From Liolophura sinensis (Eukaryota > Mollusca > Polyplacophora > Chitonida > Chitonidae): 64,000 bases of DNA. Positions 1 to 64,000 of this stretch are shown piece by piece (the first letter of the stretch is position 1; every line of letters starts with the position of its first letter). Where the stretch lies: positions 48,163,385 through 48,227,384 of the forward strand of contig NC_088295.1 of the NCBI RefSeq assembly GCF_032854445.1, in the 5' to 3' direction. A model generated the notes under the pieces. That model was not told where the DNA came from, ran no database searches, and worked only from the letters and a program-made list of their open reading frames with translations. The position numbers were made by a program, and so were the translations under genes.

Positions 1-26
1 CTTTTTACCGATTATTCAAAGTTGAA

Positions 27-116
27 GTCAGCTCCTAGTCATCGGTTCTCAGTTTGATATTCAAAGGCAAAGTCAGCCCTTAATGTCACCGGTTCTCAGT
101 TTGATATTTAAAGGTG
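27..116. repeat. two-copy 45-bp tandem repeat
   Basis: Two adjacent units start at 27 and 72. They share the core 'cggttctcagtttgatatt' with scattered differences. The repeat lies upstream of the first coding exon of phospholipase copy 1, in its 5' UTR intron or promoter region. No further function is visible. Confidence 0.75.
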
Positions 117-164
117 ACACTCCATAAAACTGCCATTCCTTCCTAATTTCAGATTTCACCCGTC

Positions 165-240
165 ATGATGTCTCAGAGATTTCAATCAAGCGGATGTCTT
201 GTGTTTTGCACGTTCGTCATCCTCAGCCTAGCCTACATGG
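165..240 (+). CDS. PLA2 copy 1, exon 1 (signal peptide)
   Basis: The ATG at 165 (a second ATG follows directly) opens a 25-codon exon: a short polar head, then a hydrophobic run CLVFCTFVILSLAYM, ending G|GTAAGT at 240/241 in phase 1. It has the same length (76 nt) and pattern as exon 1 of copy 2. An AG at 151-152 after a pyrimidine tract suggests a 5' UTR intron acceptor, so the first non-coding exon would lie before the window. Confidence 0.88.
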
Positions 241-599
241 GTAAGTGTGTACACATACACGGTCGAATCCAAGAGTCACCTTTCTTTTCCCCACCGTTAA
301 TAGAGTACAGTAGTAGCTTGCTTGAATTATGGTGACTGAAAGTTGTGGTTTTTGACCATTGTGTGGTGAAGCCAACGGTTACGGACTTTGAAACTGATCT
401 TCTCTAGTATTTATAAAACCTATCAAAAAGTTTTGACTGATTCAAAAGTTTGGGAAGGAAATGAAAACTTGTAAGATAACAATCTTAGCAGGACATTTAG
501 CCCTTAGAAAGGCCAAGTTTTGGGTCCAGTAGTAATGCTTATCCCCTATTAGTTGTTCAAAGGCCCGTCACAACTTAATATATCAAATTCTGGGCCATC

Positions 600-830
600 G
601 CTTGCTCCATTAAGTAAGGCGTTAGTCGCTCAGCAGCCTAAATCGGACCAGGGCCACAGACATCACAGGGTTCGATTCCAGCTCGTCCTGAAATCAAGTT
701 GTTTGTCAGTTAATTAGCGAAAAGTTGAGGATGAAGTTCTGGCATCCTCGAGTATATACCTTAATTCAAGGTCTTTTCCTTCGAGATCAATCGGTTTTCT
801 CAAAGCATTGTTCCCAAACCAAGTCATTAT
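600..830 (+). repeat. possible tRNA-derived SINE remnant
   Basis: A good B-box-like block (GGTTCGATTCC near 670-681) follows a weak A-box-like stretch with 'ttagtcgctcagcagcc'. It lies inside intron 1 of PLA2 copy 1 and does not belong to the abundant family seen elsewhere. The ends are not clear. Confidence 0.35.
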
Positions 831-989
831 CGCCTAACTAATTACGACAGAGGCTGGAGTCAGTGTCTCCGTTTCTTAGCCTGTTGCTTTAAATCTGTCA
901 TAATACTTCACAGAGCGGTTTTACTTCTGACACCGAAAACATTGCGTTCGGCATATAAATGACACGTTCGTGTGTATGACGTTCAAAAC

Positions 990-1140
990 GATGGTCGAAT
1001 GGTTAGCGTGCTAGTGCAGCACAATGACTCAGGAGCCTGTCACCAGTGCGAGTTCAAGTCCTCCTGGGCTCTGCCCGGTTTCCTCCCACCATAAAGCTGG
1101 CCGCCGTCATATAAGTAAAATATTCTTGAGTACAGCGTGT
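990..1140 (+). repeat. SINE family A, internally deleted copy
   Basis: It starts with the tRNA-like head (ggttagcgtgctagtgcagc), jumps from 'gcgagttcaagtcc' straight to 'gggctctgcccggtttcctcccacc', and ends 'tattcttgagtacagcg'. About 100 bp of the usual body is missing. It abuts the next copy head to tail. Confidence 0.8.
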
Positions 1141-1142
1141 AA

Positions 1143-1440
1143 CATCTCCGTGGCTCAGTCGGTTAGCGCGCTAGCGCAGCGTAATGATCCAGAAGCTTCT
1201 CACCAATGCGGTCGCTGTGAGTTCAAGTCTAGCTCATGCTGGCTTCCTATCCGGACGTAAGTGGGAAGGTCTGCAGCAACCTGCGGATGGTCGTGGGTTT
1301 TCCCCTGGGCTGTGCCCGGTTCCTCCCACCATAATGCTGGCCGCCATCGTTTAAGTGAAATATTCTTGAGTACGGCGTAAAACACCAATTAAATAAACAT
1401 AACACCAATAAAACTGATAAATAAAGAAATAAATAAATAA
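1143..1440 (+). repeat. SINE family A, near full length
   Basis: Head 'ccgtggctcagtcggttagc' (A box), 'gagttcaagtc' (B-box region), body with 'tgggaaggtctgcagcaacc' and 'cctcccaccataatgctggcc', tail 'tattcttgagtacggcgtaa' and an (AAATA)-rich end. This is the most abundant repeat of the window. Open frames that run through it are repeat shadows. Confidence 0.9.
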
Positions 1441-1560
1441 GTATCACTTAAATAAACATTAGTAAATCAGTATATATTTGCGGCAAAGTCCATTCTTAAA
1501 TTCCCAGATTTGCCTACTAAATAATATACCTATATATACGTTTTGAATGCAGCGGGTCAG

Positions 1561-1750
1561 ATTACTGCATCGAACAGTCACGATCTGAATGCAGTGTGGC
1601 CTCCAACAGTCACGGTCGCCATAGCCGTAGCCTCGCAGGGCTGTGTAAAGTGATGCAGATCTTCACACGCCGTGGTTGTTATGACTACAATAACTACGGC
1701 TGTTATTGTGGACTCGGTGGGGAGGGAACACCTGTGGACGCAGTGGACCG
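1561..1750 (+). pseudogene. PLA2 copy 1, exon 2 (calcium loop), start ambiguous
   Basis: The 3' part reads [15 protein letters not shown], then [13 protein letters not shown], the calcium-binding loop of secreted PLA2, and ends at CG|GTAAGT (1750/1751, phase 2). A basic RHSR motif lies about eight residues before the first cysteine, like RHRR in copy 2. The start is the problem. The acceptor equivalent to copy 2 (AG 1551-1552) is out of frame by two bases and reaches TGA at 1651. An AG at 1559-1560 would restore frame but is the second AG downstream. A TG doubling near 1594-1597 (GTGTGG) would explain the shift. The decamer 'aacagtcacg' occurs twice, around 1574 and 1604. Confidence 0.82.
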
Positions 1751-2120
1751 GTAAGTAGCGAACAAATACTTGGCTGGATGAAATTTACAATGTATGAAAC
1801 AGGCATGGAACATAAGACTATTTGGGATTATTCGGAAGTCTAAGATATTTCTCAACTCCAAATACTTCAGAGACTTATCCGAGACTTAGTTGAAGATAAA
1901 GAGGTGCCGTTTGTAGAAGAGCGATGTAGAACTTCATGAAAGTATTAACTCAGTTAATTAAGGCGTATCGATGTCGTTTCTTTTTCGTTGACCCACAAGA
2001 GCGTGGATGATAATACACTGCGCCGCATCCATCAGACCACTGGTCATTGAAATCCCAGACTCAAATCGTACTGTGGTTCTTCGTCTTTGTTAGCTATACA
2101 CGCAAGGGTTTTAGTCCTCA

Positions 2121-2345
2121 AGAACCCAGGAGTTTCTCACGAATGCGGTCGTTCTGAGTTCAAGTCCAGCTCATGCTGGCTTCCTCTCTGACCATATACG
2201 TGGAAAGGTCTTACAGCAGCCTGCGGGTGGTCGTTTCCTCCGGACTCTACCGGTTTTCTCACACCATAATGCTGGTCGCCGTTATTATAAGTGAAATATT
2301 CTTGAGTAGGGCGTAAAACAAAACTCAAATAAATCAAATACATAA
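2121..2345 (+). repeat. SINE family A, 5'-truncated
   Basis: It begins inside the tRNA-like head (aacccaggag, tctcacgaatgcggtcg), keeps body and tail (tattcttgagtagggcgtaa) and ends in AAATAAATC. It lies in intron 2 of PLA2 copy 1. Confidence 0.85.
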
Positions 2346-2837
2346 ACCTAACCGCTGTCGTGTAAAACATGTATAATGAAACATCGTCTTGATTTTTTCC
2401 TATCAAATAATTAGGACAAAAGCAAAGGTATTTAATGGTACAATGAAAGTGAAATTATTATACATAAGGCTGGCTTATACCTTACCACTTTCAAAATGCC
2501 AGTGGTTCTCTTTCTTGTCTCTGTTAAGACAAGTCTTAATTAACAAGGCCTTGAACATATTTTCATTCATGAACGATACATACATGTTGTTCCTAGAAAT
2601 TCAATGAAGGCCGTGCACATCAGGGCGGATAATCTGATTGGCCAAAAAAAAACCCTCCGCTCTGGCACTTCACTGGTCAAAACGTGTTCCAAGTACTTGA
2701 GCTAAACTCGAATTAACGGCCCACAAAATGCCAGAGTTAACCCTGAAGACATGAAGTGATGACCTCTAATAAAGAGAAAATGATGCAAGTACAGACAAAG
2801 TGTCAACTGTCTCACACAAAGTCTTTTTTTGTCGTAG

Positions 2838-2946
2838 ATGCTGCAAATCCATGATCGTTGTTATGGCGAAACTGGCTGCAGAGTCCTCCCGCCTCATTTC
2901 AGATCATATAAATGTGAATGCGAAAATAACAACTGCCGATGTCTTG
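2838..2946 (+). pseudogene. PLA2 copy 1, exon 3 (catalytic His), one-base deletion
   Basis: After the acceptor TAG at 2835-2837 the sequence completes Arg and gives CC (2839-2844). The active-site block HDRCYGETGC starts at 2850, one base short of the right frame: TGCTGCAAATCCATGAT where copy 2 has TGCTGTAAGGCTCATGAT. From 2850 the frame gives a full PLA2 segment ending CRCL at G|GTAAGT (2946/2947). The exon is 109 nt against 113 nt in copy 2: three for one fewer residue and one for the deletion. The only other upstream AG (2820-2821) would read into the TAG at the acceptor, so alternative splicing does not fix it. Confidence 0.88.
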
Positions 2947-5010
2947 GTAAGTATAAGCAAGTTACTGTTTTAATAATGGCATTTCTGTAATGTTTTCACA
3001 AAGTTTTTGTTCAACCTAAACACACTTTATTCATTTTCTGAAGTTGACTTACTGGACCACAATACGATGGATTTAAATCTGGACAGAAACTTGATTCTCT
3101 TCTTTAAATATATGTACATTACATTTCGTTGAGGTTATAGTGAACGGTATAGCGTCAAACAAGAATTAATGAATAACCAAAGCCACGTGATATTCATCAG
3201 TTGATTATACAGAATGGTATATTTACATCGTTAAAATTCCAAACAATATATAAATGTGTTCCATTTTCCGGAAGATCATGTTTTGGTATGACGTCCTGGT
3301 AAAAATCAATCGGCGCTCCCTATCTACTTCTTACGCAACTGTTATCAAATGAAGATTTTGCGCAAATATCTTGAACAAGGCCACGGTTACTGGGCAGCAG
3401 GTGATGTCATCAGTATAAAACTAGAACCCATGGGTTTAAAAGGGCATTAGTTATTATCACTGGAACCGCTGAGTTGAGTGAGCTAGCATCGGCTAAGAAT
3501 TAAGTCAGTGGCCTGCGTGATATGGCTTAAGGCTGGAGTACATAATTATAATTGAATGTTATTGAAACCAGTAACAAATAACGATTTGGTTGACGAGTTG
3601 GTGTGGTAGATCATGTTCAGTTTTCTAAGAGAAACTCAAAGCATGCCGAACACCGACACCGCATAACATTTTTCTCAGCGTCATACATGTACTGCAACCA
3701 CGGCCTTCCTTCCACCCCCTCTTTTAGGGATGATCGTGTGCGTTCTTCCCTGTCATACTGTACTACCGACGCCTATCTTCCTGTTGTAAATACCTTCCTG
3801 CTCACCCTCGTATAGGTCTTAAATAAATAAAACGCCATATGTAATTTAATTTAGACTTTACAAATTGCGCTGTTATGACGACAGAAATAAGACGACCACT
3901 GCGGCACAGCTTAAGCAGCATCAAGCCGGAAGCCTATGAATAGACGGTCTCGCACCTTGTTAAAAGCTTAATGGTTATTACTCATATATATTTGCCGGAC
4001 AAGGTACAAGGCCAGCCTATTGTACGACTTCCAACAGGGCGAGGGACGCCTGCTGGTGAACACTGGTGCCCGTACTGTAGCACTAAACACCGTTAAACGA
4101 AGAACAGAATCTTCCTCGAAAACAATACAATCTCACCAAAATAGAAAGAAGCTTAACAGTTTAGCGAAACAGATACACTCGTTTATAACGACATGTGTAC
4201 CTCCCAAAATTTTTCCTAGCCAAAGAGAGTAACTTTCGAACTTTACCAGCCCGTCAGCTTTTTTTACTTGCCACAAGTCCCGTTTTCACCCACAACAAAC
4301 ATTTTTTTAATCATGGCCTGGCCGAATCACTAGAAATGCGATTATTTTTGTATCATGCAGATAATGAGTGCGAACAGACAACACTAAACTTTTATTGTAA
4401 AGCAACATGATTTGACCGGTGTGTTATGAACTTTTGTACTTCAACGATGCACCAATCGGGCTTACATGCCCTAATAGAACAAAACCTTACGGAGACGCTA
4501 AACCACACCGCGGCAGTACACTCTAAAAGCGGAACTACTTCGGTAAATCGGTGACAATTTTCACCACCTCAGAAATGCTTCGCTTTCAGATCCTCCAAAA
4601 ACTCTGCTTCTGTTAATACTGAATATCTAGTACACAGGAGTTTCCTTTACCCAGAAGAATACACATTCATCAGGACTTCGAAAACATGGACGTTTATTAA
4701 GCATCCGCGTGTGTTATACAGGGTCGCAAGATAATAACTTTGTTAGTGGCCGCGGTGAAAACGGTGTGAGGAGCGGGGCATGCGCCGAAGAGGACAGTGA
4801 AACTACATTCTCTGAGCGCGAACTACTTTAGTCGAACTACTCTAAAACACGTATTACTATGAGTATTTGAAAATGGACACTGTTTACTTCACAGAAATTT
4901 CAAATGAACATAAAAGTAATCTGAAAAATATATTGCGTGTATTTGAAAATAATAACACTCTTGAACAAACCGATTTTAAATCAATTGTATTTTATGACTG
5001 TTTCTTGCAG

Positions 5011-5126
5011 ACCGAGAGGGTTGTTCCAGATCCACGTGTGAGTGTGACCTCCGTTTTGCTAAGTGTCTTAGCACAAAGAGATATAATCCAGACTACAAGA
5101 ACTATAAAAGCGGAGGACGGTGTTGA
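5011..5126 (+). CDS. PLA2 copy 1, exon 4 (C-terminal cysteine exon)
   Basis: The acceptor TTCTTGCAG ends at 5010. The phase-1 exon reads DREGCSRSTCECDLRFAKCL, then YNPDYKNY and a terminal GGRC before TGA (5124-5126). The CxCD..FAxCL pattern with the Asp (equivalent to Asp99 of pancreatic PLA2) is typical of the family. It aligns residue by residue with exon 4 of copy 2 and is four codons shorter at the C terminus. No lesion is visible. Confidence 0.9.
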
Positions 5127-5313
5127 ACGTAAAATAAACATCATCGATTATTAGGCGTCAGTCAAGGAACAATTCCGTCGAGGTTCTCTGGCTGTTGCCG
5201 TCAGACATGCTGTCATTGATGTTTTGTTTATCCGTTCACGTTAAAGTTTAAAATTTACAAGTTAACCAAATTTACAAAAGCACTGAAAATGTTCACTCTC
5301 GTACATGCCGACG

Positions 5314-5319
5314 AATAAA
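5314..5319 (+). promoter_or_regulatory. candidate polyadenylation signal of PLA2 copy 1
   Basis: AATAAA about 190 nt after the stop codon of copy 1. It is the first such hexamer downstream. No other support. Confidence 0.4.
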
Positions 5320-5745
5320 TTTATATGCACCTTTACTATTCTTGGACGATGATGTGAATTGTTGACAACCTCCAACCCAAAATCTGTAAATCGCGTTTTA
5401 TATTTAGGTTTAATGTATTGCACGTTTCTTATATAAGACCAACGTTCCCTCTATCTCTGTAACCGTTCGTTTATATACAGTAATATGTAATTCTAGATAA
5501 TGGTTTGATATATTTACCTCATACATACATTATCTAAGGCTCGGTTATTGTCTATTTCAAACTGGATCAGATGTGATTATTCATATAAGATGTAATTATT
5601 AACATACCTTGGGAATATTCATCAAAATGAAGAAAATCAAAGAGAGTAATTTGACCAAGAATTACGGTCCAAGAGTTTTTTTATCTGACTTTCACTAGGC
5701 TAACTTACAATGGGTTCAAGGAATTTTCATCAAAACCAAGCGAAG

Positions 5746-6090
5746 CGGGCTGTGTCCGAGTGGTTAAGGCGCTAGTCTTACGACCTCTAGAGGACGCGCG
5801 CTATTTGTGGGTTGAAACCTGGCCTTGGACAGGGAATTTGTGCTTCCCTACTCACACTGTTCGTGGGGCCTTGGTGACAATAAGTGGTTCGTCGACGACG
5901 CCCCTGGGAGTGTTAGTCCACTGTTAGTGTTTGCTGGAGACAACTTGTCTTCCAAGAATATAGTGTGTATATCTACTTCGTCAGTAACGTGCTAAAAGTC
6001 GGATGTTACCACAGGCACCTCGGTTACTTGAACCAAAATTAATGACCGCCATTGTCTTGGAGAAAAATTCTTGGGCACGGCGTTAAAGTG
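5746..6090 (+). repeat. SINE family B with tRNA-Ser/Leu-like head
   Basis: The head 'gtccgagtggttaaggcgct' is a near-perfect A box and D arm of a Ser/Leu tRNA, and 'gtgggttgaaacc' fits the B box. The body has 'acagggaatttgtgcttccc', 'cttggtgacaataagtgg' and 'gtcgacgacgccc'. The end 'cttgggcacggcgttaaa' resembles the family A tail. A second copy of the body is at 16.83-17.16 kb. It lies between the two PLA2 genes. Confidence 0.82.
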
Positions 6091-7127
6091 GACATTTCGC
6101 GGATTGTGAGGAGAATACGCTATAATCATATGAACTTTTCTGCATTTATTTCCACTACCCCTGTCAGAGCTTAAATTGTGACCTCGCGGAAAATCATCAA
6201 CGCCAAATAAATAAATAAATTCAAATACAAGGCAGAATCATGATCAACCTTTTACCATGCAGTATCCCAGTACACATGAACCCAGATATCTGTGTCGTCT
6301 AAATAGTTACCTAGAACAAGGGATTGATGTTCTTTGATGGGAGATCTGTGTAAGTACTGAATGCTTGTACATTCTTTTCAAGCTGGAGCCCATTCCATGA
6401 AGCGATATTTGACTTTTAAGTAATATAACGAGAATGATTGAAAAACTTGCGACTTTAAAGGAGAAGAAACTTAAATATCAAACAAATACCACTGAAAAGA
6501 GTATGCATTTTCTCGCAGGTGCATGCCATAAAATATTCTAATATGTACTTCAAGTTGATAAATTATAAATAAATTCAGCGCCAAAATCCGCCGTGAGCCA
6601 CTCCATTTTGCCTAGGAACCAGTCCTGAAGTATTCTGTGTTAGGAGGAGAATTGCCGACAGAAACCGCCGAAGTGCAGTTCGTACATTTCCTGTAGAACT
6701 CTTCTTCCCAGAAGGTAGCGAACAGTACAGTTCGTTTTCCGCTTGACGATCGGGACACCGGAATGTTAGACGTAGGTTCCGAGTTTACACGAACAAGCCG
6801 GTAGTTTTAACAACTCTCACTGGCTGAGAGGCAACACACCCTCAGCATGAATTACAGGGTGTTAAAGATGGATGACGCTATGGACTCAGCGATTTATGCC
6901 AGCTTTGCAGTTTTCAGGCTTTACGTGTATGGCGTGGAAAAATCGCAAATTATGTAACAAGCACCACCAGATAGATAAAAATGTGCTCTTTTCAGCCTAT
7001 AGTGTCATAATTTTAAGTTTTCTTCTCCTTTAATAAAGTACACATTTAAGTGTTAAAATTAGGTAACAGATTTTGTATCATAGTCAAAGCCAGCCTTGTG
7101 GGATCAGTCCCCGATGTAGAGACTAAT

Positions 7128-7178
7128 GTCTTCCAGCAACCTGCAGATCGCCGTAGGTTTCCGCCTGGCTCTGTCCTT
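7128..7178 (+). repeat. SINE family A fragment
   Basis: Only the middle of the body remains (cttccagcaacctgcagatc, ggctctgtcc). Confidence 0.6.
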
Positions 7179-8954
7179 TTTTTCTGCCAACCAGCAAATT
7201 ATCTGCTTATGATCATAATGTTCAAGGTTGTATTGGAAATAGTAATTCTTATACGATAGAGAAGAAGAATGTATACCAAATGTACATTTGTGGAATACAC
7301 TGACCCCTTAAAAGACATGTTTCACTTCGTCTACTAATATTACACAGGCTGTACTTCTAATGATCGTAAATTATTTGAAATTTTTTATTATTATTTTTCT
7401 TTTTTGTTTGACGTCCAACGAAGGACTCTCGAAATTGTGTGGTGTAATTGGCAGAGGTAAGTCGATAGACACCTGTGATATCCAACGTCTTATCGTGATA
7501 GCCAGTTATACCTATAAGAAAGTTCCTGATGTCACGCAGCAGCAGAACGCAGCGCCTCAGTGGTCAACGGTTATACGAAACTTCCGACAAAAATGGGTTT
7601 TGTTTGTTTGTTTGTTTGTTTTTTTGGTTGTGAGAGGAGGTTGCTTTTGTTCTTTTTTCTGTGTATTTTTTTGTGCGTGTCCACTGTCCGCAGTTGTTTT
7701 GTTTGCTTTTTTGTCATGTTTGCCAATTTAAATGTGACAACAACACGTACAGCATTTTGAGTAAGTAACATGAATTAGATTGCTGTTGACATCACTGCAT
7801 TTTTGTTAGACGTACGTTTTATGGTGTAAAATGTTGCCTCTCAGTGCGGGTGTAAACAAACCGACATTAAGCGACCCTCAACACATGATGGATAGAGTTT
7901 CCAAGATTTTATCGTAGGTATCTTTATTTTTGGCATAACCGACGGACGGAAATAGTAATTGAATCGTACGATGCCTCGCATCAAGTGCGCAGGCGCGTAA
8001 AGATTAAATGCAGTGGCGTGATGTTGATGCTCTGATTTCATAGCTTGTGTCATTGCTATAGGTTAATCTATGCAGAGGTTTGGCATCCAGTTTATCATCC
8101 TTTCGTTCAAAATGTTGTAACATTCGTGAATACATGTACGTATAAAAATAATTTAAAGGACTGTATGCAGCATGAAGAGTAAAAACTGGGGAAGTGTTTA
8201 TCAAGCAACTCAAGGCTTAAGCCACAAATTAAAAGTACTTAAAAAGGCTAGGACAACAGGGAAGAAGTCAAATTGTGGTTATAGTACATCGTTTTACAGT
8301 AAAGAATTAGTGAACAAATGTGAAACTTTCTACGACAAAGTATTTTATTTGTAGCTGTGTTTGAATTTTTGACTTAAGTCTTAAGAAATATATGCGTATA
8401 CAATATTCAAATTAAAAGAGTAAAAGTTTCAACTACATCGTTCAAGGTAAATTAATATATTTTACAATTTCCGCCCGAGCTGAAACCATATGATTTTTGT
8501 TTGGGAGAGCATGTAGCACCACACTGAACACCGATAAATAATATATTTATCAAGGTCGATAACGAGTTTCTCACTCACAGTCCATGCGCGATCTCCAGAA
8601 GCTGAGCACATGACCCTAGTACGTATACAACTAATTATATGGTCACCTGTTGTGGCCACCATCATATAGGTCGTACAGAGATTACAGTCCCATCCGTAGC
8701 AGATCGGCTCACTCACGACAACCTCAGCTCCTCATACCAAATAAAACAAAATAACAACATCAAAACATAGATGTTTACAAAATATTCCTTGGCGAGGATC
8801 AGTGTGCCAGATCCAACAGTTTGTTTATGGAGCCTACATGTACAGAATGAGCAGAACGCGCAACACTTGACAGAATTGACGCATGAATGAGTAACCGGAA
8901 CGGTAAACAGAAAGCCGTTAAAATCAACACGCTGTTATTTCAATACTATAATAA

Positions 8955-9215
8955 GTTTGTTTGTTTATTTGATTGGTGTTTTACGCCGTACTCAAGAATA
9001 TTTCACTTATACAACGGCGGTCAGCATTATGGTGGGAGGAAACCGAACAGAGCCGCGGGAAATCCACGACGATCCGAAGGTTGCTGCAGACCTTCCCACG
9101 TACGGCTGGAGAGGAAGTAAGATGGGCTTGACTTAAACTCACAGTGACCACAATGGTGAGAGGGGCATGGGTCCTTGCGCCGTGCTGGCACGCTGACTAC
9201 CTCGGCCACCGAGGA
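8955..9215 (-). repeat. SINE family A, near full length
   Basis: Read on the - strand it has head, body and tail. On the + strand this appears as 'ttgattggtgttttacgccg' at the left and 'ctcggccaccgaggatcc' at the right. Intergenic between the PLA2 copies. Confidence 0.9.
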
Positions 9216-10242
9216 TCCTAGCTCCAGGCAAATCCAGACCTACCACAACTTTGAGCTCTGCGATTAGCAACGATCTTTTGATCGTGGTCAATCTCAAAAT
9301 GATCAGTCGATTCATGCGTCATGAAATCAAAGCACTGTCACAAAAATGTGCGTACGATTCATGAACATAGTTGCGATGCTGGTACATGGCTTGTACGGCA
9401 AACCCCGACCAATTATGATTAGTCAGAATTAATGTCGATCGCAGTTAAGCCCCGTTTACATTTGAACGAATGTTAGGCCGAACCATGACAACATAAGATT
9501 CGTATCGCATCGAGTAGCAAGAGGTAAATTGGCGTGAATTTCACGACAGGCTTACTACAGTTCCGAATAAGTGGCGAAACCGTTACGAAACTGTATATGA
9601 CATTCTTTGAATTTTTGAAGAACTGCAAAGAATGATAACGATCTCTGCACTCCGTCTATGACAGGCTTGCGAATAATAAAGAATGCGTTACGACACTATC
9701 AATTTATGAATATTTTACGAGTTCTTACGAATCATTATAAACATACGCTCATTTAATAAATTTTTTAACTTTTTGAAATTGTCGCCGACATGAAAAATAA
9801 AACACAAATTCATTACGGGCGCTCACGAACCAATACGAAAGACCACGAATGCAAACACGATTACGTTTCGACGTTAATTCGTAACTTTCGGGGAAAAAAT
9901 CGTCTAAGTGGGAGAGGGGCTTTGAAGGAAAATTAATAAGTTTGAGGCGGCCACCATATACCACACACGGCAGTGGTATTATTTCTACAGGAAATTTCTA
10001 CTGTCACTTCCAAACTGAAAACACACCGGAGGTATTACATTCAACGGGGAGAAAAACCTAAACAATAAACAGACTGGAAATTAGGTTGAAATCATGTTAC
10101 ACAAAGAGTTGAAAACAATAAACACCTATAGGTGTGTGCATGCGAAACATAAACACGAAAAACAGCGTTTGTGTTACTCTACAATTCATCAGTGTTCAGT
10201 TATACATGCAGTGTTAGAACACAGTCTGACTATTAAGAGAGT

Positions 10243-10500
10243 AGAGGCCTTCGTGGCCAGTGCTTAGCCTCTAGCGCAGCACAATGACCTATCAGCCTCT
10301 CACAAACGCGGTCGCTGTGAATTCAACTCCAGCTCTTGCTGGCATCCTCTCCAGTGGTATACGTGGAAAAGTCTACCAGCAACCAGCAGATGGTCCTAGA
10401 TTTCAGAGTCCTGTTTCCTCCCAACCCAGTGCTGCCTAACCGCCGTCGTATAAGTGAAATATGTTTGAGAACAGCGTAAAACTCCTATCAAATATATAAA
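10243..10500 (+). repeat. SINE family A, diverged
   Basis: The whole element from 'gaggccttcgtggcc' to 'gagaacagcgtaaaactcc' is recognisable with many changes. It is followed by an A-rich run and the (CATA)n microsatellite at 10513-10550. It ends about 320 bp upstream of the TATA-like box of PLA2 copy 2. Confidence 0.85.
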
Positions 10501-10512
10501 TCAATAAAAAAA

Positions 10513-10550
10513 AAATACATACATACATACATACATACATACATACATAA
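10513..10550. repeat. (CATA)n microsatellite
   Basis: About nine uninterrupted tetranucleotide units at the 3' end of the SINE, as is usual for SINE tails. Confidence 0.9.
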
Positions 10551-10822
10551 AAGTAAGCTTGCACAAGTACATTCAGACAGACAAGGAATGTTGATTAATA
10601 CTCCTAGCAATCTACACTGTAATACAGACCAAACACTGACAGAAGCAAACGCAACAGAAGCAAACGCAACAAAACGATAAGATGGAATTTCCTTTCACTA
10701 AAAAGACCATAAAACCTTGAATTTGATATGACTCTTTGAAAATAGGTTTTATCTAGAGTTTGTTTGTATCCGGTGCACACGGCCCAGGAGCTTAGGGGTC
10801 GTCGTATTATAGGGGGAGCAGC

Positions 10823-10830
10823 TATAAATA
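10823..10830 (+). promoter_or_regulatory. TATA box candidate for PLA2 copy 2
   Basis: TATAAATA in the context gcTATAAATAcc. About 85 nt downstream lies a clean splice donor (CTACAG|GTAAGC at 10915/10916), and the coding gene with a 5' UTR acceptor follows at 13004/13005. Box, short exon and donor together look like a promoter with a non-coding first exon, but there is no transcript evidence. Confidence 0.5.
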
Positions 10831-10852
10831 CCAGCTTACTCCCTGCCACAGG

Positions 10853-10915
10853 AAGGTGGTGAGAACGCAGTAGACGCTTGGTATCGGCCGGACACCGCGT
10901 ATCTATCTACTACAG
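10853..10915 (+). other. putative non-coding exon 1 of PLA2 copy 2
   Basis: The start is estimated as 25-30 nt after the TATA-like box. The end is set by the donor CTACAG|GTAAGC. It would join to 13005, where TTCTTTTCCAG forms a good acceptor 21 nt before the ATG. Inference only. Confidence 0.4.
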
Positions 10916-11344
10916 GTAAGCCAAAACACTCTGTTTATATTGTTAATAATCAGTTTTTACTTTATGATGAATATGTATTGACTCCTTAGACAGTCCAGTT
11001 TATAGTTTTATAAAATTAGATTTTCATGTTTGGTATTTCTGTTAAAAGAGAACAGACATGCAGACAGAATATGTATTTAGAGCGCGTACAAAAATACTCA
11101 AAGAGTCAAGCCACTCCTTAAGTTGCTAATGTCTGCATTTGTCTAATGCTACTAAAATTGTTTTATCAAGATTTGCTATGTATTTGACGAAATGTAATAC
11201 ACGAGGATAATTATGAATTAATTAACCTTAACTGAAGGGTGTCAGAAATAATGCCCCGTCAGCAGTTAAAATTTTCTTTCAAATCATGCATGAATACAGC
11301 CTTGCATACATGTACGTTGCACCCTGAAATTAGTCACGTATAAA

Positions 11345-11422
11345 GGATATCATCGCCACGATATAGCTGCAATACTGCCTACGTGGCGTTAAGCCACAAT
11401 CATTCATTCATTCATTCATATA
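11345..11422 (+). repeat. SINE 3' end with (CATT)n tail
   Basis: 'gatatagctgcaatactgcc' and 'gtggcgttaagccacaatc' run into (ATTC)n. This type of 3' end is common in molluscan SINEs in my experience. The 5' part is not visible. It is in the putative 5' UTR intron of PLA2 copy 2. Confidence 0.6.
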
Positions 11423-12310
11423 ATGGAACAAATTATACAAGACAAATACAAAGGTGTTTTCTACATATAATAGACCTTCTGGTGCATACTGTATAATGTG
11501 TCAAACTAAGGAATGGAGCCCATAATTCTGGTATTTTACGTAAGGTTAACGCTACATACTATCTAGCATTGGGCACATTATCTGACTACTTAACAACTTT
11601 GTATTTAATTTCTCAAGTTATCAGCATTACTTGTAAGGATAACCTACTTGCCCATCCCGTAAGTAAGATACTGAGTTTGTGCATTAAGTAGTAAGTGTAC
11701 CGTTATAAAAGGTTGAGTGACACGACAGATGCTGATTCCGTTTATAATTCCGAGATAAAGTCAGCCGGGGTGAATTCAACGGCGAATTTAAGGGTTTCCG
11801 AGAACTGCCTCTGTAGGGAACCCCGTAGATCTGTAGCCAGGCCGGAGTTTGTATATACATCCGGTTATTAAACTTGCGCTTTGAGTTACACGAGCACATT
11901 CATTCCCTTTACTGCTTGTGGGATACAATACATACTACAACATGTAGCTTGTGTTTTTTTCAAGTTGTCAAATAACAAGTCCCAAAGGTTTGTTAAGAAA
12001 ATACACCCTAACGACTAATATGCCGCTAAATTTATCGTACTGTTACGTTTGACAAAGTGATGCGTAGATTGTGTTACTCCAACATAATATTATGTTATCT
12101 ATAGCAAAATACCACGTTACATCAACCAAGGTAGTTTGTTGGAATAACAGAAGAAATCATATGTCATGCATAACACAATTATTTGTGGCAATTTATTCGT
12201 CAACCACTCGCAAAACCTATAGCATTCTGACCATTTACACATCAGTTGACCATTGTCATCGCGGTGTAGAATGCACAAAGATGTACCAAATCTGCCACAT
12301 ACAGATTTTC

Positions 12311-12778
12311 AACCGCCTCGGTGGCCTAATGATTAGAACGTCCACCTCGCAGTCAGGGGACATGGGATAAAACCCGTGCCAGGTCATATTAAAGACTTTA
12401 AATATGGTACTTGCTGCAGCCTCTGCCTCCCCGCTCAGCACTGGCAGGGCAGGGCAAAGAAACATGACTTGTTGACCCGGCGTCAGCGTAATGTGAATGG
12501 TTGGGGTGTCATGTCTGGTGTGTTTGGCAGAATACCCATTGATTTTCCTTACTACTTTTTCTGGTAAATTTGTCATCTTCAACCTCAAACATATGTATAA
12601 CCTAACTTCATGTGGCACAATGCCATACCAACACATGCAACTTGCACTTTTCTCTACAACATGTGTAACATTCAGCGCCGGCAGCCCTTTGGCGACAACA
12701 AGGATACAGTATATGTGCACACACTTAATCACTCTTCGTCGTCAGATGACTGAAAAATTGTTAAGTACGACGTAAAAC
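12311..12778 (+). repeat. SINE family C with tRNA-like head
   Basis: The head 'tggcctaatgattagaacg' fits an A box and 'gggataaaacccgtg' sits where a degenerate B box should be. The body includes 'ctccccgctcagcactggc'. The end 'ttgttaagtacgacgtaaaa' again shares the family A tail. Frames on both strands across it (12256-12775) are shadows. Confidence 0.65.
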
Positions 12779-13025
12779 CCCAAGGATATATACATACATT
12801 CTTATATATATACAACTTTCCCTCATATCATAGTTAATGGCATCCTTATTTCCCAGTTTCGGACCGGTCATGCACGTCAATACTCAATGATGTTCAAACT
12901 ACATGTATACAGCTCTTTCTGTTGATCTTGAAGATTTCTTAACACACTCTCTTCACCATAAGGCTTCTTGAATTCTACATTTATGCTGACTCATTCTTTT
13001 CCAGGTTCAGTTTCCCTTAGTCACG

Positions 13026-13101
13026 ATGTCTGTGGTGAGATTTCAGTCAGGTGGATGTCTTCTCTTTTACACTCTTGTCATTCTCACTCTCGCTTACATG
13101 G
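13026..13101 (+). CDS. secreted phospholipase A2, copy 2, exon 1 (signal peptide); gene description
   Basis: Intact gene of four coding exons (13026-13101, 15060-15228, 16652-16764, 17275-17402) giving 161 residues. Role known for the family: secreted calcium-dependent hydrolysis of the sn-2 acyl chain of phospholipids. Exon 1 encodes a signal peptide (CLLFYTLVILTLAYM, residues 11-25). Then come a short propeptide ending in the basic site RHRR (37-40), a mature start like NIVQMC (41-46), the calcium loop YGCFCGYGG (63-71), the active site CCKAHDDC (83-90, His87 and Asp88 equivalent to His48/Asp49) and CDLKFAEC (131-138, Asp132 equivalent to Asp99). It keeps many paired cysteines. The loop has one extra residue (GAGIRPVD) compared with copy 1. 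The ATG is the first in frame after the UTR acceptor at 13004. All phases agree (1, 2, 1). Confidence 0.95.
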
Positions 13102-13249
13102 GTAAGTGTGCTACATCACTTAGAAGTTCGAATCCAAGAGTTGCAAGATTTTTTCTGTCTTGTTGGTTTCCCCAATTTTCAGTCGCACTGGATAGCAGGA
13201 CTAACGGTTACGACCTATAAATTAAATGAAAATTAAAACAATATTTAGA

Positions 13250-13508
13250 GGGGCCTCCGTGGCTCAGTTGGTTAGCGCGTTAGTGCTTCGTAATGACCCA
13301 AAGGCCTCTCACCAATGCGGTCGCTGTGAGTTCAAGTCCAGCTCATGCTGGCTTCCTCTCCGGCCGAACGTGGGAAGGTCTGCCAGCAACCTCGTGGGTT
13401 TCCCCCGGGCTCTGCCCGGTTTCCTCCCTCCATAATGCTGGCTGCCGTCGTACAAGTGAAATATTATTGAGTACGGCGTAAAACATCAATCAAATAAATA
13501 AATAAATA
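13250..13508 (+). repeat. SINE family A, full length
   Basis: One of the best preserved copies: 'ggggcctccgtggctcag' head, 'gagttcaagtccagctcatg', 'tataatgctggc'-type body, 'gagtacggcgtaaaacatc' and an (AAAT)n end. It sits in intron 1 of PLA2 copy 2, in sense orientation. Confidence 0.93.
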
Positions 13509-13837
13509 TTTAGAAGGAAATTCTAAGTCGGCTTTGAAAGACCTGGGACCAGTTGCACGAAGCTAGGTTAAGACAACGTATGTTGTAAAGGTATGAAGTG
13601 CACTTAGCTCTAAGGGATACTTAGGTCTTCATGAATATGACCCAGCCCTAGTCTAGTGATGACCTCTTGGAAGAGCCTTCTTGTCTTGTTACATGTACCA
13701 ACACTGTTAAATAAAGCTATGGTTCTTAAGAAACTTGTCTTAGACCAACGCTAGCCCTTCAATTTCAGCGTAAGTCTCCCGGTAGCCTATTGGCTCGCGC
13801 TCAGTGACGTCACAGGGCTCTAATGCAGCTGGCGTTT

Positions 13838-14350
13838 GCTTTTTCAAAGCTTTACTACATGCATTTACATGAACAGTTGGAATAAAATCCTAACTGAGGT
13901 AAATTGACACTTGGCCAGATTTCACCACAGTACAACGTGTGACCATATGTCAACTAACACACTGTAATCCCTACCGTGCGTACATGGATTTACTCCATAT
14001 GCTGTACTCTTATACTGTATTCCTGCACAAAACAGGATTCTGCTGCTGGACTGAGCATCCCCGAGGCCTGGTCACTTGCCAGCACTTCAATGTTACTGTA
14101 TGTTAAATGTGATGACAACACAACATTTTGAGTAATTCTAGACCAGAGAGTCTAATGAACTGCAATTAATTTTTTTAGCATTTTTGACTTAGTTCTGTGT
14201 AAGGTAACTATGTATGCATTATATGAACAGTTAGAATAAAACCCTAAGTGATGTAAATATGTTAAAAATAATGTTATACGTGTGACCATTTGCCAAGTAC
14301 TACACTGTCGTCGTTGCTTTGGTTTTACTCCCTATGTTGTAGTCTGTTAT
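13838..14350 (+). repeat. dispersed repeat R1, copy 1
   Basis: It aligns over about 500 bp with 40470-40945 in the same orientation. Shared blocks include 'ttgagtaattctagaccag' (here) versus 'ttgagtaattccagaccag', 'gttagaataaaaccc', and the 'ccatttgcc' region near the end. I see no terminal repeats or coding capacity. It is an unclassified repeat in intron 1 of PLA2 copy 2. Confidence 0.7.
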
Positions 14351-14424
14351 ATGGAACAGGCGGTTAGTTCCTGACCAGTGAAGCAGCAGACGGTAGTATA
14401 TAGGGCAGTTGTATTACATCGGGC

Positions 14425-14525
14425 ACTCGTGTTTCCTCCACCCATAAACCTGAGGGGCAAAATATAAGTAAAAAAAAAATCTACACGGCGCTGAAAGCCA
14501 TGCAATTATTAAATAAAAATAAATA
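14425..14525 (+). repeat. SINE 3' end, other subfamily
   Basis: 'gggcactcgtgtttcctcca', 'cccataaacctgaggggc' and a decayed 'acacggcgctgaaa' tail followed by AAATAAA. Similar ends occur at 16541-16620 and 44805-44930. Confidence 0.5.
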
Positions 14526-14604
14526 CATGTACAAGCATAAATAAAAACTTGTCTTATAAACGATATAAACAATGAAATTATAATGTCTTTGTCGGTATAT
14601 CGAA

Positions 14605-14969
14605 TTTAGTTGCGGAATGTAACTGTTTGTATCGGTCAACACGAAGTGTTGGGAGAGTTACGGGTAATAACTGCTCCTAATGTGTCGGGTTGACGGTAAG
14701 CCATCCATTGGGTGTAGTGTCTAAAATGTATTTATTTTGTGAATTTGTGCGGTTGTCATGGATCGTTTTTGGTTCAGCGAGACTCGGAAGAGGTTAGTTG
14801 ATTATGGGGACCACCCGCTTGACGTCGATTTACGCTAAGGAAGAGTTAATGCGCTTTTGAAGATGCGGTAAATGTGACTTACCGTCGACTCGAAAGATTA
14901 GAAGCAGTTATTCCCCGTAACTCTCCCCAAACTTCGTGTTGGTCGATAAGGAGAGTTACATTCCGCAAG
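14605..14969. mobile_element. MITE-like element with about 100-bp inverted ends
   Basis: The left end (ttgcggaatgtaactg, cggtcaacacgaagtgttgg, gagagttacgggtaataactgc) is repeated in reverse complement at the right end (gcagttattccccgtaactc, tcgtgttggtcgat, agttacattccgc). The direct word TATATCGAA flanks both sides (14596-14604 and 14970-14978) and could be a 9-bp target duplication, although a few bases separate it from the ends. There is no transposase inside, so this is a non-autonomous DNA transposon. It lies in intron 1 of PLA2 copy 2. Confidence 0.8.
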
Positions 14970-15059
14970 TATATCGAACTCATTTTAAAATTTTCCTGCA
15001 GATTTACCACATTTCATGCTGATAAAGTGTAAACACATTTCTAAATGTCCTGATTGCAG

Positions 15060-15228
15060 TGGGTCAAAGTTTGGCCTTGAGCAGTCATCTACGTCATCGC
15101 CGTAACATCGTCCAGATGTGCGACATGATGCAGCGGTACACGAACCGGGGCTGTGCCGAGTATGACAGATACGGCTGTTTCTGTGGGTACGGCGGGGCGG
15201 GAATCAGACCCGTAGACGGCGTGGACCG
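15060..15228 (+). CDS. PLA2 copy 2, exon 2 (propeptide and calcium loop)
   Basis: Acceptor GATTGCAG ends at 15059. The exon encodes residues 26 to the split Arg82: VGQSLALSSHLRHRR, then NIVQMCDMMQRYTNRGC, AEYDRYGCFCGYGGAG and PVDGVD. Donor CG|GTAAGC at 15228/15229. An RxxR site just before the mature-like start suggests propeptide removal by a furin-type protease (inference). Confidence 0.95.
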
Positions 15229-15799
15229 GTAAGCAGATGTGTATAGTTAACTTGTTACGTAATATGCTATTTAAAGGCAAACAGACGCGGAAATGACGTA
15301 TGTGTCTATGGTGGATGATAGCAGCCATCAAGAGCGTGTTGATCTAGACCGCGGTTTTAACATCCCTCTTTTTGGCCGCAAAGGTCGCGGTGTAAAATGG
15401 ATGCACCATAATATGTCAGGTGGAAGACCAGTATATACTGATCAAAAGAAATCGATATTTTTAAGGGTTTTTTCTCCAAATGAGTAAAATACTTGTAAAA
15501 CATCTCATCCTACGATGATGTGTTTGGCCCCATCATCAGTGACGTCAGATCCATATATTTATATGAAATGGTTCGTTTATTCGGCAAGTGCATTCATAAC
15601 TCTATATGAAATCTAAACGTCAGTGTGTGTTATAGGTTGCCAAAACCTCACGTGACGTCACTGATTACAGTATGGTCAGAAAAAATGCCATTGCTCGGTT
15701 GAAAAAATATACAAAAAAAATATAAATCAAACTTTTTTCCTGGACGGGGTTTACTAGTCTGTCATCTGACATGTACTTCATGTTAGAGGGGTTTTATCG

Positions 15800-15843
15800 T
15801 TTTTTTTTTTTTTTTTTTTGTTGTTGTTTTTTTTTTTTTTTAA
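15800..15843. repeat. poly(T) tract
   Basis: T runs interrupted by a few G, in intron 2 of PLA2 copy 2. Confidence 0.85.
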
Positions 15844-16258
15844 TTTTTGCGTTTAATCAATCAGTGCAGATAATGTTCAGAGTATGACGCACATAAGGCT
15901 AGCTCGCTATGAGACCTTTGAGGAAAGCTTCGCGAACATCTCTCTGAAATTGATTATAAATGCCATCAACATTTAAGATATACTCGCGTCGTTTTCAGTT
16001 AACCAGAGTGGTCCCTTTGAAACGGGAACAAATTCTGTTAAAAACACTTAAGAGTAATGGATTTGCCAAAATAACCAAATTTAATGGCGACAAAGTTTGC
16101 ATTATATGAATTTACCCATGAGAAGTTTATAAAAGTGTGACTGTGGTTTGTTTAACGTCCTTAATGAAGATTGTTACAGCGCAGTTGGCCTATAACACCA
16201 TAAGGTCAATTGCCCCATGTGAAGCTCTGTTCGGTTGCCTCGCTGGCTCAAATGGTTG

Positions 16259-16518
16259 ACTTATTTATTTATATATTTATTTATTTATATATTTGTTTGT
16301 CTGGTGTTTCATGCCGAACTCAAGAATATTTCACCTTTACGACGGCGGCCTGCATTATGGTGGGAGGAAATCGGGCTAAGCCCGGAGGGAACCCACGACG
16401 ATCCGCAGTTTGCTGACAGATCTTCCCATGTACGGCCGGAGAGAAAGTCAGCATGAGCCGGACTTGAACTCACATTGCGCCGCGCAGGCGTGCTAACCCC
16501 CTCTGTCACGGAGACCCC
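16259..16518 (-). repeat. SINE family A nested in another SINE
   Basis: Full-length antisense copy with a TTTATTTATA-type tail at the left. It is flanked on both sides by AAATGGTTG (16250-16258 and 16519-16527), a 9-bp target-site duplication. The outside sequence (16231-16250 'gttgcctcgctggctcaaat' and 16528-16620 with a SINE-type end) belongs to an older sense SINE that this copy split. Confidence 0.88.
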
Positions 16519-16651
16519 AAATGGTTGCAGCGCTAAGTTTACTAAGTGCGCTCCTGTTTTCCTCCACCCGTAAACCCTGAACACCTTCGTATAAGTGCAA
16601 AAGTCTTCAGGACAGTTTTAAATATCAGTCATTTAATCATTTGCTTTCCAG

Positions 16652-16764
16652 ATGCTGTAAGGCTCATGATGACTGCTATGGGCGGGTTTCCTGTTATGTC
16701 TTCAGCGCACATTTTGTTACCTACGATTATGATTGTACGACCAACAATACATGTCAATGCTTAG
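16652..16764 (+). CDS. PLA2 copy 2, exon 3 (catalytic His/Asp)
   Basis: Acceptor TTTCCAG ends at 16651. The exon reads (R)CCKAHDDCYGRVSC, YVFSAHFVTYDYDC and TTNNTCQCL, and ends G|GTAAGT at 16764/16765. The PLA2 histidine signature CCxxHxxC is complete, unlike copy 1. Confidence 0.96.
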
Positions 16765-16805
16765 GTAAGTCAGCGCCTATAGTACCAGTGACACTAATAA
16801 AACAA

Positions 16806-16973
16806 GATTCTGAGATTAGACCAGAGCTTAGCGGTTAATGGCTCTCGTCGTTCAAACAATGGTTCACAAGAGGTGAGAGTTCAAAACCGGATTCTGAGAT
16901 TAGACCAGAGCTTAGCGGTTAATGGCTCTCGTCGTTCAAACAATGGTTCACAAGAGGTGAGAGTTCAAAACCG
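16806..16973. repeat. 84-bp tandem duplication
   Basis: Two nearly identical 84-bp units start at 16806 and 16890 (gattctgagattagaccag and following, to ttcaaaaccgg). The duplication includes the head of a family B SINE and lies in intron 3 of PLA2 copy 2. The near identity means it is recent or an assembly duplication. Confidence 0.9.
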
Positions 16974-17160
16974 GCCTTTGACAGGGAATTTGTAGATTCT
17001 CAAAGCTCTCACTGCATGGGAGGCTTTGGTGACAATAAGCGGTCGACGACGCCCGTATGACCGTTTGCTCAATCTAAAGAACACCAGTGGTCTTCCACCA
17101 AGATGGCGAGCATATCTACACCTACGTCACTTGTGGGAGAGTTTGTCAGTAACTTGTCAT
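16914..17160 (+). repeat. SINE family B, second copy
   Basis: It shares 'gacagggaatttgt', 'ctttggtgacaataagcgg' and 'gtcgacgacgccc' with the copy at 5746-6090. The tRNA-like head is decayed and duplicated (see the 84-bp repeat). Confidence 0.7.
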
Positions 17161-17274
17161 AAAAAAAGATAAAACTATATAAACAGGCAGTAAAAACAAT
17201 TTTAGAACATCTTAGCTTCAACTTATATGATAAGCCGTAAATAATGATTTCCGGATGTATTATTTTTCTTGCAG

Positions 17275-17402
17275 ACAGGAACGCATGTTCTCGATCCACG
17301 TGTATGTGTGACCTGAAATTTGCGGAATGCCTTCAGACAATGGAATACAAACAACCCTACAGGAATTATGATAGGAGGTTGTGCAATGTCTGGGATGACT
17401 GA
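17275..17402 (+). CDS. PLA2 copy 2, exon 4 and stop
   Basis: Acceptor TTTTTCTTGCAG ends at 17274. The exon reads DRNACSRSTCMCDLKFAECL, then YKQPYRNYDRRLC and a short tail NVWDD before TGA (17400-17402). The region just after the stop (17430-17475) resembles the 3' flank of copy 1. Confidence 0.95.
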
Positions 17403-17497
17403 TGTCAACAAGAGGTCAATATCGTGAAATGGGCGTCAGTCAGTCAAGGAACTGTTCCGTGGAGGTTCTTTGCCTACATCTGTAAGCTGGTGACGTG

Positions 17498-18640
17498 AGC
17501 CTGTTGTGTGCAGATCAGACCCATGCGTGCTTGTTTTGTATATGGCACCCATACGAACATGATGTGTAGATGACACCGACACGAACCTGTTGTGTAGATG
17601 ACATCCAGACGAGCCTGTTGTGTAGATGACACGGACACGAACCTGTTGTGTAGATGACACCCATACGAGCCTGTTGGGTAGATGACACCAACACGAAACA
17701 GTTCTGTAGATGACACTCATACGAACCAGATGTCTAGATCACACCCATACTAACCTGTTGTGTACATGAAACCCATAGGAAACTGTTGTGTAGGCGACAA
17801 CCATACGAACATATTGTGTGGGTGAAACCCATACGAAGCTGTTCTTAAGATGACACACATACGAACATGTTGTGTAGGTGACACCCATACGAACCTGTTG
17901 TGTAGATGACACCAATACGAACCTGTTGTGTAGATAACACTCATACTATCCCGCTGTGTAAATGATATCCATACAAACCTGTTGTGTAGATGACACCTAT
18001 ACGAACCTGTTGTGTTGAATACACACACACACGAACCTGTTGTGTAGATGACACCCGTACGAACCAGATGTTTAGATGACAACCATACGAACCTGTTGTA
18101 TAGATGACACACATGCGAGCCTGTTGTGTAGATGACACCCATACGAACCTGTTGTATAGATGACACCCATACGAGACTGTTGTGTAGATGACACTCATAT
18201 TATCCTATTGAGCAGATGACACTCATATTATCCTATTGAGCAGATGATATCCATACAAACCTTTTGTGTAGATGACACACAAACGAACCTGTTGTGTAGA
18301 TGGCACTCATACTGTCCTGTTGTGCAGATGATATCCATACAAACCTGTTGTATAGATGACAACCATACGAGCTTGTTGTGTAGATGACACTCATATTATC
18401 CTACTGAGCAGATGACACTCATATTATCCTATTGAGCAGATGATATCCATACAAACCTTTTGTGTAGATGACACACAAACGAACCTGTTGTGTAGATGGC
18501 ACTCATACTGTCCTGTTGTGCAGATGATATCCATACAAACCTGTTGTGTAGATGACAACCATACGAACCTGTTGTGTAGATGACACACAACAAAACCTGT
18601 TGTGTAGATAACCTGTTGTGTAGATCACATTCGTTCCAAC
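17498..18640. repeat. 28-bp minisatellite with 196-bp higher-order unit
   Basis: About 40 units of a 28-bp sequence (typical core 'cctgttgtgtagatgacacc', then 'catacgaa') run head to tail without spacers. Between 18178 and about 18570 a set of seven variant units (7 x 28 = 196 bp) is repeated almost exactly, with starts near 18178 and 18374. It begins about 95 bp after the PLA2 copy 2 stop, so it may lie in the 3' UTR. Long frames on the - strand here arise because stop codons are absent from the unit, not because of a gene. Confidence 0.93.
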
Positions 18641-18649
18641 ATGCTGTTA

Positions 18650-19620
18650 GAATTAGCTAATGTCATATAGAAGGCATTTTAAAATTTTTAAAACCCAAAA
18701 ATGGTTTCAGCCAATTTTGACAGTAGACAGTTTGCAATACTCCAAATCCCAGATTACCGTAATTATGTATTGAGTATGCGTGTTTATATTGCATCTACAG
18801 TGTATACATACATATACATTCTACATATCTCTAAGGCACAGTGTTTTGTAAACTCCTCGATCTTTCGTATAAAGTCTTTAATTTCCGGGTACAAACACTA
18901 TCTGGCACATTGTGTACAAAGATGTAATATAGAAACATGGACATCACAAACTTTTGTATACAATATGCGACGGATTTAGCTGCACGCGCAAGGTAGAACA
19001 CCTATGGATGTTGTTATAGGCCTACAAGCTTTCATACAAGCCGGTAGATGAAATAAACAGCGCATATTGTCAACGACATTACATATGGACCGATCAGTCT
19101 CACCTTGTTCTGAGATGCAGATTATTTTTTACTGTCTGTTGTGTTCTATTGTGTGTGGGTGTGCTCAAGCATGTTCACGCATGGTAAGCTTAAAGTGAAG
19201 CGGAATGGTGCACATGGGACCGAGGTATCTTAAGGACACGTTATCCGTTTTCATTGGATCCTATGGATACACGTACATACATACATGTATATGATATGAT
19301 TGAATACATTAAGCCACATGTGTTTATATCCTTAACGCTAGTTAAAAATATAATATTTATTTGATGTAATGCTTTTTTATGTATTAAAGTTATTTATCGA
19401 TGTTTATTAAATACCAGTAAGATAGGTTGCAAGTATTAATTTAGAGCTGGCCGTTGCAAATACCGTGGTCAGTGGACAGCTCTAGTCACTTTCCAAATTG
19501 GTAAATTTTATTACCTTAAAACGGGCTACTTTAATGCTTTGAGTGTAGGTAATGGTTGTCAAACTAATGTTGCATCTAATAAAACATTAAAAACAAGGAT
19601 TCTCCATCACATATGTACTG
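18650..19620. other. stretch without recognised features
   Basis: AT-rich sequence between the minisatellite and two SINEs. I see no coding exon, RNA gene or terminal repeats. A hexamer AATAAA near 19050 is the first after PLA2 copy 2, too far to call with confidence as its poly(A) signal. Confidence 0.5.
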
Positions 19621-19626
19621 TTTGCA

Positions 19627-19883
19627 TTTATTTATGTGAGTGGTGTGCTTTACGCCGTACTCAAGAATATTTCACTTTTACGACGGCGGTCATGCAGCGT
19701 TATGACGGGCAGAGCCCGGGGGAAACCCACGACAATTCGTAGGTTGCTGGAAAACCTCCCAACGCATCACCAGAGAGGAAACTAACCTGACCTGAACTTG
19801 AACTCACAGCGATCACATTGGTCAGATGCTCCTGGGTGATTGTGCTTCGCTAGAACGCCATTAATCACCCGGTCATGGAAGCC
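19627..19883 (-). repeat. SINE family A
   Basis: Antisense copy with tail 'tttacgccgtactcaagaat' at the left and head 'cggtcatggaagcc' at the right. Directly followed by a second antisense copy. Confidence 0.88.
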
Positions 19884-19894
19884 ACCCTATTGTA

Positions 19895-19903
19895 TTCATT
19901 CAT

Positions 19904-19934
<31 letters not shown>

Positions 19935-20152
19935 TTTGGTGTTTTGCTCCGTACTTAAAAATATTTCACTTATACGACGGAGGCCAGCATTATGGTAGGA
20001 AGCCCACGACCATCCGCAGGTTGCTGGTCAGACCTTCCAACTTACGCTCCGAGAGGGAGCCAGAGCGAGCTGGACGAACTCACGGCGACCGCATCGGTGA
20101 GAGGCTCCTAGGTCATTCCGCCTCGATGGCACGCTACTCACCTCGGACATGG
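19895..20152 (-). repeat. SINE family A with long (ATTT)n end
   Basis: Left end is (ATTT)n of about 45 bp, then 'ggtgttttgctccgtactta'. Right end is a head region 'cacctcggacatgg'. Body slightly shortened (agcattatggtaggaagccc). Confidence 0.87.
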
Positions 20153-20247
20153 TATTTAACAACATAGATGGCGCTGGTTTCTCAGTGTAACCGTCTATCT
20201 TGTAGACAGCTTTTATACAGACCAGCATATCATGTGTAACATCATAG

Positions 20248-20316
20248 ACGGCGCCTCTTGTAGTATGAGATCTTTACATATTAACGGCGCCTCTTGTAGT
20301 ATGAGATCTTTACATA
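20248..20316. repeat. 36-bp tandem duplication
   Basis: Two units of 'acggcgcctcttgtagtatg' and following start at 20248 and 20284, just upstream of the gag-like remnant. It may belong to the 5' region of the DIRS-like element. Confidence 0.85.
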
Positions 20317-20413
20317 AGACGTAATCGTGTTAAACGTTGTTTTGGAAATGGATCTTGCAATTATCGACTTGGAACGCCCTTTACGGACTACCCATGGTAT
20401 ATGAATATCGGAC

Positions 20414-20719
20414 ATGACGCTTACATATGCCAAGCGTGTTGATCTGCGACTTTCTAACATACAGAATACTTTGCTGAAAGCGGGAGTGGCTGTTGCACAG
20501 CTCACTGATACTTTGATGATTTGCAATGAAGACGCAACTCGAGTGAACTTCAACAAGGTAGTTTCCATGGCTACGAATGTACTGGCGCTGTTGGGTCACG
20601 CCTCATACGATATTTCATTGAAGACAAGGGGTGCAAAAAGGCCTTGCCTTGGTAAAGAGTACGTCGGTATTTGTACCCAAGACGTCCCTATAACTATGGG
20701 CGAATCTAGTGGAGAATAA
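20414..20719 (+). pseudogene. gag-like ORF1 remnant of a DIRS-like retrotransposon
   Basis: The frame holds VDLRLSNIQNTLLKAGVAVA, then VLALLGHASYDISLKTR and RPCLGKEYVGICTQDVPIT. This order (NIQN..L.KAG, then ALLGHAS, then a Lys-Pro and a 'LC.Q.VP.T' block) is what I know from the first ORF of DIRS-type retrotransposons in marine invertebrates and fish. The C-terminal region is lost after the last block. Weak RNA/structural gag-like role; no enzymatic motif. Taken with the RT remnant 0.8 kb downstream, it is element decay, not a host gene. Confidence 0.65.
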
Positions 20720-21558
20720 TAGTGGGTTCAACTATCACAGCACAACAGGCGAGGGTCCAGAGGCCGCCTAGGCCCCGAAAGTCCTACAATCTTAGATGGC
20801 CAAGGATGTGTTCTCAGCCGCTTGGGGGAAGTTAATTTGTGTTGTGCACGGTAAAAGTGTTGCCATCTAAGAGATTCCCTTTGTACATATTAGGTGTTAT
20901 AGAGCACTGTGGAGAAATCGTGGTGGACATCAGTCCCTCTGCCAACGTATTCTTAGGTTGAAACCTGCGATCTTTCTCTACCACCCTTCAGCTCATTCGC
21001 TTTTGATTTGTTTTCTACATATATGTATATAGACATTTATGTAAAGATGGTATATAGAGCATGTACTACTGTATTTTCATGCAATCGTACCGTGAGCTCT
21101 ATACACTCGTAACCCTGTTCGCCTTTATATAACTGCCAATATATTGTATAGAAAATATCAAATAAACAGACGGGATGCGAAACATTTCAGTTGAACGACG
21201 GCGGTTATTTGCATAGATTGCGGGCACCAGATTCCTGAGGAAAATCCCGGACTGGTAGCTGAGTTATTGTTCGGTGACTAATTTGCCGCAAACCGTTAAA
21301 GAGACGAAAGAAACTGACCGAACTGGCTACAATGCTTGTGCCCAGGGTAAAGGCAAACATTGCTGTGATGCCCGTTGGAAACAGAAGTCGGATTACAGGG
21401 TCCAGTCTGACTCAATCTACCAGGGGTAGACAGAAAGCCTTTTTTGTAGGGCCGCGACACCACAACAACAAACGCAAACAGATACTAGAGAAGAAATAGT
21501 GTCCACTGTTGCTTCACGATAAACAAGGGTATGTGTACATGATTTATCATCCCTAAGA

Positions 21559-22540
21559 ATGCCAGCTGAAGGAAAAACAGCTAATTTTAAACCTGGCTGT
21601 ATTCGTCAGGCTTTTGACACCTGGGCAGGACTTACTTCCCACCCTGAAATTTCAGGCATTGCAAATGGTGCTGTGATTGAATTTGATGAAATGCCACACC
21701 AGAAATACCCTCCAGCCTCAGCCAAGGTTACAGAAAAGAAGGAGTCCATCCTTCATTTGGAGATAGCTAAACTACTTTCTAAAGGGGTGCTTGAAACATG
21801 CCAACATGAAAAGGGTGAATTTGTAGGCAATCTCCCTTATTCGTTACAACTAAAAAGGATGGGACCTATAGGTTTATTTTAAATTTGAACACACTGAACA
21901 CTCATGTCAGTTACCATCGTTTTAAAGTGGAGTGTCAACACTCTGCCTAAAATTTGATGGCGCAGAATTGTTATATCGCTAGTGTCGATTTTAAGGATCC
22001 CTAATATCCAGTGAGTGTGTCACCTCACCATCGTAAATACCTAAAGTTTACTTGGAGAAATGAGCTGTTTCAATTCACCTGTCTTCCAAACGGACTAGCC
22101 TCATGTCCACGCATGTTCACAGAACTTCTTAAGTCAGTTTTTCCCACTTTGAAACAAAACGGATACGTCTCAACAGGTTATACCCATGATTCATACTTAC
22201 ACGGTGATTCGTTTCAAGAATGTGCTGATAATATCACTGAAACTGTGTCTTTACTTGATTAGTTTGGAATTTGTTATTCACCCCCGCAAGTCTGTTCTCA
22301 CGCCAACACAGATTACTCCATATTTAGACTTCATAGTAAATTCACACAAAAATGTCAGTCGTTCTAACATCAGAGAAAGAAGAACACTTGAAATGTAAAC
22401 GTCGGCATTTACTTGATTGTCCTTCTCCCACTATCCGAAAAGTGGCGACGGTAGTGGGAATCTTAGTATCAAGTTTTCCAGGTGTTAGGTACAAACCATT
22501 ACACTATCGACAACTGTACAGAGATAAACCACTCATTTAA
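21559..22540 (+). pseudogene. DIRS-like reverse transcriptase remnant, several frameshifts and stops
   Basis: Successive frames give the DIRS/tyrosine-recombinase-type RT in order. First comes AKVTEKKESILHLEIAKLLS with KGVLETC..EKGEF (start of the domain, 21559-21882). Next is a region near 21990 with the first catalytic Asp context VDFKDP followed by a stop. Then come LFQFTCLPNGLASCPRMFTE (22070-22120), the active-site position (near 22185) reading YTHDS where YxDDS is expected, FVIHPRKSVLTPTQ in a shifted frame, and VGILVSSFPGVRYKPLHYRQ (22459-22520). The lost catalytic Asp, the stops and the shifts show that it is dead. Confidence 0.85.
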
Positions 22541-22564
22541 AGGAATGTAACTGGGATTTTGATC

Positions 22565-22905
22565 AAAAAATGTCACTGTCCGATTGGGGTAAAGCTGAAC
22601 TTCGGTGGTGGTGTAAGAATATTGAATCAAGCTTTAACCTTGTTTGAGAGACACATCCTGATGCGATAATCTTTCCTTATGCCTTCAAAAAAGGGTGGGG
22701 AGGAGGGGGGGCACAACCGGTAATATAGGCAATTGTGGCCAATGGACCCTTTGTTTTGAGTTTTGGATTGGTGTATTCAGCACAGGATCTGGTTAAGATC
22801 TGGTTAACCATGTTCCTGGCACTGAGAATGTCAAAGCTGATCAGGAATTCCGGGTTCACAACACTGATTTAGAATGGAAGCTAGACAACTTCATCTTACA
22901 GATAA
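22565..22905 (+). pseudogene. RNase H region remnant of the DIRS-like element
   Basis: LSDWGKAELRWWCKNIESSF (22570-22635) and, after a stop, a short FKKGWG block are the spacing and words that follow the RT in DIRS-type polyproteins (a WW.NI.S.. block, then DAS..GWG in active elements; here the Asp context is degraded to YAF). HVPGTENVKADQEF and DLEWKLDN (22810-22905) match the end of the RNase H domain. I cannot recognise the tyrosine recombinase that should follow in 22.9-23.7 kb. Confidence 0.7.
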
Positions 22906-22909
22906 GTCC

Positions 22910-24550
22910 CGTTTAATTTTTTAATTCTACTGTGTTATGGTTTTAATTCAATCGTGAGGAGATGGGATTTTCTAGACTAAATCATTACCAACGCCTCACT
23001 GTAAAGCGCGCAGCAAGACAATCAGTTACAAGTAGTTCGTGTCCAACATATCAGCCCACAGAAAGTGTTTGATCTAAGCTTTCATGTTAGCACTGTCTGG
23101 CAAAAATAGTGATTTAATGCTACGCCAGTTCTCCTAGTAACTGTCTATCACAAGACCAAGAAAAGGAAAAGAGGCAGAGATAGGTTTCTGACCAAATTCT
23201 GATACTGATCCATTTCGTTTATTTGCAACAATATCACGGCGGTTTTTCTTTTGTTGTAGACTTTGACATAGCTATTCTTCCGACGGCTCAAAACCGGTAG
23301 AGGACACGTATTGCAAAACGATTGTTTTTCTAGGCGTTTGGTGATCCTTAACTTTTTCTGTGAATGAAGTTGATGGACTTTCCCCTTAGTTTTTTAAGCC
23401 ATGTGCAGGTTGACTTCCCATCCTAAGCAACTCAATGAAGTCGGCCTACGCGTATGTCGAAAAGTTCGAGAAAACTCGTGAGCATCCATCGGTGTTTGAC
23501 CAGATTCAGTTTCCGTGCGAGTACGTCGACTGCAACTGACGGCATCAGTCGGTGCCTCACAATCACCAGCTGTAGGAAAACTGTGTTCAACTATAGTTTA
23601 TTTCTTTCGGAGAGTCACATATATTCAGCTGTCTGTACAATGTCATAGCCGCTACCAAACTTGCCTTTAGCCATTGTCACGTAACAACCCAAGCTCTACA
23701 CAAGGACATGTTGATCTACATATTATTACAAGGAAAATGCAGTTAAAATAATTTTTCGAATTCGTAATGTTAAATTCCATATGATTAGTTTCGACACCAA
23801 GAACTCATTGACGCCATAAGTGTTCAAAAGCAAGTTGCATGCTGGACAATCGGCTTGAAGACAATGAGCAATGGCTGCACCACCAAGCAGTTAGAACAAA
23901 CTCTTCGCAGTACCAGTACTGTCTCTCCGAATAGACTGCATAGCTACATAGTTCCTAACATCCATCTCTAAATCCACACCGCCTTGAAATCTCATACTAC
24001 AAGAGATAAAATAAAATTCATCCTTTAAAGTTATATCACACTAAAACGTGTGAACAATTTCAAATATGGCAGTTTCAGTATCAGGGTTTACAGTTAAGTC
24101 GATAGCACTTTAGGTAACTTTTGGTTTATGAATAACCATGACGTCACCCGAGACAATGGGTTCTTGCCGTCGAAACCGAGCTTATGGACTTTTTTTTTAA
24201 CAGGATGATTTAGAAAAATTGTTCTAACTGCATTTTCCATGCAATAATATAGACTTCCAACATATCCATGTGTTATGTCACTTACTAAAGGCAATTTTGG
24301 TAGCGAGTACGACTGATTCAGCAGAGAGCTGAATATAAACGACTCGCTAGAAGAAATGAACTATAGTCGCAAGCACGCGTACATCGAGGAATGTTTACAA
24401 TTAATTGAATGCTTAGAGTCGTAGAACTGTAGAATATGCTCAATTCCAAGCAACTGCTGAGTCAGTAAATCTAGTGTCGGTGATAATTTGATCAGTTATA
24501 TTTGGATCACATCGTTTTCACATTTGGCTAACAATGAGCAAGGCAAATAA
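22910..24550. other. stretch without recognised features
   Basis: It may contain the unrecognisable rest of the DIRS-like element at its left end. A G-rich/C-rich patch sits at 22690-22715. No exons, SINEs or inverted ends are evident. Confidence 0.45.
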
Positions 24551-24551
24551 C

Positions 24552-24713
24552 TGACAGGCATTACTTATGGATAGCAACTCCTGCATTTATTGTGTTGACG
24601 TTTCGATGTAGGTTCTTACATCGTTATCAAACCATATGATGTAAGAACCTACATCGAAAGGTCACCAACACAATAAATCCAGGAGTTGTTATCCATAAGT
24701 AATGCCTCTGTCA
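24552..24713. repeat. 162-bp foldback hairpin
   Basis: The left arm (tgacaggcattacttatgga, tagcaactcctgcatttatt, gtgttgacgtttcgatgtag) is matched in reverse complement by the right arm (ctacatcgaaaggtcaccaa, cacaataaatccaggagttg, ttatccataagtaatgcc). Arms are about 70 bp with few mismatches around a loop of about 20 bp. Each arm contains its own small stem: CGATGTA, GGTTC, TTACATCG. It is a MITE-like foldback or two short elements in head-to-head orientation. No coding content. Confidence 0.88.
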
Positions 24714-27248
24714 ATCTATACCATCCCAATTCCTAAATGCCTCTGAAAGAAGAAGGCAAATAACTGGTAACCCTCTATGCACTGTATTCAGCGGTGTCCC
24801 GAAACCCGTTCTCTAACTTAAGGTGATAATGTTATATATTCACCAAACCAAATAACATAGTTTTCAATCATTCAAACCAGTATTCATGTAGCGGTATTTG
24901 AATGAATCAATGAAACGCCGGTGTCGCTTGGACATCAGGAACAAACTTCCGGCGATGTCGTTATGTTTGACGTAATACAACCTCAAGAGCGCAATCCTCT
25001 GTCACAGTTCACTGTTCACTTACCCGCACTACAGACGAAGGGACAATGTTGTGTAGTTTTGTTAAATCTGTTAACGGTGAAGAATCGTTTTAAAAAAAAC
25101 TCCCAAATTCCAATCACCACAGTATACTGGTACTTAGCTCAAGGCCAACTACTGCACGAACTTTTATTCAAATCCCTTCTATCCCGTAAATTTGCTCACA
25201 GGCACACATAAATGAGTACTTAAATAAAACGAAAGCCTTCTTTTCCATTCGCAGTTCTTTATTTGCAGAACCCTTTAAATATTCATACCTTATTCGGCAT
25301 ACATTACTGAAGCGTAACTATACTGATATACACGCATACGTAACCACGTGCCAACAACAAACATGGATCCGAAGACAAATCGTAACACAAAATATACAAA
25401 TACAAGGAGAAGCCAGGCACGTCTCACAGCGCGTAAAGCGTTGACAAACACAGGCAGGGGTATTACCAGGATAATTATATATACGTATATATATGAATTG
25501 AATATATAGACAGGGGCTTTGTGAGCCTCGGAATACAGTCGACAGATATCACACTTAGAATGAATACATAAAGATGACACATCAAGTGACGTACACGTAC
25601 ATATTTTATATACTAAATTCTGTGGAATACGGTATTAATACCTTCATATAAAAAGCTTAGTACAATTCAACACGTATAAAAACAAAGTCATCGGACTCTC
25701 GATTTGGTAAGGCCCTTTTGGGGATATGGGTGTGAGGGAAATAAAATAGACATTCTTTTGTCAGGAAAACAAAGCAAGGGCTTATTTCAGAGTAGATGCA
25801 TGTACATTCACAACAAACCTTCCTCGCTATGAACATCGAGAAGACATACTGAGCAGTCAATACACTGCGGCAAACACGTGGTGGCTACCCTAGCGAAGCT
25901 TTAGGCATTCAGTAAGAGACCGCCAGGTAACAATTGGCAAGGGGTTAAGTCAATGTTTGCGGCCTACTTCCCTTTGTGACTACCTGGTCACCTTCTTGAA
26001 GTTCCATAAAATTAGACAGACCTCAAATTGGACAATGGCCGATGGTACTTCCTGGGTGTGGTCTACCAAAATGTGGCATTTATGTCCTCAAAGGCCTCCG
26101 TACGACACAGTAAAGCATACACTCGGTATAAAATGTACCTGACACTTTAAGCCAGCTTAATTCCAACCACTGGAGACAAGCCTACGATACATTGGGACTT
26201 AAGCCAAAGATGACTGTATGTCCCGTGATAGGGTGACTACTAGCTTATCACTGGAAACTATAAGCAATACAATGGCAGTATAGCAACATTTTGTCTCGAT
26301 TTAAACAGATATACCCTCGACCACTCGGCATGATGAAAATTATTTATCATTATCATACTGACACAAGCATCAAATACACAATCCATTAGTTTAATTCAAA
26401 ATATACCCGATTACTGAAAAAAAAAACAGGACTTGTCATGGGATAAAATTTGAAATGGACAATCAGATCATTTTGACATTTGCCTAACAATGGACACGTA
26501 ATCTCACACGCCATACCAAAAGCCTCACCACCACTTAACTATGTACTAGACTTTGTTATTATTACACCATATTATTCAACAAACTTCAATCTGGAATGGT
26601 TCAGTTATAGACCAGTCTTTAAACCAATAGTTAAAAATTTTTCTTAACACCTGTCCGGATTCTTCATTCAAGTGTCACCAAAAACTAAACGTGATTATTA
26701 TCAATTTCTTATGTTAATAATCTTCACACGTACTGCAATTTTTTTTTAACTGTCAGTGGAGTACAACTACTGCCACACAATGAGTAATTCAAACATCATT
26801 CCAAAAATTATTTTCAAAAAAAAAAATCACTGAAGGCAGTTTTAAAACTACTAAAGCATGGAAGCCTGGTATTTCCAGGAAACTGTCTGCTTGCCATCAG
26901 TTTACCACTACCCTATTTCTTTTAAAATTAGGGACACCTGGTCTCCTCATTTTAGCCAATATACATGTAATTCTAGCAGGAATATTGAGGTTCTTTTTCC
27001 TCACATGGTTACACCATCTAATGAACAACATACTCAAATGTTTAGTTTTCCAAAAGGCTGGTAAAGAAATGTAATATTCTACTTTCAACACTACTAATAT
27101 CTGTCCAAAATTTTATAAGCATTAGGATAAATCAATGGTCAACTTCTGCACAGGACTTGCAAACTGCTTTGCCAACTTGTCTTGGTGAAAAGATCCACCC
27201 AACCTTATACAGATGTTATGCCCTTTAGTTAGTCAAGCTTTTTGGACA

Positions 27249-27340
27249 TACCATCTGCTACACTTCCAACAAGCCATCTACTCCACCTCCAACATACCAT
27301 CTGCTTCACCTCCAACATACCATCTGCTTCACCTCTCTGC
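27249..27340. repeat. short tandem repeat, about 23 bp x 4
   Basis: Units of 'accatctgcttcacctccaa' type with small changes (catac/caag linkers). Confidence 0.8.
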
Positions 27341-29751
27341 CCTCACCCCTCTAGCTCAAAAAAAGTGAGTGACAGTGTATGATCAGCAAATATTATGAAA
27401 ACTTTCAAAGAAGTCAGACAAAACTTCTCTGACTGTTTCAATACATGTTACAGTTAAAATATGATTTTTTGATATTACATATGTGATATGGATAATTTAT
27501 TTGATGCAGTATAAATCAAGGGCAAGCTGGTGCAGCAATCATGAGGCCATGTTTTGCTTCTAAGTCAGGAAACCACTAAGTAGAAATGGACATTCAATGT
27601 ACATACATGTATATAAGTATGCAATGTACATGCAAGCAGAAATGGCACTGATACATCATTCTGTAACGATGTAAGGTGTATAAATAACCGATGATAAAGT
27701 TACCATTTTTCACAGTACATAAATATTATCATTTCAATTATAACTGCAGATGACCTCAATGGATGAATGATTATGCGGTTGCTACACAAATAGTTTCGAC
27801 AAAGCTGTACAAATCGATTTGAAACACCCTTTCCTGGGTGATCAAATTCCAGTTTTGAAATTTGGAAGTGGTTTCATTTGGAGTACTGTATATGGATGTG
27901 TACATATAATTATTAGTATTACTATTTGTACACTATATGTGTACTGACCTCTTAAGTACAGGATTAGATCTATCTTTGTCCAGCACAATAATTTATTCAG
28001 TACCTCCTGTAACTGAATCTCTACCAACTATCCTGTAATAATTGGCTTACAAAATTAATTCCTTTTTTTTTCAATTTGGACATTAAGGGACTTCTCTGAA
28101 ATAACTGATATGTTATCATACATCATGTACAGAAATATAAAAACCTAAAATATGACATTTACTACCTATGGATAATTAATATCTAAAATAAATAATTAAG
28201 AAACACTGCTGCGAGTAAACCAAATTGGAAAAATGCTTGCTCCTAAGGAAGAGATGCTGACCAACTGATTGAGTGATTGATCGACAGCTATTCCACATGT
28301 ACATCTTTCAAGACAGACGATAAATCCTGATCTTATTCAATCATATTTCATCCAGGCATTGGAGAACCAAAAATTGAAATGTGTAGTTTTGAGACTGGAT
28401 CATGAACACCATGGCCACTTTAAAACAGTGCAGGGTTTTTACGGTGTAAGAAAGATTAGGGTTCAAAAATCTTGCCACAGAAAATACAAAAATAGACGAG
28501 AGTCGGTATCAAAAAACATATCCATGGGAGTTGATTATGAAGTCTAATTAATAATGATACAGCAGCAGAGTTTTGAAAACAACTTAGTGAGGAGGGGTTT
28601 CTGCATGTCTCCAATCTGAATGAAGTCCTCTCTTACAATCATCTGCAGCTGTTCTAGCCTTGGACTGGCTATTTCTCAAGAATCCTGGATAAGCATCTAG
28701 ATTTGGCTTTTAACATTCAACCATTGTTTCCAGAACGTTACACCTCTGCACAACACTACATGGTTAATCCATTTCAATACAGCTTTCTTTCATATCGAAC
28801 TTGAGGTGCCTTCATGTATTAAAACAAACATTAACAAATAGTTGTTATCCTGAACACAAACCCCACTCTGATTGGTCTACCTCGGCCATAATCAGCATAT
28901 TCATGAGCATGCCTTAAAGCCTGGCTATTTGTGTTGTACAGCAGGACTTTAATCATGTAAGAGTTAAAATCATTTCCAGCAGACAGTCACTGGCATCTAG
29001 TGTACATGGATGAATGGTAAGGGGAAGATAACCATGTTCATAATGATTAGGTGCTGTCTACTGGCAAATGACTACAAATACTCATTATGTGGCCACTCCT
29101 GTGGGTGACGACTCCTGATGGTATGACGCTTTCTGACTGTCATCCTTGATTGTTATATGCGGGGGCTCGTGTTCTCGGCTGTTGTTTAACGGCACTGAAA
29201 CCTGGCTGTTGTCTGTGGAGAAAGAAAAGTTAACGGAGACAAATCAGATAACATGTTTCAATGGGTGTCATCAAATGCAGTACTTTAAAGCTTGCAACAA
29301 CCTCATCATCTCAAACCACACTGAAAGAGAGCACATACGTGCAGGCATCTTTACAACGCTATTGGTGACAAAAGCAAATTTCTACACTCACACAAATATG
29401 CTATACTCTCATTTATAAATTTCATAGGAAACTTTTCAGGAGTAATTTCTGGCTTCTTCAAAAATTGCAGAGCCATTCCATTCAGTGTACATATATTTAC
29501 GATCCAAACAATCGTTGAAAAAACTGACAAGAACCTGCACAAACATTTAACATGGATAGCATCCTGATGAAACTTTTGATCCCAAAGTCATGCTCCTCAT
29601 GAAAATTTGGTTTCTCTAGTGTATACATGTAGTTGTACGAACAGTTACTTTATGTGTTCACTGTATTTCACCTAAAGTATAGTTTTCAAGCAGCACATTT
29701 TGTTTGATTCTGATTGATTCATCTACCTTTTAAGTCCACTTAAAGAATGTT

Positions 29752-29900
29752 TTGGAAAGTTTGATTTATCTCTTGCCAGAAAAACCCATGTGTTGGCACA
29801 AAAAGTATCATTTTAAGACCTTCATGTGCTACAGAACGCAACATGCTAAACTTTATATGAAATACGGTATATAAATGAGCCATACCAGCATTACATGTAT
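29752..29900 (+). repeat. dispersed repeat R3, copy 1
   Basis: Matches 42475-42610 in the same orientation: 'aagtttgatttatctcttgc' here versus 'aagtttgattgatttcttgt' there, then 'agaaaaac', a 'ctaaactttatatgaaatac' versus 'caaactttaggtgaaataca' block. Function unknown. Confidence 0.55.
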
Positions 29901-29921
29901 ATAGACATTCATTCCTTTGAC

Positions 29922-29970
29922 TGTGAGTGAGTGAGTGAGTGAGTGAGTGCTTGGGGTTTAACATCGTACT
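29922..29970 (-). repeat. (GAGT)n-ended SINE 3' fragment
   Basis: (GAGT)n followed by 'gcttggggtttaacatcgta' reads on the - strand as a SINE end with a CACT repeat. It is the mirror of the (CATT)n type at 11.4 kb. Only the tail is recognisable. Confidence 0.5.
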
Positions 29971-32900
29971 TATTGTAGATGAGAGTTACTCAGATGTTTT
30001 GGGGCTACCACATGTCCATGACAAAAAAATTAAAATAAAAGATCTTCCCTTCTCATTGCTGGAATTGCCAAGTATTAATTATCCCTTGATAGGAATTCAT
30101 ACAATGGTCCTCTTGTATATACAGTGTAAGCTTTGGTCATCATTAAAGGCTACTTAAAATTACACATTAATAAATGGCCGAATTCTTGTATTTTCAATAC
30201 CAGTAACAACACACAATTTATTTGTTTTTTTCAATAATAGTGGTTGAACACAGCAAAAACAGGGCAGGCAATAAGCATGTTGTGAGACATGATGTTACAC
30301 ACAGAGTGATGTCCCTTTGAGATATGGTGTTATGTCACTTTACAGCATGGTAGAGTATATCTGTTAACATGTTTGAACATAGATGGTATTTAGTATGGTA
30401 TGGATGTATTGTATGTGACAGAATATATTCGCACTTTGAGTCATACAGAAGGAGGTGAAAAGGATACAGGTCCAAGAGATCTGAGAGAACCTTGTGGGAT
30501 ATAACCATATCCTTGCTAACTACAGAGCCATGAATAGCTTCAGTTTAGGAACCCCTAATTTCCCCTAAAATCAAGAACATGTTAAAATGTATCCATAATA
30601 CATGTTTAATATAATTATACTGAACATGTATTACATGTAAACACTTATGTAAGTATACAGCATGGGTTGAAATGTTGATCAAAATGCTAAACATGTTGTT
30701 GGAATAGTCAACTACTCAGTTCTCTGCCAATTTCTTCTTAATCTGTTAGCCTGTCCTGAGATTAGAATGAATATTATTTACAGATGGAAAGATTAACTAA
30801 ACAAAAAAAAGACAGCACTTTGTAAAAATAAGCTAACTCAGAAGCACACCTAGTAAACAAAAGACTCAACCGCTACATAAACCATGCCAGTGATGACTGA
30901 AAACGGGTGAGACAGGGGTAACAAATTACCACCACTAGAAGCTGACCAGGTCTGCGAAAACTTGTCAAGTGAAACTTTTCAATGCTGAAGCATGAAGAAA
31001 ATAGACATCAAGGCACATGTATACTGCAAGCCCTCACAAACAGCCACTGCTCCCAAACATGCTACATAAAAGACATATGTAAATGTACTTAACATCAAAC
31101 TTTAAGCCAATTTCACCTGATCCATATTTCTTATTAATGTTTTTTGTACATCGTGGATGTCTAATTTGCGAGGGCTGCTGGCAAATCATGAAAGCAGGTG
31201 TGTGGGAATGAAAGTAGAAGGTGTACATACCTACACATAAAAATGTATAAGCGGGTTCAATACTACATACAAATAGCAAATGAAATATAGCCACCAATGG
31301 TTAAAATCAATCAAGAGTTGACACTTGTACCGTTATCACGTTACCATAATTTGTTTGCATGTTCACGTGGTATCACATGACCATGATGATGCCAATCCCA
31401 TTTATCAGAATTTTACATCATGTTTTAAGAAAAACAACAACTACAACAAAATAACAAAACATGTAGCTACACACTAGGCTGTTCAAAGTGTGTACATGTA
31501 CACTTAACTGAACAGAACAGCGATTCTTTCCAGACCAGGACTGCTGTATAATGATGTTAACATATCTGCCAAACTAGAATTCATCACAAAAACCAAACAC
31601 AGTTAGTTAATACCAGTAGTTCTTTAAAAGTAATTTCTATATGCCCTGAATTCAGGGGAATTGCTGTAAAATTTGCTATGATGACACAATGCTGACTAAA
31701 AGCTACCAAATGGTTAACAGCTAAGTACAAATTACACCAGCACATCTGATTGTATCTATGACATATACAGTACTACTAAAAATGTACACCCGAATACTCT
31801 ACTCATATTAGGACTCTTCAAATGAACAGGATAAACATCGCTCTTGTGACGAATTTGTAATACACATGTACACCTCTGTCAGTGAACCCATCATTTAGTC
31901 CATCACTTTAGTTGGGTCCTTTTCTGTGGCCAATTCCACGAAGCCATTTCTGACTTAAGTTAAAATACTATCTGAAAGCCGTTTGTGGGCTTTACAGATT
32001 GAAATTTTGCCCCCCACCAACCACCCTCCCCCTTTTCATCAATGATGTCTTAAGACAAATTTGTCCAAATTTCAACTTTCAGTACCAAAACCTAAGCATC
32101 ATACAGTGTTTAAATGTCGACTTAACTCAGAAAGGGCTCTGTGGAATCAGCTATTGGACTTGGTTGTTCAAAACTGGTCTAAGACTTAATATCAGATTAA
32201 ACTTTAAGCAATGCCTTCACTTTAGTCTACAACCTAAAAAACTTACATGACATAATATTAAACATGAACTAAAAACTGCTCCTGTTACACTTTGACTTTG
32301 GAGAACTTCATTGGCTGCTGAGTTTGGCTAAAAATTTAAGTATATAAAATATGACTTAATACCAGTATTAGCTAATACACTTTCAAACAACTGGACCCTG
32401 AGGTTTTTTCCTAGAAAGACATTTTGAAGTTTCTTTGGAAGATAGGATGTTACTGTACTCGAAAAAAGTATAAGCACCAAAAGCAATATTATATGGCTTT
32501 TATTTGCCCCCAAACAATGCATTTTTGGGCGTGAAATTTTAGTTCATTCTACAGAGCATACAGCATTCTAAACCTTTCCACCCAGGTTTCGTTATACATC
32601 TTAACCCTACAAGCACTCTGGATGGAACAATGAGCCCATTTCACCCAAAGCAATCTGCATCGACGTATGTGTATGTAGCCTCACTGTTACAAAATGAGCA
32701 GTATTTGACATCAATGACATCATGAAAAACTAAATGTCAACTATCACTGAGAAACGCCTGCTAGTTTTTTTGATTTTGGTATCTAATTTGAACCATGTTC
32801 AGATCTAACTCATGACATCTCCAACATAACTAACTGAGCACACTACACCATTCCTGGTTCAGTAAAATAGCTGGCTTTCAGAGCTCAAATGCAGATAGAA

Positions 32901-33425
32901 CTGGAACACACCCTTTTTATACCCTGGAAAATTGGACTGAAATGTCCTGAAAATGTTACATTACATCCTACTCTCCCGCCATACTACATTTATGTGCAAA
33001 CTACCTACAAATGATGAACTTTATTCATAGTGTAAAGGTGAATAAAGATGATCAACAGTATATCAACACCTTGGCTGAAACAAAAAGCTGCTGTAGACAG
33101 ATGTAAGCACACACCGCCAGGTAAATATCACAAAGGATTGCCAGGTACATGTAAATTAGAAAGAACCACCAAGCATACCATATGGACCACGTGCGAATGG
33201 AAGCCCAGCAATAGCCCTAATTCCTCAAACATTTCCAAGATGAGAAATCCAAAGACAAACATCAGCTTCTTCCCAGTGGAAATCTCCAATTTGCTGCAAT
33301 AATTTTAACTGGCATAATGCAGAAACACAGACACTTCAAATATAGAGAAGTTGTACACTTGAAGTTTCAACATTTTAGGACAAACTTTATCAAAGTACTG
33401 AAATGTCAAATATGCAACTTTTCCA

Positions 33426-33431
33426 TTTATT
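33426..33431 (-). promoter_or_regulatory. candidate polyadenylation signal of the ZDHHC gene
   Basis: AATAAA on the - strand, the first after the proposed stop codon. Others occur further down, so the true 3' end could be several kb longer. Confidence 0.3.
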
Positions 33432-33665
33432 CAAAATGCTTTTGGGAAATCTTCAGTGTCTATATTAAGGCAAGAGACATGAAATATATTTTACCACAAC
33501 TTAAAATTTGAGGAATTGGGGTGTGAAATTGTAATGAAACATGCAGGGGGTTGGGATGAGGGTTCAAAAAGTGAAGACACAGGTGGAAAGGATCAGAGCT
33601 AATTGGTGTGGGAGATAGACCTACCTGTCACCAATAGCATGGAGAGAAGGGGAGGATGCAGAGTT

Positions 33666-33694
33666 TTACTTAGCAGACTTAAGACTGGCATCCC
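33666..33694 (-). CDS. ZDHHC: ZDHHC-type palmitoyltransferase, putative last coding exon
   Basis: On the - strand a strong acceptor (ATATGTGTTTGTTTCAG, ending at 33695) is followed by GG, completing the Gly codon left by the phase-1 donor at 41246. Then come GDASLKSAK and TAA (33666-33668). Phase, acceptor and a short hydrophilic end make it a good terminal exon. The sequence itself is too short to be recognised by homology, and another downstream exon could be used instead. An AATAAA on the - strand lies at 33426-33431, about 235 nt after the stop. Confidence 0.6.
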
Positions 33695-36508
33695 CTGAAA
33701 CAAACACATATCACATACACAGTACATGGCATAGTGACCGTGCAAACAAGAAGGGTCAGAGCGGTGACCCCTGCCCTATACCAATCTCTAGTTTTGCATG
33801 CAAAATTAATGGGGATACACATACATAATAGTCTAGCTTATACAGGTCTACATTGCTTTGAATGGACACTAGGGGCATATTCATAAGTAGTGCCCACCCA
33901 AGAAAGCCTATATACAAAACTATGGTATAGATACTTTTTTCCCCTCTCAAAGCCGTGAAGTATAATATGGATCATATTGGACTTGTATTGATTATTCCTA
34001 CCAATGCAGCCCCTTGAAGAAATATACGCTGGCAACGATGCATGCAATAATAAACTGCAACCACTAACACAAGGTACAATATACAGTACCGGTACTCCTG
34101 CTCAAAATACACTGTTTCAATAAAACTTTGTAAAGTTCATGTTCCACAATATCTTAAAATATATATAGGTTACGTATTAAGTTGATGGAGGGATTGGAAA
34201 TGATTCTGTCATTTATTTGAAAGTGGCATTGTGACAGCTATGATTCCAATGCGATCCCATATGAATGCATCCACGCCTACTGTGAGATAAGAGGGCTGTC
34301 CTATACTTCAACCAAAATCACTTCCTTTTGCTATATTTTAACATGTGTGTATAAAGAAATACATATCAAACACTTAAATATGGTTGTACAACTGAAGACA
34401 ATGCATACAGAGCAAACACCCTATTAAGCCTTTTCGCATGTTCCCTTGAGGTTGTTTTGAAGCATATTTTGACGGCATTTCCTTATATGGACTGAAAATA
34501 CTACCTTTTAGTAAAGCCATGATATTAGATAATTTTATACCGAACATATATACATGTAAATGCCCTAATCAACAGCAAAGACCATTAACTGCATTCAAAG
34601 TTGCTCTTAAAGATGCGAAAAGTTCGAAGAAAAAGGTTATGGGTGCAGAATATTGACATGCTTCACAGGATTAACCTCAGGTGGGTACATGTATACACTG
34701 TATTAACAGCAAGATGGTGAACATGACACTTAGTAACATGCAAGATTGCACTGCATCATTATGACCACACTCAGTAAAAAGACAACAGCAAACATTAACA
34801 TTTCACAGATACCGATTCTATCACTGATGATGACAGCATTACCGATCATTTTAACAGTGGAGTTCTTAGAATAAATCTACGCAGCATTGTTTTCTGCTTT
34901 CACAGTCATATGTTGTTTTCTGTATCATTCCATTGTGGATATGTGGAAATTACTTGAAGGCCATTCAAGTAGACTTGTTTGATGACATCTGAGTAAAAAG
35001 TTTACTGTCAGGGAAGCTATATCTCTGTTCTGCAGTGAAATATTTAAATCAAATTCATCACCAAAACGCCTTTGCTATGACCTGATAGAGACTCAGCTTT
35101 TGAGACACAAACCTATGAGAAGTGGGACCTCCTCTACTGAAGTATGCAGTCATGTAGGTTATGTCACAATGTTAACTGTTATTTTCTAGGCGCCAGAATG
35201 CAGAGCCAATGAGAGTCACAGAAATGTTGAGAGATCTTGAGTGAAGTTGATGTTTTTCAGCTCATGTAGACCATGCATACACGTATTCAACAAAGTTCAC
35301 TGAAGCATCTATTACAGGCCTATGACACATATACACGTATTTCATTTGTGGGTTTTTAAACTTCCCTTGGAGTAGCTTAAAAATTATAGAGCATTTACCC
35401 TGGGTTCCCAAATCAGTTTATAAAACAAAAGCCTGTCTTAAATGTGGGTGTTTCACTTTGTTATGCCACTAAAATTTCCAAAATGCTGGTAGAAATTTTC
35501 AGAGGTCTCACCTACCTACAGTTTGCTCCTGAAACATGCTACTTAAAGGGACATATCGCTGAAAGAAATTCAGAATTTTTGAGTTGGTTCAGCTAAATAC
35601 AAAAATGATTTCACTCAGAACTAATCTCCTGCGCCTACATTTTCCGAAAATGTCAGTTGAGAGAAACATAAGGGGAAATCCATCATTTGTTTAAACTGTC
35701 CGCCAGACAAGATAACGTGCAAATGAGGCAGCAAAAAACTCCCACTGTGTAACATTCACTCTTTGATCGCACATATAAACAATATAATAGATTGAAAACA
35801 AATTTTAAGTCTAGTAAACCAAATCCAATCTTCCGTTGTATCGAGAAAGTATTTGTAATTTCCAACAATCTGTACAACAGAACTGAAGTTATATGGTAGA
35901 CTGCAAAATTACTACACAATACCATGCCTGACATTCCAAAATTCGCTGAACATGTCCCACTGCCTAGACAACAAGGGGAGATAAGCCAGTCTCCTAAATA
36001 TAACGACCTGAGTGAGTTAATTGCCAAAGGGAAATCACGGATAAAACTGAAAATTCAATTGTTCACATGATTGAGTCAGATACGTGTCAGTAGACATCTG
36101 GAAGTCTCAATTCTATGTATATGACGTCTAAGAGAACAGCACCATTTTTATTTGTCGGCGATATGTTTCTTTATTTACTAAAATGGAAGGGTTCTCTCAA
36201 TGGAGGTAAGTCAGTGTGATCCTATATATTGAGTAAATCTCTGATGAATCATTATTGTTTAATTCAAACAATCCAATCCATAAAAATCCTTATGATTTTA
36301 GTCTATTTGTCAAACTATGAAAGCATATTGCCTCTGGTCATACCGGAATGAATGCAATTTCTGATTTAAAATACATAAAGAAATTATTTTTTCCAGCAAT
36401 CTCAAAATGCAAACAGATGAATACATTTTTTAATAAGAATATGCTGATGATGTCAATTTTGTTTTTTTAACACTTCAGCTTATAAAAAGCTTGCAATTCA
36501 GTCAAAAT

Positions 36509-36510
<2 letters not shown>

Positions 36511-36553
<43 letters not shown>
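36511..36553. repeat. (TA)n microsatellite
   Basis: About 21 uninterrupted TA units. Confidence 0.95.
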
Positions 36554-36555
<2 letters not shown>

Positions 36556-39528
36556 TGGTATAAATATCAGACACATTTACATGTAGTTACCCTGTGCACA
36601 ACCCTTTGACAGAGCCCATGAGGGAAAACCAAAATTACTCTCAAGACTGCTTTGTAAAACAACCCTTTCCATAGGCTAAATGTCAAACATTAAAACACGA
36701 CTCTTGGTCACCAAACAACGTGAGACATAAGGCCAGTAAAACTGACATAGGCCTATATACATGTAAATGCTACATGTATCATACAGACAAAGCCTTAATA
36801 TCCAATGTGAAAATATGTAGCCAATACAGCAAATGGACGAGTGCAACTTATTATCTGAGTATAACTTCAGCACTATAAAAAAAAAAATACAATCACTGTG
36901 GACCTATAGATGTGTGTGAAAAAGTCATCTTGGACACTTAATAATTCCACAGCAAAAGTCATACATATAGTGTGTGGGAAGCTTGGTAATGGCGAATAGT
37001 CATGATGACCTGGAGAACTGCTAGGTGGATTACCATTCCATATATACACATGGAAATACCTCATTATCGTCACATCACTGGAAATGTCTGGGTGGACTTT
37101 CTGACCATATAAGGTCATTTATGACCATAAAAAAAAAAAAAAAAAAACCAAAAAGAAAAAAAACACTCAAACTTAATGAATCATTTATTATCAAAGTAGA
37201 AGTCAACACATTCCTACATTTGTGATAAACACAGTTTGTGTGCTTTAAAGTCTTTCCCTTATGCTCTCAAATTAAGGGGCTATCTTTTTGGAGCACACAG
37301 TAAACTTGTATAGAAAAAGAATGGCAGAGCAGATAAAAACCTGTAACACTGATCCCACAAAAAACCCTCGGTTCTCAACTGATACATCCTATAAATTTCT
37401 TTTCCAACAGTGGACTGAAAACACATGTATTATACACAAACATTCTAAACAGAACTAGTGACAACAGCGAAGTGACAAGTTGGTTCCATGCGAGAAGACA
37501 ACAGGGAAGGCTGCCAGGTATGGCCAGATGGGAGACACTTACCATTCATGTTAAGCTGATTGAAGGTGAGATCCCAAAGAGCATGCTTTTTACCTGGTGG
37601 GCCCACAAACAACATACATCAGTGAACAGTCCCAAGGGAGGCAACTCTTCATAAGACAATTTCAGTTAAAACTGGATTCTCTCCCTTTGACAGGTTATGT
37701 ACAAACACAGATCGAGACGAAAGAAGTTGATAATTATTAGTAGTAAATATAGTAGGTCACCTTTGCAGTAACTACAGAAGGTCAAATGTTACTTTTTCAA
37801 CCACAAAAATCTATACTCATCTTTCATTTCACAAAATTAGTGCTCACATTACCAAATGGTTCAGAACATTTCACTGTCTTAACTTTGCAGATCAAATAGT
37901 AACATTACTGACACAAAGTAGGCAGATCTGTATTATTTAGAATTAACCTTATACCATGCAAAAAATCTAAAATACTCATGTAATGCACAATTCCATGCCA
38001 GTATAAGACCAAGTGTGCCACAAAGAAAAATCAAAATGTGTCTTTCACACCAAAGAAGATACAAAGAAAATAATCTCCCCTGTCCCTCTATGAATTAAGA
38101 AACAAATGAAAAACTGGCTACCATCTGAATCCGCACAATCCACACTATTTGCATGTTGATGAAAAAATGGAACTAAATCAAACTGTAAAATAGCTTCCAT
38201 GACCAACACATTTTCCCTATTCGGATAAAAGGTTGTGGCAGAGAGTAGATTCAATGCACATCACGAAACAGAAAGCAAATAAATAGAAACAGTTTGGGTC
38301 TCCACACCAGAAAAGAGCATAACACATGCATTACACGTACCTACAGACACACTTAAATGTGATGCAAGCATGTCACCGTATGTACTAATGTACAAAAGCA
38401 CTACAAAAACTCAATACAAAACAACAAAAGAAAACTGATAAAGTTTTAAAATACTAAGGATAGACCACTCTACTGATTTATTGTATCATTAGTAATTTTT
38501 CTGTTTATTACTGGCAGTTTAATCATAATCTGTAATTCACCTAAAATTTCACCTTTAAAAATGCACATTCATGGGCAGATAAAGACCTTCACAAGTTTTT
38601 TTCCAATAAGAAATTTATCAAACTTCTTCAAAAAAACTTTCCAGCGGCTACATATTAAAGGCGAGTGTATCAGTCAGTATCAAGCAAAATCTGTCACTTT
38701 AAAAAAAAAAAAAAAAAAAAATGATGTATTACAGTAATTCCCTTGCCACATACAAATACACAGTTTTGGAGGAATTATTCCACAGCTGAACTTCATAGAT
38801 TTATGTCCAAGAATTTAATATGATTGCAAAATAGACTTCCCATCTTTCTCTTTTAATACACTTGTACTCATAACAAAACTTAAGCAGCAAAGATTGAATT
38901 TAAAAAACTTGTCCACTCTGAAAGAAGTCCAACCTTTATGTACCAATATTATTAAGTGTATTGCACAGTCAAGCATATATCATGACTATCAGAAGCAAAA
39001 TTCTATTTGACCATAAAAGTAAACGGCTTTGCAAAATGCATTTTATTTTCATGTAAAAATAAGATGGTATAAAACTTCATTTAACCACTGATATGATTAA
39101 AATATTACTTCTCGTAGATTCCCTCCTCATAGCACTTAGATTGCCAGATGTACAAAGCTATGTGGGTAGAGTTTTACAAATTAAATACTGTACATTTACA
39201 TGAAAACCCATGAAGATAACTTTAAACGGATATTATTCACATTTGAAAAGATGTACTTGCATTGAAATACTGACTTATGTTTCTACATGCCATTCTAAAG
39301 TTTCTTTAGAAGAATGGGTTAAACCTTTGCCTTTCCTATTATGCCCTTCATCATGACAAAAAGCTCAAAGACATCCTAACTTATCCAAAGCGAGTATAGC
39401 TTTAAATGTCCTAGTTAGTAGTACATGTATTTATGCAAACAAGCAGGTCTTGTGGGTATATCATGGGTTGTTACAGGACTTGTTTTAATTCTACTGGGTA
39501 TGTCATAAATATATCAATGTTAAATCAG

Positions 39529-39790
39529 GGGGGTCTCTATGGCTCAGTTGGTAAGTGCGCTAGTGCAGTGTAATGGCCCAGGAACTTCTCACCAATGCAG
39601 TGAGTTCAAGTCCAGCTCATGCTGGCTTCCTCTCTGGCTGTAAGTGGGAAGGTCCGCCAGCAACCTGCAGATGGTCGTGGATTTCCCCCAGGCTCTGCTG
39701 GGTTTCCTCCCACCATAATGCTAGCCGCCATATAAGTGAAATATTCTTGAGTATGGCATAAAACACCAATCAAATAAGTAAATAAATCAA
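39529..39790 (+). repeat. SINE family A, near full length
   Basis: Head 'ctatggctcagttggtaag', a 7-bp loss in the 'atgcggtcgctgtgag' region, normal body and tail (tattcttgagtatggcataa). Antisense to the ZDHHC gene, in its proposed last intron. Confidence 0.92.
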
Positions 39791-40469
39791 TGTTAACAGT
39801 GGTTAATAGCCATCTTGAAAGAGTCTCTGGTATTAGTAGCAATGCCTTGCAGGCAGTTTCAAAGTCTTACCCAATAGCTTTTGTTCCATTTCTTCAAAAC
39901 ATGTCACAGAATATAAAGTGTTAAGTAGACAAACAAAGTAACACTATGCACAAACATTTTTGAAAGTTTTGAAATGAAATCAAGTTTGACAAAAAGCCAA
40001 CTGAAAGCAAATGTACAATAACAATAAAGAATTCAAACTGAACTAAACCACACAGAGAAATACAAAGACATGTTGGTCAGAAGTGTAACCTTGTATGGAA
40101 CACATGGGACATATACAGTTGTACACATACAACTGTAACATGCAGCTCTATCATTCGGCTCTATTCTGGGTATTCTATTGATCTTAGAAAGGTATTTTGA
40201 TGTTTAGACGATATGGTGATATCTTACTTGAAATTTGCATGTTTATCAACAAAAGTATAGTGTCTTATGACTTTAATCTGCATTAAAATCTTAATTTTCT
40301 AATGGCAAATAGAGTGAATGTATTTAGCCATTTTATAGCAATTGAACACAATCAGCTCCCCAAAAACTGTATATGTGTGTTTTCATTTGACTCTGACTAC
40401 ACAGTCACATTAGATATATGTATCAGCATATGGTGTGTATCCAAAAGAAATGTCTAATAAAATCCAGCC

Positions 40470-40945
40470 CTAGCAGTTCAACCAAGAAGTTCAACAGGTC
40501 ATAGTTCACCCGTTCAGTGTGAGCAATTGCCAACCATCACACTGTCATAGCTGCTCTTGGTGTTACTCTCTATACAGAAAGACTTTTATACTGTATGCCT
40601 GTAAAACCCAGAAGAATTGGCATCCACGAGGGCTGGTCCCTTTGTATTGTCTTATGTGATTGTTTATTAAATATGATAACAACACAGCAATTTGAGTAAT
40701 TCCAGACCAGTAACATCTAATAAATTACAATAATTTATTTTTTTTTTTACCTAATTCTTCTTAAGCCTGATACTAGGAAGCCTGTAATTTACTGCTTATT
40801 TAAGTATCTTATTTTACCTGAACAATTAGAATAAAACCCCAACCTCCATGTAGACCCCATATTTCCTCATTTAAATGTGCCAACCATTTGCCCAACCACC
40901 ACAGTCGTCTCTGCTCTGATTTTACTCTCCAGAATCTTTTTAAAT
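40470..40945 (+). repeat. dispersed repeat R1, copy 2
   Basis: Aligns with 13838-14350 (see there). It lies 0.3 kb downstream of the exon at 41246-41378, antisense to the gene. Confidence 0.7.
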
Positions 40946-41245
40946 GTAACTGTCAACTGCTACACAGGACTCGACAACCAGTGAATGATTCACAGGTCAA
41001 AGCACAACCTTAAACATGCTATACCAGAGATTTTTTGCAAGAATCCATATTCAGCTATCTTATCAAATTCAAAAATCTTTGGATCAATTCCACACAATTT
41101 AGACTTTTGACCAAACATGCTAATAATACAAGTAACCATTCTCTCTACACCTGAGCATGCATGCATCCCCTCCCCTCCCCCCCTCCCCCACTTCCCGCCC
41201 AGTACAAACCCAGGCAGTGTCAAGTGTCCTAGGTGTGGTACATAC

Positions 41246-41378
41246 CATTGACTGGTGGCAGCTTGTTGTTGATTGTTCCATCAGGCTCCTGGTAACTGAT
41301 CATGTCATGTTTCATGACCGGGTTTAAGTTGGCCAGGTTATTCTGATCAGTCACTGTGTTTGTTCCCATGTTGTTTGT
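41246..41378 (-). CDS. ZDHHC: ZDHHC-type palmitoyltransferase, C-terminal tail exon
   Basis: The - strand acceptor TTTTTTTTTTAACAG ends at 41379 and the donor G|GTATGT starts at 41245. The phase-0 frame is open throughout: TNNMGTNTVTDQNNLANLNP, then VMKHDMISYQEPDG and TINNKLPPVN. This is a polar, Asn-rich cytosolic tail of the kind these enzymes carry after the membrane domain. It is not strongly conserved, so I rely on the matching phases with 42635 (phase 0) and on the excellent splice sites. Confidence 0.85.
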
Positions 41379-41548
41379 CTGTTAAAAAAAAAAACACCAC
41401 AAAATAAACACATATCAGATAAAACTTTTGGAGTCAAGTGTTTTTCAATCTGCTTTTTTCCCTTATGATGGCCCACCAAATTAAATTGGAATTTTATGAA
41501 TTCAAGTTATAACCTGATATAAGAAAACGGCTTATATTATCGAGCAGT

Positions 41549-41622
41549 TATTATTTATTTGACTTGTGTTCTACGCCATGTCACATGCAACTAAAGAGGA
41601 AGCCAGAATGAGCTTTGACCAC
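41549..41622 (-). repeat. SINE family A fragment
   Basis: Tail piece 'ttatttgacttgtgttctac' plus 'gaggaagccagaatgagct' of the body. Confidence 0.6.
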
Positions 41623-41711
41623 ACAGCTTTCATTTTAGAGTACAAGAAGCACAACACCCAATGGTTTTACTTGTGTCTGTGTTGTTTAAAGAAACTAAAG
41701 GATACAACAGG

Positions 41712-41920
41712 GAGGTACTATAAAATGAAGAATATGGTTTAAGGAAAATAAGGAAAGATATGCTATGAAAAAATAGGAAGAAATTTTCATTTTGGAGGCA
41801 TATTTTATATTAATTCATAATTTCTATACATATTTTCTGTCTATGGTTGGAAATATCGGAAATGATGTCACTGATAATCATCCTGGGAAATGCAGGACTA
41901 GCTTTAATAATGCCCTAAGA
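41712..41920 (+). repeat. dispersed repeat R2, copy 1
   Basis: About 210 bp aligned in the same orientation with 53879-54085. Shared words include 'ggtactataaaa', 'atattttatatt' and 'tgatgtcac(t/c)gat'. It has no terminal repeats. Unclassified, intronic. Confidence 0.7.
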
Positions 41921-42474
41921 AATAGGCTCTCTCTCCAACAAAACAGTTTTGACGGCTATCATCTTTGACATCGTAAGTGACTTTACTTAATTTTCTGACC
42001 GACTGCTGGGGCCTTAGGAAAACTGTAGTTTAAAGCCATTTTACGGCACAAAGAAAGTTGTAAAGCTACTTTTATAGTTCTATATGCCATATCATATCCT
42101 CCATATTAGAAAATAAAAACCACGCATGTGCCATGTGTCCTTTAAACAATATGTATTAAAGATTAATAATCAGCCCTTGTAAACACATGCCTTCAATGTT
42201 TCATATTAATGTCACATAACATAAAAATTTTCACAATATTTAAAGTTAGAGATACTTTTTAATGTTTTAAGCCTTCGTTCTCAGAACAAAATCTATGCTT
42301 ATGTATTCTTAGTAAGCCAGGAAAAATGGAATAATCAATCACCAATGCCAATTCACACATTACTGGCATACGATAAAGTCTGATACATATCAGCATTACT
42401 CAACCTGTCATACTGTATTTTACCTTAAGCTTAGCCTTTTTTCAAGTTACACATTTTTTTATTTTAGATTTTTT

Positions 42475-42610
42475 CGTGAAGTTTGATTGATTTCTTGTCA
42501 GAAAAACTTGGCTTCAAAAGTGTCTTTTTAAAGCTACTTATGTGGTCCTGAAGGTGCATTTTAACACGGCAAACTTTAGGTGAAATACAGGAATCACAAC
42601 AGTGCGACAA
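42475..42610 (+). repeat. dispersed repeat R3, copy 2
   Basis: See 29752-29900. It ends just downstream of the splice donor of the exon at 42635-42767. Confidence 0.5.
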
Positions 42611-42634
42611 CCTCACATGCCTAATCACCCTCAC

Positions 42635-42767
42635 CTTCTGTGTGACAGTAGTGGATCCATAATTCTCGTGCCTCAAGTTCACGGACTTGCTCTCTCTTCC
42701 GGATCCTCCCGTGGACATGTGCATGTCTGATGTATCGGGCACTACATAACCCCGTCTGTCAATCAGG
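42635..42767 (-). CDS. ZDHHC: ZDHHC-type palmitoyltransferase exon (SLIDRRG)
   Basis: The - strand acceptor ATTATGTCGTAG ends at 42768. The first base completes Ser, then LIDRRGYVVPDTSDMHMS, TGGSGRESKSVNLRH and ENYGSTTVTQK; donor AAG|GTGAGG at 42635/42634. With the previous exon it reads NPPSLIDRRGYV, the stretch that in ZDHHC9/14/18 proteins follows the membrane domain (PPS.(L/I)DRRG). The rest is the variable cytosolic tail, rich in Ser, Thr and Gly. Confidence 0.93.
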
Positions 42768-43033
42768 CTACGACATAATACATGATTAAGTGTTAACACA
42801 ATGAACAAAAGTATATGATGTACACGTACATTTATCCCACATCAAACAAAATACTCCACTTTTCAATGCTCACGTGGGATACAAACATATTCTCGAATCC
42901 TGCAGACTGCATCAAAAGTGTCTGCTGAGTAGGTTATCTCCCTTTGTTAGGTTGTCAATACAATAATCGAATCGATTCACCTATACATCAACCTTCTGCG
43001 CTGAATTGATGGGTCTTTGCGGGATAAATTTTT

Positions 43034-43140
43034 TACATGGTTAATCAGGGATAGGATACGCAAATATACGGTGTCAATAACATGAGGATTATTGACACCA
43101 ATATAATTATTTGCATATCCTATAACTGAGTAATCATGTA
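43034..43140. repeat. 107-bp foldback element
   Basis: The left arm (tacatggttaatcaggg, ataggatacgcaaata, ggtgtcaataa) is mirrored by the right arm (ttattgacacc, atttgcatatcctat, ctgagtaatcatgta). Both ends begin with TACATG / CATGTA. A small MITE-like palindrome in the intron between 42767 and 44009. Confidence 0.85.
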
Positions 43141-43145
43141 ACTAA

Positions 43146-43247
43146 GCTAGCATAAGGTGGATTTGAACTCACAGCCACTCTATTACTGAGAGGCCCTGGA
43201 GTAATTGTGCTGAGTTAGCACACTAACCATTCGGTCATGGAGACCTC
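43146..43247 (-). repeat. SINE family A head fragment
   Basis: Antisense tRNA-like head and start of body ('tggatttgaactcacagc', 'gcacactaaccattcggtca', 'tggagacctc'). It lies directly next to the foldback element. Confidence 0.75.
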
Positions 43248-44008
43248 TAACAGTTAACACAATGGACACGCCAGTCCACAGTTTCCGATTTATTTATTCA
43301 TCTATTCTGTAAATCTTCAACCTTTTTGAACTCTAAAGCACTTTTTTCAGTCTAAATAATGAACACAATTATTATGAAAATGACACTAAAAATTATCTGT
43401 TTCAATCACTTAAAAGATGCAATGCTTCATGAAAATGAGCAAACTATTTCTGTACACCCCATACGTGTAATTCTCTCAGAATCATCGGTTGAAAAAAAGA
43501 AGAATTAGAGTATTAGACTGGTTGAAGAATAAGGATACAAGATTTTTGGTTTATATCGAACCCAAGAATAATACATTTCATTTCACACAGTATCTGGCGG
43601 ATCTTGCACATACTACATGAGCATGCATAACCTAGAAACGTATGCTTAGAAGATTCGGAGATAGGCACTCTTCATCAACACCTTAGAAGCTTACCCTATG
43701 CAAGACAATGTCTTCCCATATTGACTTCTTATTAATAACACTAGACTTGAATTAATATATTCTCCAAACCTTCTTCTGTTCGTTCAATCCAAATTTGTGT
43801 CTTGAAACAACAACCAAAGAGAGGCCTTAGAATGGGTATAGTGCAAGTGTTTATTAAGCACTGGTTATCTCAGTAAGTCCATACAGGGAACAGCTAGGTA
43901 TGACTTTTATAGCCACAGTACAACCTCACTAACATGGAGACTTTCATACCTCAATATTCAGCAATATTAAGTATCGTCTCTTTCAATCAAGCTATCCACA
44001 ATTCTTAC

Positions 44009-44118
44009 CTTGGGGGATTGGGTCCACATAAAACTCCTAGACAGTTTTTGAAAATTGAGCCTTTGCTGTAAGGGTTAAAATTATCCTGACCTCGTTTTGA
44101 GGAAAACGAGCCTTTGAT
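44009..44118 (-). CDS. ZDHHC: ZDHHC-type palmitoyltransferase exon (NPYS...VLCGPNPP)
   Basis: The - strand acceptor ATCTCTACAG ends at 44119. The phase-0 frame reads IKGSFSSKRGQDNFNPYSKG, then SIFKNCLGVLCGPNPP. It ends AG|GTAAGA at 44009/44008, giving the split Ser with 42767. The NPYS..... .NC..VLCGP..PS pattern is the conserved block (PaCCT-like region) immediately after the TTxE motif in ZDHHC9/14/18. The previous exons end at ...QTTNED, so the join TTNED-IKGS matches the family. Confidence 0.95.
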
Positions 44119-44173
44119 CTGTAGAGATAAAAGCAAAGGAATCCATGTCTACTGATCTACAGATAAAGTGTGG

Positions 44174-44189
44174 AATCAATAGAACATAT

Positions 44190-44254
<65 letters not shown>
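44174..44254. repeat. (TA)n microsatellite
   Basis: A TACATA start and then about 33 TA units, only 55 nt upstream (gene sense) of the acceptor of the exon 44009-44118. A Tyr-Ile frame through it is a shadow. Confidence 0.95.
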
Positions 44255-44257
<3 letters not shown>

Positions 44258-44804
44258 ATAAGTGCGAGGTCTCAATACACCGCACATTCATATGTGTAAA
44301 TAACCATGTATCTTTTCAACAGTAATTTATTGTTTTATGCAGGCATGTTTTCCATATTACCAAACCTCAATAAACCTCTTATTTATCTGATATATTTATT
44401 TATTTGTCGTTTAAAACATAAGTGGTTTTAACTTTAACAATCGAGAGAAGAAAACTGGGATTACTAATAAACTAAATGATCTTCAACAAATGTAGCAGAC
44501 TGTGTAAACATTCACAAGTGTAGTCAACTTGACAGTTCAGGTATCTACAAATTTCCTGTTTTAAGTCGGGTTTGAACCTGCATTTAACCAAGAGTGACTG
44601 ACATAATGCACACATTTTGTAGATGGGTACATTGTCTTGCATTCTGTAATTGGGCCAAGCACTTCTAGATTCCCTGGCCCTCTTTGTTTGCCATTTGTGC
44701 TGCTCTATATTCTTTGAAGAACACATATCTTCCACCAAATTAGCATGCAGATCTGTTTGTCAAATATGGGAAAGTTAATTGTTATGAATAAAACTGCCAA
44801 AGGC

Positions 44805-44930
44805 TACACTGTGTTTTGTCCCTGGCACTCAGGTTTCCTCCACCCACAACACTGCATGACTACCAACGCAAGTGAATTATTCTGGAGTACAGTGTCAAAC
44901 ACTATAATCAAAAAAAAAATAGTAATAAAA
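44805..44930 (+). repeat. SINE 3' end, other subfamily
   Basis: 'gtccctggcactcaggtttc', 'cctccacccacaacactgc', 'attctggagtacagtgtcaa' and an A-rich end. Confidence 0.6.
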
Positions 44931-45576
44931 TCAAAACTGTAAACATATTCTGTATCTTGGCAAGTCAACATGTCATGTGGCCATTCCGATTCAAAGGGAG
45001 ATATACACACTGTAGGTTTGCATCCAATCAAAGGGCACAACCAAGTCCTTGTATTAACCATGTGTTACAACTTACACCTACTGTCTCACTGTGTGGGTGT
45101 AAGGCCCCTATATAATAAATCGGGAAAAAACAGACTGTTAACCTCATAAACCTACCCACCAGACGAAAATAATGTAATAAGGGATAAGATATTAATGGTA
45201 TAATAAGATTGTACTCTGTCTTTGAGACAAAGACTTTGAGGCTGTAATTACATCTACACATCTCTCTAGCTAAACTGGTTCCTCCACTGGGACTTCAAAG
45301 GTTCATAATAAATAAATCAGAATAATCAAACTGAAAATTTATCACAAAATCCATTCTTCATTTGCAGGTCTGAGATCTCTATAAGCCTCAGGTGAAAAAA
45401 TGCATTTTCACATCACTTTGGTCCTCAATATAACAAGACGCATCGTCACAATGTCACTGTATTTGCAGCATTGCCTTTATATAATGATGAGAAGTCTTAT
45501 CCAGAGACAATGAATGAATACAACACTAATTCTATTCAGCCAGACATCTAACTAAGGGCTATAAAACATTGATTTA

Positions 45577-45650
45577 GTTCACTGTTGTTTAACACCATAC
45601 TCAAAAAATTTTCCAGTTACATGTTTTGGTAGGTACAGTGGCCAGAGGGA
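45577..45650 (-). repeat. SINE family A-like tail fragment
   Basis: 'tgtttaacaccatactcaaa' and 'aattttccagttac' resemble the antisense tail. The body is lost. Confidence 0.45.
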
Positions 45651-46216
45651 AGGAGTGTCTGAGCATTTTAAGCCACTCACCACTGGCAATTTAATGACAA
45701 CTTTTTTCTGTGTGATGTATATATACATGTCTGCACACCATTCTGGTGGAAGAAAATTGGTCATCAACAAACGTTAAACTACGCAAATGGCCCCACGTGT
45801 CAACAACCGCTTTACACTGCCGCACAAAAAATTAACAAATTCCCTTGGCCATGTTTGGACTTATAGCCTTTAAACAAAGAAAACTCGTGTTCAGCTTCAA
45901 AAAGCTACCTTATTTAGGAATAAAAACAATCTAAACTGTTCTGCTGACCCATACACATGTACATGTATGTGGTAAGCATATATAATGTATACGTCTAAAC
46001 GTATAACATGGTATGAGAATAAAATTCTTTTAAAATCCAACTTTTGAAGAATTTGTGGGAGTTAAGATCGCTCTGATGAAATCCTAAACGCATAAAGAAG
46101 TCACGATCTCCTCGTGAAAGTTGCGGCCACTTCATGTGGAGTGATGGGATGCTGGTTGCTTTGAGTCAGCCAAGTTGGCCGTCTTTCACGTGACTGATAT
46201 ACCTGTATATACTTAC

Positions 46217-46319
46217 ATCCTCATTGGTAGTCTGTTCAGACGCAGCCAGATAGGAGTGGAAGCCAGCTAACCCCACAATGGACCACACAGAGAAGAAACA
46301 CACGATAGCCTCAATCACA
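46217..46319 (-). CDS. ZDHHC: ZDHHC exon A, mutually exclusive, AT-AC type acceptor
   Basis: Reads (S)[20 protein letters not shown], then [14 protein letters not shown]: the fourth membrane segment and the TTxE motif of DHHC palmitoyltransferases. The donor GAT|GTAAGT (46217/46216) is U2 type. On the - strand, upstream, TCCTTGAC (46338-46331) matches the U12 branch site. The AC at 46321-46320 lies 12 nt after the branch A, so the exon starts with T at 46319 and completes the Ser codon (AG|T) of the 52-nt exon. A U2-type start at 46345 (after ATCAG) is open, but it gives no family match before VIEA and its phase does not fit. The exon is 103 nt, exactly as in copy B at 48905-49007. Confidence 0.93.
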
Positions 46320-46330
46320 GTGAAATCAAA

Positions 46331-46338
46331 GTCAAGGA
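46331..46338 (-). promoter_or_regulatory. U12 branch-site motif before exon A
   Basis: TTTCCTTGAC on the - strand; the core TCCTTGAC is one base from the consensus TCCTTAAC. It is 12 nt from the AC acceptor, within the tight 10-15 nt spacing known for minor introns. Confidence 0.88.
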
Positions 46339-48904
46339 AATCAGGCTGATACAAACAGACAAGACTAAACATCCATGCCAGTAGAAAAATCCCAGCCAAC
46401 CAAAAACAATTACCTTCAGTATACATGAAACTTTTATAAACATATAGTAAATTAAGCAAGCTTTGATATCATTCCATACACACAAAAAGTATCCAACAAT
46501 TCTTCCATGCAACATAAACATATCAGCAACACTGTGGCACACAGTAAATTATTACTTTGTGAGTTCAAAAAAAAAAAAGGAAAAAAGTCCTGTAGAAAGT
46601 GAATATAGGTGTAATTAACTAATATAATTAAATGCCAGAGACTGATGAAAGCTCTCTAGAGTCCTAAATGGTTGGAGCTTGCAAGTATGCCCAGCTTTGC
46701 TTCCTACACCTGGTATGAAAATGAATGTTTTTTTTAAATTTTGACTATTAAAGATCGAAACAGGCTTCCAAGGAAGCTTGACCGTCAAAGCCAGGGTAAG
46801 AAGAAAGTGGGATGTCTGACACTTGACAGTAATCTGTGTGTCTCAAGCTTAGTTGGTTTCTATCATCCTGTTAACAGGACTGATGCCATCCTATCATTTT
46901 ACATGGCCTTGCCCAAACAAAGTTGTTATGAATTACATGTGTGTGTTTGTAATACAATTTTTCACTTACATGATGAGGAGTCGTAAGGTGTGTGCACATA
47001 CAGTATGTCTTCTGGTAGCTAAGTAAGTCCATGTACCTGTATCATGTCAAAGACAGGACACCTCACCCAGTCACATTACACTGACACTAGGTCAAACAGT
47101 CCTGTTTCCTTGCTCTAACCTCTCAGTACTGAATGCTAATGCTAGCAAGGCAGCAACAAGTATCAATTATAGAGTCTTTGGTATGATTTACGAATACGTG
47201 GCCTACTAATACGATTCAAAAAAGTCTACCTGTGTTGTGTAAAGGCTTGAATCTTCATGTAACCAAAAACTGTGTGGAGGATATCACAAAGATGGCCAGC
47301 AAAACAGCTCAATTCTAGCGATTAATACCTCAATTTGACCTGCTTGGTGCAAAGGGGTCATAAATGAGTCGATATCTCCAAGAAACAAGGATTCAAATTA
47401 AACAACTTTCATTAATTCTAAAGTTCCTTACAGTTCTTGTGCCAGTAGCATATTTTGGTTGTTCATTGTCCGCATCAGATATATACATCAACAACAATTT
47501 ATACAGCGTGTATCACACTCAATAGAACAAAAATAAAATATGACGTTATGATCCAGTCTTGGCTCAACAACCAGACACCCTCATTAGTACCTGTCCATAT
47601 AACGGTAATACAATCTGGTGACTTGTACAACTCTCCATGCTTCCCATAGCCTTGTTTTAATGTGGATGATGCTGCATGACAAATGCCTGCCTGTTGTAGC
47701 TGTGGCATTTCATCCAGCCATTTATTACCTCTTGATGACATTTCCAGCCAAGTTTCAGAGTATTACTTTGTCTAGGCCATGTTACCAGTGTTATGACTGC
47801 CACTATACAGACGTTATGGTCTCTCTGGGGAAGGGGGGAGGAGAAACCTTTAGTCCCAATTCCAGCTGCTACACCACATGTATCAACAACATGTCTATAT
47901 GTATACACGTAGGGATCCGTTCACGTGTCTGGGTACATGTTGCTGCCTTTCTACATTATTTGAAGACTAGAGGCGAGATTTAGGCTTTATATACCCATAC
48001 ATTCACACAACAGTACACATGTAGCACACTGCTACCAGCTCAAACATGTTCACCTGGTTTTAACAACTTTGTACAAACAGTTCCCACACTGTTTGCCATC
48101 CATATGTTAAGTCTTAAGATATTAATGTTAAGATACTAATTACCATTTGTTAACCAACATATGAATTACAAGGGCACTAAAGTGTCCAACAATCTGTGGT
48201 CACATCTGTTTTTCTTGTTAAAAAATGAGTTATTTATTCTCTTGAACAAAAAATTATTTTCCTTACCTACATTTCTAACAAAACTAGTGTTAATGTTCAA
48301 GGCTCAACCAAATGGTTCCCTTAACACATGAAAACATGAAACTTCAGCACACATGTGAAAGTTAAACCATCTTGAGAACTGTCTTCATGTTCGATACTAT
48401 TAGCCCTGTTTCCAGATCTCAACACTTGAATGAATTGTTTTCCTTTTTCTGGTTTGTTCCCTAGTATTTCCTGAAGCTGGAATAAAGCTGATGCAATGTT
48501 CAATGATGAAACTTCACTATCCTCTTGTGCCATGGTTGAAATCCACAAACCTTGAATTACAAAACGATACCTTTTTTCCACCATGGTTAAATTTCTTTGT
48601 TCTACACCGAATGTCGCATACATATACGTACAAGTATGTGTCAACAAAAAGAAAGCAATGTCAAAGTTTCCCTGAGATGAAGAAGTAAACTACAATCACA
48701 ACAAAAAAACAATTCATTCTAAAAATGTACGAAGGTTTACGTCCACATACAAAATAAAACTGATGTTCCATGCCCCACGAATCGTGCAAACACATAAACT
48801 GCAATGAAAACAATGACAAAGTCAGCATACATGTATATGCCACCTACAAAGCCATTTGCCAGTAGCAAGGCTAAAGAGCTCCATGTTCAAGGGAGACTAC
48901 TCAC

Positions 48905-49007
48905 ATCTTCATTAGTGGTCTGTTCAGATGTAGCCAGGTAGGTATGGAAGCCTGCCAGGCCAATGATGGACCAGACCGAGAAGAAGCAGATGATGGCCTC
49001 TACAATG
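48905..49007 (-). CDS. ZDHHC: ZDHHC exon B, mutually exclusive, AT-AC type acceptor
   Basis: Reads (S)[20 protein letters not shown], then [14 protein letters not shown], a second version of the same membrane segment and TTxE motif. Donor GAT|GTGAGT (48905/48904) is U2 type. Upstream on the - strand CTCCTTAAC contains the exact U12 branch consensus TCCTTAAC (49025-49018). The AC at 49009-49008 is 11 nt after the branch A, and the exon starts with C at 49007, completing Ser (AG|C). In that frame a TAA lies just before the AC, so no longer exon is possible. 103 nt, the same phases as exon A; 14 synonymous codon differences against 6 replacement ones, all conservative. Confidence 0.92.
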
Positions 49008-49017
49008 GTGCACAGAT

Positions 49018-49025
49018 GTTAAGGA
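49018..49025 (-). promoter_or_regulatory. U12 branch-site motif before exon B
   Basis: TCCTTAAC on the - strand, a perfect match to the minor-spliceosome branch-site consensus, 11 nt before the AC dinucleotide. Confidence 0.9.
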
Positions 49026-49102
49026 GGTTTGTCAGTGGTGAGTACGCCAGACTGGAGACCACTTCTACTATACAATCACAGCACACACGTGTACTTCTCC
49101 AT

Positions 49103-49271
49103 AGTTCAAGTCCAGCTCATGCTGGCTTCCTCTCCGGCCTTACGTGCAAAGGTCTGCCAGAAGCCTGCAGATGGCCGTGGGATTCCTAAACCTGGTTTCC
49201 TGCTACAATAACACTGGCTGCCTTCGTATAAGTGTGAAATATTCTTGAATAAGGCTTAAAACACCAATCAA
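49103..49271 (+). repeat. SINE family A, 5'-truncated, left half of an inverted pair
   Basis: 'gttcaagtccagctcatgct' to 'ttgaataaggcttaaaacac'. It lies 78-246 nt upstream (gene sense) of the exon B branch site and is antisense to the gene. Confidence 0.88.
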
Positions 49272-49309
49272 AATAACTATTTCTCCATAACCTGTTCTTC
49301 AAGATTTTT

Positions 49310-49518
49310 TTTTTTTATTTATTTGATTGGTGTTTTACATCCTACACAAGAATATTTCATTTATACGACAGTGGCCAGCATTATGGTGGGAGGAAACCGG
49401 GCAGAGCCCAGGGAAAACCCACGACCATCCGAAGGTTACTGACTGACCTTCGCACATACGACCGCATTGGTGAGAGCTTCCGCGCTAGCGCGCTAACCAA
49501 CTGAGCCATAAAGGCCCC
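49310..49518 (-). repeat. SINE family A, right half of an inverted pair
   Basis: Antisense copy from 'atttgattggtgttttacat' to the head 'gctaaccaactgagccata'. About 40 bp separates it from the opposite copy, so transcripts of this intron could fold into a long imperfect hairpin. Confidence 0.9.
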
Positions 49519-51485
49519 CTGCTCTTAAAGATGCCTGATCCACACGAAATGGTAAAGAAATATGAAGGTTTCAAGACACCACGTTACAACAACAGAATGA
49601 TATCGCTTTGTGACATGACATTGTCGTTTCACAGCACAGTAGGGCCAATCTGGTAATTGTAACATGGGGTGGTATATAGAATATAAAATCTAAATAAAAA
49701 TGATTAGACTGATCTTCTGAATTACGTTCTTGGGTGGGCTTGGGTTTCCACTGTTGCAAAAAAAAGGATGTTCTGCTGTTTGATCTCATCATGATCAGTT
49801 CCACGTTAAAAGATAGACAAGTAGCCCTACTGTGCCGATGGCATTTTTACTCTGGGATCTCACCCTGTTGTCACAGTGAAGTAACTCGCAAACTCTAAAT
49901 TGTGACTGGAATCATCCACAGGTTTACATAATATGTGCAAGATGAAGAATATAACCGATATGCTTAATGTATTGCAACATATGAACTAGTCCTTGCTTGA
50001 ACAATTATCCACTGGACCACCATACACACTGCAGCTACACATGTTATCTATGTAGGACGCGATACGGCTATCTGCAATATGACAAAACTGACAATCTGAG
50101 CAGAATCTGATCAACATCCTTGAGGGATGTAGACGTTGACATAGGTTTGATACTGTACATGTACATATGATTGGCCAAATTAAAAATTAAAGAATTTTTC
50201 AATTTTGCTGAAAAATGAAAATTGTCATTCATTATAATAAATAGTAATGATGAACATGCAATACATGATTTTCTTGACACATTTCACACATTCCCAGGTC
50301 ATACATTTAAATATGAAGGTGTGTTCTGCCAAAAAATATCTTCATACACCTCTGTCCTGGCACACAAAAACCAGGAAAATGCACACCTCAGAACAAAGAA
50401 ATAATTTGTTTTGTACAAAAACAACACCTAAAACTACGCACCAATCTAATTTATGTGTGAAATGGTTGAGAAGACAAGGCAATATAAACATCAGTGCCAA
50501 CAATACCAGTTACATGTAATAGTGTCATTAGTAAACATTTGCATACCAAAAACATTTGGTGATCAGACTATGCAAACCCAGGTGAATGTGAAAGTATTAT
50601 CAAGAAATGATACATGAACAACCAATGTGATGATAAAATTGTGCAAGCAGGCTTAAAGTGCTATCTACATAAACACGTACTCTTTGCAAAGTGCCTAACA
50701 ACTGTATCAGCATGTAAATCCCTTAGTAAACCTTTAAATATTTTAGTGAAATTAAGTGTCAGCCATAGAGAGACTATGATGCAAAGCATGTCAATGTACC
50801 AGAAGCATATACAGCACATAAAACCTCAATCTTACGGTTCAGACATACGTTGTTCGTTTAGTTCCTGTCACCCAAAATCAGGAATAAGAAAGGCTGTATT
50901 TAACTTGTTTGACAGCTTTAGAGCCAGCCTAGCTAATCAAGCACCTGAATTGTTTCGGAGTCTTATGAAAACATACATGAATGATTTTTATCCAAGGCTA
51001 TCTGGCAGTCACTCACTTTGACTGATGTCCTACTGAGTGACCATTATGAAAATAGTTTTGAGGTTTGTTTAGAAGACCGAATGATAACTTACTGGCCAAA
51101 AATCAAAATCAAGATTTTATGACAATTTTTTGGATACATAAAAACGCATTTTTGGGAAGATAATAATTTACTTTATTCCACCCAAGAGTGCCATGATTAA
51201 AAGTTCAATTAAGTCCTGACTGTCATGGACAATCATGGTTTCACACCACTTTAGCAGTCAAGGCAGTATGGCAGCCCTATTGTGACAACAAAGTGCGGAA
51301 AAAATATTCCTTATGCCAACATTCATATTCTTTATGTCAAATAAACAAATATCTCAATAACAATCAAACAGATCTAAAACAGTGACTTCTGGGTAACAGA
51401 CAAAGGTTTCCTCAGGATTTACATGTTAATGCTGTTGGGTGAAAAAATCTGAACAATCTTGTTTTGATGTTGTAGATTGCTTTGC

Positions 51486-51496
51486 AAAAAGGATAT
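51486..51496 (-). promoter_or_regulatory. U12-type AT-AC 5' splice site
   Basis: ATATCCTTTTT on the - strand directly after the 52-nt exon. The strict ATATCCTT motif is rarely seen by chance at a splice boundary. It can pair only with U12-type AC acceptors, as found before exons A and B. Confidence 0.92.
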
Positions 51497-51548
51497 CTAG
51501 CAGGAGAGTCTCGCATGGCATGTAGGAAATTCCCCCCATCTTGTGACC
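51497..51548 (-). CDS. ZDHHC: ZDHHC 52-nt exon with U12-type AT donor
   Basis: The - strand acceptor TTCTGTTTACAG ends at 51549. GG completes Arg from the DHHC exon, then SQDGGNFLHAMRDSPA and the start of Ser. The sequence after it is ATATCCTTTTT (51496 downward), a full match to the U12 5' splice-site consensus, and there is no GT donor in place. The product spans the luminal loop between membrane segments 3 and 4, like the 'FL..(I/L)K.(S/T)P.(S/T)' stretch of ZDHHC9/14/18. Both neighbours on either side fit in phase, so the exon is well supported in spite of its size. Confidence 0.92.
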
Positions 51549-51582
51549 CTGTAAACAGAAATGAGAAACTTTAATCAAGCGA

Positions 51583-51797
51583 TTTATTTATTTAGTTGGT
51601 GTTTTAGGCCACACTGAAGAATATTTCACTTATACAATGGCGGCCAGCATTGTATACGGAAGCCCATGGCCATTTGCAGGTTGCTGCCAGATCTTCCCAG
51701 GTACAGGTGAGGAAGGCAGCATGAGCTTGACTTGAACTCACAGTGACCGCATCATTTAGAGGCTCCTGGTCAACCACCTCGGTCATGGAGGCCTCCT
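51583..51797 (-). repeat. SINE family A just upstream of the 52-nt exon
   Basis: Sense to the gene. It ends in AAATAAATAAATC only about 35 nt before the acceptor of the 52-nt exon, so the SINE tail forms part of the region where the branch point should be. Confidence 0.9.
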
Positions 51798-52423
51798 TTT
51801 AATTAAGTACGTTAACTACAACATGAATGCACATTCTACTGGTGTGACCAGCTGAAAATGAAAAATCTTAAGCAGGGCGTAAGTCGATTTGCAATCATAC
51901 GCAAACTGGGTACAACTAGACCCAGTCCACCCAGTAACATGTATTGCTTATGCTAAAAAGTTTGACAAAACCTACAATCATTAGCAACTGGCGGCGTCCG
52001 ATCAGATTTATTTTTAGTGCGCGTAGGTCCACTACGACTGGCAACAACTGTGAGCAGATACATGTGACCTGTTCATGATGGCCGAGGCCCTTGTACATGA
52101 TGCATGCATTTAACTGATATAATGTCTAATATACCTTTAAGTTGTCTTTTCTTTAGAAATTCTTAGAAAATTTTCTTTTCCCTTTATTTCAACTTTTCAC
52201 TTTATACCCCCATTCAACAAAGGATAGATAAGTTCAAGAATTTGTTCTAATTATAGCCCTCTCCCTCTATGCACTCCGTGTGCACATCATACGCCTTGTC
52301 TGTGCCTAGCAAGAGGTGTCATACTAACTCAGGCTAAACCCCAACGTACGGATGATCTTATTTTCCGCCTCATCATTCTACTCGGTGGTCACTATTTTCG
52401 TAGTGTAACTCATGCATGTGATC

Positions 52424-52612
52424 ACTAGGAGCAATTGGACCAACTGCATGCAAGCACATGTAGATGAATGGAAGTTGGTACAACTGAATGCTTGGAGTCG
52501 CAAAAAAGTAGAGCAAGTTTAACTTCGAGCAACTGCATGCGCTTGATCGCAAGTGCACGCAGATCCACTAAAACCAGCATCCGATTGTATGCTCCCAATT
52601 GCTCCTAGTTGC
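52424..52612. repeat. possible MITE with short inverted repeat
   Basis: 'actaggagcaattgg' at the left and 'ccaattgctcctagt' at the right are exact reverse complements. The interior is rich in CAACTGCATGC and GCAACT words. Element ends are unclear. Confidence 0.5.
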
Positions 52613-53878
52613 TTCTGGTCGCCCAAAACCCAGTTGCTCCAAGGTGCAAGGTAGATCTATGCCCAGCTTAAGTCTGTTATCCAGCTGTTTATGCAATCAA
52701 TATAATACAGTGTTTCTTTATGCATTATTCTTTATGAATCAGACAAAGACAACACCATACAGAATAATAAAAAAAAAAAAACAGACTCAGTCAAGACCGT
52801 CAGATAAAGCAGTCGACGGAAAAAAGCAATGTCTGCAGGAATAATAGATATGCGTACATTCACATTTACAGCATCACAAAATCCATCCTATGATGTAAAT
52901 GTACCTGATAACGGTTATCTGCCGTTCTGTGCACAGACTGCTCAACTTGTGAGAATCGAATGATTTATTACCATCGCAGCACATAATAATGAATAATATC
53001 TTGGTTTCCTGTCTTTTATCTTTCAAGTTTCAGTAATTCACATCATTTTCATATCAAAGTATAGCTCTCTACCCAGAGACTGGCATTTATAAAGATATCT
53101 TTGGAAAGAGTGGGTTTATGCTCGGCCATAAAGTGGCCCTTGGTATATAATAACTCATAATTTGATACATGTAGTCATTCTGCTATTCACATAAACAAGT
53201 ACAAAATCAGATTACATGTACTAGTATTTTTTTTTTCTTTGTGTTTTTTTTATTTATTTTCCCTACCAACACGAAAGTTAGATAAATTTTGAAGTGACAG
53301 TCTTTTAGCTTTTGGAATATATACAGTATATACAAATGACTATGCAATCAATTATTTTTGGCTTCTTAAGGCAAAATGTGGAAGTTTACTTGAGAGGGTT
53401 CTAGTATCCTTAACACAATTCCCTTTATGACTTTCTGCTCAATGTTTAAATGATGTCTACCTCAGAGGTCCTGCTTTCTGATAAAGATGGATTAACCTAG
53501 CTTTCCATACTGAGTTCCATAACAGCTGAACTGCTGGTCTGATCATCGCTCAAACCAAATCAATCAAATCAGTGAATGACCAATACATCATGCCCAGGTG
53601 TGTCACCATCACGATACGGTCACTCAAAAGTGACAATTAAATTACATCTTATTCTTCCCAATAACTCAGTTCTACTTGATAAGCTTATACATGTATTAGA
53701 AGGATAAATCGTACAGAAGGTTCTTAAATCCATTACTGGTGAACCACTGATGATGTTTATGGCAGATGACGAACATACATGTATAACTCCAGATGTGCAC
53801 AACCAAATGAAATCTTATGTGTAAATTACAACAAGCCAGTATGAATCAGAGATTTACGTTTTATAACATACATGAACA

Positions 53879-54085
53879 GGTACTATAAAACGAGGACAAT
53901 GGTTTTATGGAAAATGAAGACAGATATATGTCAAAAAATGACAAAAAGAATTGAATTTTGGGTGTATATTTTATATTTCTTAATACCCCCTCTATTTTAT
54001 GCATATATTCCATCGGTGATCAGAAATATATAGAACTGATGTCACCGATGAGCATATCGGGAATGCAAGATCAGCTTAGTGCTGC
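53879..54085 (+). repeat. dispersed repeat R2, copy 2
   Basis: Aligns with 41712-41920, including the spaced blocks 'ggtactataaaa', 'gtatattttatatt', 'gatgtcaccgatgagcat'. In the intron between the DHHC exon and the 52-nt exon. Confidence 0.7.
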
Positions 54086-57000
54086 AGGGTTGTAATTTCT
54101 TTCTTTTTTTATTTCTCTTTTGAGGGGACGGGGGACAGACTGCCGGAAGTTGAAACATACACTACGCCTATACTATTGATAACTACTGCTCTTCTTGATA
54201 AATACACCCCACTGTATTCATGTTCCATATACATAATGCATATGAATATAATAGGTTTAGATTCCGCAAACAGATACCAAACGTCATCACGAATGAATTA
54301 AGATGTTGTTATCCACAGGAAATACGTTATGCATTCGGTAAGCCTGTACCTGTACATGTAAATCAGTCATATATGTACATGTACATGTTTGTCTGAATCA
54401 TAAACAGTGACCCAGGTGGGCGAGGCAACAGGTTAGCTATCACTAACATTAGGGGATGCCAGGTAGTAGGCAAAGAACTGACACAAATATAAAAATCAGA
54501 GTGAGTGATGTGTATTGCTGTCATCTGGGTGACCAGCCATACTGATGACAGTCCAAGGTGATGGCTAACTCCTCACTGCCCTGTTCACACTAGGGCTGGA
54601 CTTTTACAGCCCCAGCAAGGACCTTAGTCAAAGCATTTAATTATCCCGCTGTGGGTGTCTAGTCAGTGCATGACTTTACCAAGATTTGTGTTTGCAAAAC
54701 ATTTGAAACACTGCATTTAAAGACAGTCTAAAAGGTATATGTAAGAACATTTAACTGCTAGTTAATTCACTATTTATACTCTAGAGATATGCAAAATCGG
54801 AAAAACCTTCTACCTCTACTTTTATAACCAAACATCATTTAATCGATATGAAACCACATTAACTCATTTAATTTTACAGTAAATCATCAATACCTTTTTA
54901 AACATCAGTCCACCTGCAAGCTGGTAACCATGATAACAAGGTACAATTTAATACAAACACAGTCATATGCAATATCTCTACCTAATATGAATCAATAATA
55001 ATGAATTTCTTCCCCAAAATCTTTAAACCTAACACACCAGAGTTGCCAAAAAGGTGGGAAGCCAAATCCCGTCACACAGAACATCAACATGCGAAGGTTG
55101 TTTATGATTCTATGCTGCATGTAATAACTTACCTTCCTATCACACAGCCTTACATGTACATTAAACCTCAAGGAAGTTGGTGTTAACAAACAGAACCTCT
55201 CATTCATTGCACATATATGCAAAGTACAAAATTAGGACAGAATCCTTCAAAGAGAAGCGGTCAACAGTTTTCAGTGGTGTTGGAAAGACGCAAGGAATGA
55301 ATCAAATCGGTATTCAAGATTCAAGGTATTCAAATTGTGTACCTTGAAGGTATATAAGTTGTTGAAAATAAAACATAAATATCTCAGCTGGCCTTTTGGT
55401 TGCAATTGTTCATATATCCAACGCGGTGATCTACTTCAATACGAAGGAGATACATGTACTGTTCTATAAAAAGGTATTCAGTCTGAACACTAAAACACAG
55501 GTAGAAGTTATGAAGTTAAAAGTGCTAGCTGCTTTGCCTTCTCTAGCTTCAGTATTTCCATACATGCAGCATGCCAGTTGTAAATCTTTGCTGGAATAGC
55601 TGGAATAGTACACAAAACAATCTGACCTATCACCGAACAAGAGTTCCACGATATCATCTCGCCAACTACAATAGTAATATCATTCAGCTCTCCACAAATG
55701 ACTTTCTCATATTATATATATGCACGACAAAACATTCCTGAACAAGGAAAATCATTTAAAAATTGTTCTGAAACTTCAAAAAGTCACAGGGGCTATACCT
55801 TCACTGTGCACACAGGTGCCATGTATGTTTTCCAACGATGCACTAATGGTATAAAAGTGGCTTAACATTGCTAACTTGCTCAATTTACAGCTGAATAATT
55901 TGAAAAGTATTCCAACGTATCTTCTGATCTGATCTACATGTATGTCGAAATTGAGGGGATCTACATTGAAAATAAGGGAACATTTCCTGCATTACATACA
56001 TGATATGAAAGACACGGGAACCAGTTGTTTGAAATTGTCTTAGCCAATACTGGAATTATAAAGTCACATCTTATAATTATAAAAATTTTAGCCAAACTGA
56101 GCAGCCAATGCAGATCTCGCGAGTCAAAGTGAAACAGCAGCAGTATTAGTTCATATTTAATAGAATGTTGCACAATTTGTTTTAGGCTAAGAACAAAACT
56201 GAAGACAAGGCTTTAAGTTAAATCTGGTATTAAGTCTTTAACCAGTTTTTAACCACCGGGCCATGGAGATCATGACATACAGCATGGTACATGTACATGT
56301 ATCAGCTTACAAGAAAACAACATCTGAGAGCTTCAAGAATTTTATTTGGCAATCTCAAAAATCACCCACACAGATGGTCCTTGTCATTTTGAATTCAATT
56401 GAGCGTTACTGATAGCTTCCACTGACACCTTGCGGATAAGTTGCATGCAGGTGATAGATTCTTAAAATGAATGATTATGGCTTAAATCAACACTGCCAAA
56501 CTCCTATGAAACATTCATATTACATTACATGTATATACAGTGTACAATTACTTTTATAAAGCTTTCTTTCATAGTGTTTCTGCAGCTTCATACACAAAAG
56601 ACATGTGGCACATTAGTCAACAAACAGACCACTATCAATCTTGTCATAAATGCCAAAGAGATCTCTATCTATTAAAAACAATTCCTAAACCAGTCATATT
56701 TTTAGTACATTAAACCATTCTGAAGTTAAGACAAAGTCTGACTTGTCTGAAAAGTCAGTCTTGTGATTCTAGGCCCAAGTGTAATATCAGTTTTTAGCAT
56801 CTATGCCAAACCCACCTAGTTATTATGTATTCATTTCCACTGTGTTCCAGAAGGTATATTTATCATGATCAGCTGTTTCAACATCTTGTTTACAATATTC
56901 TTCGCCACTGTAGCCCATCCTTTACATGACATCTTCCTCAAAGCCATACACAATTATCGCAACAAACTTTACTTATATAAACATAGGCAGAAAACATTTT

Positions 57001-57578
57001 TGAACATTTTGTGATAAACACAGAGGTACATATATATATAAATATGACATCAGTTATGTGTATGGCAAACAATGCACTGTCTTTTTGCATGAACTCAAAT
57101 GACTCAGGGCTGATTCGACAAAGCTATTTCTCCCCAGAATTAAAATTCAAAGAGCGATTTTAAGGCTAACATGTTCAGGCCATACCGCCTCATAAATATT
57201 ATCATAAAGACAAATTTGTCAAAACATAAATTTATACGTATGTACAATACCAAAATCCAAGTAACGTATTTAAACTTTTAAATTTAAATTGAGGTCAGAA
57301 ATGGCTCAATGGAATTGGCCTCTGGGACTGAGATCTTTACTCTTGTGTTCTTTCCCCATACTTGGCACAGAGATTGACAAAATACAGCAAAACACCATCA
57401 CATTTTTTTTTTTTTGCGCTGCTGTAGTTGTTTGGCACAGACATTATCTGCTGTTGAACAACATGCCTCTAAACTATCTGATATACTCACACATTCCAAA
57501 GTCTAACACTGTACAACAGTTTGTAATGGATTGTGCATCAGACACATTATTGACAGGAACTGGGATGTGAAACCAGCA

Positions 57579-57921
57579 TGTTATAAATCTTGATGGACTG
57601 GGGTAGCTTGTCACCAATCAGTGCATCTGTTATAAATCCTGATGGACAGGGGTAGCTTGTCACCAATCAGTGCATCTGTTATAAATCTTGATGGACTGGG
57701 GTAGCTTGTCACCAATCAGTGCATCTGTTATAAATCTTGATGGACTGGGGTAGCTTGTCACCATTCAGTGCATCTGTTATAAATCTTGATGGACTGGGGT
57801 AGCTTGTCACCAATCAGTGCATCTGTTATAAATCTTGATGGACTGGGGTAGCTTGTCACCATTCAGTGCATCTGTTATAAATCTTGATGGACTGGGGTAG
57901 CTTGTCACCAATTAGTGCATC
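57579..57921. repeat. 49-bp minisatellite, seven units
   Basis: Seven head-to-tail units of 'tgttataaatcttgatggac', 'tggggtagcttgtcacca', '(a/t)tcagtgcatc' with only one to three changes each, so it is young. In the 9-kb intron after the DHHC exon. Confidence 0.95.
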
Positions 57922-60621
57922 TATGGACTCAATTTGCCTGGTGCTAAACATGCCCATCTGCACTATTATTAAAGTGTTCCTGTAACAACGACACCTTAAA
58001 TGGCTTACTCTGGCTTACATAAGGATGGCACCTTGCCCAGTTAACACGTCCTACAGAATTATATGAAGATTTGTGGACATACTTTATAATATCTAGTCTT
58101 GACATCTTAATACATTTCTTGGATGTATATTATACAAGCATGTATGTACAAGGAGTTTTGATACATGTACATGGATATTAAAAGAAAAGAACCCATTTAC
58201 ACAAACTATACTGTAAAAACGAAAAAGCTATATGAAATGTGTGGAATTTTTTTTAGATTTTTTAAAGTTTTTGCAGGAGAGAAAAAACATTTTAAACATC
58301 GTCATTTACTGGAAAATCCACTGATATGAGGCACATTGAAAGTCCCGCCACGTTTTAGGCTTGTCCAATGAAAAGCCTCCTTTCTTCCTCTTGAATATTC
58401 ATTGTGACATCAAGGTACTTAAGGTTGTACTCTTACCATATGATTAACCTGCATCGTGGATTTTAAGGTCTGTGAAAGCCAACTCTAAAAAGGAAGATTT
58501 GGGGATGTTCTAGAGGACCCACATAATGCCTACATTTGTGACTGTTGTCTGCCAAAAATCTGTCTGGAATATCATGTCCTGAAGAGATACTGGGCAAAGC
58601 TAAACTGGATGACGTATGTAATCTGTTCAAATGGCGGTGTAAAGGAGACTTCTGAGCCTTCAATGTTTAACTATTAAATGCTCAAATAACAAGCCCTGCT
58701 GACAGAAAATTTAGATATTTTATTTAACCTTAAGTACAGCCCTTCCATTTACAGTAAAGGTTGCATAAATGTGTTCTTTTCTTTCAATTTTCACTTTCAG
58801 TTCTTTTATATCCAAACAGGATTTCTGCCTGCAAAAGAAAATGCTTTTCAAGGACTTTCAAGGGCCTTATGTACTATGTTTTCCAGCACTGTACAGGACC
58901 ATTCAGTTTTAATATACAGCCTTCATGATTGGAGACTAATGAGTACTATTTTGGCACACTGAGTTATTTATTTGATCCTTTATATTTAGTCTACACGCAA
59001 CAAACCAAGTACTTTCAAGTACATACCTCAAAATGAACACTTTCTCAAGGACCTCAAGGAATACCTTTTGTTTTTCTTTCTCAAATATAGAATTGAATTT
59101 TTTATGCCATCTGATACACACACATGGATAAAAACTGAAATTCCCAAAACTTAATTTCAATATTCCTGTATACTGACGGTCCATTGCACAGAATATAAAA
59201 TTTACACACTAAAAGTCACATATGGAGTCACAAGGTCCCCATTTGAACCAAATGATGAAATACATGCATATGCAAATTAAAGTGGAAGCTGACTTCTTCA
59301 TATATTGTATATCACATTTTGTTTCGTATGTAAAAAGTTCTTGGAGAAGCACCTGTAAAGGCCATTAAAATGATGCAGCTTTTGATGCCAACAAATAGGT
59401 GCTTCTGAAAAGACATTCATCAAACTTTACACAAAAATTTATGGTGATCCTGTATTTAAAGATGCATGAATCCATTAAAATCAAGCAAAATTCGTCACTT
59501 CTGACAAAATGCTACACTTTTGGTGAAATACACTATTAAATCTACATGTACATGCACCTGTTGCTGTTTTGGGGGCTACCATATCTACCTCTACAGTATG
59601 TATGAACTGCAAATGCTTAGTACAGATAGATGTAGAGAATTAGTGTACCTGTAAGTACCTGTCCACAAACTACACACACGTACCGGTATGCCAATCCTCA
59701 AACAAAGCCAAAAAAGCCTGGTGACCTTTCCATTCACATGTCTCAGTCCACGATCATTGTGAGGACATCACACGAAGACATACACACTTCATACTATGGG
59801 TCAAACTATACGGACTACCCCTGGTCACTCAGTGTTTCATTACATGTATGAGTGATGATTTAAACCACGTGAACTTCAAACATGATGATCAATTCTGTTA
59901 CATGTAACATGAAGGCACCGTCAACACTTTTTCCTTACTAGGAAAGGTTAATGATTAGTACATACACTCAGCTCACGGCAGAACAGTATTGCAGTTCTCC
60001 ACTTCCATGAACCTACCATACATGCACAATGTGTCGTCATATCAACGGTGAACAGTAAGTTGAGGGTTTCCACACTGTCACAGTCTAGCATAATCACATA
60101 TCACAATTAAATCATCTCTGTTCTATTCTAATTTCATGATAATTGAATGAGAGCGCCAGTCATTTAACAGTATTGCACAGGTTACCCCATGATTTGTCCT
60201 GGAATAATTGAGCATGCAGTTCAGAGGCAAAAAAAGGAAAATCAATTTAAATTTTTCATTTTGAATCAAATTAAATTTTGTATTTATACGTACATTGTGT
60301 TTTTTAGGAATGCAGGCATATGAGGGTAGGTGTAAAAAAAAAACCTATCACAAAGTTGAGAGAGTAAATCCAAATTTATTGAAAAAGTTAAAAATTTCAT
60401 GAATTCGGTTTTCTAATGTTTTGGCAGGAATAGCAATTATTTGATTTTGTGCCTGAACTCTTCAATTGGATACTGTAATCTTCTACTTACATGCTGAAAA
60501 TTACAAGTACATTTGTCCTAAATAATGAATAAAATATAATGGAGCTATAAAATCATGGATTTGCTAAAAACAGGGATCAAATTATGTTTCTCTTTATAAT
60601 ATGAATCAAAGTAATACTTAC

Positions 60622-60759
60622 GTAATATCAAATGGGTGAGCACGCATGCAAAGATATAAATACACAGTACGGACAGAGAGAGGATAAACAAATAGAAGTA
60701 ACGATAGTTCCTCCTTCCCACGCAGTTCCCTACCCAGGGACAGTGATGATCAAACCTCT
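60622..60759 (-). CDS. ZDHHC: ZDHHC-type palmitoyltransferase, DHHC catalytic exon; gene description
   Basis: The exon reads (E)[18 protein letters not shown], then [20 protein letters not shown] and VLTHLIL. DHHC with the catalytic Cys, the zinc-ligand cysteines and the following third membrane segment identify a protein S-palmitoyltransferase. The words [13 protein letters not shown]..... YIFA fit the ZDHHC9/14/18 branch. Role known for the family: transfer of palmitate to cytosolic cysteines of membrane proteins, in Golgi or plasma membrane. Acceptor GTTTTGTGTTTCAG ends at 60760; donor TTAC|GTAAGT at 60622/60621 (phase 1). Exons for the N terminus, first two membrane segments and the first half of the cysteine-rich domain are not in the window. 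Upstream to 64000 I found none. Confidence 0.97.
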
Positions 60760-61444
60760 CTGAAACACAAAACAAACAGCGATTTTTCATTCAACAGTTT
60801 TTCAGTGACAGTGAGGCAGAGAATATATTTACTGTAAATCTTCAACTTTTTCAACCACTGCAGCACTCTTTTTGAGTGGGAGTTATACATACATAAGCAA
60901 TCATTCACGAACAGAGGGCTATTTTAATGTGTCATTAAAAATGCAAGTTTCATAAAATTGTGCAAATTATAGTTGTCAATAGGGTGCAGAGATGATGAAT
61001 GTTTGATAAATGTTGAATGAATGATAAATGTTTCAAAATATTGGCTGCACAGGCAGTTGAAAAGGTTAAAGTATTAGCGTACTTGTGATCATAGATGGAA
61101 CAGTTTAACTTGCAGTTCAAGCACTTATGCATACAATGCCACCTAAAACCAACATGTAGATGGATGTATGCATGCAAGCATACTTAACAGGAGCTACACA
61201 TAAGTAAGCATGTGTACATGAGAATGGGCTAAATGTGCACGTAGCCTGAAAATCGGGAACATTGCCTCCCTCAGACAAGTCGGTCAAAGCAGAGTACTCT
61301 TGTCCTTTTCTCATTTATACTTGTTTATTCATGACAAATTCTGCATGAGCGCATTATCATGTGTAGACTGATAAAATTGATCTTTTTGCGAAGTCCTAAA
61401 ATTGGCCAATACAATAAATGTAGTTTTGTTTCCAATATGAAATG

Positions 61445-61618
61445 TATTTATTTATTTATTTATTTGACTTGTGTTTTATGCCGAACTCAAGAATATTTCA
61501 CTTATACGACTGCGGCCAATATTATGGTGGGAGGAAATGTGGCAGAGCGAGGGAACACCCACGGCCATCTGCAGGTCGCTGGCGGACCTTCCCAAGTACA
61601 GCCGGAGAGCAAGCCCAA
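61445..61618 (-). repeat. SINE family A, head missing
   Basis: 'ttatttgacttgtgttttat', 'gaatatttcacttatacgac', 'ggtgggaggaaatgtggcag', to 'cagccggagagcaagcc'. Confidence 0.88.
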
Positions 61619-61858
61619 TATCATATTAAAAGGATGCATAAACTGCACTGAAATATGCTCTTTCACATACGAAAAGGTTGACAAATTCAGTTAACTGCAG
61701 CATGAATCAGCTTATTCAAAAAGGGGAAAGGCAAAAAGTTTGAGCGATCACACCTATTACTACACAGTTCTGCTTTACAAGTAGCTATGTACCAGTTGTT
61801 AAAAAAAGAATGGGTGTGCCAAATCCAGGTAAGGTTTTGTACATAAAGTTTACTTTAC

Positions 61859-62064
61859 AATTTATTTATATGACTGGCGTTGCCATACTCAAAAATATTT
61901 CCATTTATATACAGCTGTCAGCATTATGGTGAGAGGAAACTGGACAGAGCGTAGTTGACGGCAGATCTTTCCATGTGCATATATTCGTACAGCCACCGCA
62001 TCAGATGCTGAGTCACTACTCTGAGCACTAGCACGCTATAATCCTCTCCGCCACAGAGGAGGGT
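61859..62064 (-). repeat. SINE family A, diverged
   Basis: Tail 'tatatgactggcgttgccat', body 'gcattatggtgagaggaaac', head 'agcactagcacgctata'; part of the body is missing. Confidence 0.75.
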
Positions 62065-62423
62065 AAGTTTTAACTGGTGACCACCACATTTAAAAAAAGC
62101 TTTTTCAAGGCATACTGAGGTAATCTGAGCATAACTGCAGTTATTTAATCCATGACAAAGAGTTTATTCTGAAGTATGTCCTTGATAATGTGTCCATTAT
62201 TTGTTATGTTGCATTTTGTTCTAAAGGGACCAATAAACAGCTTAATCAATATTACCATTTACATGCATGTTGGTTAAATAACTGAATACATATCACTGGT
62301 CGCCCTGCGGATAGACACTTAGGTACTGATTTTCTTATTCTTTGCTGCATGTACAACCTTGTGCCCAATGCCTATTTTGACATGTACGTAACATGTTAAC
62401 AAGGCATTTTATTTTTTCTTTTA

Positions 62424-62456
62424 AACATATATATATATATATATACACATATATAT
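62424..62456. repeat. (TA)n microsatellite
   Basis: AT repeats with one interruption (tatatacacatatata). Confidence 0.9.
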
Positions 62457-63775
62457 AAACAATGCATTGATATAAATGGACACCTGTTATGGGTTAGTTT
62501 GTGTCACCACTCATTAGTGGGTAGGTACATCCCTGCAGCTGGGCATTACGGACAGACATCAGCTATATGCTAACACTGCTAGGTATCAAGTCCTACACAA
62601 AAACCCATGACATCATTCACATCCACCGACAGCCTACTACGGAGCTAGACAAGACCACTCCCTGTCCACATCACCAGACATCGGCATAAAGTATACATGA
62701 GCTAAATAACAATATTGACAGAAAGTCAATGAAGCGAATTTACAGGTGGATAGGAATGACTCATCAGGCTAAACCATAATGTGGCTGCTTGCGTGCCAAT
62801 CGCTAAGGAGGTCAATAAATCATATGTAAACGACTGCCGAGTTAGGAAAGTGTTGTTATGTGTAGGGTTTTCTGCAATAAAAAAACAAAAATCAATGTGG
62901 AGATTCCATCACTGCTCTTGCTTCAACGTAAATAGCCATGCATTCTCAGTTACACGTCTAATGCAACAACAAGCTGATCCCCTTCAACTCTAATTGTGCC
63001 CACGATCAATCCTTACATGTAGAAGGTGGCATGATAGCGTGTGATCAGCATTTTAAAGGAAATTCAGATATGAGCTTCACAGTTTTTCACTGTCTTAACT
63101 GTGGATATTTCTTTTCTTTTCTTTTGATTTTCTACAGAATGGCGAAGTCCAACAGCCTGTAAAAACATCACAGCTCTGATAAAAAGCTTACCCTAACAAT
63201 AAAAGCTGCAAGTACATGCCAAAAAATGTCGTCCATGGTTTAAGTTGCTAATTTTGTTAGATCCTCTCATAATTTGAAGTTTGTTTGGAATGTAAATGTA
63301 GGATGATTGCCTACATAAAAAATGTAAGTTTCAGCACCAAATGTAATACTTTATGACATAAATTTGCCTCTAAAAATGTTTTTTTGGGATGAGATTTTAG
63401 ATCACAAATTCACAGTTCAACACACACACATTTAACAATGTATGCCAGCCTCATCCCAAAGACACCTTTCCCTTTCACTTCCACACTACCTACCTGACAA
63501 TACATTATTTTAAATGTCAAAAGGGTGTATCTACTGTTATACTTGCCAACATAAATGTTCCATGTACAGATGTTCATTAAAGAATGGTTCACGCATACAA
63601 CTACATGTACACTTTAATATTTACAGACTCATCAAATCCACAAAACCTACCACTACATGTATATGCCGTCTGGAATGCACTGATTTCTGCGAGAAAACTA
63701 AAGCTGTCATTCAGACATTTTTATACATCTTTTAATTAATGCAACTGGATATACATTCTACATGTACATCTGAAT

Positions 63776-63884
63776 GCCAAAGTGACACTATTTGTTGCCA
63801 CAGTGACACTATTTGCTGCCAAAGTGACACTATTTGCTGCCACAGTGACACTATTTGCTGCCAAAGTGGCACTATTTGCTGCCT
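63776..63884. repeat. 21-bp minisatellite, five units
   Basis: Units of 'agtgacactatttgctgcca' plus one base. As 21 is a multiple of three, frames on both strands stay open with a seven-residue repeat (SDTICC plus H or Q on the + strand). No start, splice or homology evidence that it is coding. Confidence 0.93.
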
Positions 63885-64000
63885 GGAATTATTCGGATGC
63901 TTGTTAAGGGCATATCCTGTAATGGGGTACAAGCAGATTTTCCTCTCACAACACGTGGCGCTAGTGTGACAAGACTTCCATGTCATTTTGGTGCGCGACG

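Follow-up and report, generated by a model that had tools for sequence, protein, structure and literature searches.

Mutually exclusive exons kept apart by incompatibility between the U2 and U12 splicing systems are named, in the passages of the literature drawn on here, for the JNK kinases and TMEM87, all in one orientation. In the available passages of PMC3584512 and PMC8329584, the alternative exons 6a/6b of MAPK8/9 (JNK) lie between U2 and U12 introns, and the splice sites of the intron that separates the pair differ in class. Exons 11/11a of TMEM87a/b are presented, in excerpts of PMC6717393 and PMC8329584, as exclusive through competition between U2 and U12 sites and as having the same length, which is 72 bp in mouse Tmem87b. 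Again by an excerpt of PMC8329584, the two acceptors are U2 and the two donors U12 in MAPK8/9 as well as in TMEM87a/b. The prospero twintron of Drosophila likewise yields alternative protein isoforms from U12 AT-AC and U2 sites, according to portions of PMC3584512 and PMC2831892, but its introns overlap and there is no duplicated exon pair. The available portions of the main texts of PMC6717393, PMC5740500, PMC9741552, PMC6865273 and PMC10853781 make no mention of ZDHHC. For ZDHHC together with the minor spliceosome, the excerpt of PMC4863743 concerns a ZDHHC16 minigene and is unrelated, and among the entries listed for DHHC palmitoyltransferases with mutually exclusive exons nothing was judged related.

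On its sequence, the chiton locus described here is a case of U2/U12 exclusion in the reverse of the JNK/TMEM87 orientation, with two predicted U12 acceptors and two predicted U2 donors. It lies on the minus strand of a 64-kb window (the whole stretch of DNA analysed), in a gene matched by tblastn with human ZDHHC9/14 queries. The DHHC domain (PF01529) is recognized in translations with either alternative exon (E 1.6e-38 for the B form, 3.5e-38 for the A form); against solved structures the B form matches ZDHHC9 best (8hf3_A, E 2.3e-135), with ZDHHC5 (9oa6_A, 7.7e-53) the next cited. Domain and structure similarity thus assign the predicted enzyme to the ZDHHC9/14/18 type, within which 9, 14 and 18 are not separable, and bear out the family named in a preliminary description of this DNA. 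GCP16 is named as an accessory protein that stabilizes enzymes of the DHHC9 subfamily (PMC10076531). The constitutive exon e4, encoding the DHHC core (60622..60759, donor GTAAGT), was placed by tblastn and splice sites. It is followed by the 52-nt exon e5 (SQDGGNFLHAMRDSPA; 51497..51548), which ends in phase 2, and, beyond the alternative pair, by e7 (IKGSFSSKRGQDNFNPYSKGSIFKNCLGVLCGPNPP; 44009..44118, U2 acceptor CTACAG, donor GTAAGA) and e8 (beginning SLIDRRGYVVPDTS; 42635..42767, flanks GT-AG). The limits of e7 set by its splice sites coincide with those implied earlier (44118-44009), and every other intron boundary that could be placed in this gene is GT-AG.

The exception is the intron that follows e5. 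Its AT donor (ATATCCTTTTT; 51486..51496) contains ATATCCTTT, which agrees at 9/9 positions with RTATCCTTT and occurs twice in the 128,000 positions of both strands of the window. Each of the two downstream exons is preceded by a U12 branch motif and a CAC acceptor. Before exon B the motif (TCCTTAAC; 49018..49025) fits TTCCTTRAC at 8/9 positions (CTCCTTAAC), with the branch A 12 nt before the first exon base; before exon A (TCCTTGAC; 46331..46338) the fit is 9/9 (TTCCTTGAC) and the distance 13 nt. These distances agree with the 11-12 nt proposed previously, which counted to the last intron base. TCCTTRAC occurs seven times on both strands of the 64 kb, and only 5 of the window's 8,047 AC dinucleotides have a branch motif at U12 distance, exons B and A accounting for two of the five. 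The host also has minor-spliceosome RNA genes: its genome gives two matches each for U6atac and U11, and four of five U12 snRNA matches lie above the cut-off. PMC10639083 describes molluscs as having comparatively many minor introns. Donor, branch and acceptor sites and host minor-spliceosome RNAs together mark the e5 intron as a predicted U12-type AT-AC intron, as the preliminary description had proposed from the donor after the 52-nt exon and the two acceptors.

Exon B (48905..49007) and exon A (46217..46319) are both 103 nt long, each encoding (S) plus 34 residues of what we take to be the TM4 and TTxE region. Their donors are of U2 type, GTGAGT for B (48899..48904) and GTAAGT for A (46211..46216), and the coordinates, lengths and sites given earlier for this pair were all recovered on the minus strand. 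Each alternative exon therefore carries sites of different classes on its two sides, a U12 acceptor and a U2 donor. The parallel with JNK drawn at the outset holds for the principle and fails for the geometry, which is a mirror image. The JNK/TMEM87 arrangement puts U12 donors on the alternative exons; the U12 sites of the chiton pair are acceptors. In the passages on MAPK8/9 the U12 intron lies downstream of the pair, whereas in the chiton gene it lies upstream and is AT-AC; TMEM87, in the excerpts cited above, shares the JNK orientation, and its 72-nt exons keep the frame where those of 103 nt do not. Translation confirms the frame argument made previously, in that inclusion of both exons, or of neither, shifts the frame and brings in stops.

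Both copies look constrained. They are identical at 77 of 103 nt, and their differences divide into 18.5 synonymous and 7.5 non-synonymous (pS 0.76, pN 0.09); synonymous sites are saturated and only 6 of 35 codons differ in the residue encoded, each change being conservative in kind. When 26 random substitutions were simulated, at least 10 residue changes resulted in 5,000 of 5,000 runs, and a stop appeared in 53%. With six differences this mild, it is not obvious that the copies differ in function. The near equivalence of the two peptides would suit a duplication without a working switch, in which one copy is silent in practice through recent loss or very rare use. This seems quite unlikely, since a long-unused copy should hold many more residue changes at this degree of synonymous saturation, and frame, length, branch motif, acceptor and donor are kept in both copies. 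When 200 nt of flanking sequence on either side was included, the best alignment of the copies began at exon base 8 and ended 7 bases beyond the donor, and among the alignments listed over those flanks nothing convincing extends past the exon and the 7 donor-side bases. A six-frame sliding comparison of the window gave A and B only, with no third copy; in a genome search the three matches among the best candidates scored were e7, B and A of this same locus. In genome contigs from a library of prokaryotes, viruses and plasmids, 81 stretches matched a pattern and none encoded a relative (tblastn).

The U12 intron probably predates the exon pair. In a ZDHHC5/8 paralogue of this genome a U12 intron interrupts the same codon, 30 codons ahead of TTNE, and likewise in phase 2, which points to an intron older than the duplication. 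That intron is of the GT-AG subtype, unlike the one described here, and a single downstream exon copy was found in the 9.9 kb examined. PMC2831892 also lists a U12 intron, number 4, in ZDHHC8 of both fly and human, which may correspond in position. JNK is the textbook case of such a switch. The chiton's JNK gene, considered as a second example, retains its U12 GT-AG intron and was rejected: no second copy of the exon was found in the 9.5 kb examined, so this type of switch is not general in the chiton genome. In this genome, JNK's U12 intron and that of ZDHHC5/8 both match the branch motif at 7/9 positions, at 13 and 12 nt.

These features are probably explained by duplication of an exon with a U12 intron on one side and a U2 intron on the other, which made the copies mutually exclusive by splice-site class. 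An exon of the ZDHHC9/14/18-type gene, flanked upstream by the old U12 intron and downstream by a U2 intron, would have been duplicated in tandem, and because of that position each copy would have kept a U12 branch and AC acceptor at its upstream edge and a U2 GT donor at its downstream edge. The U12 AT donor of e5 could then pair with the acceptor of either copy, and each copy's U2 donor could be spliced to e7 at its U2 acceptor. A B-A junction would require a U2 donor to meet a U12 AC acceptor; neither spliceosome is expected to handle this combination, so one copy would be chosen, and products with both copies or none would be frame-shifted and presumably decay. Two enzyme isoforms are the predicted outcome, set apart by six conservative differences within the stretch from TM4 to TTxE. 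Exclusion of B and A by class is the best reading, and we infer that both isoforms are made and that B-A joining is absent; choice between the predicted isoforms may differ by tissue, and it may affect acyl or substrate preference. Public chiton RNA-seq covers digestive gland, foot, gill, gonad and heart (SAMN35319765-SAMN35319769, PMC11068029).

Compared with the GT-AG intron of the ZDHHC5/8 paralogue, the AT-AC subtype may give a tight exclusion, since a U2 donor has no use for an AC acceptor, whereas the U2 machinery can sometimes take the AG acceptors of U12 introns. The U2 spliceosome seems to recognize AU-AC introns poorly (PMC10853781). The class block proposed earlier for B-A joining stands for the AC acceptor of exon A, but a U2-like CAG (AG at 46346..46347) cuts 26 nt upstream of that acceptor and offers a possible in-frame route. 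Exclusion would then be partial, in a leaky, twintron-like arrangement where the exon B GT donor uses this AG and a double-TM4 isoform is made too. B plus 26 nt plus A is open and in frame, so that the frame gives no guard against it, and the AG follows a T-rich tract. At 4.4 bits its score falls within the leave-one-out range of the gene's own six U2 acceptors (-0.7 to 13.0), by a model that is crude for being built on only those six sites; 0.069 of the 952 AGs on the minus strand between 44130 and 60600, about 66, score as high or higher. Overlapping U2 and U12 sites are known from the prospero twintron, in the passages of PMC3584512 available. Such leakage is nonetheless unlikely: many AGs score equally well, and membrane topology would probably be disturbed by the presence of another TM4 and TTxE.

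Exclusion might also depend mainly on competition between RNA structures, on splicing factors, or on the decay of products with a shifted frame, splice-site class then being a minor contributor. By the portion of PMC5740500 available, only 5 of 629 human exclusive-exon clusters (0.79%) are ascribed to U2/U12 incompatibility; steric interference is a possible cause for 57 (9%), and 377 (60%) contain exons whose length is not a multiple of three. A search for competing structures, confined to inverted repeats and to the 25 longest of 54 pairs, gave a very stable predicted inverted-repeat hairpin some 105 nt ahead of exon B. That hairpin is internal to the intron between e5 and B and folds on itself instead of bridging the alternatives, and the class mismatch exists whatever else acts, which makes this explanation very unlikely.

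We lean towards a mirror-image JNK switch, built on duplicated U12 AC acceptors, that arose automatically through duplication beside an ancient U12 intron of the DHHC family. A case of opposite orientation, in another gene family and another phylum, suggests a rule by which duplication of an exon at a U12/U2 border would bring mutual exclusion for free. The rule implies that no evolved regulator is needed at the birth of exclusion, and it amounts to a testable prediction for each gene with a minor intron. The case, if true, would also put a membrane helix of a lipid-transfer enzyme under the control of splicing.

Part of a ZDHHC9/14/18-type palmitoyltransferase gene lies on the minus strand of the window. 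Eight coding positions (e1 to e8) were placed from splice sites and human query sequences, the alternative exon being the sixth. Positions e1 to e3 lie outside the window in adjoining fetched DNA, exons 3' of e8 are left out of the model, and two more in-frame ATGs stand upstream of the start taken. The two spliced forms, with exon copy B or copy A, are both 335 residues long, the C-terminus being left open. Assignment to the palmitoyltransferases, made in the preliminary description, holds: both forms match Pfam DHHC PF01529 (E 1.6e-38 and 3.5e-38), and among solved structures the B form matches human ZDHHC9 best (8hf3_A, E 2.3e-135), with ZDHHC5 far behind (E 7.7e-53). Among the host genome sequences (609,464,459 bases, 632 contigs), a search with a 99-residue segment listed three matches, all at this locus: e7, B and A. 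The introns e1-e2, e2-e3, e3-e4, e4-e5 and e7-e8 are GT-AG at both ends; e7 (44009..44118) has an AG acceptor and e8 (42635..42767) a GT donor. A long (AT)n tract (44184-44263) lies about 65 nt 5' of the e7 acceptor.

The U12 (minor spliceosome) donor expected after a 52-nt exon, ATATCCTTTTT, is found directly 3' of e5 (51548-51497, minus strand, 52 nt). Exons B (49007-48905) and A (46319-46217), both on the minus strand and 103 nt long, are identical at 77 of 103 nt. B is preceded by CTCCTTAAC and A by TTCCTTGAC; the branch adenine lies 12 nt 5' of exon B and 13 nt 5' of exon A. Both borders read CAC and the donors are GTGAGT (B) and GTAAGT (A), in agreement with the pair first described, each copy with a U12 branch, an AC acceptor and a U2 (major-class) donor. 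Joining e5 to either copy leaves one frame open through e7; including both copies or neither shifts the frame into stops, bearing out the breakage anticipated for both cases.

Such sites are rare in the window. ATATCCTTT occurs twice in 128,000 positions (both strands), and TCCTTRAC stands at U12 distance from 5 of 8,047 AC dinucleotides, two of the five being the acceptors of B and A. Multiplied by hand, the background rates put the coincidence of an exact donor with a pair of exact acceptors, all at given places, at about 2e-12, a rough figure. The TTCCTTGACTGAC motifs at 17434-17451 and 5156-5169 also mimic a U12 branch and AC acceptor, and are probably not splice sites, since the ORF list suggests a repeat array at 17.4-18.2 kb.

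The U12 donor of e5 could pair with the U12 acceptor of B or of A, and the U2 donors of both copies with e7, while the B-A intron would combine a U2 donor with a U12 AC acceptor. Exclusion by spliceosome class is given for MAPK8/9 and TMEM87a/b (PMC8329584, PMC3584512, PMC6717393), in which the competition is between a pair of U2 acceptors and a pair of U12 donors; the chiton gene is reversed. The JNK-type route originally proposed stands in its class-mismatch anatomy, in mirror image. The AC acceptor would matter because AU-AC introns seem poorly recognized by the U2 machinery (PMC10853781), in contrast to MAPK12, in which a U2 donor takes over a U12 intron's 3' site upon minor-spliceosome failure (PMC8329584). 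The last bases of e5 are AG, an exon end described as absent in GT-AG U12 introns and expected to be under weaker pressure for AU-AC (PMC10853781), which fits.

The class mismatch between the B donor and the A acceptor is as claimed, but the block on B-A joining is not airtight, because a U2-like CAG upstream of A, following a T-rich tract with its cut 26 nt 5' of the acceptor, would allow B to be joined in frame, adding 129 nt. In a crude model built on six acceptors of the gene, this CAG scores 4.4 (real U2 acceptors, -0.7 to 13.0, leave-one-out); of the 952 AGs in the stretch 44130-60600, a fraction of 0.069 does at least as well. Elsewhere in the B-A intron, ATATCCT followed by CC at 47284 (minus strand) is weakly U12-donor-like. 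The e5-B intron holds two oppositely oriented stretches (49114-49507, minus strand), apparently copies of a single short interspersed repeat; together they are predicted to form a very stable hairpin (49060-49545 at -209.8 kcal/mol, z -12.7, 0 of 100 shuffles equally stable), which stops about 105 nt short of exon B. The hairpin may be an editing target or influence the choice of B.

Differences between A and B comprise 18.5 synonymous and 7.5 non-synonymous changes (pS 0.76, saturated; pN 0.09). When 26 random substitutions were placed in exon B in 5,000 trials, at least 10 residues always changed, against six observed, and a stop codon arose in 53% of trials. This pattern suggests that both copies are held as coding sequence and that the duplication is old. 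With 200 nt of flank per side, the A/B alignment starts at exon base 8, reaches 7 bases beyond the donor and goes no further.

The host genome has U6atac (two matches, best E 6.1e-23), U12 (four of five matches above cut-off) and U11 (two matches), and molluscs are named among groups relatively enriched in minor introns (PMC10639083). As a control, the JNK gene has a U12 GT-AG intron (donor GTATCCTTT, 9/9; branch 7/9 at 13 nt) after the exon that is paired in vertebrate JNK genes. One copy of this exon was found (4965-5039 of the fetched 9.5 kb, L026), and permissive tblastn (E up to 100) across that 9.5 kb gave no second. Within this stretch, therefore, JNK of the host retains the minor intron, while no exon pair is detectable.

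Among 629 clusters of exclusive exons in human, five are attributed to U2/U12 incompatibility (PMC5740500), and the mirror arrangement may already be among them. The literature matches listed (titles, abstracts and some passages) include no ZDHHC gene with a pair of exclusive exons, so the chiton pair is provisionally filed as a putative variation on a known principle. RNA-seq from five tissues is reported for the chiton Liolophura japonica (PMC11068029).

The protein difference between the forms is small: I/V, V/I, I/V, I/V, T/S and T/A (B/A), aligned by hand count to residues 226, 227, 231, 240, 247 and 251 of ZDHHC9 (8hf3_A). We expect the choice to tune helix packing rather than give new activity.

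A ZDHHC5/8-type paralogue (C10:4985368-4989512) has a U12 GT-AG intron (L043, positions 3521 and 5609 of the fetched 9.9 kb), with donor GTATCCTTT and branch GACCTTGAC (7/9) at 12 nt. This intron splits, in phase 2, the codon 30 codons before TTNE; the intron before B and A interrupts the same codon in the same phase. Intron 4 of ZDHHC8, identified by its number, is listed as U12 GT-AG in fly and human (PMC2831892). The simplest account of these two genes of one genome is that a single U12 intron predates the split of the ZDHHC9/14/18-type and ZDHHC5/8-type genes. The ancestral intron would now be AT-AC in the former and GT-AG in the latter, and the exon duplication would then have occurred in the ZDHHC9/14/18-type gene.
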